DNA of 52,536 nt, from contig NZ_CAIT01000001.1 of the NCBI RefSeq assembly GCF_000296815.2, forward strand, positions 1 to 52,536. The letters run 5' to 3'. Of the stretch, positions 1-52,536 are shown one piece after another. The translations under genes and the position numbers were made by a program. Within the stretch, counting starts at the first letter, position 1. Every line of letters begins with the position of its first letter. The stretch is from Fibrisoma limi BUZ 3 (GTDB taxonomy: Bacteria > Bacteroidota > Bacteroidia > Cytophagales > Spirosomataceae). Under the pieces are notes generated by a model. The model did not search any database. It was not told the origin of the DNA and saw only the letters and a list, made by a program, of their open reading frames with translations.

Positions 1-59
1 TTTGAGCGACACCCAACGTAACCTATAGATGTCCCGTGAACGTAACTACTCAGACAGGC

Positions 60-1469
60 ATGCAGCGTGAAGTCATGACGGTGTGGAATCGCTGTCTGCA
101 CGTAATCCGGGAGAGCGTGCCTGAACAAAGTTTTAAAACCTGGTTTGAACCGATTGTTCCACTTCGGCTCAACGGTCACGTACTGACCATTCAGGTGCCA
201 AGCCAGTTTTTCTACGAATGGCTGGAGGAAAATTTCGTGCATGTCCTGCGTAAGGCTCTCGATCATGCCATCGGCCGCGACGGTCAGTTGGAGTATTCGA
301 TTATTGTGGATAAGGGCAACGAAACGAACCGTCCGCTGACCGTTAACGTACCGACCACTAAGTCGACGCAAACTGCCAAACCCGATAATGTCAATCCCGA
401 TATTCTGAAAAGTCCCTTTCAGCTCAAAGACCTCGATTCGTTGACGCTGGATTCGTACCTGAACCCAAGCTATACATTCGACAACTACGTTGAAGGCGAC
501 TGTAACCGGCTGGCTCGTAATGCAGGCTATGCTGTAGCGCAGCGGCCGGGCGTTACGTCGTTTAACCCGCTGATGATTTACGGGGGCGTTGGCCTTGGTA
601 AGACCCATCTGGTGCAGGCCATCGGCAACTACATCAAGAATAACAACCAGGGTAAGTTCGTCCTGTACGTAACGTCGGAGAAGTTTACTAACCAGTTTCT
701 GAACGCCATCAAAACCGATACACTCCGAGACTTCAGCAGCTTTTACATGCAGGTTGATGTGCTGGTGCTGGACGATGTGCAGTTCCTTCAGAAGAAAGAG
801 AAAACCCAGGAGATTTTCTTCCATATTTTCAACCACCTTCATCAGTCGGGCCGGCAGATCATCATGACGTCCGACCGGGCGCCGAAAAACCTCGATGGCT
901 TGGAGGATCGGCTTTTGTCGCGCTTTAAGTGGGGGTTGACCACCGATCTGCAAACGCCCGATCTGGAGACCCGTATTGCCATTATTCAGAAAAAACTCCA
1001 GGCCGAAGGGGTTTATATCGAAGACAATGTAATTGAGTACCTGGCCCATAGCATCAACACCAACGTCCGCGAACTCGAAGGCGTGATCGTATCGCTGATG
1101 GCGCAGGCATCGCTCAACCGACGCGAAATAGACCTGGAACTGGCCAAGCACACCCTGCGTAACATTGTCGAGGATTCGGAGCGGGAAGTAACGATCGATT
1201 CGGTGCAGGAGGTCGTGGCCGATTTCTTTGGCGTGACCATTGCCGAACTGAAGTCAAAATCCCGTAAGCGCGAACTCGTGTACCCGCGGCAGGTAGCTAT
1301 GTACCTGGCAAAGGAAAAAACGGGATTGCCGCTTAAGTCAATCGGCTACCATTTCGGCGGGCGCGACCACAGTACCGTCATCCACGCTATCCAGACAATC
1401 AGCGAACTGGTGAGTAAGAAAGCCGAAACCCGCGATGCCATCGAGAAGCTGAAAGCACAGTTTAAATAA
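60..1469 (+). CDS. dnaA: Chromosomal replication initiator protein DnaA
   Basis: DnaA is the AAA+ ATPase that binds DnaA boxes, melts the origin and starts chromosome replication. The N-terminal domain carries the family phrase SFKTWFEPI. Walker A GGVGLGKT is at about residues 175-182 and Walker B VLVLDDVQF at about 234-242. The C-terminal DNA-binding domain has the signature GGRDHSTV near residue 433. The longest frame opens with GTG at 36, but the in-frame ATG at 60 gives an N-terminus (MQREVMTVWNRCL) that aligns better with Bacteroidota DnaA, so it was chosen; 469 residues is normal for the family. Only 59 bases precede it, so its promoter and any upstream origin lie outside the window. 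Confidence 0.97.
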   Translation: MQREVMTVWNRCLHVIRESVPEQSFKTWFEPIVPLRLNGHVLTIQVPSQFFYEWLEENFVHVLRKALDHAIGRDGQLEYSIIVDKGNETNRPLTVNVPTTKSTQTAKPDNVNPDILKSPFQLKDLDSLTLDSYLNPSYTFDNYVEGDCNRLARNAGYAVAQRPGVTSFNPLMIYGGVGLGKTHLVQAIGNYIKNNNQGKFVLYVTSEKFTNQFLNAIKTDTLRDFSSFYMQVDVLVLDDVQFLQKKEKTQEIFFHIFNHLHQSGRQIIMTSDRAPKNLDGLEDRLLSRFKWGLTTDLQTPDLETRIAIIQKKLQAEGVYIEDNVIEYLAHSINTNVRELEGVIVSLMAQASLNRREIDLELAKHTLRNIVEDSEREVTIDSVQEVVADFFGVTIAELKSKSRKRELVYPRQVAMYLAKEKTGLPLKSIGYHFGGRDHSTVIHAIQTISELVSKKAETRDAIEKLKAQFK

Positions 1470-1502
1470 CCGCCAGCCCCTTACCTTCATGACTGTGGCC
1501 CC

Positions 1503-2516
1503 ATGGTAGCGAGTACTCTGCCGAATGAGCTTCGGCTCCTGGATCGTTCCCAGGTGAATGAGCTGGCCTGGAACACCTGTGTGTCGTCGTCGAGTCAACG
1601 GACGGTTTACGGATATAGCTGGTACCTGGACGCGGTTCTGCCCAAACCTGACTGGTGCTGGATGGCTGTCGTTCTGACTGATCAAAACGGTGGATATCGA
1701 GCTGTGTTGCCGGTGCCTTTGCGTCGAAAGCGAATTGCCGGAATGAGGTATGCCTGGGTTGTCCATCAACCGGTTTTCTGCCAGTTTCTGAGCGTGTTCG
1801 CTACCGGACCAGCCCTTTCCGTCGAACCGTTCTATGCGCTTGTCTGCCGCCAATTTCGATACGGGTCAATCTTCTGCGTCAAATCGCCTGCCGCAGTGTG
1901 GCCAATTGCCGTTGAGGTTCGTGAACAGTTTACGCATACGCTTGATTTATCAGCCAGCTACGAACAACTGGTCGCCGGTTATTCTGCCGACCGCCGGTTG
2001 AACCTCCGTCGGGCACTGGCGGCAGGGTGGGTCGTTGAAGAATCTGTAGACCCGGAGCCCATCATCGACTTGTTTAGAGAATACCATGCCGATGCGATTG
2101 ATGGGGGAGTGGCCGACTGGGCCTATACAATCTTCCGAAATTTAGTCGTGGAACTAAGCCGGCGCGGGCTGGCGACGCTCCAGTACGCCGTGCGTAACGG
2201 GCGTATCGAAGCCGGAGCATTGTTTGTGCAGGAAGGCGACCGGATTATTTATCTGTTCAATGCGGCCTCAACAGACGGTCGGCAGGGGCAGGCCCGAACG
2301 TTGCTGCTGGATCAGTTGATTCGTCGACAGGCCGGTCAGCCGCTTATTCTTGATTTTGAGAGCCCCGATAAAGCGTCGATTACCGCTTTTTACGGAAGCT
2401 TTGGGGCAGTCAAAGAGCCATATTACTCCGTGCGCTGGAATCGGCTCAACCGGGTAGAAAAATTAGTCAGACGTATCATCAGGCCGCAAACCCGCCGACG
2501 ATCAGAAAAACCGTAG
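1503..2516 (+). CDS. FemAB/BioF2-like GNAT-fold acyltransferase, function unknown
   Basis: This is a 337-residue soluble protein without a signal peptide. The C-terminal half has the look of the FemAB-like or BioF2-like GNAT fold: a stretch around RRLNLRRALAAGW, then LFREYHAD, then GRIEAGALFVQEGDRIIYLFNAAS, then a final DFESPDKASITAFYGSFGA. Such proteins transfer aminoacyl or acyl groups, and some build peptidoglycan cross-bridges, but nothing in the sequence shows the substrate. The gene follows dnaA by 33 bases on the same strand and may be co-transcribed with it. Its last 15 bases overlap the end of the convergent DUF3108 gene. Confidence 0.7.
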   Translation: MVASTLPNELRLLDRSQVNELAWNTCVSSSSQRTVYGYSWYLDAVLPKPDWCWMAVVLTDQNGGYRAVLPVPLRRKRIAGMRYAWVVHQPVFCQFLSVFATGPALSVEPFYALVCRQFRYGSIFCVKSPAAVWPIAVEVREQFTHTLDLSASYEQLVAGYSADRRLNLRRALAAGWVVEESVDPEPIIDLFREYHADAIDGGVADWAYTIFRNLVVELSRRGLATLQYAVRNGRIEAGALFVQEGDRIIYLFNAASTDGRQGQARTLLLDQLIRRQAGQPLILDFESPDKASITAFYGSFGAVKEPYYSVRWNRLNRVEKLVRRIIRPQTRRRSEKP

Positions 2517-3290
2517 TGGGTGTTTTAGCCCCGCATGATGCCGGATATCCATATCCAGCGAGCCGATAGCCAGTTCAACCTCCACCTTCAGCGGAATCTT
2601 ATTAGCGTCGTCGGATACCCAGATTTTGATGGCGTCGTCGCCCTTGAAGAAACTGTTGGGCGGCATAATGGGTGTCAGTTTCAATACGTTGATGCGGCCG
2701 AACTTTGTTTTGATGACGTCTTTGCCCCGGTACTTGACCTTCATGTTATAGATGGTGTCGTCGTAGAAAGCCGGGACTTCAACTACCTGCCCAACGTTCA
2801 GCTTGCTGAAGTCGATGGTCCGCACAAAATAATAACTGCTCACCACATCGTGCACATTGTCGGGCACGTGAAAAACGTCGCGTTCGGTACGCTCCTCTGC
2901 CCGAACGGTATTGTTGAGGTGGTTGAACGTAATGTTCTCCTCTTTCCGGTAATTGTTTTCGCGCAGACTCGTGTAAAACTTCTGGGGCAGAATGGCGTTC
3001 GTATCGATATAGGAACGCCACGTATCGCGCACCTTCGTGACCAGCGCAAATGCCCCCACAGTACGTCCGTCGACGTTGACCCGGTAGCAAGGGCGTTCGT
3101 TCACTTTATACAGCGTGGGACTCACATCCACGATGGCTTCTGCTGCGTTCAGAAAGCCGTAATGAACGCGGTATTCAATATGTTCGCCTGGGCCAAAGCT
3201 ATTATTAACCACTCGCCGATAGGTATCCATGGTCGAAAAACCTGTCGCAATAAGGGTTAGTACACCGATGCCCAACAAGAACTTCTTCAT
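2502..3290 (-). CDS. DUF3108 domain-containing exported protein
   Basis: This 262-residue protein begins with a hydrophobic export signal (MKKFLLGIGVLTLIATGFS). The body matches the DUF3108 pattern: GEHIEYRVHYGFLNAAEA near the N-terminus, a middle KVRDTWRSYIDT, and a late PLKVEVELAIGSLDMDI. DUF3108 proteins are periplasmic or envelope beta-rich proteins of unknown role. It lies 29 bases behind the predicted aminopeptidase gene on the same strand, so the two are probably an operon. Its 3' end overlaps the convergent FemAB-like gene by 15 bases, so neither gene can end in an independent terminator there. Confidence 0.8.
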   Translation of the reverse strand: MKKFLLGIGVLTLIATGFSTMDTYRRVVNNSFGPGEHIEYRVHYGFLNAAEAIVDVSPTLYKVNERPCYRVNVDGRTVGAFALVTKVRDTWRSYIDTNAILPQKFYTSLRENNYRKEENITFNHLNNTVRAEERTERDVFHVPDNVHDVVSSYYFVRTIDFSKLNVGQVVEVPAFYDDTIYNMKVKYRGKDVIKTKFGRINVLKLTPIMPPNSFFKGDDAIKIWVSDDANKIPLKVEVELAIGSLDMDIRHHAGLKHPLRFF

Positions 3291-3319
3291 AAATCAACAG
3301 CTTCCCACGACGGGGGTCA

Positions 3320-4366
3320 TTACAAAGATGGATATGTCTTTTTTAAATATGTCAGGTACTCCTTAAAGTCGCTATGAAACCGGGTAACAAACTCTTCCCG
3401 AAAGCGATTCTGCTGTTTTCGGTACGTTAGATACCCGATAAAATACGCGTTGTTCGGTAGGTTTAGTTTGTTCAACGACCGTTTTTTTACCGAACGACGT
3501 GTTGCCGTACTCCGCTCATCCCGAATCGTATCCGAGGTGACAACGATCTGCCGGATTGCCTGCCACTTCAATGAATCTTTGACGGCCACCGGTGTCGTTG
3601 GTTTAAAAGACCCGTAGAGGCTGTCAAGCGTTTGAGTGCCCCGTAAGATATGCTCGTCATACCGGTCATAAAACGCTTTAGTGGCCAGGTAGTTCTGATA
3701 TTCTTCGGACGCTTTCCCGTATTTAAACGCCAGAAAGCGCAAGGCACCGTATTCTCCGACAAAATCAGCAAGATTCTCGTTGTATTCCAAACTATTTTTT
3801 ACGAACAACGTCCCGTGGGTTAGCTCATGAATGATCAGTTCGGCCAGGCTTCCGACCGGCCGCTCAAGCATGCTGGACAGAATAGGGTCTTTTAAAAATC
3901 CTAATGTTGACCAGGCCGAGACCTCGCCTACCCGGGTATCCCAACCCGCCTGCTTTAGCTCAGTTACTTGTTCGTCAGCACGATCTTTTTTAAAAAAACC
4001 TTTATACGAAAAGGTGCCAATTATGGGGAAATTCCATTGTTTAGCAACCAGTTTATAAGGTTCGGCGGCCGTTATTACCCATAGGATCGGCTTTCCGTGC
4101 TGATCATAAAACGATTCATAGCTACCCGAAGGATCAAGCCCGACAGAGTCTATGGCAAAACGCTTGATTTCCTGGATAAGTTCAATTTTTGTCTTGAGCG
4201 AATCCGGGAAGGAAGCATCTGCCAACACCTCATCTACGGGCTTAGTATTGAATAAAATGCGCAGTTGGCCGCGACCCTGCATAAGGCCGTAGCTGATTAG
4301 TTCACGCTGCCACACACCTATGACAAGCAAAACCAACAACACCCCTATGCCTACTTTTTTCCACAT
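3320..4366 (-). CDS. Predicted zinc aminopeptidase (PF10023-like)
   Basis: A 348-residue protein with one N-terminal membrane segment (VGIGVLLVLLVIGVW) and a gluzincin active site. HELTH at residues 180-184 supplies two zinc ligands and the catalytic Glu, and ENLADF near 197 is the likely third-ligand helix. The TLFVKNSLEYNENLADF region is typical of the predicted aminopeptidase family PF10023. A longer frame opens with TTG at 4396, but that codon overlaps a perfect -7 element (TATTTTTG, 4394-4401), so the ATG at 4366 is preferred. Membrane-anchored, probably facing the periplasm. It is the first gene of a likely two-gene operon with the DUF3108 protein. Confidence 0.8.
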   Translation of the reverse strand: MWKKVGIGVLLVLLVIGVWQRELISYGLMQGRGQLRILFNTKPVDEVLADASFPDSLKTKIELIQEIKRFAIDSVGLDPSGSYESFYDQHGKPILWVITAAEPYKLVAKQWNFPIIGTFSYKGFFKKDRADEQVTELKQAGWDTRVGEVSAWSTLGFLKDPILSSMLERPVGSLAELIIHELTHGTLFVKNSLEYNENLADFVGEYGALRFLAFKYGKASEEYQNYLATKAFYDRYDEHILRGTQTLDSLYGSFKPTTPVAVKDSLKWQAIRQIVVTSDTIRDERSTATRRSVKKRSLNKLNLPNNAYFIGYLTYRKQQNRFREEFVTRFHSDFKEYLTYLKKTYPSL

Positions 4367-4393
4367 GCCACGTAAGGTGGAACGACTACGTAA

Positions 4394-4401
4394 CAAAAAT
4401 A
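4394..4401 (-). promoter_or_regulatory. Bacteroidota -7 element of the aminopeptidase gene
   Basis: Read on the minus strand this is TATTTTTG, a perfect match to the Bacteroidota TAnnTTTG element. The -33 element is weak: the nearest TTG lies about 24 bases upstream. A start site near 4388 would leave a leader of about 22 bases before the ATG at 4366. Confidence 0.45.
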
Positions 4402-4584
4402 CGAAAAAACGGCGGTGGGCACCGTCAACTGGTCAAGATATATAAACATAGTTACAAGAAATAGAAACTATTGTATTTGTTCGGCCTTACGTCAGGCAAT
4501 CAGTCCTGCTCTAAGCAAAAGCAGTTAAGCAGCCGGTAATTTTAGGCACGAAGGTACTTTCCACTTACCGGATACAAACCAGCT

Positions 4585-4616
4585 TTTGTACCTATTGTAG
4601 AAAGGTATTATTTTTA
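4585..4616 (+). promoter_or_regulatory. Bacteroidota-type promoter of the M23/T9SS gene
   Basis: TTTG at 4585-4588 and TATTTTTA at 4609-4616 are separated by 20 bases, fitting the Bacteroidota arrangement (-33 TTTG, -7 TAnnTTTG with one mismatch). A start near 4623 would give a leader of about 25 bases before the ATG at 4648. Confidence 0.5.
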
Positions 4617-4647
4617 GTTATCGCTATCCGCTATCTATACACATCTC

Positions 4648-6744
4648 ATGAAACAGACTTTATTCTATGCCATATGCACTGGGTTAGGGCTTTCCATGAA
4701 CGCTCAGGCACAGCATCTGAACCCTCCTCCACCAACTGCTGGGGTAGGTGTTTATCAGGAAATAAAGCAACCATGCTTAAGCGAAGAAAAACACCGGGAG
4801 ATACAGGCGTATCTTCGTCAAAAAATAGAGCTGCTGCGGCTTACCAAGCAATCACGTCAGTCGGCTGAGCATCCCAAGTTCGTATTCCCACTCAAAAAAG
4901 CAAGGTCAACTCCACAGTACAGCTTCTACACCATTGTTAACTTCGTCGACCACGATCCGGCGATAGGAGCAACGGACTTTAATCAATATTCGGCTACAAA
5001 CAGGGATTATAATTGTGGCCGGCGTACGTACGATCAGAAGAACGGGTATCAGCACCGTGGTACTGATCTATCCCTGTGGCCTTACGACTGGCAAACCATG
5101 GCCAGGGAGGAGATCATGGTGGTAGCTGGAGCCCCAGGAACTATTATTGGTAAAACAGACGGTAATGCAGACCAAAGTTGTGGGTCGGCGACCAGTTCGG
5201 CTACTGACTGGAATGCGGTGTACGTTCGCCACGATGATGGGTCCGTAGCGTGGTACGGTCACCTCAAGCGGGGTTCATTAACGGCTAAGCAAATTGGTCA
5301 GCGCGTCTCGGAGGGTGAGTTTCTGGGCTTTGTAGGCAGCTCCGGTCGATCATCAGGACCCCATTTGCATTTCGAAGTGTACGATGCCGCCAATAGACTG
5401 ATTGATCCGTATGCCGGGCAATGTAATCCGTCAACAACTGATTCGTGGTGGAAAGAACAGCCGACTTATCTCGAAAAGGTAATCAATCGCATTAGCGTTC
5501 ATGATCAGCAACCCATTTTAGGGGCTTGCCCGCCACAAGCCAATCAATCCAACGAAGTACAGATCGCCAAACCCGGTCAATTATTTTATTTCTACGCATT
5601 TGGCCGGGATATGAGCGTTAATGATAACATCCTGTTTCAGATCATTAGACCGAACTCGAGCGTTTTTGCAGCGTATACCGCTAAGGCTACAAACGACTAC
5701 ACGACATTTTATTGGTGGTATTCAAACCAAATACCAGCCGATGCTCCTGAGGGTATGTGGAAGATTCGGGTAACGTATGGAGGTAAAGAATTTGAGCATT
5801 CTTTCTTGATTACCAATAAATCAGCGGATGTGCTACTGGTCGAATCGTCTAAAAAAGGGCCGTTGTGCGAGGGGGATACCGTAACGTTAGCCGCCAATCT
5901 GGAAAGCAGTGAGATTGTGTGGAAAAAAGACGGCCAGGTCATACCCAATATTGCTGGCCAACGACTGCTTGTTCGCCAGCCTGGAAAGTACACGGCCGAA
6001 TTGAACGGGTACGTGTCGAACACTATTGACCAGACGATATGGAAACCGCTTGCCATCACGCTAATGCCGGGCGATACGTCGGTTTGTCAAGGTCAACAGG
6101 CGGTCTTATCAGTTAAAGCCTCGGATACTCGGTCCGCCAAAATTCAATGGCAGCGCAATGGAGTTGATATTCCCAGTGCCGTGAATGGTACGTATCAGGC
6201 AAGCCAGGGCGGTACGTATGCCGTCACTGTTGCTGATGGCGTTTGTCCAGCGGTCAGTAAAAGCATGACTTTGACTGTTAACGAGTTGATTAAGCCAGTT
6301 ATCACCCAGAACAGTTTTATACTAACATCCAGCTTAGTTAGTGGAAACCAGTGGTTGTTGAATGGCCAGCCTATTCAGGGGGCTACCGGCGCAACATATA
6401 ATGCAAATGAGGGCGGGGTTTACAAAGTGCAGAACAAGCAGGCCTGTGGGATAATTGAATCAAATGAGGTTGCTGTTTTAGTCACTGCACTCGAAGATAC
6501 GACGGCTCTGTCTGTTCAGGTGTATCCAAATCCAGCCAGCAGTCAGTGCATAGTTACCTGGCCAACCCGCAATCAATTTGAAACCCTATTACTGACTGAC
6601 ATGATTGGACGCCCCCTCAAACGATTTGAGGTAACTGATCAATCAGCCGTTGTATTACCGCTGCATGGATTACCTAAAAGTACGTATTGGCTATTGTTTC
6701 AGCACAAAGAGACTGTTTTGAGCCGGCGGTTAATAATCAACTGA
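4648..6744 (+). CDS. Secreted M23 metallopeptidase with Ig-like domains and T9SS sorting domain
   Basis: A 698-residue protein, predicted to cut peptidoglycan cross-links or other peptides outside the cell. A signal peptide (MKQTLFYAICTGLGLSMNAQAQ) is followed by an M23/LytM domain with zinc motifs H136-RGT-D140 and H239-L-H241 (GPHLHFEV). From about 395 two Ig-like modules carry the repeated phrasing LCEGDTVTLAANLE and VCQGQQAVLSVKA, and a third shortened repeat follows. The last 75 residues start VYPNPASSQC and end in RRLIIN, a type A Por/T9SS C-terminal sorting domain, so the protein should cross the outer membrane through type IX secretion. It has its own promoter and stands alone. Confidence 0.9.
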   Translation: MKQTLFYAICTGLGLSMNAQAQHLNPPPPTAGVGVYQEIKQPCLSEEKHREIQAYLRQKIELLRLTKQSRQSAEHPKFVFPLKKARSTPQYSFYTIVNFVDHDPAIGATDFNQYSATNRDYNCGRRTYDQKNGYQHRGTDLSLWPYDWQTMAREEIMVVAGAPGTIIGKTDGNADQSCGSATSSATDWNAVYVRHDDGSVAWYGHLKRGSLTAKQIGQRVSEGEFLGFVGSSGRSSGPHLHFEVYDAANRLIDPYAGQCNPSTTDSWWKEQPTYLEKVINRISVHDQQPILGACPPQANQSNEVQIAKPGQLFYFYAFGRDMSVNDNILFQIIRPNSSVFAAYTAKATNDYTTFYWWYSNQIPADAPEGMWKIRVTYGGKEFEHSFLITNKSADVLLVESSKKGPLCEGDTVTLAANLESSEIVWKKDGQVIPNIAGQRLLVRQPGKYTAELNGYVSNTIDQTIWKPLAITLMPGDTSVCQGQQAVLSVKASDTRSAKIQWQRNGVDIPSAVNGTYQASQGGTYAVTVADGVCPAVSKSMTLTVNELIKPVITQNSFILTSSLVSGNQWLLNGQPIQGATGATYNANEGGVYKVQNKQACGIIESNEVAVLVTALEDTTALSVQVYPNPASSQCIVTWPTRNQFETLLLTDMIGRPLKRFEVTDQSAVVLPLHGLPKSTYWLLFQHKETVLSRRLIIN

Positions 6745-6820
6745 TCAACGTTGACAGCAGGCTGTACAAAACGCTACCTATCAGGACAACCAAGGGCCGT
6801 AACAAAATAGGAAAATTGCG

Positions 6821-7384
6821 TTATTGGAAAGCCTGCCAATCCCAGACGACAATCACCCAGCTTTCGCCCAGGAGGTCGTCATAGAAGGAACTGATGTGCT
6901 GAAAGCCAACCCGTTCGTGGGCTCGTAGCGATCGGGTGTTGCGCTCGGCAATATCGGTGATCAGCAGTTGATATCGGTCGCTGTACACGTCGCGGTGGTG
7001 TTGGTACAGTTTGTCGAATATACCCTGGCCACGGTAGCCATCCGCTACGCACACCTGTCCCATGACGTAGTAATCATATGCACTCAGCGGTCGTCCGTGA
7101 TATTTTGTTGTGTTTAACCGCCAGAAAAGAGGGAGCAACTCAGGAATATCGGCACCGAACGACGGCAGCATCGTCAGGGCGTAGCCGACCACCGTATCAC
7201 CGTCTTTGGCGATAACGCTCGGCGCGGCTTCGTTCATCCGGCGCAGGGTGTCCGGGTTATGTTCAACGGTTACGAAGCCCTGCGCGGCCTGTACCTCAGG
7301 CGCCAGCGAACGCGGTAAGTTCTGCTGCTGAAGCGCCAGAATACCTTGTATGTCGGCTTCGCTTTGAACGGTGGTAATGAGCAT
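6821..7384 (-). CDS. GNAT-family N-acetyltransferase
   Basis: A 187-residue single-domain GNAT enzyme. The acetyl-CoA pyrophosphate loop reads GYRGQGIFDKL at about residues 115-125, preceded by the usual beta-4 strand VMGQVCVADG, and RAHERVGFQHI is the late alpha-4/beta-6 region. The acceptor cannot be read from sequence. Its start lies 2 bases after the stop of the dipeptide epimerase gene, so the two are almost certainly translated from one message. The context suggests that it may act on amino acids or dipeptides, but this is inference only. Confidence 0.85.
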   Translation of the reverse strand: MLITTVQSEADIQGILALQQQNLPRSLAPEVQAAQGFVTVEHNPDTLRRMNEAAPSVIAKDGDTVVGYALTMLPSFGADIPELLPLFWRLNTTKYHGRPLSAYDYYVMGQVCVADGYRGQGIFDKLYQHHRDVYSDRYQLLITDIAERNTRSLRAHERVGFQHISSFYDDLLGESWVIVVWDWQAFQ

Positions 7385-7386
7385 AG

Positions 7387-8487
7387 CTAGGAAATGACAG
7401 TGCGGTCGAGTTTGGACAAAAAATCTGGATCAACATTGGCTCCAATACCGGGTGAATCAGGCAGGCTGATGGCGTATCCCGCATAAATGGCCCCACCCAC
7501 GACCGGGTCCAGGGCGTGTTCAAAGGGAGCGTCGAGGTCAAAAAACGTAACGTTCTGTCGGGCTGAGGCAAAGTGTGCATTCGCCGTAATAGCCAGTCGT
7601 GACTCCGACATGCAACCGATCATGCAGGGTATGCCCGCGGCTTCGGCAATGGCATTAATTTTCAGGGCTTCGAAGATGCCGCCACTTTTCGAGAGCTTAA
7701 TGTTGAAATAATCAATGGCTTCTTCTCGTACCAGCCGAAGGGCATCCTGGGCATCGAACAGCGACTCATCGGCCATGATTGGTACGGGCGACGCCTGTCG
7801 AACCTGCCGAAGCCCGGATACGTCCCAGCGTCGGATAGGCTGTTCGCAGTACTGAACGTTCCAGCCACCGATGGTGCGCAGTACAGCCGACGCCGTCACT
7901 ACGTCCCAGCCCTGATTGGCATCGGTCCGTATGGGGGTTTCGTCGCCGAGGGCAAGCCGAATTGCTTCGACCCGCCGAATGTCGTCGCGCTGGTTGGTGC
8001 CCAGCTTTACCTTGACAGCCTCGCCCCCGTTGGCTTTAATACGTTGGGCATCCTCGACCATGCGCTCGGGCGAATTGAGGTAGATCGTTTCGTCCGTAAC
8101 GACCGTCCGTTTCTGCCCGCCCAGAAACTGGTATAGCGGCATGTTGGCCGCTTTGGCCGCCAGGTCATATAAGGCCATGTCGAAAGCGCTGCGGGTAGTT
8201 GGATGGCCGGGTAGGTAACGGGTCAGCGCCGTCAGACAACCTTCAATATCGAGCGGATCACGACCGAGCAGGAGCCGGGCCATGTCCTGCGCTGCCGCCA
8301 GCCCGGACGCCTGCGTTTCGCCAACGATCATCCAGAACGGCGAGCCCTCGCCCCAGCCGGTAATGCCTTCGCTCGTCTGAATCTCGATAAGCAGGTTCCT
8401 GGCGTGCTCAATGGTACCGAGGGAGATGGCGATGGGCGCCTTCAGCGGTATATCGTAGCGGTAGAGGGTGATCTGAGTAATTTTCAT
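7387..8487 (-). CDS. Dipeptide epimerase (enolase superfamily, muconate-lactonizing subgroup)
   Basis: A 366-residue enolase-superfamily enzyme. The catalytic lysine pair is KVK at 159-161, metal ligands are D189 (RTDANQGW), E215 (CEQP) and D240 (MADES), and the second acid/base lysine is K264 or K267 in NIKLSKSGG. A late D317-L-D319 motif matches the DxD that binds the dipeptide amino group in L-Ala-D/L-Glu epimerases, so dipeptide epimerase is preferred over muconate cycloisomerase or o-succinylbenzoate synthase. Known relatives act in murein-peptide recycling or peptide breakdown. The gene sits between a secreted amidohydrolase and a GNAT gene. A large palindromic repeat occupies its immediate 5' region, up to the start codon. 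Confidence 0.85.
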   Translation of the reverse strand: MKITQITLYRYDIPLKAPIAISLGTIEHARNLLIEIQTSEGITGWGEGSPFWMIVGETQASGLAAAQDMARLLLGRDPLDIEGCLTALTRYLPGHPTTRSAFDMALYDLAAKAANMPLYQFLGGQKRTVVTDETIYLNSPERMVEDAQRIKANGGEAVKVKLGTNQRDDIRRVEAIRLALGDETPIRTDANQGWDVVTASAVLRTIGGWNVQYCEQPIRRWDVSGLRQVRQASPVPIMADESLFDAQDALRLVREEAIDYFNIKLSKSGGIFEALKINAIAEAAGIPCMIGCMSESRLAITANAHFASARQNVTFFDLDAPFEHALDPVVGGAIYAGYAISLPDSPGIGANVDPDFLSKLDRTVIS

Positions 8488-8488
8488 T

Positions 8489-8575
8489 TTAAACGCAGAG
8501 GTAACAGAGTTTACGCGGAGGACACAGAGATAGCTCAGCGAACTCTGCGAAAGCCTCTGTTGTCTCTGCGTTTAA
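8489..8575. repeat. Intergenic imperfect inverted repeat of the CGCAGAG type
   Basis: TTAAACGCAGAG (8489-8500) is exactly complementary to CTCTGCGTTTAA (8564-8575). Pairing continues inward with mismatches through AACAGAG/CTCTGTT and CGCGGAG/CTCTGCG. The element fills almost the whole 93-base gap between the amidohydrolase stop (8581) and the epimerase start (8487). Low-complexity CGCAGAG strings of this sort recur between genes in many bacterial genomes. In RNA it would fold into a long hairpin in the leader of the epimerase gene. Confidence 0.8.
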
Positions 8576-8580
8576 GAAAC

Positions 8581-9708
8581 CTATTGGGGAAACTGACTCT
8601 TATCTAAGCCCGGAATGATGCGCAGGGCGTTTTTGTAATACACCTTCTTCAATACGTCATCGGGCAGAGCCAGGCCGTACATCCGCCAGAATGCGTGGTA
8701 CTTTTTGTGGTAAGGAAAGTACTCGTCGTCAGTTTCCAGGACCCGGAAGTACGTTGAGTATTCAGAAGGAACCCAGCTATCCTTACCAAACAGAATCCGG
8801 TCCTGGTTCTTCACGAAGAAGTTGTGGGCAGCGCGTGGCTGACGACCCAGCTCAGCAATAACAGCCCCAATTTCGACCACCATGTTCGGAAAGGCCTTCA
8901 TTAGGCTGTCCAATTTGTTGAGGTTGTTGGGATACCAGCCCATGTGGGCATTGATGAACGTCGTTTTGGGATGTTTGCGAAAGACGTTATGCTGCTCAGC
9001 AATCAGTTGCTCCCACGCTACCGGGTTGTTATCGCTGCGTTTGCGGCCGGGGTGCAGTTTCAACTCAAGCCAGCGCTCGTTAAACCGGTCCATGGGGTCC
9101 CAGAACGGCTTCGGATCGGCGGTATGAATCAACACAGGAATGCCCAGTTCGCCACATTTCGCCCAGATCGGGTCCAGACGCGGGTCGTCTACCCGAACAC
9201 GTTTGCCCTCCGAATCTTTTACGTTAAACCCGAGGCTTTTGTAAATTTTCAGGCCTTTCGCGCCTTTCCTGACGTCCTCTTCGAGCGTTCGGACGGCCTG
9301 GTCGGTCCAGCTTTTCTCCCCAACACCGGCAAAGTTGATGTTGGTGAACAGCGCGATTCGTTTCGGATTCGTTTTCTGGATGTTGGTCAGCGCTCCATCG
9401 AAAAACTTCGTGCTCTCGGCTGTATTGCTGCTGAAACCACGGCCGCTCAGGTTCACCATCAGCCCCATATTCAGTGCATCCATCTGAGCAATGAGGGAAT
9501 TCAGGTCGGCCCGGTCCATCTCATACTGGTGGTTGTGTACGTCGATGAACGGGTACTTGGCCCGGGTCAGCTTATGTTCGGCAACCTTAAGCGTCGATAC
9601 GGGTTCGTATTCTTCAAAGTCAACCGGGCCGTCTGGGGTGGAGACCTTAGGTTGGGCGTAGGCCAGGCTTGCGGTAAGTAGTAAAGGCAGAATCAGGTTG
9701 TTACGCAT
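8581..9708 (-). CDS. Exported amidohydrolase-family (PF04909-like) metal-dependent hydrolase
   Basis: A 375-residue protein with a signal peptide (MRNNLILPLLLTASLAYAQ). The TIM-barrel metal site begins with DVHNH at residues 56-60, continues with VLIHTADP and FINAHMGW, and ends with the FGKDSW aspartate. This is the amidohydrolase-2 pattern, shared by decarboxylases and lactonases, so the reaction is not settled. Export to the periplasm is expected. It follows ispF by 14 bases on the same strand. The next gene downstream encodes a dipeptide epimerase, separated by a palindromic repeat. Confidence 0.8.
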   Translation of the reverse strand: MRNNLILPLLLTASLAYAQPKVSTPDGPVDFEEYEPVSTLKVAEHKLTRAKYPFIDVHNHQYEMDRADLNSLIAQMDALNMGLMVNLSGRGFSSNTAESTKFFDGALTNIQKTNPKRIALFTNINFAGVGEKSWTDQAVRTLEEDVRKGAKGLKIYKSLGFNVKDSEGKRVRVDDPRLDPIWAKCGELGIPVLIHTADPKPFWDPMDRFNERWLELKLHPGRKRSDNNPVAWEQLIAEQHNVFRKHPKTTFINAHMGWYPNNLNKLDSLMKAFPNMVVEIGAVIAELGRQPRAAHNFFVKNQDRILFGKDSWVPSEYSTYFRVLETDDEYFPYHKKYHAFWRMYGLALPDDVLKKVYYKNALRIIPGLDKSQFPQ

Positions 9709-9722
9709 AGTCAGTCTTGTAA

Positions 9723-10202
9723 TTAATCCTTAAAGATAAGCGCTACGCAATGAGCCGCAATGCCTTCCTGCCGCCCGACAAAACCCATATGCTCGGACGT
9801 AGTCGCTTTGATCGAAATATCTTCTTCCGGAATCTGCATGACCTTTGCCAGGCATTCCTTCATGGCCGGGATGTGGGGGTTGAGTTTTGGCTCCTGCAGC
9901 ACCACCGTTACGTCCACATTTGATACGTCGTAGCCAGCGCCACGGACCATTTTCAGAACTTCGGTCAGCAGCAGTTTACTATCGACGCCCTTCCAGCGCG
10001 GATCTTTGTCGGAGAAGTGGTAGCCAATGTTCCGCATATTGGCCGCTCCCAGCAGCGCGTCGCAGAGCACGTGGCAGACAATATCGGCGTCGGAATGCCC
10101 GACGGGGCCGTGTGTATGGGGGATGAGAATGCCGCCGAGCCAGAACGGTCGGCCCTCGGCAAGTTGGTGAACGTCGTATCCTTGTCCTACGCGGATTTTC
10201 AC
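9723..10202 (-). CDS. ispF: 2-C-methyl-D-erythritol 2,4-cyclodiphosphate synthase
   Basis: IspF cyclises CDP-methylerythritol 2-phosphate to methylerythritol 2,4-cyclodiphosphate, releasing CMP, in the non-mevalonate isoprenoid pathway. At 159 residues it has the normal length. The metal ligands D10, H12 and H44 are present (GYDVHQL and DADIVCHVLCDALLGA), and the CDP-binding tail ATTSEHMGFVGRQEGIAAHC is intact. The start is a GTG, because the frame has a stop four codons upstream and no ATG alternative. The preceding 187 bases separate it from the M16 peptidase gene. Confidence 0.97.
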   Translation of the reverse strand: MKIRVGQGYDVHQLAEGRPFWLGGILIPHTHGPVGHSDADIVCHVLCDALLGAANMRNIGYHFSDKDPRWKGVDSKLLLTEVLKMVRGAGYDVSNVDVTVVLQEPKLNPHIPAMKECLAKVMQIPEEDISIKATTSEHMGFVGRQEGIAAHCVALIFKD

Positions 10203-10389
10203 AGTGGGTTGTTAATTGGTGGGTTGATAAAAGCCGGTTTTTATAGCCATAGGCCGTCTGGCGGCTGTATTAATTGCCTTGTCGATTGCGTCGAAACCGG
10301 ACATCCTGTCTGTGACGTATTCCAAATCCTGTCGAAAAACGAACGGAAAGTTTAACTCTTTCGCGTCGTCAGCAAGAAATAGGCTCGAC

Positions 10390-11625
10390 CTACGCGGCCC
10401 GATAATACAGCGTGGAGCAGTTGTCTTTGCGGAGAACCTGCTGCGCCATGCGCTGCACATCGGCTGGCGTAACGGCCTGAATCTTGTCGGCTTCCTGGTT
10501 AACCAGTTCGGGATCACCGGCGTTGGCGGCAAACGCCAGGTTCATAGCCCGGTTCAGCAACTCCACTTCCGAGAATGCCAGCGTGGCTTCGGCCTGGTTT
10601 TTGACCTTGGCCAGTTCCTCATCGGCTACCGGGTTATCGATCAGATCCTGTACAACGGCTTCAACGGCAGCATCGGCTTCCTCTAACGTAACGCCTTCGT
10701 TCAGTGTGCCCTGAATAACCAGCAGACCCGGATCGGCGGAGGATGTGATGTAAGCCGAGATATTATTGAACAGTGGATTCTGCCGCAGCAGTTGCTGATA
10801 CAGTCTCGACGATTTGCTACGTCCCAGCATGTCGCTCAGCAAGTCCGTGGCCTGGAAGTCCGGATCGAAGCGCCCGGGCATGTGGTACGCTTTATACAGG
10901 GCGTTGAGTGGTACGTTGGCGCTGGTTTCGAGTTTCCGGGCTTCGGTCTGAACCGGTTCATTCGGTAATTGACGAACGTAAGGATCGCCCGCCGGGATGG
11001 GGGCAAACCACTTCTGACATAACTGCTTTACCTGCTCGACCGTTACATTGCCGGCCACGACCAGCACCGCATTATTGGGCAGGTAGTATTTGAAAAAGAA
11101 TGATTTAACGTCGTCGAGGGTGGCGTTTTCAATGTGGCTGATGTCCTTGCCGATGGTCGCCCAGCGGTACGGATGCTGCTGATAAGCCAGTGGGCGCATT
11201 TTTAGCCACACGTCGCCGTAGGGTTGGTTCAGATACCGCTGCTTAAACTCCTCAATCACAACTTTCTGCTGCACATCCAGCACCTGCGGATCGAACGAGA
11301 GGCTCAGCATCCGGTCCGATTCGAGCCAGAATGCCGTTTCGAGATTCGCCGAAGGCAGCGTGATGTAGTAATTGGTGATGTCGGGGCTGGTGAAGGCGTT
11401 ATTCTCCCCGCCCACTTTCTGCAACGGCTCGTCGTAGCTCGGAATGTGTCTGGAACCACCAAACATCAGGTGTTCAAACAAATGGGCAAAGCCTGTCCGG
11501 TTCGGATCTTCGTCGCGTGAACCGACGTTGTACAGAATATTAACTGCGGCTATTGGGGTTGATTCGTCTTCGTGGACGTATACCCGTAATCCGTTATCTA
11601 AAACAAAGTGCTCGTAATGAATCAT
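10390..11625 (-). CDS. M16-family zinc metallopeptidase (pitrilysin/processing-peptidase type)
   Basis: A 411-residue protein beginning MIHYEHFVLDNGLRVYV. The inverted zinc motif HxxEH is at residues 48-52 (HLFEH), and the distal Glu ligand lies in the VIEEFKQRYLNQPYGDVW region. It has one active and one inactive M16 half and no signal peptide, like bacterial processing-peptidase homologues. The open frame runs on upstream to 12090, but that extension lacks M16 sequence and overlaps the divergent TPR gene, so ATG 11625 is the start. A well-formed promoter supports this choice. Confidence 0.93.
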   Translation of the reverse strand: MIHYEHFVLDNGLRVYVHEDESTPIAAVNILYNVGSRDEDPNRTGFAHLFEHLMFGGSRHIPSYDEPLQKVGGENNAFTSPDITNYYITLPSANLETAFWLESDRMLSLSFDPQVLDVQQKVVIEEFKQRYLNQPYGDVWLKMRPLAYQQHPYRWATIGKDISHIENATLDDVKSFFFKYYLPNNAVLVVAGNVTVEQVKQLCQKWFAPIPAGDPYVRQLPNEPVQTEARKLETSANVPLNALYKAYHMPGRFDPDFQATDLLSDMLGRSKSSRLYQQLLRQNPLFNNISAYITSSADPGLLVIQGTLNEGVTLEEADAAVEAVVQDLIDNPVADEELAKVKNQAEATLAFSEVELLNRAMNLAFAANAGDPELVNQEADKIQAVTPADVQRMAQQVLRKDNCSTLYYRAA

Positions 11626-11671
11626 GCCAAACTTTTTGCGAAAAAGCCTCGTTAAGCAACTCGCAGTACAA

Positions 11672-11703
11672 CAAATGTACGGCCCTCGCCGTATAGAATC
11701 AAA
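11672..11703 (-). promoter_or_regulatory. Bacteroidota-type promoter of the M16 peptidase gene
   Basis: On the minus strand TTTG (11700-11703) and TACATTTG (11672-11679) are separated by exactly 20 bases, a perfect match to both Bacteroidota promoter elements. A start near 11666 gives a leader of about 41 bases to ATG 11625, which also argues against any start further upstream. Confidence 0.65.
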
Positions 11704-11712
11704 CGTCGTTAC

Positions 11713-12843
11713 ATGGTGCCTACGCTCCGCATCCTGAAAGCTTTTTTTTTCACCATTCTTACGTCCCTGCCTGCTTTGACGAATGGGCAGGTGCTGACTG
11801 ATCCCAGTCTTCAACAGACCATTCAGCAGGCGTTGGATAAGATCTACAACATGGAGTTCGATGAAGCCGAGACCCTCATCCGACAAATTCGAACCCGGTA
11901 TCCGCAACACCCGGTCGGACCAATTCTGCGCGCTACGCAACTCGAGCTTCAATACCTGCCGGTTCATGAAAACACGGCTGCAACGGCGCAATTCACTCAG
12001 GCCACGCTGCAGGGACTTGAACAGGCGAAACGAATGCTGGGGCGTAATGAAAAGGACCCTGAAGCTATCTTTTTTGCCCTGACGGCACATAGCTATTTAG
12101 CTTCTCTGTATAACAACCAGGGGGAGTCTTTAAAAGCCGTTTCCGAGTCGAAAAAGGCGTATACCTACATGAAGGATGGCTTCGCGTTGATGAATAAAAG
12201 CACGGATTTTTACTTCACGACGGGCTTATACAACTACTACGTGAAGCGCTATCCGATGGACCATCCGGTAGTCCGGCCGTTTATGTTTTTCTTCCAGGAC
12301 GGCGATATGCAGACTGGATTGAAGCAGATGGACGTTGCTACGCGAAAAGCGTTATTTATGCGACCCGTCGCCTGCTATTATCTGGCGCATATTTACCTCA
12401 AGCATGAAAATCAGCCAGCAAAGGCTATTGGCTATACCAAATACCTGGCGGATAAATATCCCAACAACCCACTGTTCGCGATGATTAACGCAGAAACGTT
12501 GCTGCTATCCGGGCGGTATGCAGAGGCTCAGCCCTATGTGCAGCAGCTACGGCAGATTCAGCATAAGCTGGTTCCGTTGGCTGTCAGAGTGTTTGATGGC
12601 CTGCTGCAGGAACATCTGTCAAAGAACGATCGGGAAGCGGCTGCGAACTATCAGGCAGCCTTGAAATTACCTTACAACCGAGCCTACACGATGGAATACA
12701 ATGCCATGGCCTGCGCCGGTTTGGCCCGTATTGCGGCCCGGGCTAATGATCCAAACCGGGCGAAAGAATACTACAAGCGGGTGCTTAAGATCAGTGAGTA
12801 CAAGGGCCTGGTTCGCGAAGCAAAGAACTACACAAAAAGCTGA
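11713..12843 (+). CDS. Exported tetratricopeptide-repeat protein, function unknown
   Basis: A 376-residue protein with an N-terminal export signal (LRILKAFFFTILTSLPALTNGQ). The remainder is alpha-helical with TPR-like units, for example ALDKIYNMEFDEAETLIRQI, ARYAEAQPYV-like segments around residue 270 and a final DPNRAKEYYKRVLKIS. TPRs mediate protein-protein contacts, and no catalytic motif is visible. It is divergent from the M16 gene, with starts 87 bases apart, and it is followed after 65 bases by the phosphotriesterase homologue on the same strand. Confidence 0.75.
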   Translation: MVPTLRILKAFFFTILTSLPALTNGQVLTDPSLQQTIQQALDKIYNMEFDEAETLIRQIRTRYPQHPVGPILRATQLELQYLPVHENTAATAQFTQATLQGLEQAKRMLGRNEKDPEAIFFALTAHSYLASLYNNQGESLKAVSESKKAYTYMKDGFALMNKSTDFYFTTGLYNYYVKRYPMDHPVVRPFMFFFQDGDMQTGLKQMDVATRKALFMRPVACYYLAHIYLKHENQPAKAIGYTKYLADKYPNNPLFAMINAETLLLSGRYAEAQPYVQQLRQIQHKLVPLAVRVFDGLLQEHLSKNDREAAANYQAALKLPYNRAYTMEYNAMACAGLARIAARANDPNRAKEYYKRVLKISEYKGLVREAKNYTKS

Positions 12844-12908
12844 GGTATTACGTAATTGCGTAGTTTGGCGGTGCATTCAATAGATTCCGTTGGATGTGTC
12901 GGTTTGCT

Positions 12909-13907
12909 ATGTCATACGATCGTCGCCGTTTTCTCCAAACCATTCTCGCCGGAGCTTCATCTCTGGCTTTTCGTTCGTCGGGCCGGATAATGACCGTTCG
13001 TGGGCCAATCGGGGCTGATCAACTGGGCCTGACGCTTATTCACGAACACGTATTGGTGGATTTCATAGGAGCCGATAAAACCGGTTATGGCCGTTGGAAC
13101 CGGGATAAAGTCGCAGCTACGATGCTGCCTTATCTCCAGGAGCTAAAACAGCTTGGTTGCCAGGCGATTCTCGACTGCACTCCGGCTTACCTGGGCAAGG
13201 ACCCACGACTATTGGCCCGGTTATCGGCGGAGTCCGGGATTCATATTCTGACCAACACCGGCTACTACGGCGCGGTTGACAACAAGTTTCTGCCACCGCA
13301 TGCGTTTACCGAAACCGCCGACCAGCTCGCCGATCGCTGGGTCGCTGACTTTGAAAAAGGTATTGAGGATACGGGTATCAAACCGGGCTTCATTAAGATT
13401 GGCGTCAATCCCGGCCCGCTATCGGATATGCACCGTAAACTGATCACGGCTGCCGCCCGAACCCATAAGCGGACAGGATTGACCATTTGCTCACATACCG
13501 GCCCCTACGTACCGGCCTTTGAGCAGATCGACATTGTGAAGCAGGAAGGCGTTCGGCCCGACGCGTTCGTGTGGGTACACGCGCAGGGGAACAACATGTC
13601 TCATTACGCCCGGGCCGTTCGGGATGGAGCGTGGGTGAGCCTGGATGGACTCGATAACAGCAACGTAGACAAGTACGTCGAGACACTGTTGCTGATGAAA
13701 GAGAACAAATTCTTACATCGTACGCTGCTTTCCCACGATGCCGGCTGGTACGACCCCGAAAAACCCGACGGCGGTAACATGGGTCGCGAGTATACGGTGT
13801 TGTTCAAGCGCCTGATGCCAGAACTGAAAAAGAAAGGATTTACAAAACGGGATTTCAGACAGATTCTGATCGACAATCCGGTTGAAGCGTTTAGGCTAAC
13901 TGTTTGA
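12909..13907 (+). CDS. Tat-exported phosphotriesterase-family protein
   Basis: A 332-residue amidohydrolase-superfamily protein related to phosphotriesterases and their lactonase relatives. The binuclear metal site is visible: HEH (LIHEHV, residues 45-47), the carboxylated lysine in GFIKIG (residue 163), His in TICSHTG, His in WVHAQG, and Asp in LLSHDAGWY. The N-terminus YDRRRFLQTILAGASSLAF is a twin-arginine signal, so the folded enzyme is probably exported. An ATG at 12894 would add five residues and is also possible. The native substrate is unknown; relatives often hydrolyse lactones. Its stop lies 5 bases from the stop of convergent dnaX. Confidence 0.85.
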   Translation: MSYDRRRFLQTILAGASSLAFRSSGRIMTVRGPIGADQLGLTLIHEHVLVDFIGADKTGYGRWNRDKVAATMLPYLQELKQLGCQAILDCTPAYLGKDPRLLARLSAESGIHILTNTGYYGAVDNKFLPPHAFTETADQLADRWVADFEKGIEDTGIKPGFIKIGVNPGPLSDMHRKLITAAARTHKRTGLTICSHTGPYVPAFEQIDIVKQEGVRPDAFVWVHAQGNNMSHYARAVRDGAWVSLDGLDNSNVDKYVETLLLMKENKFLHRTLLSHDAGWYDPEKPDGGNMGREYTVLFKRLMPELKKKGFTKRDFRQILIDNPVEAFRLTV

Positions 13908-13912
13908 CCAGA

Positions 13913-15774
13913 TCAATAGTCAACCTCTAACCCCAGCGCCTTTCGCAGCTCATGAAGTGCCGGATTCTTTTCGGCCATGTAGTTGAACTTATCCAGCGGG
14001 CTGTAGATGAGTTTTTTTGTTTCAATAACCACTACCTCGTGTTCAATCGTGATCTGGCTGTTTTGCAGCGTATCGCGCAGACAGGCAAGGAGATCGGGTT
14101 TTAACTCGGTGAGAATGTCCACCTGCAACCGATTATCGAGGGTCAGGTGAATGGCTGTGCCTTCCAGCCGCAAGTCACGATTCAGTACCAGTTGTTCGCT
14201 CATGGAGCCGGTCTGTCGCTGCCGTTGCTGCGCAAAAGAATCCCAGCAGGCTTTCAACTGCTCGAAAATGAACGGCTTATCCGGTCGGGTAGGAGCCACA
14301 ACCGCTACCGCCTGATCGGTATTGGCCGAACCCGCCGTTGGCGTAGCGGTCAGACTTACCGTAGTACGTAGTCGGCTCGTTGGTGGGAGGGGCCGGGGAG
14401 GCAGCGGATTTTTGGTTGTACTGGCAACTGCCGGTTGAGCAGCATGGGCCACGGCCGTGCCGTTCGTATGCGGAGTAGCCTCATGGTGAGTGGACAGGCC
14501 ATTGGCTGGCTTATAACCGTTGACCGGCTCGCTGGTAATCGGATGCGTTTCGAGCGGAATTCCGGACGTAGCAGCTACGGGTTCGCTTCCGTTAAGCGAT
14601 GGTATGCTGTTTTTTTTTCGGCCCCGTTGAGCGGTGCCTCTGAGGGAGCCGTAGTGGGTAACGTGTTCCAGTCCAGTACGTTGCGCAGGTTAGCCAGCTT
14701 CATCAACGCCAGCTCCACGTGCAGCCGCTGGTCTTTTGCCTGTTTGAAGTTGATGTCGCACTGCCCGCCGATGCTCAGCGCCGACAGCAAAAACGACATA
14801 GGTGCCTTGGCCGACTGCTCCAGGTACTGTCGCCGGACGTTTTCGGTCACCTGCAATAGCTGCACCGTTGCCTGATCTTTACAGACGAGCAGATCACGGA
14901 AGTGGCGGCATAAACCCACAACAAACTGGTGCACATCAAAACCTTTCCGCAGGATTTCGTCCAGCGTGAGCAGACTTTGGGTCAGGTCGCCCGTCAGCAG
15001 TTGGTCCGTGAGTTTGAAGTAATAATCGTAATCGAGGATGTGCAGATTGTCCAGCACTTCCTTATACCGAATAGTCCGGTCGGCCGAGAACGTAACGTTC
15101 AGATCGAACATCGATAGGGCGTCGCGCAGACCGCCATCGGCCTTCTGAGCAATCAGATCAAGCGCGTCGGACTCGGCCGTTATGCTTTCCTTTTGCGCAA
15201 TGCTGGCCAGGTGACTGGCAATGTGTTGCGGCTGAATCCGGTTGAAATCAAAAATCTGACAGCGCGACAGGATTGTCGGCAGGATTTTATGTTTCTCAGT
15301 AGTCGCCAGAATAAAAATAGCGTACGAAGGTGGTTCTTCCAGTGTCTTCAGAAAGGCATTGAAAGCCGCCGACGAGAGCATATGCACCTCGTCAATGATA
15401 TAGATTTTGTATTTGCCGGACTGGGGCGGATACCGTACCTGATCAATCAGATTACGGATGTCCTCAACGGAGTTATTAGAAGCCGCATCCAGTTCGTGGA
15501 TGTTAAAGGAAGCACTCTGGTTGAAGCTCGTGCAGGACTCGCACTCGTTGCAGGCTTCGCCCTCGGGCGTTAGGTTATGGCAATTGATGGTTTTGGCCAG
15601 AATCCGGGCGCAGGTCGTTTTGCCGACCCCGCGCGGTCCACAGAACAGGAAAGCCTGAGCCAAGTGATTGGTTTTGATGGCATTCTTGAGCGTAGTGGTG
15701 ATATGCTCCTGCCCAACGACCGTATCAAAGGTCGCGGGCCGGTACTTTCGGGCTGAGACCACAAAATTTTCCAT
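13913..15774 (-). CDS. dnaX: DNA polymerase III tau subunit, predicted -1 frameshift product of dnaX
   Basis: The clamp-loader subunit tau is expected to be made when the reading frame shifts by -1 in the A9 run at 14610-14618. From that run the -1 frame stays open without a stop to 13913, giving about 620 residues. The added part is a proline-, threonine- and alanine-rich linker followed by a folded domain (KPFIFEQLKACWDSFAQQ, ending ALGLEVDY), as expected for the tau C-terminal polymerase-contact region. The two frames are not an obvious sequencing error, because the zero-frame product alone is a complete gamma-like protein. The start MENFVVSARKYRP at 15774 is preferred over an ATG five codons upstream. 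Confidence 0.85.
14575..15774 (-). CDS. dnaX: DNA polymerase III gamma-like subunit, zero-frame product of dnaX
   Basis: Without frameshifting, translation ends at the TAG at 14575, giving 399 residues. This part holds the AAA+ ATPase: Walker A GPRGVGKT at 46-53, a four-cysteine zinc module (CHNLTPEGEACNECESC), IIDEVHML as Walker B and a sensor-1 region (ILATTEKHKILPTILSRC), plus the clamp-loader collar domain to about 370. It corresponds in extent to E. coli gamma. The last 11 residues after the A9 run (TAYHRLTEANP) are specific to this form. Confidence 0.85.
   Translation of the reverse strand: MENFVVSARKYRPATFDTVVGQEHITTTLKNAIKTNHLAQAFLFCGPRGVGKTTCARILAKTINCHNLTPEGEACNECESCTSFNQSASFNIHELDAASNNSVEDIRNLIDQVRYPPQSGKYKIYIIDEVHMLSSAAFNAFLKTLEEPPSYAIFILATTEKHKILPTILSRCQIFDFNRIQPQHIASHLASIAQKESITAESDALDLIAQKADGGLRDALSMFDLNVTFSADRTIRYKEVLDNLHILDYDYYFKLTDQLLTGDLTQSLLTLDEILRKGFDVHQFVVGLCRHFRDLLVCKDQATVQLLQVTENVRRQYLEQSAKAPMSFLLSALSIGGQCDINFKQAKDQRLHVELALMKLANLRNVLDWNTLPTTAPSEAPLNGAEKKTAYHRLTEANP
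14583..14618 (-). promoter_or_regulatory. dnaX recoding site: A9 slippery run plus downstream hairpin
   Basis: On the minus strand nine consecutive A (14618-14610) are read as gAA AAA AAA A. Ten bases later a hairpin follows: TCGCTT and AAGCGA (14599-14594 and 14588-14583) with a 5-base loop. Slipping back one base, or adding one A during transcription, joins the gamma frame to the open tau frame. E. coli dnaX uses -1 ribosomal frameshifting and Thermus dnaX uses transcriptional slippage on A9; which applies here cannot be told from sequence. Confidence 0.8.
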
Positions 15775-15866
15775 ACCGCAAGTTAGCATTCAGGGGGCGG
15801 ATTTCAAACGGAAATCTGGCTCGAAACTGCCTGCTGATGGCGATCTTTCACAACCAAAATGCGATT

Positions 15867-15906
15867 AAACAGCCACGCCTTTCCGATCGGAAAGGCGTGG
15901 CTGTTT
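15867..15906 (-). terminator. Perfect 40-bp palindrome, probable terminator of the ArgA-like gene
   Basis: Twenty bases (AAACAGCCACGCCTTTCCGA) are followed immediately by their exact reverse complement, centred on CGATCG. It starts 18 bases after the stop of the acetyltransferase gene and lies upstream of dnaX. As RNA it makes a long GC-rich stem with A/T flanks, as in Bacteroidota terminators. It is symmetric, so it could work from either strand. The absence of a separate loop is unusual. Confidence 0.7.
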
Positions 15907-15924
15907 ATCATTGTATGGGCGGAC

Positions 15925-16653
15925 TCAATGAACAGGTTCCAGTTCCCGCTCCGGTTTGCGCTGACGATCATGAAGATGCAGACGCAGCAGAATACGTTCC
16001 TTTAACCGCATCCAGCGCTCATACAATTTGGATTCTTTCAAGAAGTTCCACTTTTCGTTTTTCTCCGTTTTCTTATGCTCTTCCGGGTCATAGAGCATAC
16101 CTGTGCAGAGGCAGTGCTTGCGGTTTGTCCGGCTCAGAATGTCGTAGTTAACACAGGTTTGGCAGCCTTTCCAGAACGCTTCGTCGGCGGGGAGTTCGCT
16201 GAGTGTTACGGGCTGGTAGCCTAAGTCGGAATTTATCTTCATCACGGCCAGACTCGTTGTCAGACCGATAATTTTAGCCTCAGGAAAGCGCGTCCGCGAC
16301 AACTCAAATGCTTTCGCTTTGATGCGCGTAGCAATACCGCTCTTGCGATGTTCAGGGTGCACGATCAGGCCGGAATTGGCCACAAACTTACCGTGATCCC
16401 AGGTCTCGACGTAGCAAAAACCAACCCACTCACCCGAGAGTGTGGTGGCGATAATGGCTTTGCCTTCGAGCATTTTTTCCATTACGTAGATAGGCGAACG
16501 CTTGGCAATTCCCGTCCCGCGGGCTTTGGCGCTCTGCTCCATCTCTTTGCATATGGTTTCGGCCAGCCGCAGATGATTCTCGTTGGCGACCTGAACAATG
16601 AATTGATCGTTGACTACTTCGTGGTTGACCATCGTCGTTTTTTGTGCGATCAT
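15925..16653 (-). CDS. GNAT acetyltransferase resembling the Bacteroidota ArgA-like (N-acetylglutamate synthase) family
   Basis: A 242-residue protein with a GNAT core at about 20-150: AKARGTGIAKRSP, then GFCYVETWDHGKFVANSGLIVHPEHRKSGIATRIKAKAF (CoA loop), then LTTSLAVMKINSDLGY. A cysteine-bearing segment follows (FWKGCQTCVNYDIL and KHCLCTGMLYDP) and then a basic tail. From memory this matches the acetyltransferase found beside argG in Bacteroidota arginine clusters and thought to acetylate glutamate. Here no arginine gene is adjacent, so the role is uncertain. The start is also uncertain (MVNHEV at residue 8 is an alternative). A 40-bp palindrome follows it. Confidence 0.75.
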   Translation of the reverse strand: MIAQKTTMVNHEVVNDQFIVQVANENHLRLAETICKEMEQSAKARGTGIAKRSPIYVMEKMLEGKAIIATTLSGEWVGFCYVETWDHGKFVANSGLIVHPEHRKSGIATRIKAKAFELSRTRFPEAKIIGLTTSLAVMKINSDLGYQPVTLSELPADEAFWKGCQTCVNYDILSRTNRKHCLCTGMLYDPEEHKKTEKNEKWNFLKESKLYERWMRLKERILLRLHLHDRQRKPERELEPVH

Positions 16654-17014
16654 ACTATCGCATACGGAGACAAGGTGATCCGTGTTGGTTGTTAGAAAAT
16701 GTTGTTAGTGAAATTGATAACGGTCGGAAAAGTTTTACCGCATAGGCAAAACATAATTATATGGTCCTTTCGGACCTAAACCGAAATGGCGTAGTGTGAA
16801 GGAAGGCCGGTATGTAAACGAGCTTTGCCATTGGTTGTGCGTACAAAACGCGGACAATGTTAGATATATTATCCGGGTCGTGCAATAGTGATAACAGGAT
16901 TTTACGGGGATAGTTCACAAACGGTTAAAACAAAGCATGTTCAACAGGGCGTTTGTTGAAAATTTAATCACTACTTAATCGGCTATCGATTAACTAGGAT
17001 AACTACGACATATC
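16654..17014. other. 361-bp divergent intergenic region
   Basis: This region lies between the ArgA-like gene (minus) and the AmpG-like permease (plus). It is richer in A and T than its neighbours. A short hairpin, GGTCC TTTC GGACC, lies near 16761-16774. I found no tRNA, no convincing open frame and no perfect TAnnTTTG element. It presumably holds the promoters of both flanking genes. Confidence 0.6.
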
Positions 17015-18328
17015 GTGACGTCTCACATTCCATCGGACTCGTATCCACTAACGCTCAGTGAAAGTAGACCCTTGCGGTATGGCGTTTTCTTCTACCTGTA
17101 TGTCATGCAGGGTATCCCGTCGGGGTTTGCCCTCACCGCCCTGTCCAACTACCTGACCGCGGAGGGGGTAAAGCCGGAAGTTATTGGAAAATTTGCTGCT
17201 ACGGTCGGGCTTCCCTGGGCGTTTCAGTTTGTTTGGGGGCCACTGATCGATCGGTTTCAGGGGTCAGTAATGGGTCGCCGAAAACCATGGGTACTCCTGT
17301 CGCAGTTTCTGGCGTTTCTGGCATCGCTGGGTATTCTCTTGATCAATAATCCGGTTGGGCAGATAACCGGGCTGATGGCGGCTTTTTTCATTCACAGTGT
17401 CTTTGCGTCGATTCAGGATGCGAGCGTCGATGCGCTCGCTATTTCAGTCATTCCGGAAGAAGAACGGGGGCGGATAAATGCGTTCATGCGGGCCGGGTTC
17501 CTGATTGGCATTGGTGTAGGAGCCGCCGTCCTGTCGCACATTATCCGGTATGATGGGTTCTTTTATGCAGCCCTAGCGCAATCAGCGGCTTTGTTGTTGT
17601 TCACCATAGTTACGTTCTTTATCCGGGAGCGGGTTGGGGATGCACTGGTTCCCTGGGCCGTCCGTCGTTCATCGGAACAGGCTTTGGCAGGGTCGCATCC
17701 GGACCACTCGTTTGAGTGGCTGTTTTCAGAGCTGTTCCGAGGGTTGTTGGCGCGGCAAAGTCTGCTGCTGTTTGGGGCCGTAATAGCCGGATATCTGAGT
17801 ATCAGTCTCTTCTCGCGGGCTTTCAATTTTCACCTGATCCGATCGCTTGGCTGGACCGATACGTCGGTTTCCGTGCTGACCGGTACGTACGGAATGCTGC
17901 TGGCTACGGTCGTTGCCCTCACTGGCGGATTTCTGGCCGATCGCTTCGGAGCCCGGCGGCTGCTGGTGATCGTTATTTCCATTATAGCTGCCTACCTGAT
18001 CGGTTTCAATCTGATTTCGGATTGGTGGAAGACTCGCGATGTAGCCCGAACAGGTCTTGTTGCGCTGTATTTCATGGACCCCAGTCTCAGCATTGCCGCG
18101 ATGCCGGTGCTGATGGCCATCTGTCGGAAAGGCGTTGAAGGGTCGCAGTTCACCACCTACATGGCGTTTGTCAATCTGTCGGATATTGCCGGGTCGTTTG
18201 TTTCCGGACACGCCCTCAACTACCTGGCGGCACCTACTATTGGCAAGATAGCCGGTTTACTGGCTTTCCTGGCTGTACTTACAGCGTTTTTCACGCTCCG
18301 CCATTATCGGGTCGCCAGTCAAGGGTAA
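17015..18328 (+). CDS. AmpG-like major facilitator permease
   Basis: A 437-residue integral membrane protein with about 12 hydrophobic segments. The first helix phrase YVMQGIPSGFALTALSNYL and the loop PLIDRFQGSVMGRRKPW are typical of AmpG permeases, which import anhydro-muropeptides from the periplasm for wall recycling. DRFGARRLLV is the matching second-half loop. Siderophore permeases of the RhtX/FptX type look similar, so the substrate is not certain. The start is a GTG. A K+ channel gene follows after 23 bases. Other wall-active proteins lie elsewhere in the window, but none is adjacent. Confidence 0.75.
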   Translation: MTSHIPSDSYPLTLSESRPLRYGVFFYLYVMQGIPSGFALTALSNYLTAEGVKPEVIGKFAATVGLPWAFQFVWGPLIDRFQGSVMGRRKPWVLLSQFLAFLASLGILLINNPVGQITGLMAAFFIHSVFASIQDASVDALAISVIPEEERGRINAFMRAGFLIGIGVGAAVLSHIIRYDGFFYAALAQSAALLLFTIVTFFIRERVGDALVPWAVRRSSEQALAGSHPDHSFEWLFSELFRGLLARQSLLLFGAVIAGYLSISLFSRAFNFHLIRSLGWTDTSVSVLTGTYGMLLATVVALTGGFLADRFGARRLLVIVISIIAAYLIGFNLISDWWKTRDVARTGLVALYFMDPSLSIAAMPVLMAICRKGVEGSQFTTYMAFVNLSDIAGSFVSGHALNYLAAPTIGKIAGLLAFLAVLTAFFTLRHYRVASQG

Positions 18329-18351
18329 TTCGCGTTTCGGTCGTAGCTTGC

Positions 18352-19173
18352 ATGACCACCGATCTGTCGAACACCATGATTAGCTTTCGTCGTAAAGTAT
18401 ACCGCGTTCTGGAAACCTCGTCGGGGAGCCGTCGGGGAATAAGCTTGATTTTTAACGTAGTCCTGATCTCCATCATTACGTTGAATGCCATCGCGATTGT
18501 GCTGAATACGATACCGGAATACAATCGTCAATTCGCGAGGCTGTTCTACGACTTTGAATTATTTTCCGTTGTCTTTTTTACCATTGAATACTGCCTGCGT
18601 ATCTGGGTAAGTGTCGAAAATGAACGATACCGACACTGGTTCTGGGGACGGCTACGGTACATAGTCTCCACAAGCGCCATCATTGACCTACTCGCTATTT
18701 TCCCTTTCTACTTTACGCTGTTCGCCACCGATCTGGCCATTGTTCGGTTACTGCGGTTGTTCCGGATTTTCCGGTTGTTCCGGATTTCGCGGTATTCACA
18801 CGCGCTACGGGTAATTCAGCGGGTCGTTAGCGATAAAAAAGAGGAACTGCTGTTGAGCCTGGCGTTCGTTGTGTTTATGCTCATCATTATATCGAGCATT
18901 GTGTATTACATCGAACATCCGGCCCAGCCGCAGGCGTTTTCCAGCATTCCGGCCACGATGTGGTGGGGTGTAAGTGCTATGACAACGGTTGGCTACGGTG
19001 ATATTCATCCGATAACCCCACTTGGTAAGTTTGTCGGCGGCCTCGCGGCCATAATGGGTATCACCCTGTTTGCATTACCGACCAGTATTCTGGTGTCTGG
19101 TTTTACGGAAGAAATTCGCGGGCATAAATCACAGACCCGAAAGCGGTGTCCGCACTGTGGCCAGGAGCTTTAA
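18352..19173 (+). CDS. Voltage-gated potassium channel, six transmembrane segments
   Basis: A 273-residue ion-channel subunit expected to form a tetramer in the inner membrane. Four segments form a voltage sensor. S4 at about 130-157 carries regularly spaced arginines (VRLLRLFRIFRLFRISR). Then come S5, the pore helix and the selectivity filter TTVGYGD at 211-217, which specifies K+, and S6 (LAAIMGITLFALPTSIL). The cytoplasmic tail is short and ends in CPHCG (C266 and C269), half of a zinc ribbon. The gene lies 23 bases after the AmpG-like gene. Confidence 0.93.
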   Translation: MTTDLSNTMISFRRKVYRVLETSSGSRRGISLIFNVVLISIITLNAIAIVLNTIPEYNRQFARLFYDFELFSVVFFTIEYCLRIWVSVENERYRHWFWGRLRYIVSTSAIIDLLAIFPFYFTLFATDLAIVRLLRLFRIFRLFRISRYSHALRVIQRVVSDKKEELLLSLAFVVFMLIIISSIVYYIEHPAQPQAFSSIPATMWWGVSAMTTVGYGDIHPITPLGKFVGGLAAIMGITLFALPTSILVSGFTEEIRGHKSQTRKRCPHCGQEL

Positions 19174-19229
19174 CCCTGGCCGAACGAATAGCGGAATGGG
19201 CCTGTTACGTCATTAATTTTTCAGAGGCT

Positions 19230-19568
19230 ATGAGCAAGAAGAACCGAAATGGGGGCGTCGTTTATTCGACCGACCCGAATTTTGATTACCAGACAAACGA
19301 CGAACCAGAAGCCGAAACCCTGCCTCCGGCGCAGCAAAATCTAAAGATCTGGCTGGTTAAACTCGGCGGCAACAAAGTCGTGACGGCGGTGCGTGGTTTT
19401 GTGGGTAGCACCAACGACCTGAGCGATCTGGGCAAACAACTAAAAACCGCCTGCGGAACAGGCGGCTCAGTAAAAGATGATGAAATTCTGATTCAGGGCG
19501 ATCACCGCGACAAAGTGCTGACGTGGCTCACCGGAAAAGGCTACAAGGCGAAAAAAGCCGGGGGCTGA
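19230..19568 (+). CDS. SUI1/eIF1-family translation factor, YciH-like
   Basis: A 112-residue protein. A disordered acidic N-terminus is followed by the SUI1 domain: LKIWLVKLGGNKVVTAVRGF, then DLGKQLKTACGTGGSVKDDEILIQGDHRDKVLTWL. The KxCGTGGxxK motif is the family hallmark. Bacterial homologues bind the small ribosomal subunit and affect start-site selection, but their role is not well defined. The frame is open from 19146 inside the channel gene; ATG 19230 is chosen because domain homology begins after it and it clears the upstream gene by 56 bases. Confidence 0.92.
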   Translation: MSKKNRNGGVVYSTDPNFDYQTNDEPEAETLPPAQQNLKIWLVKLGGNKVVTAVRGFVGSTNDLSDLGKQLKTACGTGGSVKDDEILIQGDHRDKVLTWLTGKGYKAKKAGG

Positions 19569-19698
19569 TGCTCATTCGTGGCCTTCACTACGAATCTAAC
19601 GGATAACTGCTTTGACTCGCTCCTCACATGTTGGGGCGCCGTTCAGCAGGATCGCGACCTGAAAACGCGCTTGTCAGCCCTGACACAACCATTCGTGC

Positions 19699-21204
19699 TT
19701 ACCGAATCCCTCCCATCCACTTCCGCAATGGCTTGACCAGAACGAGTAACAGTACACCAAAACCCAGACTGAAAACCGCGACGCTCTGGAACAGGCTGGG
19801 CATTTCTGCTACGTTGCTCTCGTCGAATCCACCCGCAAACAGACTGGCGATCAGGTTGCCCAGGGCAGAGCCGACGAACCAAAGACCCATCAACTGGCTG
19901 GTATACCGTTTGGGCGACAGTTTGGAGAACGCACTCAAGCCGACCGGACTCAGAAACAGTTCGCCCAGGGTAAAAAACAGGTAGGTGAACGTCAGGTACA
20001 GCGGAGAGGTGCGTACGCCCGTTATAGCGACCTCGGAGGCAAAGATCATGACAACATAAGCCAGCCCCAGCAGAAGCAGGCTCGTGGCAAACTTGGCCGG
20101 TACAGAAAAGTCGATGTTGCGATTCGCCAGGAAAATCCACAGACCGGCCAGCACCGGCGAGAAGATGAGAATAAACGCAGGGTTCAGGTTCTGAAACCAG
20201 CTCGACGGCATTTGCCAGCCTAATATGGTCAATTGCGTATAACGATCGGCAAAAATTTGCAGTGAAGAGCCCTGCTGTTCGTTGCCCGCCCAGAACGCAG
20301 CCGACGCCAGGAAAAACACGAACAGCACAACTACGCGTTTTTTCTCGGTGGCATCCAGCCCGCCCGCGGTCAGGATGTAGACGAAATAGCCAAAGGCGGT
20401 AAGCGATATGATGGCTCCCATAGCCTGAGCCAGTCCCGGCGCCGTGGTCAGATCCAGCACACCGGTCAATTGCAGAGCGGCCAGAATAACGACCAGGCCG
20501 GCGATGAACACCAACAAAGAACGATTGCCGCCCGAAGACGGGCCAGCGTCGGTTGTCGGCCGGGCTACGTAGTTACCGAGATCGCCCAGATACCGTTGTC
20601 CGAACGTCCGGAACGTAATGATACCGAGGGCCATCGCAATGGCGGCCGCCCCAAAACCGTAGTGCCAGCCAACTTTCTGCCCTAAGTAGCCAACCACCGA
20701 AATACCCAGCAGTGAACCGGTGTTAATGCCCATATAGAAAATCGAAAAAGCGGCATCCTTGCGGGCACCGCCTTCTGGATACAGTTCGCCCACAATGCTA
20801 CTGATGTTCGGCTTGAGCAGGCCCGTACCCAGTGCAACGGTGCAAAGGCCAGCGTAAAAGACGCCGGGACCCGATGGGATAGCCAGGATGATGTGGCCGA
20901 GCATGATGATCAGACCGCCGTAAAAAATCGACTTCCGCTGACCCAGCAAATTGTCGGCCACCCAGCCGCCGGGCAGCGAAAGCAGATAAACGGAGGAGGT
21001 ATATAAGCCGTAAATCGCAGCGCCTTCGAGCTCAGACAAGCCCATGCCTCCGCGAACGTTGTCGATCAGAAACAGCAGGAGGATGGCCCGCATACCGTAG
21101 TAGCTGAACCGCTCCCACATCTCGGTGAAAAAAAGCACGAAGAGACCCGCAGGATGGCCCAGCACGGTGGTACCGCGAACTGGTTTTTCGATGGTTGCTT
21201 CCAT
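19699..21204 (-). CDS. POT/PTR2-family proton-coupled peptide transporter
   Basis: A 501-residue membrane protein. The POT motif ExxERFxYYG is present at residues 28-37 (EMWERFSYYG), followed by a PTR2 signature region around GGLIIMLGHIILAIPSG and DAAFSIFYMGINTGSLLG. Some 12 to 14 hydrophobic segments are visible. It should import di- and tripeptides with protons across the inner membrane. A late FFTLGELFLSPVGLSAFSKLSP is also typical. It is divergent from the ACS-type carrier, with 108 bases between starts. Confidence 0.93.
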   Translation of the reverse strand: MEATIEKPVRGTTVLGHPAGLFVLFFTEMWERFSYYGMRAILLLFLIDNVRGGMGLSELEGAAIYGLYTSSVYLLSLPGGWVADNLLGQRKSIFYGGLIIMLGHIILAIPSGPGVFYAGLCTVALGTGLLKPNISSIVGELYPEGGARKDAAFSIFYMGINTGSLLGISVVGYLGQKVGWHYGFGAAAIAMALGIITFRTFGQRYLGDLGNYVARPTTDAGPSSGGNRSLLVFIAGLVVILAALQLTGVLDLTTAPGLAQAMGAIISLTAFGYFVYILTAGGLDATEKKRVVVLFVFFLASAAFWAGNEQQGSSLQIFADRYTQLTILGWQMPSSWFQNLNPAFILIFSPVLAGLWIFLANRNIDFSVPAKFATSLLLLGLAYVVMIFASEVAITGVRTSPLYLTFTYLFFTLGELFLSPVGLSAFSKLSPKRYTSQLMGLWFVGSALGNLIASLFAGGFDESNVAEMPSLFQSVAVFSLGFGVLLLVLVKPLRKWMGGIR

Positions 21205-21354
21205 TCAATACAAACCGCCGGGGCGGTGATTAACGCGTCTGTTGACAGAATTTTGATGAATAATAACGAAAAAGGAAACGGTAAATATACTGATTGGGTA
21301 TAAAATCGGCAAATGCTATCTTGTTGGCCTGTTCGCCCTAACCCAACGGCCTCT

Positions 21355-22629
21355 ATGCGTTATCGGTACCGTGTTCTTGGCTTTTTGTTTTGTTTATCAA
21401 TCATTACGTATCTCGATCGGGTCTGCATCTCGGTGGTTGGTCCCCGGATGAAGAAGGATCTCGACCTGACCAACGAACAGTTTGGCTACGTCCTGAGCGC
21501 GTTTGCGCTGGCCTATGCGCTCTTCGAGGTACCAACCGGGGTACTGGGCGATCGTATTGGCCCGCGACGGGTGCTGACCCGTGTTGTTACGTGGTGGTCG
21601 GCGTTCACGGTGCTGACGGGCACGGCGGCTAGTCTGACGTATCTCGTAGTTATCCGGTTTTTGTTTGGTATTGGCGAAGCGGGTGCGTACCCCAACGCGT
21701 CGATCGTTATCTCGCGGTGGTTCCCGGCGGTCGAAACGGGTCGGGCGCAGTCGTTTATCTGGGCAGCCGGCCGGATCGGTGGGGCGCTATCGCCCTTGAT
21801 TGTCGTGCCGGTGGCGGCTGCGTTTGGCTGGCGGGCGTCGTTCTGGGTCATGGGTGGTATCGGGTTGATCTGGGCGCTGGCCTGGTACGGCTGGTTTCGC
21901 GATTTCCCACGCGATCAACCCGGCGTAAGCACAGAAGAACGGGACCATATCGAAGCTACCCGCAGCTTCAAAATGCACAGTCATTCGATTCCCTGGCGGG
22001 CAATCCTGCGCAACCGGAACATGTGGGCCATTATGCTCATGTTTCATTTCTACATGTACGGCGCGTATTTCTTCACCGGCTGGTTGCCTACGTACCTACA
22101 GGATGGCCGGCAGTTCAGCGAAGACCAGATGAAGCTCTTTGCTACCCTACCGTTTATGCTGGGTGCCATCGGGTGCTTTACCGGCGGCTATGCCAGCGAC
22201 TACATCGCCAGGCGATACGGCCTGAAAACCGGTCGGCGAGCCGTGGGTATTGTAGGCATGGGTATGTCGAGTGTGGTGATGCTGGCTGCGGCTCTGGCGA
22301 CCAATAACCAGACGGCGGCTTTGTTGCTGGCCTTGGGTATGGCGTTTAAAGACCTGACGTTGCCGGTATCGTTTGCCGTTTGCGTAGACATTGGGCGGAG
22401 TAAATCCGGTACGGTATCCGGCGCAATGAACATGGCCGGCCAACTCGGCGCTTTTTTTCTGGGCATTTTGTTCGGAAAAATTGTGGATGCCACCGGCAAC
22501 TATAACCTGCCGCTGTTTCTGATTGCCTTTCTCCTGCTGTGCAGCAGCCTGCTTTGGTTGGTCATTGATCCGACAAAGGAAATTGTACTGGCTGAGGATA
22601 CCGACGAAGCAAAGCTAACGACCGTTTGA
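21355..22629 (+). CDS. MFS transporter of the anion:cation symporter (ACS) type
   Basis: A 424-residue, 12-helix carrier. Helix 1 ITYLDRVCISVVGP, the loop GDRIGPRRVLT and helix 4 RFLFGIGEAGAYPNA place it in the ACS branch (hexuronate, galactonate, phthalate and similar organic anions). The second-half loop AIARRYG-like YIARRYGLKTGRR and GMAFKDLTLPVSFAVC follow. The substrate cannot be read. An in-frame ATG at 21313 would add 14 non-conserved residues, so ATG 21355 is preferred. The M23 gene follows after 33 bases. Confidence 0.85.
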   Translation: MRYRYRVLGFLFCLSIITYLDRVCISVVGPRMKKDLDLTNEQFGYVLSAFALAYALFEVPTGVLGDRIGPRRVLTRVVTWWSAFTVLTGTAASLTYLVVIRFLFGIGEAGAYPNASIVISRWFPAVETGRAQSFIWAAGRIGGALSPLIVVPVAAAFGWRASFWVMGGIGLIWALAWYGWFRDFPRDQPGVSTEERDHIEATRSFKMHSHSIPWRAILRNRNMWAIMLMFHFYMYGAYFFTGWLPTYLQDGRQFSEDQMKLFATLPFMLGAIGCFTGGYASDYIARRYGLKTGRRAVGIVGMGMSSVVMLAAALATNNQTAALLLALGMAFKDLTLPVSFAVCVDIGRSKSGTVSGAMNMAGQLGAFFLGILFGKIVDATGNYNLPLFLIAFLLLCSSLLWLVIDPTKEIVLAEDTDEAKLTTV

Positions 22630-22662
22630 GGGCTATGCCCCTGCTACGTAACTTGCGCCTTC

Positions 22663-23316
22663 ATGCTCAGAAGACCCATGCTGTTACCGTTTGATTTTAC
22701 AAAAGACCCGTATCTCGTTCTTGATTTCTCAGCGACTAACCCCGACCTCGCGACGCTGGATCTAACCAACACGGCGGTCTTCAACGACTACGTGTTCGGT
22801 AAGCTCCAACAAGCCGGGGCCATAGTTGGCGTGGGTGGCTACAACGAACATCGGGTCATTTACCGACGTAGCGAACACTTCCAGCAGACGGTGGAGCCGC
22901 GGGTCGTTCACCTGGGTATCGATTTCTGGGCCGAAGCCGGCACGCCCGTGTTTGCCGTCATGGATGGGGTCGTGCACAGCTTTCAGGACAACGCAAACTT
23001 CGGCGACTACGGCCCGACGATTATTCTGGAGCATGAAGTAAATTATCGGCCTCTTTACAGCCTGTACGGCCACCTGAGCCGGTCGTCGCTGAATGGCTTG
23101 CTGTGGGGACAGAAAATCAAAGCCGGCGACAAAATCGGCGAAATTGGCCCCTATCCCGAAAACGGCGACTGGCCTCCACACCTGCACTTTCAGCTCATGA
23201 CTGATATGCTAGGATTGACCGGCGACTTCCCCGGTGTTTGCAGTCTGTCGGAGCGTGCTTACTGGCTACGCATCTGTCCTGATCCGAACCGATTACTGGG
23301 CATCGCCGGGCTCTAA
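22663..23316 (+). CDS. M23-family peptidase without signal peptide
   Basis: A 217-residue protein whose LytM/M23 zinc motifs are complete: H83-LGI-D87 and H173-L-H175 (PPHLHFQL), with a further His in YGHLSRSS. No signal peptide or membrane segment is seen, unlike most M23 enzymes that act on peptidoglycan, so either export is non-classical or the substrate is cytoplasmic. A slightly shorter start at the second Met (MLLPFDF) is possible. Homologues in Bacteroidota are often annotated only as peptidoglycan DD-metallopeptidase family. It is probably co-transcribed with the ACS carrier. Confidence 0.85.
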   Translation: MLRRPMLLPFDFTKDPYLVLDFSATNPDLATLDLTNTAVFNDYVFGKLQQAGAIVGVGGYNEHRVIYRRSEHFQQTVEPRVVHLGIDFWAEAGTPVFAVMDGVVHSFQDNANFGDYGPTIILEHEVNYRPLYSLYGHLSRSSLNGLLWGQKIKAGDKIGEIGPYPENGDWPPHLHFQLMTDMLGLTGDFPGVCSLSERAYWLRICPDPNRLLGIAGL

Positions 23317-23329
23317 TCCCAAGCATTGC

Positions 23330-25036
23330 CTACTTTGCCGGACCAGGTTTGGGAAACACCTGATGCGATGTAGCCCACTGCCGCCATTGGGTTGCCAGTT
23401 GCTGCACTTTCTCAGGGTGTTGTGCCGCTACGTCCTGCGTTTCGGCCTTATCGGCGGCTACGTTGAACAAGCGCCAGGTACTGTCGCGGCTGGATGACAC
23501 CAGTTTCCAGTCGTCCGAACGAACGTAGCGGGCACCAAAATGTTCATTAAACAGGGCCTCGCGTCCGGTCGATACCTTTCCCTGGAACGAAGGTGTCAGG
23601 CTGAGGCCAGTGCTTGGGGTAATGGCGTGGCCTTTGTACGTGGTGGGGTACGTAGCGCCGGCCAGTTCAACAAACGTGGACATGAAATCCATTACGTGCC
23701 CAACCTGTGGGCTGAAGCTACCTTTCTTTGCCTTGATGCCGTTGGGCCAGAACGCGATCATCGGCGTGTGAATGCCGCCTTCGTACGATTCGGCTTTCCA
23801 GTATTGGTACGGTGTGTTGGCTACGTTCGCCCAGCGCTGACCAATGGACGCAAAGGACGTTTGCGGACCCGGCATCACCTGTTTTTTTAAATCATATACA
23901 ATGGGCCGACCGTCCCGCGTCTGATTTGGTCGGTCGAAGCCAGGGCCGTAAGCCGCGCAGTTTTCCGGGCTGGCCCCATTGTCCGACAGAAAAACGATCA
24001 GCGTATTGTCCAGTTGCCCGGTTTCGCGCAGCGTTTTGATTAGTCGGCCAATGCCCTGATCCATCCGGTCGACCATAGCCGCGTGAACCGCCATAGCCCG
24101 GGCGTCCCATTCCTTATCCGGATTGTTTTCCCAGGTCAGGTCACCTTGCCAACGTGCCGAGAGTTTGGTTTTGGCGGGATCAATCAGGCCAAGTTTCACC
24201 ATTTTATCGTAACGGGCTTTCCGAATGGCATCCCAACCAGATTTGTAAGTGTCCTTGTATTTCGCAATGTCCTCGGGCAGGGCCATCAGCGGCCAGTGTG
24301 GAGCGGTGTGGGCTACGTACAGAAAAAACGGTGCCGACGATCTGGCAAACGCTTTAATGTAGGCTACGGTTGTGTCACTTATCGCATCAGTGTGGTAGTA
24401 ATTCTTCGGGACCTGCTTCACAGGCTTCGTCCCACTGACAAGACTAAACGGGTCAAAAAAGTCGACGACACCCCAGATGTTGCCGAAATACCGATCAAAC
24501 CCCCGACTGGTCGGATACTGATCGATGGGCGAAAAATCGCCGAAATCCTTTTTATGATTCAGCCAGTCCAGTTGATCGGCTGGATCTTTCTGGACAATGG
24601 TATTCGATACGTGCCATTTTCCGGTCATGCCCGTCTGGTAGCCCGCCGACTTGAGTACCTCAGCTAACGTAACCGTGTTTTCGGTCAGGTGGCCGCGGTA
24701 GCCGGGGGCGTCTTCGGCTTCGGTCATTTTGCCAATCCCGGCCTGCTGGTTATACAGCCCCGTCAGCAGCGACGCCCGGGTGGGGCAGCAGCGTGATGTA
24801 TTGTAAAACTGCGTGTACCGAATGCCGTTGCTGGCTAAGTAATCGAGGTTGGGCGTTCGAATTTCACCGCCGTAGCAACCCAGGTCCGAAAAGCCCAGGT
24901 CGTCGGCCATAATCAGGATAATATTCGGCCGGGGAGCAGTTGCGGTAGCCGGAATGTCTGACGGGTGCTTAGAAGTAAGCAACCCCGCTAGTAGTGCCAG
25001 AAAAGGGAATGATAAAACAAAAGCCTTCTTTTTCAT
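23330..25036 (-). CDS. Exported arylsulfatase-type sulfatase
   Basis: A 568-residue family S1 sulfatase. After an N-terminal signal, metal residues D45-D46 lie in LIMADDLGFSD. The sulfatase signature CCPTRASLLTG has C83 as the residue converted to formylglycine (CxPxR). GKWHVSN and VFLSDNGASPEN supply further active-site residues. It would remove sulfate esters from a carbohydrate or aromatic compound in the periplasm. No carbohydrate-utilisation locus or maturase gene is adjacent. It converges on the M23 gene, with stops 13 bases apart. Confidence 0.93.
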   Translation of the reverse strand: MKKKAFVLSFPFLALLAGLLTSKHPSDIPATATAPRPNIILIMADDLGFSDLGCYGGEIRTPNLDYLASNGIRYTQFYNTSRCCPTRASLLTGLYNQQAGIGKMTEAEDAPGYRGHLTENTVTLAEVLKSAGYQTGMTGKWHVSNTIVQKDPADQLDWLNHKKDFGDFSPIDQYPTSRGFDRYFGNIWGVVDFFDPFSLVSGTKPVKQVPKNYYHTDAISDTTVAYIKAFARSSAPFFLYVAHTAPHWPLMALPEDIAKYKDTYKSGWDAIRKARYDKMVKLGLIDPAKTKLSARWQGDLTWENNPDKEWDARAMAVHAAMVDRMDQGIGRLIKTLRETGQLDNTLIVFLSDNGASPENCAAYGPGFDRPNQTRDGRPIVYDLKKQVMPGPQTSFASIGQRWANVANTPYQYWKAESYEGGIHTPMIAFWPNGIKAKKGSFSPQVGHVMDFMSTFVELAGATYPTTYKGHAITPSTGLSLTPSFQGKVSTGREALFNEHFGARYVRSDDWKLVSSSRDSTWRLFNVAADKAETQDVAAQHPEKVQQLATQWRQWATSHQVFPKPGPAK

Positions 25037-25157
25037 GGATCGTCTTGGTAGGTAAACAAGCAGCGGAATGGCGTTTCCTACCCGGCAGGATTTAGGTTTC
25101 GTTTATCAGTTCAGGCCTATGAAGTGTTTTCCGGTCAATGGCCAGTTCAACGGAGGC

Positions 25158-25499
25158 TCATTCCTGAAAACGCAGCAGCAGCACGATGGAGGCCAGCCCC
25201 AACCCCAGGCCGACGAACTCACCCATTGACATCTTTTCTTTGAATACGATGAGGCTCAATAAAACGCTGAGCGCAATAACGCCGACCGAGTGCAGGGCAC
25301 CAATGGTGAACAGTTTGTAGGATCGCATCATGTAAAACCAGCCGAGGGCCGTGCTCCCGTATACGATTCCACCCATCAGCAGGGCCTTCCATCCCGACAG
25401 CCCCGGCTGAAGCGACGCTTTTTTGATCAGGTAGTCGGCCAGTAGTGAAATCAGCTCCAGGACAACCAGCAACAGAAGCCATTTGTAACGAATCGCCAT
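25158..25499 (-). CDS. Small four-helix EamA/SMR-like membrane protein
   Basis: A 113-residue protein with four hydrophobic segments and a lysine-glutamate loop before the last (FKEKMSMGEFVGLGLGLASIVLL), the layout of half of a drug/metabolite transporter. It may work as a dimer like small multidrug resistance proteins, but the conserved membrane glutamate of EmrE is not clearly placed, so a transport role is inferred only from fold. Its start lies 4 bases after the SET-domain gene stop, so the two are almost certainly one operon. Confidence 0.75.
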   Translation of the reverse strand: MAIRYKWLLLLVVLELISLLADYLIKKASLQPGLSGWKALLMGGIVYGSTALGWFYMMRSYKLFTIGALHSVGVIALSVLLSLIVFKEKMSMGEFVGLGLGLASIVLLLRFQE

Positions 25500-25503
25500 A
25501 CGT

Positions 25504-26058
25504 TTAAACCGGAATAGAATACCGTTGGAGTAAGCTTAGAAAAGACGCGTTCTCGGCTGATTGAACAGCCAGTAGGGGCTGGTTGAGGCTCATGATATCG
25601 GGCGCAATGTCTTCCAGGCGTAACCGGAGATCAGGACGGTAGGAATCAACCTGATCGATAGTGCCGCGGCAATTGGCGGCTCCGCACTTGCACGTGAACG
25701 TCTCGAAATGGCCGTAGTAACAATAATAGTCCTCTACGATTTCCTCATCCGGCTCAATATCGCGGAGCGCGATGCTGATGTTATCGTACTCGAGCAAACC
25801 CGTTGAGTTGGGCGCACAGGAGTGATTAACGTATTTGCCCTCGTCCCAGGGAACGATGACCCGGTGCTGGTAGTCGAGGTAGCAATAGATGTTGAGCTTC
25901 TGCTGTTGAAGCGGATCAAGCGCCTGATGGGTCAGAAGCGGCATCTTCAGGTCAATGTCGTCGATAATCCAGAGGATTTCGCCACGCAGGAAGCGCTTCC
26001 TGGCAAAAAGTCCGAGCCCTTTGGGCGTATGCTGAACGTAGGTGTCCGGGTGAATCAT
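25504..26058 (-). CDS. SET-domain protein with post-SET zinc motif
   Basis: A 184-residue protein built like a minimal lysine methyltransferase. N-terminal GLGLFARKRFLRGE is the SET-N strand, GKYVNHSCAPNS (N78-H79-S80-C81) is the S-adenosylmethionine/knot motif, and EEIVEDYY supplies the catalytic tyrosine region. C123-K-C125 with C130 (CKCGAANCRG) forms the post-SET zinc site with C81. SET proteins methylate lysines in histones and other proteins; bacterial substrates are mostly unknown. It is co-transcribed with the small membrane protein. Confidence 0.9.
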   Translation of the reverse strand: MIHPDTYVQHTPKGLGLFARKRFLRGEILWIIDDIDLKMPLLTHQALDPLQQQKLNIYCYLDYQHRVIVPWDEGKYVNHSCAPNSTGLLEYDNISIALRDIEPDEEIVEDYYCYYGHFETFTCKCGAANCRGTIDQVDSYRPDLRLRLEDIAPDIMSLNQPLLAVQSAENASFLSLLQRYSIPV

Positions 26059-26330
26059 GTAGATCTGAGAGGTTTGTAGCGTAAATGTACTTTATGCGGA
26101 TGCAGACGTATGACGAATGAAGGCGAACGGTCAAGGTTTGCCGGTCAAGGCCGACTGGTAAGTAGGTCAACTGAAGGGCGTCGTTGGTAAATAGCTTGTG
26201 CTGCGCTGTCTGAGGTTGTTGCCTGTACGGATACTTCCACACCGATCGAGACGAAAATCAGATTCGGACGGTTGTGGAGGTAAGATGATGACTCGCGTGG
26301 CGATACGTAGGAGTGGCCCAGAATTTTGTG

Positions 26331-26338
26331 TATATTTG
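26331..26338 (+). promoter_or_regulatory. -7 element upstream of recQ
   Basis: TATATTTG is a perfect TAnnTTTG match 19 bases before the recQ ATG at 26358. No clear TTTG lies at the right distance upstream, so the promoter is only half supported. The implied leader is about 12 bases. The rest of the 299-base gap between the SET gene and recQ shows no gene. Confidence 0.4.
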
Positions 26339-26357
26339 ATATAATTCCGTTGCCGAA

Positions 26358-28505
26358 ATGACCACTGCCGATCTCTTCACTGCTGACCAAGCAGACCTGC
26401 GCGAGCCTACCGACTACCTCAAACGTTATTACGGATACGACCGCTTCCGGCCCATGCAGGAAGACATTGTCCGGTCCATCCTGCGCGGTCGGGATACGCT
26501 GGTGCTGATGCCTACCGGAGGAGGGAAGTCTGTCTGTTTCCAGATTCCGGCGCTGATGATGCCGGGCATATGCGTGGTGGTGTCGCCCCTGATTGCGTTG
26601 ATGAAGGATCAGGTCGAAGCCCTCCACATGAATGGCATTCCGGCGGCTTTTTACAACAGCACCCAGTCAGGGAAGGAGCAGCGTGCGATTGAAGACGATT
26701 GTGTAAAGGGTAAAATCAAGCTGCTGTACGTATCGCCCGAGAAAATGCTGACGGAATCGTTCTTCGTTTTTCTTAAGCGCATCAATATCTCCCTGTTCGC
26801 CATCGACGAAGCCCACTGTATTTCGTCGTGGGGGCATGATTTCCGGCCGGAATACACGCAACTGCACGTATTGAAGGAACATTTTCCGACCGTACCGACG
26901 GTGGCACTGACCGCCACCGCCGATAAACTGACCCGCAACGACATTGCCCAGCGGCTTGGCATGAACGATCCGGCCGTGTTCATTGCGTCGTTCAACCGCC
27001 CGAACCTGAGCCTCAAGGTGCTACCCGGAACCAACCGGCTACCGCAGATTATCAAGTTGCTGCAACAGAAACCCGATACGTCCGGTATCATCTACTGCCT
27101 GAGCCGGAAGTCGACCGAATCGCTGGCGGCCAAGTTGCAGGAGAAAGGCTTCAAGGCGGCTTTTTACCATGCCAAAATGGACCCGGAGGACCGGGCCAAA
27201 ACACAGGAGGCTTTCCTGCGCGATGATGTGCGGATCATGTGCGCTACCATTGCGTTTGGGATGGGCATCGATAAATCCAACGTTCGGTGGGTGATTCATT
27301 ACAACCTGCCTAAAAATATCGAGAGCTTCTACCAGGAAATCGGACGGGCGGGTCGCGACGGGGCCGAAGCGCAGACGGTTCTGTTCTACAGCTTTGCCGA
27401 CGTAGCAACCTACAAGGATATGCTCTCCGAATCGGCACCGGCCAATCTGGGCTTACAGCTTGCCAAGCTGGAACGCATGCAGCAGTATGCCGATGCGAAC
27501 ACCTGCCGCCGTCAGATTTTGCTCAGCTATTTTTCGGAAGACTTGCCCGAACCGTGCGGTAACTGCGACGTATGCCGCGACCCCCGCGTTACGTTCGACG
27601 GTACGATCCTGGCTCAAAAAGCGCTGTCGGCTATTGTCCGGGCGGGCGAGCGCGTACCGATGAACCTGCTGATCGACATTCTGCGCGGCTCACGCAGCCA
27701 GGCCGTGTTGCAGGGCGGCTATGACCAGATCAAAACCTACGGTGCCGGGCGTGATCTGCGTTTCGAGGAGTGGCGGAACTACCTTCACCAATTGATCAAC
27801 GTCGGTGTCATTGAAGTTGCCTACGATCAGCACTATGCGCTGCGGAAAGGTATTCTGGCCGATCAGGTGTTGTTCGGTGGGCGGAAGGTGGATCTGGTAC
27901 GTCCGGACGATGCACCGAAGCCGGTGGTTGAAAAAGTTAAGACGAAAACCGAAACCCAACGCGACGACCTCTTCGAACGACTCCGCGTGCTGCGTAAAAA
28001 ACTGGCTGACGAGCAGAACGTACCACCTTACGTTATCTTCACCGACACAACGCTGGAAGATATGGCCCGGCAACGACCCACTACGCCGGACGCCCTGCGG
28101 AACGTGAGCGGGGTAGGCGAACGAAAACTGCAACTCTTTGGCAAGCAGTTCCTCGATGAGATCGTTGGGTACGTCCGGGGTAGGGTACAGGTCGGCGAAA
28201 AACCCAAAGGATCAACTCAGCTTTTGACGCTCGATCTGTATAACCAGGGAATGACTATTGACGAGATTGCCGCCGAGCGACAACTTACAACTGGCTCAGT
28301 AGCCGGGCACCTGGTACAGCTCGCGAAAGCCGGTTATGACATCGACATTGCGTCGTTGGTGAGTCCCTTTGAGCGGACAGAAATTGAGCGCGCTATCGCG
28401 GTGGTGGGTATGGAAGAGGGGCGTTTAAAACCTTTGTTCGACTATCTCGGTGGACGTTATGACTATAGTAAACTAACCCTGGTGGCTGGGCTACTTCAAC
28501 TCTGA
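26358..28505 (+). CDS. recQ: ATP-dependent DNA helicase RecQ
   Basis: A 715-residue 3'-5' superfamily 2 helicase for recombination repair. Walker A TGGGKS is at about 53-58, DEAH at 150-153, and FNRPNLSLKV and the arginine-finger motif QEIGRAGRDG follow. The RQC zinc site is CRRQILLSYF to CGNCDVC, then a winged helix. An HRDC domain lies at about 535-600 (LFERLRVLRKKLADEQ). The last 100 residues form a helix-turn-helix tail (YNQGMTIDEIAAERQLTTGSVAGHL) of the HTH_40 type, which is longer than E. coli RecQ. A terminator-like hairpin follows. Confidence 0.96.
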   Translation: MTTADLFTADQADLREPTDYLKRYYGYDRFRPMQEDIVRSILRGRDTLVLMPTGGGKSVCFQIPALMMPGICVVVSPLIALMKDQVEALHMNGIPAAFYNSTQSGKEQRAIEDDCVKGKIKLLYVSPEKMLTESFFVFLKRINISLFAIDEAHCISSWGHDFRPEYTQLHVLKEHFPTVPTVALTATADKLTRNDIAQRLGMNDPAVFIASFNRPNLSLKVLPGTNRLPQIIKLLQQKPDTSGIIYCLSRKSTESLAAKLQEKGFKAAFYHAKMDPEDRAKTQEAFLRDDVRIMCATIAFGMGIDKSNVRWVIHYNLPKNIESFYQEIGRAGRDGAEAQTVLFYSFADVATYKDMLSESAPANLGLQLAKLERMQQYADANTCRRQILLSYFSEDLPEPCGNCDVCRDPRVTFDGTILAQKALSAIVRAGERVPMNLLIDILRGSRSQAVLQGGYDQIKTYGAGRDLRFEEWRNYLHQLINVGVIEVAYDQHYALRKGILADQVLFGGRKVDLVRPDDAPKPVVEKVKTKTETQRDDLFERLRVLRKKLADEQNVPPYVIFTDTTLEDMARQRPTTPDALRNVSGVGERKLQLFGKQFLDEIVGYVRGRVQVGEKPKGSTQLLTLDLYNQGMTIDEIAAERQLTTGSVAGHLVQLAKAGYDIDIASLVSPFERTEIERAIAVVGMEEGRLKPLFDYLGGRYDYSKLTLVAGLLQL

Positions 28506-28595
28506 AAAATACTATTCAGCAGAGTACCATTGGATAATTCGTAGGACTTTAATTTGGTATGTACCAGATTATCAGGTATATTCGTAAACTGATTA

Positions 28596-28630
28596 ACAAC
28601 GAGCCCGTTACAACTGACGGGCTTTGTTGT
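28596..28630 (+). terminator. Probable recQ terminator
   Basis: AGCCCGT (28602-28608) pairs with ACGGGCT (28617-28623), and ACAAC pairs with GTTGT further out with a small bulge. It lies 91 bases after the recQ stop and 29 before the TTG start of the first transglycosylase. Confidence 0.55.
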
Positions 28631-28658
28631 CCTATGTACCACAACAAATACCTCTGTT

Positions 28659-29741
28659 TTGATCAAAGAAGTAGGTTTTTCCTTGTTAATGGCTACCGTC
28701 AAACCGCTAGCCGGGCCAACCAAAATGGTGGCCGACACGGGTCGGATGAACCCCTTGTCAAGTGGATTAAACAGTCCTGCGTTACTGGTCGTGGATTCGT
28801 CGAAACGGGTGTTTCCAATCTATTTTTGTGGGGAAGAAGTACCCGTTGATCAGCCGCGTGTGGCCCGTCGATGGGTCCAGACGCTCCGCACCTATGGCGC
28901 GCAACCAGAATGTCTGGTTGATCTGCGGAAACGGGCCGCTGATTTCTTTCCAATTATTGATCCGATTCTTCGGAAATACCGGATTCCGCGCGATTTCCGG
29001 TTTCTGCCACTGGCCGAGAGTGCGCTGGTCAATGACTGTGTATCGCCAAAAGGCGCATCAGGGTATTGGCAACTTATGCCGGAAACCGCCCGCGAACTGG
29101 GACTAAAAGTGAACGGTAAAGTCGATGAGCGGTATGATTTGCAAAAAGCAACCGTAGCCGTTTGCCGGTATTTGCACCAACTCTATGCCACCTTAGGCTC
29201 CTGGACGCTGGTAGCTGCGGCCTACAACGGAGGCATTACGCGCATCCAGAACAAGATTGAGCAGCAGGGGCACTCGAACTATTACCGGCTGCGTCTGCAC
29301 CGCGAAACAAGTCACTACCTCTTCCGGGTGCTCGCCTATAAAGAGTTATTGAGTAACCCACGACAATACGCCTTGCTGCTGTCGCAGAACACGGTGGCTC
29401 AGCTAACCAAGCCGCTGCCGAAGTGGAGTAAACCGCTGGCGCTAACGCCTAAAATCAAAGATGCGCCAACGGTACAATTGGTTGATGACGAGCCCACTGA
29501 CCCAACCTGGGGACCTCGTCCGAATAAATCGCTTACCAAGGCCCCTTCGGATACCCAACAGTGGTTAGCGTCCGTTTCTGATTTCTTCCATCAGAAAAAT
29601 GCCGGTATTACTGAACAGCATAGCGCGCTGCCTATCACCAAATTAATGGCGATGATGGTACTCCGCTTCCGTCGCCCCCGATTCCTGCAGCTCCGAAAAG
29701 GTGAAGGTCACCGCCCGCTGCACTTCTGGGATTGGATATAA
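28659..29741 (+). CDS. Lytic transglycosylase-like protein, first of three paralogues
   Basis: A GH23-type transglycosylase domain is present: the catalytic Glu is E120 in LPLAESAL, followed by SPKGASGYWQLMPETARELGL, a VCRYLHQLYATLGSWTLVAAAYNGG helix pair and ETSHYLFRVLAYKELL. Such enzymes cleave the MurNAc-GlcNAc bond with anhydro-product formation. Residues 53-62 carry FPIYFCGEEVP, a motif shared by all three paralogues. Unlike the other two, its C-terminus is a low-complexity tail without the extra beta domain. The frame opens with TTG; ATG 28689 is another possible start. A signal peptide is not clear. 360 residues. Confidence 0.85.
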   Translation: MIKEVGFSLLMATVKPLAGPTKMVADTGRMNPLSSGLNSPALLVVDSSKRVFPIYFCGEEVPVDQPRVARRWVQTLRTYGAQPECLVDLRKRAADFFPIIDPILRKYRIPRDFRFLPLAESALVNDCVSPKGASGYWQLMPETARELGLKVNGKVDERYDLQKATVAVCRYLHQLYATLGSWTLVAAAYNGGITRIQNKIEQQGHSNYYRLRLHRETSHYLFRVLAYKELLSNPRQYALLLSQNTVAQLTKPLPKWSKPLALTPKIKDAPTVQLVDDEPTDPTWGPRPNKSLTKAPSDTQQWLASVSDFFHQKNAGITEQHSALPITKLMAMMVLRFRRPRFLQLRKGEGHRPLHFWDWI

Positions 29742-29764
29742 TCATCCATACTTCTTTAAATCGC

Positions 29765-29813
29765 ACCTTAACTGGCTCTGCGTGTATAGCAGGGTCAGTT
29801 AAGGTATTTTTTT
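29765..29813 (+). terminator. Terminator after the first transglycosylase
   Basis: A 17-base stem (29765-29781 with 29789-29805, two non-Watson-Crick positions) with the 7-base loop GTGTATA is followed directly by ATTTTTTTG. This is a classical intrinsic terminator 24 bases after the stop codon, so the second transglycosylase has its own promoter. Confidence 0.85.
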
Positions 29814-29916
29814 GTTAAAAATTTATTAATTTAGGTAACAAGATTGATATAGTGTAACGGTAGACTTGTAAATTCGTCTAACTGAAAGTGCCTACCTGAC
29901 TTGTGACGTTTAGTTA

Positions 29917-31158
29917 ATGAACTTTTTAGCTTGTTTGTCGATCACAACCGGTTTGGTTGTGTCGAGCAGTTTGCCTGCTACTTCTATCTTTCCATTATTA
30001 AATAGATCATATGATAAAACATATACATTAGATAAGACAGAATTAACGACGAGTAATCCTGGCATATCGGCTGCGTTACCGCCGGTTTATTTCTGTGGAG
30101 AATCTGTACCCCTGCATGAGGAGCAGGTAGCCCGGCGGCTGATCAGGGCGCTGGTCAGCAACGCCGTTCAGCATCAGGTGCTGTATCAGATCCGGCAACG
30201 GGCTGCTAACTTCTTTCCGGTTATAGAGCCTATTTTGGCCCGTCATAACGTCCCCACCGATTTCAAATACCTTCCGCTTGTCGAAAGTGCCTTGCGGGGG
30301 TATGCCGTATCGCCGAGCGGGGCCGCTGGTTACTGGCAGTTTATGCCCGCTACGGCCCGCGAGCTGGGGCTCCGAGTAGGGGCAGGTCACGACGAACGGC
30401 GGGATCTGATCAAATCGACGGAAGCGGCCTGCCGGTATCTGACTTATCTATACAATCGATTAGGGTCGTGGACACTGGCCGCAGCGGCCTACAACAACGG
30501 ACTGGGGGCTTTACTCGGTAATATCCGTCGGCAACAGCAGCGTGATTACTACTACCTCCGGCTCAACGCCGAAACGGGGAAGTACCTGTACCGAATCCTG
30601 GCTTTCAAAGAATTACTCTCTAATTATCGCTCCTACGAAGGAATTATTCCTGACCGGGTGATGGCCAGTCTGAGTCGCCCGCTGTCGTCCGATAAAGACG
30701 CAGGGGCGGATGAGATGTTGATACCAGAAGTTTTTGTGGAAGAGGCCGTCGAACTGGCGGTACGTACAGGGAATCGGGAATCAGCAACGGGCGGGGTATC
30801 GTCGGAGATTCCTCTGCCCAACGCGGCCGATGTATTTCGGGGCGGCATCAAGGCCAAACTGGCCGAGTCGGCTGGTTTACAACGTGGTCAGGTCTGGGTT
30901 TTTCACCTGACCCGCGACGGTATGACAGACGGTCGCCAGGTCGAAGCGGGTGATATTCTCTATGCTACCGTAGAAGATATTGACCCAAAAACCGACAAAG
31001 TGTACCTGCGGGCCGACCGGCTCTATTCGACCAGCAACAAGCAGACGTATAATCTGGCGCTGGCGGCTGTGGACGCATCGACGGGGCGTATTGGTATCCG
31101 GGTTCCTGATGTCGAACAGGTTAAGGCCGGTTGGATCTTGACATGGAAAGCATTGTAA
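29917..31158 (+). CDS. Lytic transglycosylase-like protein, second paralogue, with C-terminal beta domain
   Basis: A 413-residue protein starting with an export signal (MNFLACLSITTGLVVSSSLP). PPVYFCGESVP is the shared N-terminal motif. The GH23-like core has catalytic E123 (LPLVESAL), SPSGAAGYWQFMPATARELGL and GSWTLAAAAYNNG. After an acidic linker, residues about 305-413 form a second domain (AKLAESAGLQRGQVWVFHL, then GDILYATVEDI, ending KAGWILTWKAL). It resembles from memory the C-terminal beta domain of conjugation proteins such as TraM, which is inference only. It follows a strong terminator and precedes two large hairpins. Confidence 0.87.
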   Translation: MNFLACLSITTGLVVSSSLPATSIFPLLNRSYDKTYTLDKTELTTSNPGISAALPPVYFCGESVPLHEEQVARRLIRALVSNAVQHQVLYQIRQRAANFFPVIEPILARHNVPTDFKYLPLVESALRGYAVSPSGAAGYWQFMPATARELGLRVGAGHDERRDLIKSTEAACRYLTYLYNRLGSWTLAAAAYNNGLGALLGNIRRQQQRDYYYLRLNAETGKYLYRILAFKELLSNYRSYEGIIPDRVMASLSRPLSSDKDAGADEMLIPEVFVEEAVELAVRTGNRESATGGVSSEIPLPNAADVFRGGIKAKLAESAGLQRGQVWVFHLTRDGMTDGRQVEAGDILYATVEDIDPKTDKVYLRADRLYSTSNKQTYNLALAAVDASTGRIGIRVPDVEQVKAGWILTWKAL

Positions 31159-31161
31159 GCC

Positions 31162-31229
31162 TATGTCCGCTGAGGTATTCTGTTGAGTCAGACGTACCGT
31201 ACAGACTCAACAGAATACCCTCAGCAGAC
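31162..31229 (+). repeat. Large hairpin 1 with conserved loop
   Basis: The stem arms are 31169-31189 and 31204-31225, complementary over 21 pairs with one bulged base; GTC/GAC and A-T pairs extend it outward to about 31162 and 31229. The 14-base loop is AGACGTACCGTACA. The stem starts about a dozen bases after the stop of the second transglycosylase and could act as its terminator, though no T-run follows. Confidence 0.8.
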
Positions 31230-31250
31230 GTAACCTTACCAGACCCAGGC

Positions 31251-31328
31251 TAAGTTTAAGTGATTGGCAGCTGGTAGTCAGGTCAAACGTACCGTGCAGA
31301 CCTGACTACCAGCCAATCACTCAACTTA
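31251..31328 (+). repeat. Large hairpin 2 with the same loop and an unrelated stem
   Basis: Arms 31260-31284 and 31299-31320 pair over 22 bases with a 3-base bulge on the left, and TAAGTT/AACTTA adds an outer stem. The 14-base loop is AAACGTACCGTGCA, matching the loop of the first hairpin at 12 of 14 positions. The stem sequences are unrelated. It ends 56 bases before the TTG start of the third transglycosylase. Confidence 0.8.
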
Positions 31329-31384
31329 TGAACTAAACCCCCGGCATCGGTAGTTGTCAATAGGCTGAAACAACGACAACAGTT

Positions 31385-32617
31385 TTGAAGGTATCCGTAA
31401 AGTCAGCTACGTTACTGCTCGTCGGTCATCTGTTGACCGTTCCGGCCGTAATGGGGCAGAAATCAATACGAAAAACACCGGGTAAACCCGCTCGTAGGGC
31501 GGTTGTATTCCAGCCTGCTATCGCTACCGGCAATGGCCGTTTGCACTTTTGCGGGGAATTGGTGCCCACCCAACAGGGCGATGTGTCGGCCAAGCTGGCC
31601 TTCGCGCTGGCTGGTAACTCCGGTTACGTTCGTCACCTGAGTGCTCTCAAAGCTCGTTCAGCGCCTTTTTTTGCGGTTATTGAGCCTATTCTAAGCAAGC
31701 ACCGTATTCCAAACGATTTTAAGTATCTGCCGCTGATTGAAAGCGCCTGGAAAGCCGATGCTGTGTCGGTGGCTGGGGCGGTTGGTTACTGGCAGTTCAT
31801 GGACGAAACGGCCCGTGATATGGGGCTGTCGATAACACCCGGGAAAGACGAGCGCACGGACCTTCGTAAGTCAACCGAAGCTGCGTGCCGGTACCTACGA
31901 TTCTTATACCAGAAACTGGGGTCATGGACCCTGGTAGCGGCTGCTTATAACGGGGGCGTGGGCATGGTACAGCGTAAGGTTGTGCGAACCGGACACCGCG
32001 ACTACTATTCAATGGCCATGAATGAAGAGACCGGCTACTACCTTTACCGCATTCTGGCCATGAAAGAACTTTTCAGTAATCCCATCTACGGTGTAGACCG
32101 GCTGGCGGTTTATGATAACCCCTACGAGCAGGAACGGGAACAGGCCCGGCGCATGGGCTGGCTCAACGACAACGAGCCTGAACCGGTAGGTGTACCCATT
32201 GAACGTTTGCCCGCAAATCCGCTGGCAATAAATCAAGGGGAGACCGTACTCATGGACAGCGTACTGACCGAACTGTTGAAAGAGAGCCCGAAAGAACCTC
32301 TGTTTGTGGGCGATGTAACCGCAAAACTGGTTAAGCCAGGTGCCCTGAAGGTAGGCCAGAGCTGGATGTTCGTGCTGACCGAAAACGTTCAGATCGGCGA
32401 CGATGAATTAAAAACCGGTGACGCTCTTTACGCCGTTGTGGACGATATTGACCTGAACGGTACCGTATTTCTGCGGGCAACCAAAGCCATTTCGGCTGAA
32501 ACCAAAACCGTAATTTCGCTGACGTTGCTCGCCATGAATCCGACTACGGGTCTGGCGGGAATCCCCAGGCCGAAAGCCGTAAAAGCCGGTTGGGTAGTGC
32601 AGTGGAAAATCAGTTAG
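31385..32617 (+). CDS. Lytic transglycosylase-like protein, third paralogue, with C-terminal beta domain
   Basis: A 410-residue protein starting with TTG and an export signal (KVSVKSATLLLVGHLLTVPAVMG). GRLHFCGELVP is the shared motif. The GH23-like core has catalytic E119 (LPLIESAW), SVAGAVGYWQFMDETARDMGL and GSWTLVAAAYNGG. The C-terminal domain (AKLVKPGALKVGQSWMFVL, then GDALYAVVDDI, ending KAGWVVQWKIS) is clearly related to that of the second paralogue. Its stop lies 2 bases from the stop of the convergent DUF4249 gene. Confidence 0.87.
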   Translation: MKVSVKSATLLLVGHLLTVPAVMGQKSIRKTPGKPARRAVVFQPAIATGNGRLHFCGELVPTQQGDVSAKLAFALAGNSGYVRHLSALKARSAPFFAVIEPILSKHRIPNDFKYLPLIESAWKADAVSVAGAVGYWQFMDETARDMGLSITPGKDERTDLRKSTEAACRYLRFLYQKLGSWTLVAAAYNGGVGMVQRKVVRTGHRDYYSMAMNEETGYYLYRILAMKELFSNPIYGVDRLAVYDNPYEQEREQARRMGWLNDNEPEPVGVPIERLPANPLAINQGETVLMDSVLTELLKESPKEPLFVGDVTAKLVKPGALKVGQSWMFVLTENVQIGDDELKTGDALYAVVDDIDLNGTVFLRATKAISAETKTVISLTLLAMNPTTGLAGIPRPKAVKAGWVVQWKIS

Positions 32618-32619
32618 TA

Positions 32620-33651
32620 TTAACGCCAGCCCTCCGGCTCGACGATCGGAACCGGGCCAAAAAACTGACGACAATCCCCCTCGGGAATAATAACGCTGCT
32701 GATAAAACTCAGCAAGCCTAAGTTCTGCTGAGCATCATATTCCTGCGCCCGGGCTCGTTTGCGGGTGATAGACGTAACGGCAAAGTAGCCGCGAGCCAGA
32801 TCGGTTGGATCATTGATGTTGACCAGATTACCGGCAATTGGGGCCGGTAGTGGATCAAATATGCTGCCGGTTCGGGTACTTTGCTCCTCATAAGCCTTCC
32901 AGAACTGGTAGTTGGCTTGTGTCAGTCCATACTGCTGCACTTCCACCAACTGCGGCCCAACGGTATAAATTGGTAGTTGCAGGACTTCGCGCTTTCGGAT
33001 TGGGTTGCCGTTGATGGCATCGTCTGAGAAAACATTCAACTGATCACTCGACACCGGCGTCCAGCAGCGGTTGTTGCAACGTGCCGGACTCCCCAGACTG
33101 CAGGGAACGCCCGTCGACAGGCGGTTGGTGTACCCGAAGGCCGTCCACCGATAGTAGTTGCGTTCCGTAGCCGGATCGTTTGTTGTTACGTAGTACGCCA
33201 GCCGATACGGTGTTGCCATGTTGCTCAACCGACTCACTACCTCGAACGAAATGCTGTCGATCGGCGGAACGGCAGGCATCTGCTCGGGTTTTGATTCGTA
33301 TGTTTTGCCGTCGTTGAGCCGAACGGTCAGTGAGTAGCTGCGACCAACTTCCCCCCGAAACGTCAGATCGGTGGTTTCGTACACCCCCGTACCTCGATCG
33401 CGGAACGTAGTAGTTCGGCCAGCATCGTCGCTGAGCGAAACGACCGCCCGCAAAACCGGGGTGTCGACAGTATTGCTGCCTGTAAAGCCGGTGGTGTACG
33501 TCAGCCGGACGGTGTAGGGTGGGGCCTCGTTGGTAATTTGACCATCGACTACCAGACGCGGTTCTTCGTTCCGGATCGGCAGGCTAATCGGGTCGATGCA
33601 GGCGCTGAGCCCACTGATCAGCAGCAAGGTAAGGACAACGGAGCGGAGCAT
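32620..33651 (-). CDS. DUF4249 outer-membrane lipoprotein
   Basis: A 343-residue protein with a lipoprotein signal ending LLISGLSAC (lipidated C18). The N-terminal half is beta-sandwich-like (PRLVVDGQITNEAPPYTVRL and VSLSDDAGRTTTFRDRGTGVYET), as in DUF4249. DUF4249 proteins are usually encoded next to TonB-dependent receptors and are thought to serve as their surface lipoprotein partner. Here the start codon lies 3 bases after the receptor stop, so the two are translated together. The ligand is unknown. Confidence 0.88.
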   Translation of the reverse strand: MLRSVVLTLLLISGLSACIDPISLPIRNEEPRLVVDGQITNEAPPYTVRLTYTTGFTGSNTVDTPVLRAVVSLSDDAGRTTTFRDRGTGVYETTDLTFRGEVGRSYSLTVRLNDGKTYESKPEQMPAVPPIDSISFEVVSRLSNMATPYRLAYYVTTNDPATERNYYRWTAFGYTNRLSTGVPCSLGSPARCNNRCWTPVSSDQLNVFSDDAINGNPIRKREVLQLPIYTVGPQLVEVQQYGLTQANYQFWKAYEEQSTRTGSIFDPLPAPIAGNLVNINDPTDLARGYFAVTSITRKRARAQEYDAQQNLGLLSFISSVIIPEGDCRQFFGPVPIVEPEGWR

Positions 33652-33654
33652 CGT

Positions 33655-36012
33655 TCAAAAATAAAAATTGTAAGCAATGGACGGAATCAGGGTGCCAAAC
33701 ACCGAAAGCCGGTAAGCCTGCGTGCGCTGATTGGTTCGGGTGTAATAGATGGAGTATGGATTCTTCCGGGCGTACACGTTGTAGATACCCAACGTCCAGA
33801 TACCGTATCGGCGCTGGGCTTTGTTGAAACGCGTGTCTTTGGAAAACGCTACGTCGAGCCGGTGGTAGTCGGGAACGCGGTCGGCGTTTCGGCGCGAATA
33901 GTCCTGAACGGGTTCACCATTGTACGTATAGCGCCCGTCCGGGTACGTAGCCGGAATGCCCGTGTAGTACACGAAATTGGTGGTGAACGACCAGTTGTGC
34001 GGCATCTGCCAGCGCGTCTGTAGATTCAAGGTATGCGGCCGGTCAATGTACGATGGGTAGTACGTTCCGCCGTTTATCTGAAGCTCATTAAAGGGCGTTC
34101 GGGTGGCAATCAGCGAACGGGCGTAGGTATAGTTGAACTGGCCCGTCAGCCGGCCCTGGTTTTTGCTGATACCAATTTCTACGCCGTAGGCACGGCCTTC
34201 GGCTCGCAGCAGGTCCGTTTCCAGCGTTGGATTCAGAATCAGGTTGGCACCGTAGCGGTATTCGATCTGATTCTGAAGCTTCTTGTAATAGCCCTCCAGG
34301 CTCAGCTCAATGGCATTGTCGTGCAGGTTCTGGAAAATGCCCAGCGCTACCTGATCGGCGATCTGAGGTGGTACGTAGCTGTCGCTCAGCTTCCAGAAGT
34401 CGAGGGGCGTAATGGCCGTAGTGTTAGAAATCAGGTTGATATACTGCCGGGTCCGGCTCAGGCTGGCTTTCAGGGCGGTATGAGCCGCTACCTGCACCCG
34501 CAGCCCCAATCTCGGCTCCAGGCCGCCGTAGGTCTGAATGGTCTGGCTGCGACTAAAGCGGCTGGAATCCGTTCGGGTTTCGGGCGAACGGGGTACATCA
34601 CCGGCGTAGGTATACACCGTTCGGGGTCCCACGAACGCATAGGTTGAATACCGCAGACCGGCCTGTAGCGTAATGGTCGGCGTCAGCTCCCATTCCGTAT
34701 TGATATAAACGCCACCTTCGCGCCCGTGTTCGGGCGCAATGCGCTGTGGATTAATACTCGATTGGTCTCCCGTAGGCGCTATTTCTCCCGTTTGTACCTG
34801 GTAGAGAATCGCATTGAGCCCCGCCTGAAGTTTGTGCTTCCGGTTCAGTGTGTATGTTACGTCGGCTTTCCCTTCACGCTGGTCAATGAAGGAGCCAAAC
34901 CGGAAGGTCAGGCCGGGGCCTACACCGTCGACGCGCAGCCGATAACCACTGTAAAGACCGAGGAGACTAACCTGAAGATTGGGTCGGACCAGGTAACTCC
35001 AGCGACCCGTTACGACGTTCGACTGCCAGCCGTAGAGCGTATCGCCGGGGAACTGAAAATTGTCTTCACTACGGTAGGCCGACAGCGCAATGGTTTGTTG
35101 AGGACTGGGCGTAAACGTAAGTTTGATATTGCCGTCGTAAAAGAAAGCCCGACTGTTCTTTACGCTTGGGGCCGGAAACGCCCGGAGTATGTAGTTCGGG
35201 AAAGCGATCCGTCCGCCGGCCAGCAGCGTGAGCCTGGAGCTGATCGGCCCATCCACAACCACCCGGCCGCTGACCGGACTAATTCCGCCCGACAAACGCC
35301 AGCGATCCGTTCCTCCGCTACGGGTGCTCATCAGCAGCAACGACGATACCCGACCACCGTACTGCGTCGAGAATGCCCCCTTATTCAGGCTGACATCCTG
35401 TACGACATCGGAACTAACGTTGGTGTAGAATCCCAGCAGATGCGAGGTATTAAACAGTGGAGCGCCGTCGAGCAGGACCAGATTCTGGTCGGCCCGGCCA
35501 CCCCGAACGTTGAATCCACCAGCCCCTTCACCGGCCGTAGTGACACCTGCCTGCAAGACCAGCGCTTTAAGAATATCGGGTTCGCCCAGCACCACCGGCA
35601 TCCGCTTCAACTGGGGTACACTGAGCTGAATCTGCCCCATGCGCACGTCCGTGATGTTACGGTCTTCCCGTTGGGCACGTACATCCACCTCCTCGAGATC
35701 AACTGAGCGGGGCCTAAGCGAAAAGCTGAGGGTTGCGTTGCGGTTCAGGGTTACATTTTCGCGGATTCGAAAATAACCCACCGCCGAAATGTAGAGCGTG
35801 AGCAGGCCGGGTGGCTGCGACAGTCGGACAACCCCGAGGCTGTCGCCCTGCGCACCGGCGTTCGTTTCAGCAACCAGGACATTAACGTTAGGAATGGGCT
35901 TTTGCGTAGTCGCGTCTCGTACGGTAATGGTCAGTTGAAGACGTTGCTGGGCTGATGCAATAGGTACGCCAAACACTAACAAACAGGAAAGGATAGGAAA
36001 AAAGTACTTCAT
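33655..36012 (-). CDS. TonB-dependent receptor with CarboxypepD-like N-terminal domain, partner of DUF4249
   Basis: A 785-residue outer-membrane receptor. Signal peptide, then a carboxypeptidase-regulatory-like domain at about 25-110 (LQLTITVRDATTQKPIPNVNVLV), then a plug (GGFNVRGGRADQNLVLLDGAPLFN near 170-195) and a beta barrel ending in an aromatic terminus (SIAYNFYF). It would move a ligand across the outer membrane with TonB energy. The DUF4249 partner suggests a substrate different from the glycans taken up by SusCD pairs. The substrate is not visible. Confidence 0.92.
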   Translation of the reverse strand: MKYFFPILSCLLVFGVPIASAQQRLQLTITVRDATTQKPIPNVNVLVAETNAGAQGDSLGVVRLSQPPGLLTLYISAVGYFRIRENVTLNRNATLSFSLRPRSVDLEEVDVRAQREDRNITDVRMGQIQLSVPQLKRMPVVLGEPDILKALVLQAGVTTAGEGAGGFNVRGGRADQNLVLLDGAPLFNTSHLLGFYTNVSSDVVQDVSLNKGAFSTQYGGRVSSLLLMSTRSGGTDRWRLSGGISPVSGRVVVDGPISSRLTLLAGGRIAFPNYILRAFPAPSVKNSRAFFYDGNIKLTFTPSPQQTIALSAYRSEDNFQFPGDTLYGWQSNVVTGRWSYLVRPNLQVSLLGLYSGYRLRVDGVGPGLTFRFGSFIDQREGKADVTYTLNRKHKLQAGLNAILYQVQTGEIAPTGDQSSINPQRIAPEHGREGGVYINTEWELTPTITLQAGLRYSTYAFVGPRTVYTYAGDVPRSPETRTDSSRFSRSQTIQTYGGLEPRLGLRVQVAAHTALKASLSRTRQYINLISNTTAITPLDFWKLSDSYVPPQIADQVALGIFQNLHDNAIELSLEGYYKKLQNQIEYRYGANLILNPTLETDLLRAEGRAYGVEIGISKNQGRLTGQFNYTYARSLIATRTPFNELQINGGTYYPSYIDRPHTLNLQTRWQMPHNWSFTTNFVYYTGIPATYPDGRYTYNGEPVQDYSRRNADRVPDYHRLDVAFSKDTRFNKAQRRYGIWTLGIYNVYARKNPYSIYYTRTNQRTQAYRLSVFGTLIPSIAYNFYF

Positions 36013-36071
36013 ACCGTTGATAAACAGGGCGCTGAATCAGGACCCGTAAGGTACAAAGAACGTTGGAAAAT

Positions 36072-36136
36072 CAGTTCATCGGAACCAGTATGAGTTGAGG
36101 AGGTAAAGTCGCATCTGGGGGCGTTCCGATGAACTG
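36072..36136 (-). terminator. Inverted repeat downstream of the photolyase gene
   Basis: CAGTTCATCGGAAC (36072-36085) and its exact complement GTTCCGATGAACTG (36123-36136) flank a 37-base spacer. On the minus strand it follows the photolyase stop (36150) by 13 bases and is followed by ATTTTCC, consistent with a terminator. It also precedes the TonB receptor gene. Confidence 0.6.
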
Positions 36137-36149
36137 TTATTATTTTCTG

Positions 36150-37484
36150 CTAGCGATTCAGCGCTTTCTTGTAGGTATCGATAGCGCGTTGGCGGGCCAT
36201 CGGGTGGTCGACGATGGGTTGAGGATACCGTAATGAATCAAATTCCGGTACCCACCGCCGGATGTATATGCCTTTGGGGTCAAATTTCCTGGCCTGCTCG
36301 GCCGGATTAAACACCCGGAAATATGGTGCGGCATCGTTGCCCGTTCCGGCAATCCACTGCCAGTTGCCGTTGTTGGCGGCCAGGTCATAGTCGCGCAGCT
36401 TCCGGGCAAAATAAGCTTCGCCAATCCGCCAGTCGATGAGCAGGTGTTTGACGCAGAAACTGGCCACAACCAGACGGACGCGGTTGTGCATCCAGCCGGT
36501 TTCGTTGAGCTGCCGCATCCCGGCGTCAACGATCGGATAACCGGTTTCGCCGTTCTGCCAGCGTTCAATGTCTTCCGCGCGATTCAGGAACGGAATGTTT
36601 TCATATTCGCGCCGGAAAGCGTGTTTCTCAACGTGTGGAAAGTGATCCAGAATCTGGAAGTAAAAGTCGCGCCAGGCCAGTTCTGTCAGAAAACGTTCAC
36701 TGGTGGCCTGGGCCTGTCGTACCAGATCGCGGATGCTGATCGTACCAAAGCGCAGGTGTATGCCCAGTTCGCTGGTGCCCGGTTGAGCCGGGATGTTGCG
36801 CATCTCTTCGTAGTTCTGCAACAGGTCGTCGTCGACAGTCGGCACCGGATACGATTCACCCTTCGGCCGGAAGTTCATTTCTTCCAGCGTTGGGATGGTG
36901 AAATCATGGTCGCCCAGGGCAGACGTCTTTACGAAGTTGGCGAAGTATGTTTCGGTTGGGTACGATTTAACGTAAAAGTCGTTCAGCTTACCAATCCAGT
37001 TACGGCTGTACGGTGTGAAAACGGTATAAGGCTTACCCCCTCCGGTCAGCACCTCGTCGCGGTCGAAGATGGCCTGGTCCTTGAAGGTGTGAAAGCCAAT
37101 ACCTCGCTCGGCCAACATGGCTTTCACTACGGCATCGCGTTCTTTAGCGTACACTTCGTAGTCGTAGTTGGTGTACACATCGGCAACCGCAAACTCCTCA
37201 ACGACTTGTTTGAGCACGTCAATGGGCCGACCGTAGCGGGCAATAATCGTAGAGCCCATCTGATGGAGCTGGGCCTGTAACTGCTGAATTTCCCGATGGA
37301 TAAACTCGACCCGACGATCGTCGCGGTCTTCCAATTGATCGAGGATCAGGCGGTCGTACACAAAAATGGGTAGAACAGGTCGGCCACTTTTCAGGGCGTA
37401 ATACAACGCGGCATTGTCATGTAAGCGAAGATCGCGCCGGAGCCAGACAAGCGAGATAGGTTCAGTAGTAACGGATGGTTTCAT
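36150..37484 (-). CDS. phrB: Deoxyribodipyrimidine photolyase (class I cryptochrome/photolyase family)
   Basis: A 444-residue flavoprotein that uses light to split cyclobutane pyrimidine dimers. The N-terminal antenna domain opens with LVWLRRDLRLHDNAAL. The C-terminal FAD domain has TSELGIHLRFGTISIRDL, the WMHNRVRLVVASFCVKHLL helix, and YDLAANNGNWQWIAGTGNDAAPYFRVFNP, the hallmark of bacterial CPD photolyases. ATG 37484 (MKPSVTTEP) is preferred over the upstream ATG at 37529, because the first 15 codons lack family sequence. Confidence 0.94.
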   Translation of the reverse strand: MKPSVTTEPISLVWLRRDLRLHDNAALYYALKSGRPVLPIFVYDRLILDQLEDRDDRRVEFIHREIQQLQAQLHQMGSTIIARYGRPIDVLKQVVEEFAVADVYTNYDYEVYAKERDAVVKAMLAERGIGFHTFKDQAIFDRDEVLTGGGKPYTVFTPYSRNWIGKLNDFYVKSYPTETYFANFVKTSALGDHDFTIPTLEEMNFRPKGESYPVPTVDDDLLQNYEEMRNIPAQPGTSELGIHLRFGTISIRDLVRQAQATSERFLTELAWRDFYFQILDHFPHVEKHAFRREYENIPFLNRAEDIERWQNGETGYPIVDAGMRQLNETGWMHNRVRLVVASFCVKHLLIDWRIGEAYFARKLRDYDLAANNGNWQWIAGTGNDAAPYFRVFNPAEQARKFDPKGIYIRRWVPEFDSLRYPQPIVDHPMARQRAIDTYKKALNR

Positions 37485-37578
37485 ATGTGATTCGGCTAAC
37501 CGCCCGTTTGCCTGAAATGTTTGGCACAAATGCCGGGGTAGTCGTGGTCACCGCATGCTGTTCCTGCCCGGTAGAAAG

Positions 37579-37616
37579 ACAAAAGCCCTGCCAGGCGAAC
37601 CTGAACAGGGCTTTGT
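37579..37616 (-). terminator. Terminator of the small TonB-C-like gene
   Basis: ACAAAAGCCCTG (37579-37590) pairs with CAGGGCTTTGT (37606-37616) around a 15-base loop. On the minus strand it is followed by a T-rich stretch. It lies 55 bases after the stop at 37671. Confidence 0.7.
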
Positions 37617-37670
37617 GCACACTGCAACCAGATTATAACAACGCTTATGATTGTAGTAATCGCTTCGGGG

Positions 37671-38015
37671 TTATTCCGGCTGGAAGCGCAGCCGTACGGT
37701 GTATAGCTCACCCGGGTTTGCTGCAACCAGTACTTTCTTGCCGGTCAACTGCCGAATCAGACCCATATTGAGCTGTTCATTCTGACTAAAAACCTCAACC
37801 TGAGATAGCTCGTTGTCGGCATTTACCCGGAACTGGATCATGACAATCCCGCCCTTGTTGGTTTGCCGGAGCACATCGGGGTAATGAATGTATTTGGCTA
37901 ACTGCTGCTCCCAGGTGTTTTTAGGAGCTTTCGTTTTGCGATCATTGGTAGGCGTAGCGTAGGCTTGCACCGCCAGGAAGCCTACCAGCGTAAGGAGAAA
38001 AAGGGACTTTTTCAT
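37671..38015 (-). CDS. Small exported protein with a TonB C-terminal-like domain
   Basis: A 114-residue protein with signal peptide MKKSLFLLTLVGFLAVQAYA. The mature part matches the TonB C-terminal fold: YIHYPDVLRQTNKGGIVMIQFRVNADNELSQVEVFSQ, where the YP start and the GxVxIxFxV strand are diagnostic. Unlike a true TonB it has no membrane anchor and no Pro-rich linker, so it is a free periplasmic domain that could bind a TonB box or act as a decoy. A single-gene unit bounded by terminators. Confidence 0.75.
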   Translation of the reverse strand: MKKSLFLLTLVGFLAVQAYATPTNDRKTKAPKNTWEQQLAKYIHYPDVLRQTNKGGIVMIQFRVNADNELSQVEVFSQNEQLNMGLIRQLTGKKVLVAANPGELYTVRLRFQPE

Positions 38016-38208
38016 GACTTCGTTTATGTTTAAATGAACCGTACCTACTTGCCTGAGTCCCTCACTCGAGTCGCACAGACTTATATTACTGTAATATTAC
38101 CAAAATATTAAGTTAATGTTAAGCAAATGTTAATATTAATTTTCTGAATAACTTAATTAATCCGGGTGCTCACTATCATGAATTAACCTTTTAAAGGTCT
38201 AAAATGCT

Positions 38209-38260
38209 AAAAGTCAGCCCTGCAAAAACTCGTAATCGAGTTTTTGCAGGGCTGACTTTT
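38209..38260 (-). terminator. Strong hairpin, terminator of the CocE-type hydrolase gene
   Basis: Two 24-base arms (38209-38232 and 38237-38260) are perfectly complementary around the loop TAAT; the stem core is CAGCCCTGC. Read on the minus strand it comes 34 bases after the hydrolase stop (38294) and ends in TTTT. The AT-rich stretch 38090-38165 next to it probably holds the promoter of the 37671-38015 gene. Confidence 0.85.
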
Positions 38261-38293
38261 CTGAGATGTAATGTTACGTGAATGTTAAGAAGT

Positions 38294-40252
38294 TTATCGA
38301 TTTTGGGTAGTCAGGTCAATTTTTGACGGGTGGCTGGCATCGTGGTACAGCCGCATCGTGGCTTTCTGAAAGTCCGTGGCTTCGGCGGCACTGATGTCCA
38401 GAAACTTCTGAGGGTTCCGGTCTACCAGCGGAAACCACGTGTGCTGCACTTGTATCATAAGCCGATGCCCTTTTCGGAACGTGTGGAAGGCATCATTCAA
38501 CGGCACCCGAACCTCCGTTACCTGGCCAGGTGTAAACGGCTCTGGCTGTTCAAATGAGTTGCGAAATTTACCGCGCAGCACTTCAGCCCGCACCAGTCGT
38601 TGATAGCCGCCCATTGTCAACCCTTTGGGGTTTTCGGCCGGGTTCGGTGCGTCATCAGGCAATACGTCGATGACTTTAACGATGAAGTCGGCGTCGGTAC
38701 CGGTTGTTGCCACAAACAGATTAGCCGTGATCGGTCCGGCCACTACCAGATCGTCGGTCAATGGTGCGCTGATGAACGTAACGACATCCGGCCGCCGAGC
38801 CGCAAAGCGTTGGTCTTCAATCATGTACTGGTTGTTGCGCCGGGCATACACACCGTCGGTGTATGGCACCGGTTTTGCCGGATCACTGACGTATTCATCA
38901 AACGACTCGCTTGCGGTCGGCGCTGTGGTTGTTAGCTGGCCATGAGGAGCCAGAAACACGCTCTGGGTAGTGGTGGTTTTGGGGGGCCAGGTGTCAAATG
39001 TCTGCCACGCGTTTGTACCCGTATCGAACATAGCGGCCTCCGGAGCCGTAAATGAACCCTTGCCTTTGAGGTGGTAAGCAAAGAAAGGCGTTTCGAAGGT
39101 ATCGCGGTAATAGCTGGCCGTATTTTGCCCGAAGCTAAACGGCCCAAACTGACTCCAGTTGTCACGCGCCCAGGCTCCGTGTGTCCAGGGGCCCATAATC
39201 AGCCGGTTGTTGTTGCCTGGGTTCTGTTTTTCGATGGACTCGTACGTACGCAGGGCTCCAAACAGATCTTCGGCATCGTACCAGCCACCCACCACCAACG
39301 TAGCGGGCAGTTGCGTTCCCGGCTGGGTCGCTTTTAAATGCGGGCGGATGTTGCGGCTTTTCCAGTACGCGTCGTAGGTGTCGTGTTGCAGGTACTCATT
39401 CCAGATTCGCCCGCGATTATTGAAGTACGTTGGACCATTGGCGTTTTTGATTGGACCTAAATCCAGAAAAAACTGGTACGCATCTTTGGGACTCCATCGG
39501 AACAGTACGTCATACGCTTCTACAGGCTTTTTAGGCATGGCGTCGAAGTAATTCATGAAGGCGAAGTTGTCGAGCAGGAAGAACGCACCGTTGTGCCGGG
39601 CGTCGTCGCCGATGAATTCATCCGTTACGGGTGCCTGGGGCGATACGGCTTTCAGCGCTGGATGGGCACCGGGTAAAGCCGCCGATGCGTAGAAACCGGG
39701 ATATGAGATGCCGATCAACCCGACGCGGCCGTTATGGTTCGGTATGTTTTTAAGCAGCCATTCGATGGTGTCATACGTATCGGTGCTCTCGTCAGTAGCG
39801 GGTGTTACATTCGTTTTAGGCCCCGACTTTTTACCCTTGCCTGAAACGGCGGTAGCCTTGGTCCGGTCAAGACTGGGCGTCATTTCCTCAAAGTTGCCCT
39901 CACTCATGTAACGCCCGCGAACGTCCTGAAATACGAATATGTACTTCTCCTGCGACAACGCTTTGCTGGGACCAGGGCCGGTTTTCGGGTAATTGGCTTC
40001 TCCGTACGGTCCGGCGGAGTAGGGCGTTCGTTCCATCAGGAAGGGGTACCGGTTGGCGGAGCCTGCATCGGTCGGTACGTAGATGACCGTGTAGAGTTTT
40101 GTACCGTCGCGCATCGGAATCTGCCGGTCCAGTTTGGTGTAATTTTGCCGGACAAGGAGTGAATCGGCGGCAGCGGCTGGCGACTGGGCGTTGCCGGTGT
40201 AAGAAATCAGGAATACTGACAGCGCAGTCAGGATCAGTCGGGAAACGAACAT
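38294..40252 (-). CDS. Exported CocE/NonD-family hydrolase (X-Pro dipeptidyl-peptidase-like)
   Basis: A 652-residue alpha/beta hydrolase with signal peptide (MFVSRLILTALSVFLISYTGNAQ). The nucleophile is S183 in GISYPGF. The catalytic Asp lies in GGWYDAEDLFG and the His in GPWTHGAW. A C-terminal jelly-roll (APLTDDLVVAGPITANLFV and VRVPLNDAFHTFRKGHRLMIQV) is typical of CocE, alpha-amino-acid ester hydrolases and X-prolyl dipeptidyl peptidases. It probably acts on small acylated amino acids or peptides in the periplasm. Single-gene unit. Confidence 0.9.
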   Translation of the reverse strand: MFVSRLILTALSVFLISYTGNAQSPAAAADSLLVRQNYTKLDRQIPMRDGTKLYTVIYVPTDAGSANRYPFLMERTPYSAGPYGEANYPKTGPGPSKALSQEKYIFVFQDVRGRYMSEGNFEEMTPSLDRTKATAVSGKGKKSGPKTNVTPATDESTDTYDTIEWLLKNIPNHNGRVGLIGISYPGFYASAALPGAHPALKAVSPQAPVTDEFIGDDARHNGAFFLLDNFAFMNYFDAMPKKPVEAYDVLFRWSPKDAYQFFLDLGPIKNANGPTYFNNRGRIWNEYLQHDTYDAYWKSRNIRPHLKATQPGTQLPATLVVGGWYDAEDLFGALRTYESIEKQNPGNNNRLIMGPWTHGAWARDNWSQFGPFSFGQNTASYYRDTFETPFFAYHLKGKGSFTAPEAAMFDTGTNAWQTFDTWPPKTTTTQSVFLAPHGQLTTTAPTASESFDEYVSDPAKPVPYTDGVYARRNNQYMIEDQRFAARRPDVVTFISAPLTDDLVVAGPITANLFVATTGTDADFIVKVIDVLPDDAPNPAENPKGLTMGGYQRLVRAEVLRGKFRNSFEQPEPFTPGQVTEVRVPLNDAFHTFRKGHRLMIQVQHTWFPLVDRNPQKFLDISAAEATDFQKATMRLYHDASHPSKIDLTTQNR

Positions 40253-40294
40253 GATAGCAAACGGGTAAAATGCGCCGTAAATAAACGAGAAATC

Positions 40295-40350
40295 GCACAG
40301 GACGTACGGTGGCCGGGAATAAAATACACGAACAACTCTACGTCCTGTGC
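40295..40350 (-). terminator. Inverted repeat after the LytS/LytTR operon
   Basis: GCACAGGACGTA (40295-40306) and TACGTCCTGTGC (40339-40350) are exact complements around a 32-base spacer. The element lies 16 bases after the stop of the small membrane protein and before the start of the CocE-type gene. The long spacer makes termination less certain. Confidence 0.5.
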
Positions 40351-40366
40351 AACCTGCAATACCCTT

Positions 40367-40591
40367 CTACGACGTCGCCCGCAGGGTCGATGCGGCTCGG
40401 TTCCACCGGCGAACGTAGTGGCCGAGCCATAACCAGAGCCCCGACAGCACGACTGCCGGCAGGATGACCGCGCGGGTCATGAAGGCGGCCTCAGAGATGC
40501 TGGCTACCGGACCGTAGATGAATCCCAGAATTGGAATACTGGCCAGGATATGAAACCAGCTGATGAGTTTACGTTCAGTCGAAGCCCTCAT
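40367..40591 (-). CDS. Small membrane protein, third gene of the LytS/LytTR operon
   Basis: A 74-residue protein with two hydrophobic segments (about 10-30 and 38-57), between a short basic start and a basic tail (HYVRRWNRAASTLRATS). No family was recognised. Its start lies 11 bases after the stop of the response-regulator gene, so it is part of that operon and may be a target or accessory of the signalling pair. Confidence 0.65.
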   Translation of the reverse strand: MRASTERKLISWFHILASIPILGFIYGPVASISEAAFMTRAVILPAVVLSGLWLWLGHYVRRWNRAASTLRATS

Positions 40592-40602
40592 ACTGGGTTG
40601 GT

Positions 40603-41382
40603 TTATAATTCGAGCAGTTGCCGGACGGTATCGCTGTACGTTGAGCCGGTAGTAAGCTTTGTGGCTTTCTTATCGGTCAGCGCCAGCAGGAACTTGCCGT
40701 CGAAATGCCGGTGAACCTCGGCAATTTTGAGCCGGTTAACCAGTACCGACCGGCTGACACGTACGAACGTATCGGGCAGCTTTTCGGCCAGGGTCGTGAT
40801 GGTATAGGTCGTCAGAAATTTATGTCCATCTACCGTCGACAGAAAGACGTATTTGTCTTCTGCTTCGAAGTAAGCGATGTCCGACAGGGGAATCAGCTTG
40901 ATTTTCTCCCCGGTTTTGACGGAAATGGAGTAAATCTCTTTTTTGGGCTGCATCTGGGCCAGCAGGCGCATGACGTTCTCCGTCATCGGATTCGTGGCTG
41001 TAGCCGTTTCATTACGTTCTACCAGCGCCCGAATTTTCTGCGCGGTTCGGGCCAGTCGGTCGGCTTCGATGGGTTTCAGCAGATAGTCCACTGAATTTTC
41101 CTCAAAAGCCCGGATGGCGTATTGATCGTAGGCGGTGGCAAAAACGACCATCGGTACGTTGGTCAGGCGACCGAGCATTTCGAACCCATTGAGGAGTGGC
41201 ATTTCAATATCCAGAAAGACGACGTCGGGCTGCTGCTCGGTGATCAGCGTGAGGCCTTCGGCTCCGTTGGCTGCATCGCCGATCACCTCAAACGTATCCT
41301 GATGTTTGTCGAGCAGGCGTCGCAGTCGGCTGATGGCCAGTGCTTCGTCATCAACTAGAACGGTTCTGAGCGGAAGTGTCAT
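40603..41382 (-). CDS. LytTR-family response regulator
   Basis: A 259-residue two-domain regulator. The receiver domain (1-120) has the phosphoacceptor D58 in DVVFLDIEMP, the acidic pair in VDDEALA, and a late K in DYLLKPIEADRL. The LytTR DNA-binding domain (about 150-255) has IKLIPLSDIAYFEAEDKYVFL and FVRVSRSVLVNRLKI. It should be phosphorylated by the upstream LytS-type kinase and activate transcription. The gap to the kinase stop is 13 bases. Confidence 0.95.
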   Translation of the reverse strand: MTLPLRTVLVDDEALAISRLRRLLDKHQDTFEVIGDAANGAEGLTLITEQQPDVVFLDIEMPLLNGFEMLGRLTNVPMVVFATAYDQYAIRAFEENSVDYLLKPIEADRLARTAQKIRALVERNETATATNPMTENVMRLLAQMQPKKEIYSISVKTGEKIKLIPLSDIAYFEAEDKYVFLSTVDGHKFLTTYTITTLAEKLPDTFVRVSRSVLVNRLKIAEVHRHFDGKFLLALTDKKATKLTTGSTYSDTVRQLLEL

Positions 41383-41395
41383 AGCAAAACTTTCG

Positions 41396-42871
41396 TTAAT
41401 TGTGAGCGGCAGTCGTTGGCTGTGAAGTCTGTTGCAGGCGACTCATCCGGATCAGCAGCAACACCTGTTTCAGCGGATTATTCTGAAGTTCGACCTGGGC
41501 GTCGTCGCCGTAGAGCAGCTTGAGTTTATCCTGAATACTGCGCAGTCCATAACCCCCGCTCATTGTATCGGCAAAGTCGGGGCCGTTGTCGTGAACGCAC
41601 AGATGCAGGTAGCCATCCTGTTCGTAAATCCGGACATCGATCCGGCCGGAGTCGGCACGTTTGGCAATCCCGTGTTTGATTGCGTTTTCTACGATAGGCT
41701 GCAACAGAAACTGCGGTAGCCGCAGCTCATTCAGGGCCGGGTTTGAAATCGACACACTGAACGACAGGCGGTCGCCGAAACGTACCTGCTCAACCTGAAG
41801 ATACGTACGAACCATTTCGAGTTCATCGGCAATAGACGAGAACAGTTCACCGTCGCGGCCGGTCGAATACCGGAACAGCTTCGAGAGCAGCAGCGTCATT
41901 TCCTCGGCGCGATCGGGGTCGTCGTGAACCAGACTGGCAATGCTGTTGAGCGCATTGTACAGAAAATGCGGATTGATCTTCGCCTGTAGTGCGTCCAGTT
42001 CGGCGCGGGTTTTCATCTTTTCCAGGTTCAGGAGTTGAAATTCCTGATCGGATAGCTTACGGGTTAGCTGGCGGCCCTGCTGGAGGATGTACAAAAACGT
42101 ATTGGCAATTAGCAGGTTGCCGAGCGCGTAGAAATACCAGGGCGCGTTCTCCGAGGCAAAGGTTGGCCGTTGCATCAGTTGCTGAATGGACGTTTTGCCG
42201 AAAAATGTGTAGAGGGTAGTATTGATGGCAAAGAAGGCAACCAACGCGGCAACACTAATAATCAGGTGCCGCATCCAGGCCGTTTTGAACCGGCGGGTTA
42301 GCCAGGTCAGCATCGACCAGGCCAATAAAAAAGACAGGACACCATCCAGTGCATTCTGAATGATCAGGTAGCGGTACAGCCCCGCCATGAGCTGATCCTG
42401 CGTTGAATTGATCAGATTGGTGAAGAAGATGACCGAATTGGTACCGTAGTTCAGCAGTGCGCCGAGGCTCATACCGATCAGCAAACCCCAACCCGGCTGT
42501 TGCAGCAGCGTTGTCAACGTAATTGGCTCGGGTCGAATTGGTTCTGGCCTGAAGTTGCTGCGACCGGAAAAATTGAACCTGGCTCCCTCTACGTTAGCGC
42601 CAGTCAGGGTAGCGCCTTCCAGCCCGCTAAAACTCAGGTTTGCTTCGAAGAGGTCCGCATCCGTGAAGTCGGCGTCGCTTAAATCCGAAAAACTCAGGTC
42701 CGCTTGCCGGAGGATCGTTCCTCGGAAATTGGACCGGGACAGATTGGAAAAACGGAGGTCGGCTCCTGTCAGGTCAAGGTTACTAAAATCAAAGCCGGCC
42801 AGGTCAGACGCCCGCATCTTCAGCCGTCTGCCGTTTTTATTGATGGTGCCAATTAGTTGTTCACGCGTCAT
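41396..42871 (-). CDS. LytS/YehU-type sensor histidine kinase with N-terminal pentapeptide repeats
   Basis: A 491-residue membrane kinase. Residues about 20-105 are pentapeptide repeats of the A(D/N)LSX type (ADLRFSNLSRSNFRGTILRQ and onward), which fold into a right-handed beta helix. Four hydrophobic segments follow at about 125-270. The kinase core has the phosphoacceptor H302 in INPHFLYNALNS and a C-terminal ATPase with ENAIKHG and GYGLRSI motifs. LytS kinases usually sense through 5TM or 7TM domains, so the repeat module is the odd part. It is first in an operon with LytTR and a small membrane protein. Confidence 0.92.
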   Translation of the reverse strand: MTREQLIGTINKNGRRLKMRASDLAGFDFSNLDLTGADLRFSNLSRSNFRGTILRQADLSFSDLSDADFTDADLFEANLSFSGLEGATLTGANVEGARFNFSGRSNFRPEPIRPEPITLTTLLQQPGWGLLIGMSLGALLNYGTNSVIFFTNLINSTQDQLMAGLYRYLIIQNALDGVLSFLLAWSMLTWLTRRFKTAWMRHLIISVAALVAFFAINTTLYTFFGKTSIQQLMQRPTFASENAPWYFYALGNLLIANTFLYILQQGRQLTRKLSDQEFQLLNLEKMKTRAELDALQAKINPHFLYNALNSIASLVHDDPDRAEEMTLLLSKLFRYSTGRDGELFSSIADELEMVRTYLQVEQVRFGDRLSFSVSISNPALNELRLPQFLLQPIVENAIKHGIAKRADSGRIDVRIYEQDGYLHLCVHDNGPDFADTMSGGYGLRSIQDKLKLLYGDDAQVELQNNPLKQVLLLIRMSRLQQTSQPTTAAHN

Positions 42872-42888
42872 CTCGTCGGTTGTTCAGG

Positions 42889-42994
42889 GGAGTTACGGTA
42901 TTCAGTTTATGGGTTTCAGTGATGTCTCGTTACGTCAACTCACCGGAGCGCCGGCTGCCGCATACTGAAAACCGTGAACCGAATACCGTAAACC
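42889..42994. repeat. Intergenic imperfect inverted repeat of the CCGAATACCGTAAACC type
   Basis: The arms 42889-42920 and 42964-42994 match as inverted copies over about 31 bases with several mismatches. The best core is TTACGGTATTC (42893-42903) against GAATACCGTAA (42981-42991). The right arm itself holds a short tandem ACCGTGAACC then ACCGTAAACC. The element fills most of the gap between the kinase start (42871) and the stop of the TPR gene (43006), so it lies in the kinase promoter or leader region. Confidence 0.75.
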
Positions 42995-43005
42995 AGATTC
43001 TGTCC

Positions 43006-43662
43006 CTATTTCGGGCATTTCGTCAGCATGGGTTCGATCTGCTCTTTACCCCACATCGGGTGCAGGTCGCTGGCAGGTTTAAAGGTAGCAAATTTCTCAG
43101 CGGCCTGTTTCAAGACAGGGCAGGCTGCATCGGCACCACCGCCGAACTGTACCGGCGTGTACATCAGCGAAGTGCCTTCCAGTACGTAGGGGCGGGGGTT
43201 GTTGGGATTCAGCGATTTGGCTTTTTCAAGACCCGCCTGAAACAGCGGACCATACTGCTGCCAGCGATTTGTGGGATCGACCACCATCCGGGACTGAGCG
43301 ATATAGGCTTTGAGGACCGCCAGTTCATCATTATCGGGGGCCATGGCGAGGGCCGCTTTCAGGTTTGTGTCGGCCTGATCCAGGAATTTATCTTTCTCGG
43401 TTTCATCCTTGCCCATAAAACCCAGGTACACGTACATCAAACCAGCGTAGTAGCGGGGGAGCCATTCTTTGGTTTCAACGCCGGCGATGCGCTCAAACTG
43501 ATTGGCCATTGCCAGCATGTCCGGAACGGGGGTTTTCTCGCTTTGGGTTTTCATCTTGTTCAGCGCGTCGGTCATAGCCTGTTTGTACTGGTCGGACTGA
43601 GCATGAACGGGTACTACGTTGGCAAAGAGCAGGATGAGGATGGAGGTAAGGAGCGTTTTCAT
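43006..43662 (-). CDS. Exported TPR-like protein downstream of a TonB receptor
   Basis: A 218-residue protein starting at MKTLLTSILILLFANVVPVHAQ, a signal peptide; the frame continues seven codons upstream without support. The mature part is helical with TPR-like units (AMANQFERIAGVETKEWLPRYYAGLMYVYLG and ADTNLKAALAMAPDNDELAVLKAYIAQ). No catalytic motif. It follows the TonB receptor gene by 82 bases, a gap that contains a paired palindromic element. A role as a periplasmic partner of that receptor is only inferred. Confidence 0.75.
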   Translation of the reverse strand: MKTLLTSILILLFANVVPVHAQSDQYKQAMTDALNKMKTQSEKTPVPDMLAMANQFERIAGVETKEWLPRYYAGLMYVYLGFMGKDETEKDKFLDQADTNLKAALAMAPDNDELAVLKAYIAQSRMVVDPTNRWQQYGPLFQAGLEKAKSLNPNNPRPYVLEGTSLMYTPVQFGGGADAACPVLKQAAEKFATFKPASDLHPMWGKEQIEPMLTKCPK

Positions 43663-43676
43663 GGTCTTAATTATCG

Positions 43677-43739
43677 TGGCCAAGCTCCAGCTTGACCTTT
43701 ACGTGATTTTATTAGTTGGACCAGGCTGGAGCCTGGTCA
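43677..43739. repeat. REP-like pair of inverted palindromes
   Basis: A left palindrome (43677-43697, core CAAGCTCCAGCTTG) and a right palindrome (43718-43739, GACCAGGCT GG AGCCTGGTC) are inverted versions of one another, sharing the core CTGGAGC in opposite orientation, with a 20-base spacer. This layout resembles REP/BIME elements. It lies between the TonB receptor and TPR genes and could stabilise or attenuate the shared message. Confidence 0.75.
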
Positions 43740-43744
43740 GGACG

Positions 43745-45970
43745 CTACAATTGATTTACATCGACTTTGGCTTTTTTCGACAGCATGATCAGACCGCCGA
43801 CAAAGAAACTCCGGTACGTCTGCGGCCCAACGGCGTATCGGACTCTGTTCGGATTGCCGTTTTGATCGGCCGCGTAGCGATACGTAAAGATGTTTCGGCT
43901 GTTGAGCAGATTATCCACCGACGCGTATAGCACAATCAGATTACCTTTTGTCCGCAGGATGTGGCTGGCCGAAAAGCTCACGTTGTTGACCGCCGGCGTC
44001 CGGTCGCTCAGGAACTCGCGCTCCGAGTCGGCCGGGCGGTTGGGGTTATAGTACGGCCGACCGCTGGTGAACGTATAGGTCAGACTGATATTCGTGCTGA
44101 TTTTTTCGAAGAACCGCTTCGTGATCAGGCTGACGTTATGGTTTGACACGAAGGTCGGGGTAGCCAGCACGGCATACTGCTGGAACAGCCGTTTTGTATC
44201 CACATAGCTGTACGTTACCCAGTAATCCAGTCCTTTCACGGTTTTCTGATCGCGCCAGAACAAATCGAAACCCTGGGCGTAACCATGGCCGCTGTTGTCG
44301 GTGCGACCCCACGGAAACCGATACGGATTGACGTCATAGGGCGCACCCGTAAATTCCCGTACCAGGGCCGCATAGTTCTTGTAGAAGGCTTCGGCCCGGA
44401 ACGTGCGTTTGTTGCGAATGATCTGGTAATTCAGAATCAGGTGGTCGGCCCGCTCGAAGTTCAGGGCTGTATTACGGTAGAGGTAGCGATAATCCGGCGT
44501 TTGATAGAACTGCCCGTAAGCCAGCGACACCTGACTGAACACCCCCGTTTTGTAGGCCAGCGACAGCCGTGGGGCCAGATTAAATTGTCCGATTACCGAC
44601 GAATATTCCGCCCGGATGCCCGGCTGAAAGGCCAGGTTGCGGCTTACATAAAACTGCGATTCCACAAAAGCCGCTCCGTAGTTGTCGCGGAGTTGATAGG
44701 CTATGCCATCCACGGCGTTTTTCAGGGTAAGCGTGTGCGCTTCGGCTCCGAAGAGAATTGAACTGTTGCCGCCTAGCAGTCTGGTGATGACAGCCCGGAC
44801 CTGCGCCCGCTCGCTCGACCGGCCAAAATCCTGCGTGTCGTAGGTTGTGGCGTCGGTATCGTAGCTGTATGAAAAACCAGTGTTCAGCAGCCAGCGGCCT
44901 TCGGCCCAGCTATCGGTGTAGGTGCTGGTGGTGAAGAAGTTGCGGTTGTGTTGCCGCAGGTTGATCAATCCGGTTTCGTTGCCGGTTGTGGCTGATCCCG
45001 GATCGCGGAAGTTCATACCCAGCCAACTATCCGAATACATGCCGTAGAACTTCAGCATGCCGGTCTTGCTGGGTTTCAGCCGGTACGTCAGTGATGACCC
45101 CGCAAACTCGGGCTCACGAGTCCAGTCGATGTTCTGGCGAACGAGCGCGAACAGCGGCTTCAGGTTGCCGTAGTAGCCGGTTGCCGAAATCGAAGAATTT
45201 ACCGTCGAATGATCGTAGCTGAGCCCCGTATTCGCCAGATTCAGGCTGATACCGAGGCCATTGTTGATATTGCGATCAACCGTATTCAGGAGCAGTACCG
45301 ACGAGAGGGCCTGGCCGTACTGCGCCGAGTATCCGCCTGTGCTGAACGACGTACCCTTGAACATGAACGGCTGAAACCGCCCCCGCGACTGAACATCGGG
45401 CAGCGAGCTAAAAAACGGGTTCTGCACGATCATCCCGTCGATGACGACCTTGGTTTCCAGGTTAGACCCACCCCGAACAAAAACGCCTTCCTGCTCACCC
45501 ACGCGCTGGGCACCCGGCAGCAGATTCATAGCCGCCGTAATGTCGGCCGCGGCTCCGGCCGTCGTGACAATGTCCATCGGTTTCAGCATCGTCATCTTTT
45601 TTTCGTCGGAGGCTTCAAAAGCCCCGGCCGTAATCACAACGGTGTTTAGTTCGTTAGCCAGTTCGGTGAGTTTGATGGTAATCGGGGTGGATTCCGGTTG
45701 CAGTTTTATCGGCCGGACGAACGACTCGTAGCCGACGTACGTAACGAGCAGCGTAGCGGTGTCCTGGCGGGTGGTAGCGAAGCGGAAAGCGCCGGTCGTA
45801 TCAGTCGTAGCGCCATCGTACGTACCGCGCAGAAAAACGTTGGCTCCCGGCAGCGCACGACCCCGCTGATCGGTAACCCGGCCGCTGACGACTGTCTGCG
45901 CTGATGCGGATAGGCTAATTCCAACCAATACGGGTATTAAACAAAAAGGAAGGCGTAAAAAAGGCTTCAT
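43745..45970 (-). CDS. TonB-dependent receptor with CarboxypepD-like N-terminal domain
   Basis: A 741-residue outer-membrane receptor. Signal peptide MKPFLRLPFCLIPVLVGISLSASAQ (cut after SAQ), carboxypeptidase-regulatory-like domain at 27-110 (VSGRVTDQRGRALPGANVFLRG), plug (VGEQEGVFVRGGSNLETKVVIDG near 150-175) and a long barrel. It resembles single receptors rather than SusC, because there is no adjacent SusD. A perfect -7 element and a 17-base palindrome lie just upstream. The next gene encodes a TPR-like protein. Confidence 0.92.
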   Translation of the reverse strand: MKPFLRLPFCLIPVLVGISLSASAQTVVSGRVTDQRGRALPGANVFLRGTYDGATTDTTGAFRFATTRQDTATLLVTYVGYESFVRPIKLQPESTPITIKLTELANELNTVVITAGAFEASDEKKMTMLKPMDIVTTAGAAADITAAMNLLPGAQRVGEQEGVFVRGGSNLETKVVIDGMIVQNPFFSSLPDVQSRGRFQPFMFKGTSFSTGGYSAQYGQALSSVLLLNTVDRNINNGLGISLNLANTGLSYDHSTVNSSISATGYYGNLKPLFALVRQNIDWTREPEFAGSSLTYRLKPSKTGMLKFYGMYSDSWLGMNFRDPGSATTGNETGLINLRQHNRNFFTTSTYTDSWAEGRWLLNTGFSYSYDTDATTYDTQDFGRSSERAQVRAVITRLLGGNSSILFGAEAHTLTLKNAVDGIAYQLRDNYGAAFVESQFYVSRNLAFQPGIRAEYSSVIGQFNLAPRLSLAYKTGVFSQVSLAYGQFYQTPDYRYLYRNTALNFERADHLILNYQIIRNKRTFRAEAFYKNYAALVREFTGAPYDVNPYRFPWGRTDNSGHGYAQGFDLFWRDQKTVKGLDYWVTYSYVDTKRLFQQYAVLATPTFVSNHNVSLITKRFFEKISTNISLTYTFTSGRPYYNPNRPADSEREFLSDRTPAVNNVSFSASHILRTKGNLIVLYASVDNLLNSRNIFTYRYAADQNGNPNRVRYAVGPQTYRSFFVGGLIMLSKKAKVDVNQL

Positions 45971-45982
45971 AACACTGGTGCG

Positions 45983-46004
45983 TTGACTTGATGAGTCAAA
46001 GCTA
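45983..46004 (-). promoter_or_regulatory. Receptor promoter -7 element and overlapping palindromic operator candidate
   Basis: Minus-strand TAGCTTTG (45997-46004) is a perfect TAnnTTTG element. Just downstream TTGACTtgatgAGTCAA (45983-45999) is a 17-base palindrome centred near the expected start site at about 45991. A protein bound there would block initiation. The -33 element is poor, as is common at regulated promoters. Confidence 0.45.
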
Positions 46005-46069
46005 TTGGCCTGGTGAGCCGAACACCCGGCTTTTCTGACGAATGCCGGAAAAAAGCAGGATAAACCAGG

Positions 46070-46101
46070 ATTGCGGAACGATGAATTTAATCGTAGTATT
46101 G
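46070..46101 (+). promoter_or_regulatory. Bacteroidota-type promoter of the LUD gene
   Basis: ATTG at 46070-46073 and TAGTATTG at 46094-46101 are 20 bases apart, each with one mismatch to TTTG and TAnnTTTG. A start near 46107 gives a leader of about 15 bases before ATG 46122. Confidence 0.45.
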
Positions 46102-46121
46102 GTCTATAAAATACTATAGCA

Positions 46122-46703
46122 ATGACAACCCGTGATCAACTGTTGGCCCGCGTTCGCCAGAATAAACCCGACGAAAAACCGATGCCTGTGCTTCCGGTCT
46201 TCACCTACGGCGACGATGACCGGCTGGGGCGCTTTCAGGATGCGCTGGCGTTCATAGGTGGACAATTGATGGAGGCTTCGCCCAGTGATTCCCTTGGCGA
46301 CCTGATACGTCGGCGGTTTCCGGAGCCGGGCCGCGTAGCTTCGTCGGTGCCCATCCCAGGTATTGACCTGATTCCAATTGACGCAGATGCGGACAAAGTC
46401 ACACTTGAACAAATCGATGTGGCGGTGCTGCAGGGGGAGTTTGCGGTAGCCGAGAATGCCGCGATCTGGGTGCCGGAAGTAAACATGCTTCACCGCGCGC
46501 TGCCGTTCATTACCCAGCATCTGATTCTGATAGTCAGGCAGGATGCGCTGGTGCCGAATATGCACGCAGCCTATCAGCGCATTGACCGCGAACAGCTTAG
46601 CTACGGTGTTTTTATTGCGGGACCGTCAAAAACCGCCGATATTGAGCAGTCGCTGGTGATCGGTGCCCACGGGGCCCGAAGCTTAACCGTCATATTATGG
46701 TAA
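46122..46703 (+). CDS. LUD-domain protein, LutC-like
   Basis: A 193-residue protein with the LUD fold: an N-terminal helix (TTRDQLLARVRQN), VAVLQGEFAVAENAAIWVPE, and the C-terminal FIAGPSKTADIEQSLVIGAHGARSLTVIL. In lactate utilisation, LutC acts with the iron-sulfur proteins LutA and LutB, but neither is encoded here, so it may pair with genes elsewhere or have another role. It is divergent from the TonB receptor. Confidence 0.9.
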   Translation: MTTRDQLLARVRQNKPDEKPMPVLPVFTYGDDDRLGRFQDALAFIGGQLMEASPSDSLGDLIRRRFPEPGRVASSVPIPGIDLIPIDADADKVTLEQIDVAVLQGEFAVAENAAIWVPEVNMLHRALPFITQHLILIVRQDALVPNMHAAYQRIDREQLSYGVFIAGPSKTADIEQSLVIGAHGARSLTVILW

Positions 46704-46733
46704 CATTTATGAGTGTACCTAGTTAGTGTCGAT

Positions 46734-47315
46734 ATGACCTACGACTTGCCAAAAGCCACCACCTTGATCACGTTTCAATTGTCCACTTGTCGGCTCCGCC
46801 CGTGGCGCGAGGGCGATGAAGAATCGTTGTCGAAACACGCCAGCAACCGCCGGATCTGGAACAACGTTCGTGATTTTTTTCCGTACCCCTATACCCCCCG
46901 CGATGCGCATTCGTGGGTGCGTTCCAACAAATCGCAGCAGATGCCCAACAATCTGGCAATTGATGTTGATGGACAGGCGGTTGGCAATGTTGGCTTTACG
47001 GTAAAAGACGACATTTACCGCTACAACGCCGAGATTGGCTACTGGCTGGGCGAGGACTACTGGGGCCGGGGCATCATGTCGGAGGCTGTACCGATTATGA
47101 CAAACTATATTTTTCGGAATTTTCAGGTCAACCGGATTTTTGCCTGCGTGCTCGAGCAGAACATCGGTTCTATGAAGGTGCTGGAAGCCGCCGGGTATCG
47201 CCACGAAGCCATTCACCGCAAAGCCGCCGTAAAAAACAATCAATATCTCGACGAACACATCTTTGCCATGCTGCGCGAGGAACACATCGACCTGACGGGA
47301 CTGCCCCGGTCGTAA
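46734..47315 (+). CDS. RimJ/RimL-type GNAT acetyltransferase
   Basis: A 193-residue protein. It opens with FQLSTCRLRPWREGDEESL, then has GYWLGEDYWGRGIMSEAV as the acetyl-CoA loop and NIGSMKVLEAAGYRHEAIHRKAA. The pattern is that of RimJ/RimL enzymes, which acetylate protein N-termini or small amines; the target is unknown. ATG 46734 is preferred over a GTG at 46713. Its gap to the LUD gene is 30 bases, so they may be co-transcribed. Confidence 0.88.
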   Translation: MTYDLPKATTLITFQLSTCRLRPWREGDEESLSKHASNRRIWNNVRDFFPYPYTPRDAHSWVRSNKSQQMPNNLAIDVDGQAVGNVGFTVKDDIYRYNAEIGYWLGEDYWGRGIMSEAVPIMTNYIFRNFQVNRIFACVLEQNIGSMKVLEAAGYRHEAIHRKAAVKNNQYLDEHIFAMLREEHIDLTGLPRS

Positions 47316-47351
47316 GGCTCGAACCAGTTCCGTTTTCGGTTGGGTAAACCT

Positions 47352-47359
47352 TATTTTTG
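47352..47359 (+). promoter_or_regulatory. -7 element upstream of cmk
   Basis: TATTTTTG is a perfect TAnnTTTG match 43 bases before the cmk ATG. The -33 position holds only a weak TTCC, so the promoter is partly supported. Confidence 0.35.
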
Positions 47360-47402
47360 TGGCTATCTTGCGCAAATTTTGCCACTTCGGTGGTCTGACT
47401 TC

Positions 47403-48113
47403 ATGTCTAAAATAGTCATTGCAATAGACGGATACTCCAGTTGCGGAAAAAGCACGACCGCGAAAGCCGTAGCTGCCCGCATGGGATACGGCTACATTGA
47501 CACGGGGGCTATGTACCGCGCGGTGAGTTTATTCTTCACGCAGGAACACGTAGCGCTTTCCAATCCCCGGGAAGTAGTGAGCGCCCTCGAAAACATTCAC
47601 ATTACGTTTAATTTCAACCAGCGCACCGGCCGGAACGAAACCTGCCTGAACGGCCTGAACGTGGAGGAGGAAATCCGGAAGATGTACATCTCCAACATTG
47701 TCAGTGAGGTCAGCGCCATTCCGGAAGTTCGCCGGGCCATGGTAGCGCAGCAAAAGAAGATGGGTCGCCGACGGGGCGTAGTCATGGATGGCCGCGACAT
47801 CGGCACCAAGGTATTTCCAGACGCCGAAGTGAAGGTATTCATGACCGCCGATACCTACATCCGTGCCCGACGACGCCAGCGCGAACTGCTGGAAAAAGGC
47901 GAGCTGGTAAATCTGGAGGACATTATCAAAAATATTGAAAAGCGCGACCTCATCGACACAACCCGCGCCGAGAGCCCGCTGGTACAGGCTCCGGACGCAA
48001 CCTTACTCGATACGTCGCACATGACCATCGAGGAGCAGGTCGATTGGGTAATTCAACAGGCCGACCAGCGAATCGCTGAGCTTCACCGCGAAGGACATTT
48101 CAGTCAGGAGTAG
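47403..48113 (+). CDS. cmk: Cytidylate kinase
   Basis: Cmk phosphorylates CMP and dCMP with ATP in pyrimidine nucleotide synthesis. The 236-residue protein has the P-loop GYSSCGKST (residues 10-18), the substrate motif DTGAMYRAV, VVMDGRDIGTKVFPDAEVKVFMTA in the centre, and ARRRQRELLEKG as the lid. The frame is open from 47340, but MSKIVIAIDGYSS at 47403 is the family start. The FAD oxidoreductase gene follows after 39 bases. Confidence 0.96.
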   Translation: MSKIVIAIDGYSSCGKSTTAKAVAARMGYGYIDTGAMYRAVSLFFTQEHVALSNPREVVSALENIHITFNFNQRTGRNETCLNGLNVEEEIRKMYISNIVSEVSAIPEVRRAMVAQQKKMGRRRGVVMDGRDIGTKVFPDAEVKVFMTADTYIRARRRQRELLEKGELVNLEDIIKNIEKRDLIDTTRAESPLVQAPDATLLDTSHMTIEEQVDWVIQQADQRIAELHREGHFSQE

Positions 48114-48152
48114 CCCAGGCTGCTCCGATTACTTCCTCTTAATGCATCCGGT

Positions 48153-49217
48153 ATGACTATCGATTATCTGATCGTTGGGCAAGGCGTGGCCGGGTCCGTG
48201 CTGGCCTGGACTCTCGACCAGCGGGGCTGTTCGGTCTGGCTGGCCGACGATCCGACCTTGCCCTCCGCTTCGGCGGTGGCAGCCGGCATCGTAAACCCCC
48301 TTACGGGTAGGAAACTGGTCCGGACGTGGAAGGCCGATCAGCTATTTCCGTTTCTACACCGTTTCTACACCGACATTGAGCAAAAACTGGGTGCCCACTT
48401 TTTCCACCCGATTGATATTTACCGGCCGTTCCGATCGATTGAAGAGCAAAACGACTACCTGGCCCTTACAGCGGAACCCGCTGTTCAGCCTTATATTAAA
48501 CAAGTTATTGATAATGAGTCGTATAGTCCATATATCAATAATCCGTTCGGAGGGCTGGCTGTAACCCAGGCTGGGTGGGTCGATTTAAGTGAGTTTGTTA
48601 AAAGTATCAGGGCCTATTTTATCAATAAAGGTCAATACGTCGACGCTCGGATCAAAGCCACTGATTTGATAATCAATTCGAAAACGGTGGCGTGGCAGGG
48701 GCACACGATTAATAAAGTAATATTTTGTGATGGTGTGCAGGCCCGCGAGAATCCATTATTTGACTGGCTGCCGTATAATCCCGTGAAAGGACAGATTCTG
48801 ACGGCCCTTGTCGAAGATTATCCTATCAAAGATGTAGTCAATCAAGGGCTGTTTATTTTGCCGGTTCGGAACGGTTTAATAAAAATTGGTGCTACGTATA
48901 CCTGGCATGACCTGGATTGGCAAACAACGGAGGACGGTCGGCAGTTTTTAGAATCGAAAGTGCGTGATATTCTGCGAGTACCGTATCAGGTAGTGAGTCA
49001 ACAGGCCGGTATCCGTCCGTCGACCAAAGATCGGCGCCCGTTTGTCGGACTACACCCCGAATTCCCGGGCATCGGCATTTTTGGTGGGATGGGAACGAAG
49101 GGCGTTTCGCTGGCACCTTATCTGGCTAACCAGTTTGCTGGATACCTGTTAGACGCTGAAGATTTAGATACCGAAGCGAATATTAGCCGGTATCTTTCGT
49201 TATATTACCGTGCATAA
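48153..49217 (+). CDS. FAD-dependent oxidoreductase (DAO family)
   Basis: A 354-residue flavoprotein. The N-terminal dinucleotide fold has LIVGQGVAGSVLAWTLDQRG at 6-25, and the C-terminus has QQAGIRPSTKDRRPFVGLHPEFPGIGIFGGMGTKGVSLAPYLA, which closes the FAD site. These phrases resemble the D-amino-acid-oxidase-like half of MnmC, but no methyltransferase half is present. The substrate is therefore unclear: an amine or amino acid oxidation is likely. It lacks a signal peptide and is probably cytoplasmic. Confidence 0.85.
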   Translation: MTIDYLIVGQGVAGSVLAWTLDQRGCSVWLADDPTLPSASAVAAGIVNPLTGRKLVRTWKADQLFPFLHRFYTDIEQKLGAHFFHPIDIYRPFRSIEEQNDYLALTAEPAVQPYIKQVIDNESYSPYINNPFGGLAVTQAGWVDLSEFVKSIRAYFINKGQYVDARIKATDLIINSKTVAWQGHTINKVIFCDGVQARENPLFDWLPYNPVKGQILTALVEDYPIKDVVNQGLFILPVRNGLIKIGATYTWHDLDWQTTEDGRQFLESKVRDILRVPYQVVSQQAGIRPSTKDRRPFVGLHPEFPGIGIFGGMGTKGVSLAPYLANQFAGYLLDAEDLDTEANISRYLSLYYRA

Positions 49218-49250
49218 AAGTTCAAATTTTTTGGTGTTGGCAAGCTTCGT

Positions 49251-52200
49251 ATGCGAAATCAATACATACTTCTGTTAGGTCTGTGGCTGGGGGGATTGAG
49301 TACGGCCATGGCGCAGAATTACCCATCGCTCGAGCGGTTCGGTAAAAATCGTATTCAGTATCGGAATTTTGACTGGAAGATTATCCGAACTTCCAACTTC
49401 GAAATCTATTACTACCAGGACGGAAACCAGATTGCCAACCTGACAGCCCAATACGCTGAGTCAGAGTTCGACCGGATCACTGAACTGCTCGGTTATACGC
49501 CTTACAATCGCATTAAAATCTTTTTGTTCAACTCTCCGCAGGAGTTGGCGCAAAGCAACATTGGCCTCAACGCGCAGGGGGGGCTGAGCAGCCAGGAACT
49601 GGATCTCTCTAAGTCGCGGGTAGAGATTGCCTTCACCGGCGATCAGGTGAGTTTTCGCCGGCAGATCATTCACGACATTTCGATGCTGTTTGTGTACGAT
49701 ATGTTGTATGGCGGCAGTTTGAAAGACGCGCTCCAAAGTTCGCTGCTGCTCACGTTGCCCGATTGGTTCATGCCTGGTATTGCGTCGTACATTGCCGAAG
49801 GTAATAGCGTTGAACTGGACGACTACATGCGCGACGTATCACTGAATCGGCCGATCAGGAAACCATCGCTGCTGTCGGGGGCGGAAGCCGAACGGGTCGG
49901 CCATTCGATCTGGAACTACATTGTGCAGAAATACGGCCGCGACAACGTATCGAATATACTGAACCTGACGCGTATCATTCGCAATGAGCAAAACAGCATT
50001 TCCAACACGTTGGGCATTCCCTACAACCGGTTCCTGCGCGAATGGCGCGAGTACTATGCGGGTATGGCCAACGCCATTCGGCCATCCTACCCGGGTGGAA
50101 ATGACGATTTCCGGATCAAACTCAGTTCATCGGATGGCAAGCTCCTGCTGACCAGCCTTAAGCTAAGTCCTGATAAGCAGTTTATTGCTTATGGTACGCT
50201 GCGGGATGGCAAATACAGCGTTGAGGTGGTGAACACGACTAACCGCAAAAAAACGTCGGTGTTGTCGGGCGGCTATCGGCTCGATGGGCAGGCGGCCCGG
50301 ACAAGCACTCCGCTGGTGGCCTGGCAGAAAGGTAACAGCCTGATTGTTATTGTTGACGAAAACGGCAAAACGAATTTGTATAAGTTTGCCGACTTCGACC
50401 GCAAAAGCCCCCGGTTGCAATTTCGACGGCCCATTAATGGCCTCACCCAGGTTATGGCGGTCGATGCTTCGGAGGACGGCGGTAGTTTGATCCTAAGTGC
50501 TGACCGGCGTGGTCAGAATGATCTGTTCCTGTTCAATATCAACCGGGGTACGTACCAGCAGATTACCAACGATCTGTACGACGACCTATACCCGTCGTTT
50601 GTTGGTCGGACGGCCCGTAACGTTATTTTCTCATCAAACAGACTTCAGGATTCGCTCGGGGTTGATAAAGGTACGTATCGTACAATCAGGGACCGTATGA
50701 GCCTGTTCCGGCACGAAGGTAGTGCGCGGCAACTGTCGCTGACCCGGCTTACTGACTCGCTTATTAATGCTACGCAGGCCATTGCAGCCGACGAAGCCGT
50801 GGTGTATTTCCTCAATGATATCAACGGTATCCGTAACCTGTATCGGCTCGATACGCTGACGAACGCAGTCCGGCCGGTTACGGCCCTGCCGCAGGGCATT
50901 CGGTTGTATGACCTGATTCCTTCAAATCGGGGGTTTGTATACAGTAGTCTCAGCGACGGCGACGAATACATTGGGTTTCGGTCGGAGCTGAACCTGAACC
51001 AGACCGTTCAGAACCCCCCAACCCAGCGAAGCATCAGCACTGGTCTGGTTACTACGCCAAAGCCTCAAACTACCGTCGTAATAAGGCCTGATACAACGCC
51101 CCGCCCGGCCGATTCTACAGCGGCTCGTTCCACGGAGGGTCGCCAGCCGTCGGGTAGTTTATCGCCTGATCCGGAAAAACGACTGGCCCTGGAGCCGGGC
51201 GAGGTTGACACGGATAATTATCAGTTTGATCCCGACGTACTGCGGTCGTCGGAGTACCGCCAGCGTCGGAGTGCCACCACCGCCCTGCCGGGTCTGACGG
51301 TAGCTCCTCCACGGAATCGCCGTCGGGAGAACATCACCATTCGCGGCCCATTTGATTATAAAGGTCTGTTCGTGGCCAGCGATGCCGCTTCGTCCTGGCG
51401 GATTGATCCGATTCGGGGTTTTGGCTACGCTCAGGATATAACAATGAACGATCTGCTCGAAAACCACGTATTGCGGGCTGGTCTGTTCATCACAACGACG
51501 CTACGTAACAGCGACCTGTTTGCGGAGTATCATAACCTGACCAACCGCATTGACTTTGGGGCGCGGGTTGATCGGCAGACGCTGTTTAACGATAACAATG
51601 GGTTGCTCCAGAAGTACCGCTACAACCGGTTTGCTTTATCGGCGTCGTATCCGCTCTCCGTCAATAGTCGTTTCACCGTATCGCCGTTCTACGCCATCAC
51701 GCGCCTGGTTGATCTGTCGTATATCAACAATCCGGATCGCACCTCCGACTACGTCGGTCTGCGGGGCGAGTTTGTGTTCGACAATACCAAAGTGAATGGG
51801 ATGAACATGATTATCGGTACGCGGATGAAAGCTCGCTTTGAAGAGTATGCCGGTATGCGGCAGGCATCAGAAGGATTCCGTCGATTCACGCTCGATCTGC
51901 GTCACTATCAGAAAATTCACCGCGATCTGGTTCTGGCGCTACGTATGTCATTCAGCCAGTCGGGTGGGCCGTCGCCGAAGCAAAGTACCCTGGGCGGTAT
52001 GGAAAACTGGATTGGTGCACAGAAAGAGAACATAGCAACGAACCCGTTGAACCTGCAATCGGAAACCCGGGACGATTATCGGGATGTTTTCTTCCTCGAT
52101 TTTGCGGCACCGCTTCGTGGCTTCCGCCAGGGTAAATTGACGGGCAACAGCCACCTGCTTTTCAATGGCGAACTGCGTCTACCGCTGGTACGGTACCTGT

Positions 52201-52511
52201 ATCGGGGTAACATCACGTCGAACTTCCTGCGTAATCTGCAACTGGTGGCCTTTACGGACATTGGGGCTGCCTGGACAGGAAAAGGGCCATTTAGCCAGCA
52301 GAACAGCCTGAATACCGAAGTTATTGGCGACCCGCGTATCCCGTTCCGGGCTACGGTCACCAACTTTAAGAATCCATTCCTGATTGGATACGGTGCGGGT
52401 GCCCGGACAATGCTGTTTGGCTATTTTGTCAAGTTCGACTACGGATGGGGCCTGGAGAATCGTGTTGTCAGCAAACCTATTGCTTATCTAACCCTGGGAT
52501 ACGATTTCTAA
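49251..52511 (+). CDS. Large outer-membrane protein: degenerate peptidase-MA domain, beta-propeller, C-terminal barrel
   Basis: A 1086-residue protein with a signal peptide (MRNQYILLLGLWLGGLSTAMAQ). Residues about 40-275 resemble a gluzincin peptidase-MA domain, but the zinc motif HExxH is replaced by H141-D-I-S-M145, and the third-ligand helix reads LPDWFMPGIASYIAEG with Pro where Glu is expected, so it is probably inactive. Residues about 285-600 look like a TolB/WD40-type propeller (SPDKQFIAYGTLRDGKYSVEVV and DRRGQNDLFLFNINRG). After a Pro/Ser/Thr-rich linker, about 700-1086 is a beta barrel ending in GYDF. Function unknown. It follows the FAD enzyme by 33 bases. Confidence 0.85.
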   Translation: MRNQYILLLGLWLGGLSTAMAQNYPSLERFGKNRIQYRNFDWKIIRTSNFEIYYYQDGNQIANLTAQYAESEFDRITELLGYTPYNRIKIFLFNSPQELAQSNIGLNAQGGLSSQELDLSKSRVEIAFTGDQVSFRRQIIHDISMLFVYDMLYGGSLKDALQSSLLLTLPDWFMPGIASYIAEGNSVELDDYMRDVSLNRPIRKPSLLSGAEAERVGHSIWNYIVQKYGRDNVSNILNLTRIIRNEQNSISNTLGIPYNRFLREWREYYAGMANAIRPSYPGGNDDFRIKLSSSDGKLLLTSLKLSPDKQFIAYGTLRDGKYSVEVVNTTNRKKTSVLSGGYRLDGQAARTSTPLVAWQKGNSLIVIVDENGKTNLYKFADFDRKSPRLQFRRPINGLTQVMAVDASEDGGSLILSADRRGQNDLFLFNINRGTYQQITNDLYDDLYPSFVGRTARNVIFSSNRLQDSLGVDKGTYRTIRDRMSLFRHEGSARQLSLTRLTDSLINATQAIAADEAVVYFLNDINGIRNLYRLDTLTNAVRPVTALPQGIRLYDLIPSNRGFVYSSLSDGDEYIGFRSELNLNQTVQNPPTQRSISTGLVTTPKPQTTVVIRPDTTPRPADSTAARSTEGRQPSGSLSPDPEKRLALEPGEVDTDNYQFDPDVLRSSEYRQRRSATTALPGLTVAPPRNRRRENITIRGPFDYKGLFVASDAASSWRIDPIRGFGYAQDITMNDLLENHVLRAGLFITTTLRNSDLFAEYHNLTNRIDFGARVDRQTLFNDNNGLLQKYRYNRFALSASYPLSVNSRFTVSPFYAITRLVDLSYINNPDRTSDYVGLRGEFVFDNTKVNGMNMIIGTRMKARFEEYAGMRQASEGFRRFTLDLRHYQKIHRDLVLALRMSFSQSGGPSPKQSTLGGMENWIGAQKENIATNPLNLQSETRDDYRDVFFLDFAAPLRGFRQGKLTGNSHLLFNGELRLPLVRYLYRGNITSNFLRNLQLVAFTDIGAAWTGKGPFSQQNSLNTEVIGDPRIPFRATVTNFKNPFLIGYGAGARTMLFGYFVKFDYGWGLENRVVSKPIAYLTLGYDF

Positions 52512-52536
52512 GCCTTGCTGTCTTATCAATCATAAC

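Follow-up and report, generated by a model that had tools for sequence, protein, structure and literature searches.

The dnaX gene of Fibrisoma limi BUZ 3 appears in the available assembly as two pieces lying in different reading frames and meeting at a run of nine A residues. Does this bacterium obtain its gamma and tau proteins from a single gene by a programmed slip at this run, which of the two would then be the slipped product, and is the split a trait of the organism or of its assembly? These questions were addressed from the window, i.e., the whole stretch of 52,536 nucleotides at the start of contig NZ_CAIT01000001.1 (assembly GCF_000296815.2), and from the dnaX genes of related bacteria.

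The dnaX locus as sequenced

The locus lies on the minus strand of the window and comprises the following features.

14578..15774, minus strand: gamma-like zero frame, 399 codons from the ATG at 15774 (open reading frame and NF011531 match)
14610..14618, minus strand: A9 run, slippery site (read from the sequence; A10 in the congener G001)
14575..14577, minus strand: TAG ending the zero frame, 11 codons past the run (read from the sequence)
13913..14620, minus strand: -1 frame with the linker and the tau C-terminal domain (P0001, 235 aa), closed by the TGA at 13913-13915 (open reading frame and NF011531 match)
14583..14599, minus strand: 6-bp hairpin with a 5-nt loop, starting 10 nt past the run (fold compared with shuffles)

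The initial annotation, made from the letters of the sequence, had described the nine A residues, the closure of the zero frame 11 codons later at a TAG and a -1 frame open from the run to 13913, and all three were recovered. The zero frame matches the first 365 positions of the NCBIfam model NF011531 (DNA polymerase III gamma/tau; E 1.9e-234) and the -1 frame matches positions 424-614 of 614, i.e., the last 191 (E 4.4e-33); since both match this model, they represent a single dnaX. An alternative start at the upstream ATG 15789 would extend the gamma-like frame to 404 codons. The codons across the run are GAA AAA AAA ACA, and the two frames that do not lead to tau close 14 and 8 codons from its first codon.

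Conservation of the A run at the gamma/tau junction

A census of the family was based on 146 dnaX genes read in 145 of the 150 genomes searched; the other five yielded no match at E 1e-60, and the census omits them as well as a second fragment from G010 located at a contig end. A run of nine or more A residues occupies the junction in 110 of these genes (A10 in 100, A9 in 8 and A11 in 2), and the A9 of the window is therefore not due to chance; to this extent, the view that it forms a slippery site at the gamma/tau junction is borne out by its conservation. Among the 110 genes, hereafter A-type, 95 form a single open frame, 14 end at the run or shortly after it and one is cut by the end of its contig. 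L036 (contig-cut, with a stop preceding the run) and L051 (cut) belong to the 110 but do not enter the count of changes between the open and the split state. In L036, from the incomplete genome G066, the stop is a TAA created where the A10 run begins, and the contig ends before tau.

Outside the family, the loci were the best 80 of at least 594 stretches, which is not a random sample of Bacteroidota; nine or more A residues were found in 63 of 79 loci of this set, 45 being open and 18 ending at the run, and 9 of the 79 were open without any long run. L076 (Dyadobacter) is excluded from these 79 and included in the 64 loci used for counts of phase and length. All three codon phases are used by the run, with 84, 25 and 1 family genes and with 35, 19 and 10 of the 64 other loci, again among the best 80 of at least 594 stretches.

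Early closure of both off-frames is a requirement for slippage of either sign. A stop lies within 15 codons of the run in both the -1 and the +1 frame in 82 of the 95 open family genes, compared to 30% at control codons, and in 45 of 45 open loci outside the family (best 80 of at least 594 stretches), compared to 43%. Against slippage, the off-frames close later, at up to 18 and 24 codons, in g5, the genus nearest in number.

It appears very improbable that no programmed event takes place at all, i.e., that the run is an accident of protein coding and that gamma is either not made or made by proteolysis, as reported for Caulobacter. The open loci devoid of a long run (9 of 79 in the best 80 of at least 594 stretches) would agree with such an accident. 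On the contrary, the run is kept at A9 to A11 in 110 of 146 family genes despite synonymous alternatives to AAA, stops lie early in both off-frames, and 35 of the 36 family genes lacking the run carry another frameshift cassette in its place. A pseudogene was also considered and is ruled out by the purifying selection on tau and by the recurrence of the arrangement.

Is the split real?

The only congener compared, G001, is collinear with the window at about 85% identity, and its dnaX harbors an A10 in one open frame of 620 codons. In the DnaX tree, the window pairs with this congener inside a clade of 29 genes, and 27 of the 28 other members are open with A10, the 28th being the contig-cut L036 with its stop just before its A10. 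The congener and nearly the whole clade thus have an uninterrupted tau frame, unlike the window as given, whose assembly is doubtful at ten-base runs. The initial annotation had proposed a comparison with relatives and had considered that an uninterrupted frame devoid of any A run would speak against it; the relatives present the uninterrupted frame but keep the run.

Several observations on the genome of F. limi (G000, 7.63 Mb) bear on the length of its run. This genome contains 26 A/T runs of nine bases and none longer, whereas 18 other genomes each present at least three A10 matches; similarly, its C/G runs end at nine, where the congener has two of ten. This absence of ten-base runs is suggestive and is not proof, because the expected number is small. 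Fourteen nine-base runs are located well inside genes, and the frame is intact at 11 and broken at 3 of them (an automatic count of 6 A/T runs included an antisense open reading frame over dnaX, which was removed from the tally). The three broken genes are dnaX itself (A9), a beta-helix gene (G9) and a third gene (A9). The congener's ortholog of the beta-helix gene (78% identical) is intact, and the alignment gives one base fewer at the run in F. limi; the third gene has 5 homologous loci in 4 relatives, and its two parts share a frame in all 5.

L290 (G000:C9:813179) and L268/L320 (G000:C9:968525): the two other broken genes of F. limi, at nine-base homopolymers, with intact relatives

All three breaks amount to one base and go in the same direction, one short; a misreading of ten-base homopolymers as nine would explain them most simply. 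The base caller was not generally bad, as indicated by the 11 intact frames of 14 and by the equal length in F. limi and its congener of 7 of 7 aligned A/T nine-base runs. A second nine-base run of the window, a T9 on the plus strand (11742-11750) in the open reading frame 11713..12843, has the same length in the congener and leaves the frame open. These intact runs and equal lengths fit an error limited to runs of ten bases and more, without proving it.

Two broader defects were also considered. A genome-wide length bias at nine-base A/T runs is absent in the 7 aligned pairs. General poor assembly is ruled out, since comparing 73 open reading frames of the congener (at least 120 aa) with the window yielded a single broken gene, dnaX; the reverse comparison (68 open reading frames of the window) flagged two more cases, which we read as the antisense frame over dnaX and an N-terminal extension. 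At other ten-base sites of the congener, one T10 and one C10 differ in F. limi by substitutions and not by length, while one A10 (only a 34-base match) and one C10 (no match) are uninformative. When the same test for breaks was applied to A/T nine-base loci of the congener, one was flagged, L247, and was read as two neighbouring genes.

The split thus characterizes the assembly but probably not the organism, the given sequence being probably one A short. We consider it probable that the true run, most likely A10, leaves tau as the plain product, that gamma comes from slippage of RNA polymerase, and that the A9 split is an undercall of sequencing or assembly. The A run is placed between domain III and the tau-specific part of dnaX. 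A plain A10 mRNA would yield the 620-residue tau. Slipping of the RNA polymerase on the run would also produce mRNAs whose length differs by a non-multiple of three; translation of these would run into a stop close by, whichever of the two other frames it enters, so that a gamma-like protein of about 400 residues would result. The initial annotation expected two products, of 399 and about 620 residues; this remains the likely outcome, but its premise of a gene split at A9 in the organism is at odds with the open A10 genes of the congener and the clade and with the signs of ten-base runs read as nine. Should the organism indeed have ten A residues here, the roles first proposed would be swapped, tau being the plain product and gamma the product of slippage, as reported for Thermus.

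The converse reading takes the A9 and the split as real: gamma would be the plain product, tau would need one extra A by slippage or a -1 ribosomal shift, and a recent single-base change would have reversed the roles in this species. We regard this as unlikely, although real splits do exist elsewhere in the family. Clear splits at A9 or A10 in which the -1 tau frame is open are present in g19 (3 of 3), g22 (8 of 10) and g20 (1 of 6), which gives 13 clear family cases when the window is included, and the DnaX tree requires at least 9 changes between the open and the split state, including that of the window. Tau of split clades also evolves under purifying selection, with median dN/dS of 0.155 in g22 and 0.167 in g36, the former being much as in open genes (medians of 0.122-0.137 in g5, g17 and g31); these medians are based on pairs with usable dS only, e.g., 5 of 28 in g22. 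A real split would also agree with the dN/dS of 0.052 between tau of the window and of its congener and with dnaX being the only gene found broken among the 73 compared. However, a conserved tau is unable to date a recent change, 27 of the 28 other clade genes are open with A10, and no A/T or C/G homopolymer of ten is found in F. limi, two other genes of which are broken at nine-base runs. Singleton splits, such as those of the window and of G091, may be sequencing errors.

Slippage of the polymerase or of the ribosome?

Several known systems resemble this locus. The dnaX of Thermus thermophilus undergoes transcriptional slippage at an A9 (PMC1088944; PMC5009743), and reviews describe a layout with early closure of both off-frames. 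As far as these accounts go, the likeness extends to the long A run at the gamma/tau junction with nearby stops in both other frames, each of which is found in the window, and to a tau in an open frame, which is found in nearly all near relatives of the window. Unlike in Thermus, A10 is the rule here, and the window as sequenced combines A9 with a split. Antonov et al. (2013; PMC3711429) reported dnaX genes in two frames, with 17 genes in 12 genera, nine of them with 10 A. In these genes as in the window as sequenced, the zero frame leads to gamma, tau lies in the -1 frame and a poly-A occupies the junction; the split of the window differs in that it is not conserved, its near relatives being open, and is probably an undercall. 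In E. coli, the same pair of products comes from one gene by programmed ribosomal frameshifting at A_AAA_AAG, with a Shine-Dalgarno-like sequence and a hairpin (PMC3711429). On the contrary, the run of the window contains no in-frame A_AAA_AAG and no GGAGG is present in the 25 nt upstream of it, whereas 35 other family genes have such a cassette. Both slippage at dnaX (Thermus) and two-frame dnaX genes with 10 A (Antonov et al., 2013) are thus already described; the window belongs with these, probably with a sequencing error in addition. Titles and abstract beginnings of open-licence papers on dnaX slippage or frameshifting in Bacteroidota yielded nothing on the open A10 arrangement or on a GGAGG cassette.

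A ribosomal origin of the shift, by -1 slippage on A_AAA_AAA with the help of the downstream hairpin, appears improbable for the window. Any run of nine or more contains an in-frame A_AAA_AAA, and early stops in the off-frames would be equally useful to ribosomal frameshifting. The hairpin of the initial annotation is indeed present at 14599-14583, 10 nt downstream of the run, and a similar stem is visible by eye in the congener; however, its stability is not clearly above that of shuffles (z of -1.13 over 65 nt and -1.58 over 35 nt). More generally, a downstream fold reaches -6 kcal in 27 of 110 A-type genes versus 35 of 35 genes of the cassette type, and the median z against shuffles is 0.17 in the former, i.e., no excess, versus -0.83 in the latter, so that a role of the hairpin as driver is not supported by the fold z-scores. 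The absence of GGAGG upstream and a run held at ten in every codon phase, with both off-frames closed, also argue against the ribosome.

The direction of the shift in split genes bears on the same point. Where a tau frame was found or was long and open, a -1 shift (one extra A) is needed in 28 of 29 genes (13 in the family and 15 outside, the latter from the best 80 of at least 594 stretches), and the direction could not be told in 3 of the 32 split genes. This bias would suit a ribosomal shift but also fits an RNA polymerase that adds A residues, as a review reports for Thermus. L142, split at an A10 with tau in the +1 frame, speaks against the ribosome and is the sole +1 case among the genes examined, those outside the family being from the best 80 of at least 594 stretches.

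A possible second mode within the family

The 35 family genes with another cassette carry an in-frame heptamer at the same place, either A_AAA_AAG (19) or G_GGA_AAG (16). The remaining gene without a long run, L191, has neither.

L037-L044, L055, L061, L072, L073, L075, L180, L181, L183, L187, L214-L231: cassette loci, motif at the dnaX junction

The cassette genes comprise 26 open and 9 split ones (8 copies of g36 and g30), and as few as two changes on the DnaX tree account for the distribution of slippage and cassette modes. Frameshift sites of the E. coli type have their Shine-Dalgarno-like sequence about 10 nt upstream. A GGAGG precedes the heptamer in 35 of 35 cassette genes, versus 7 of 110 A-type genes and none of 37 gene starts in the window; the spacing is 10 nt in 33 of the 35, and in the other two a nearer second GGAGG was counted, a copy at 10 nt being also visible. 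The Glu codon of this motif is GAG in all 35 genes, compared to 31% in the same genes, and the preceding codon always ends in G. The -1 frame is one codon long in 23 of the 26 open cassette genes, whereas their +1 frame extends for between 1 and 44 codons.

Shine-Dalgarno recognition is reportedly absent from the ribosomes of Bacteroidia, the tail of the 16S rRNA being held by bS21, bS18 and bS6 (PMC9976891). Nevertheless, prfB of F. johnsoniae has a frameshift site of the Shine-Dalgarno type (PMC8710568), with a reportedly low efficiency (PMC12421855). We tentatively propose that one family uses two programmed mechanisms at dnaX, i.e., RNA polymerase slippage on A9 to A11 (110 genes) and a ribosomal -1 shift with an internal GGAGG (35 genes). 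The cassette would then rely on a Shine-Dalgarno sequence inside the gene, although the ribosomes of this phylum reportedly ignore such motifs where translation begins. In ribosomes that are elongating, or that lack bS21, the anti-Shine-Dalgarno tail may therefore be released, which would link the composition of the clamp loader to the state of the ribosome.

Significance and related observations

Through the probable undercall of one homopolymer, an essential replication gene that is intact takes on the appearance of a pseudogene or of two separate genes, and the junction is error-prone because of its conserved A10. The presence of a run of about ten A residues in many dnaX lineages of Bacteroidota suggests that a truncated DnaX is widely selected; as the arrangement is mostly open, it is missed by searches for broken frames. 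With both cassettes present in one family, slippage of the RNA polymerase and frameshifting of the ribosome can be compared directly at a single gene. The internal GGAGG forms a natural test of anti-Shine-Dalgarno use during elongation by Bacteroidota ribosomes, a question of which prfB is already a known case (PMC8710568).

Two observations were made on other loci of the phylum. The L147 locus ends in an apparent adapter sequence, which we take to be Nextera, and is probably a contamination of the contig of a metagenome-assembled genome (MAG). Three loci from Bacteroidales or Bacteroidetes MAGs (L128, L137 and L151) present an in-frame TAG at the gamma/tau junction of dnaX. Its context is CA TAG ATT GC(A/T) AGG in L128 and L137 and is the same after the TAG in L151. 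There is no sign of a changed genetic code in these three, where TAG ends other long open reading frames. Tau continues past the TAG in the same frame for 190-255 codons, making these loci candidates for stop-codon readthrough in place of frameshifting.
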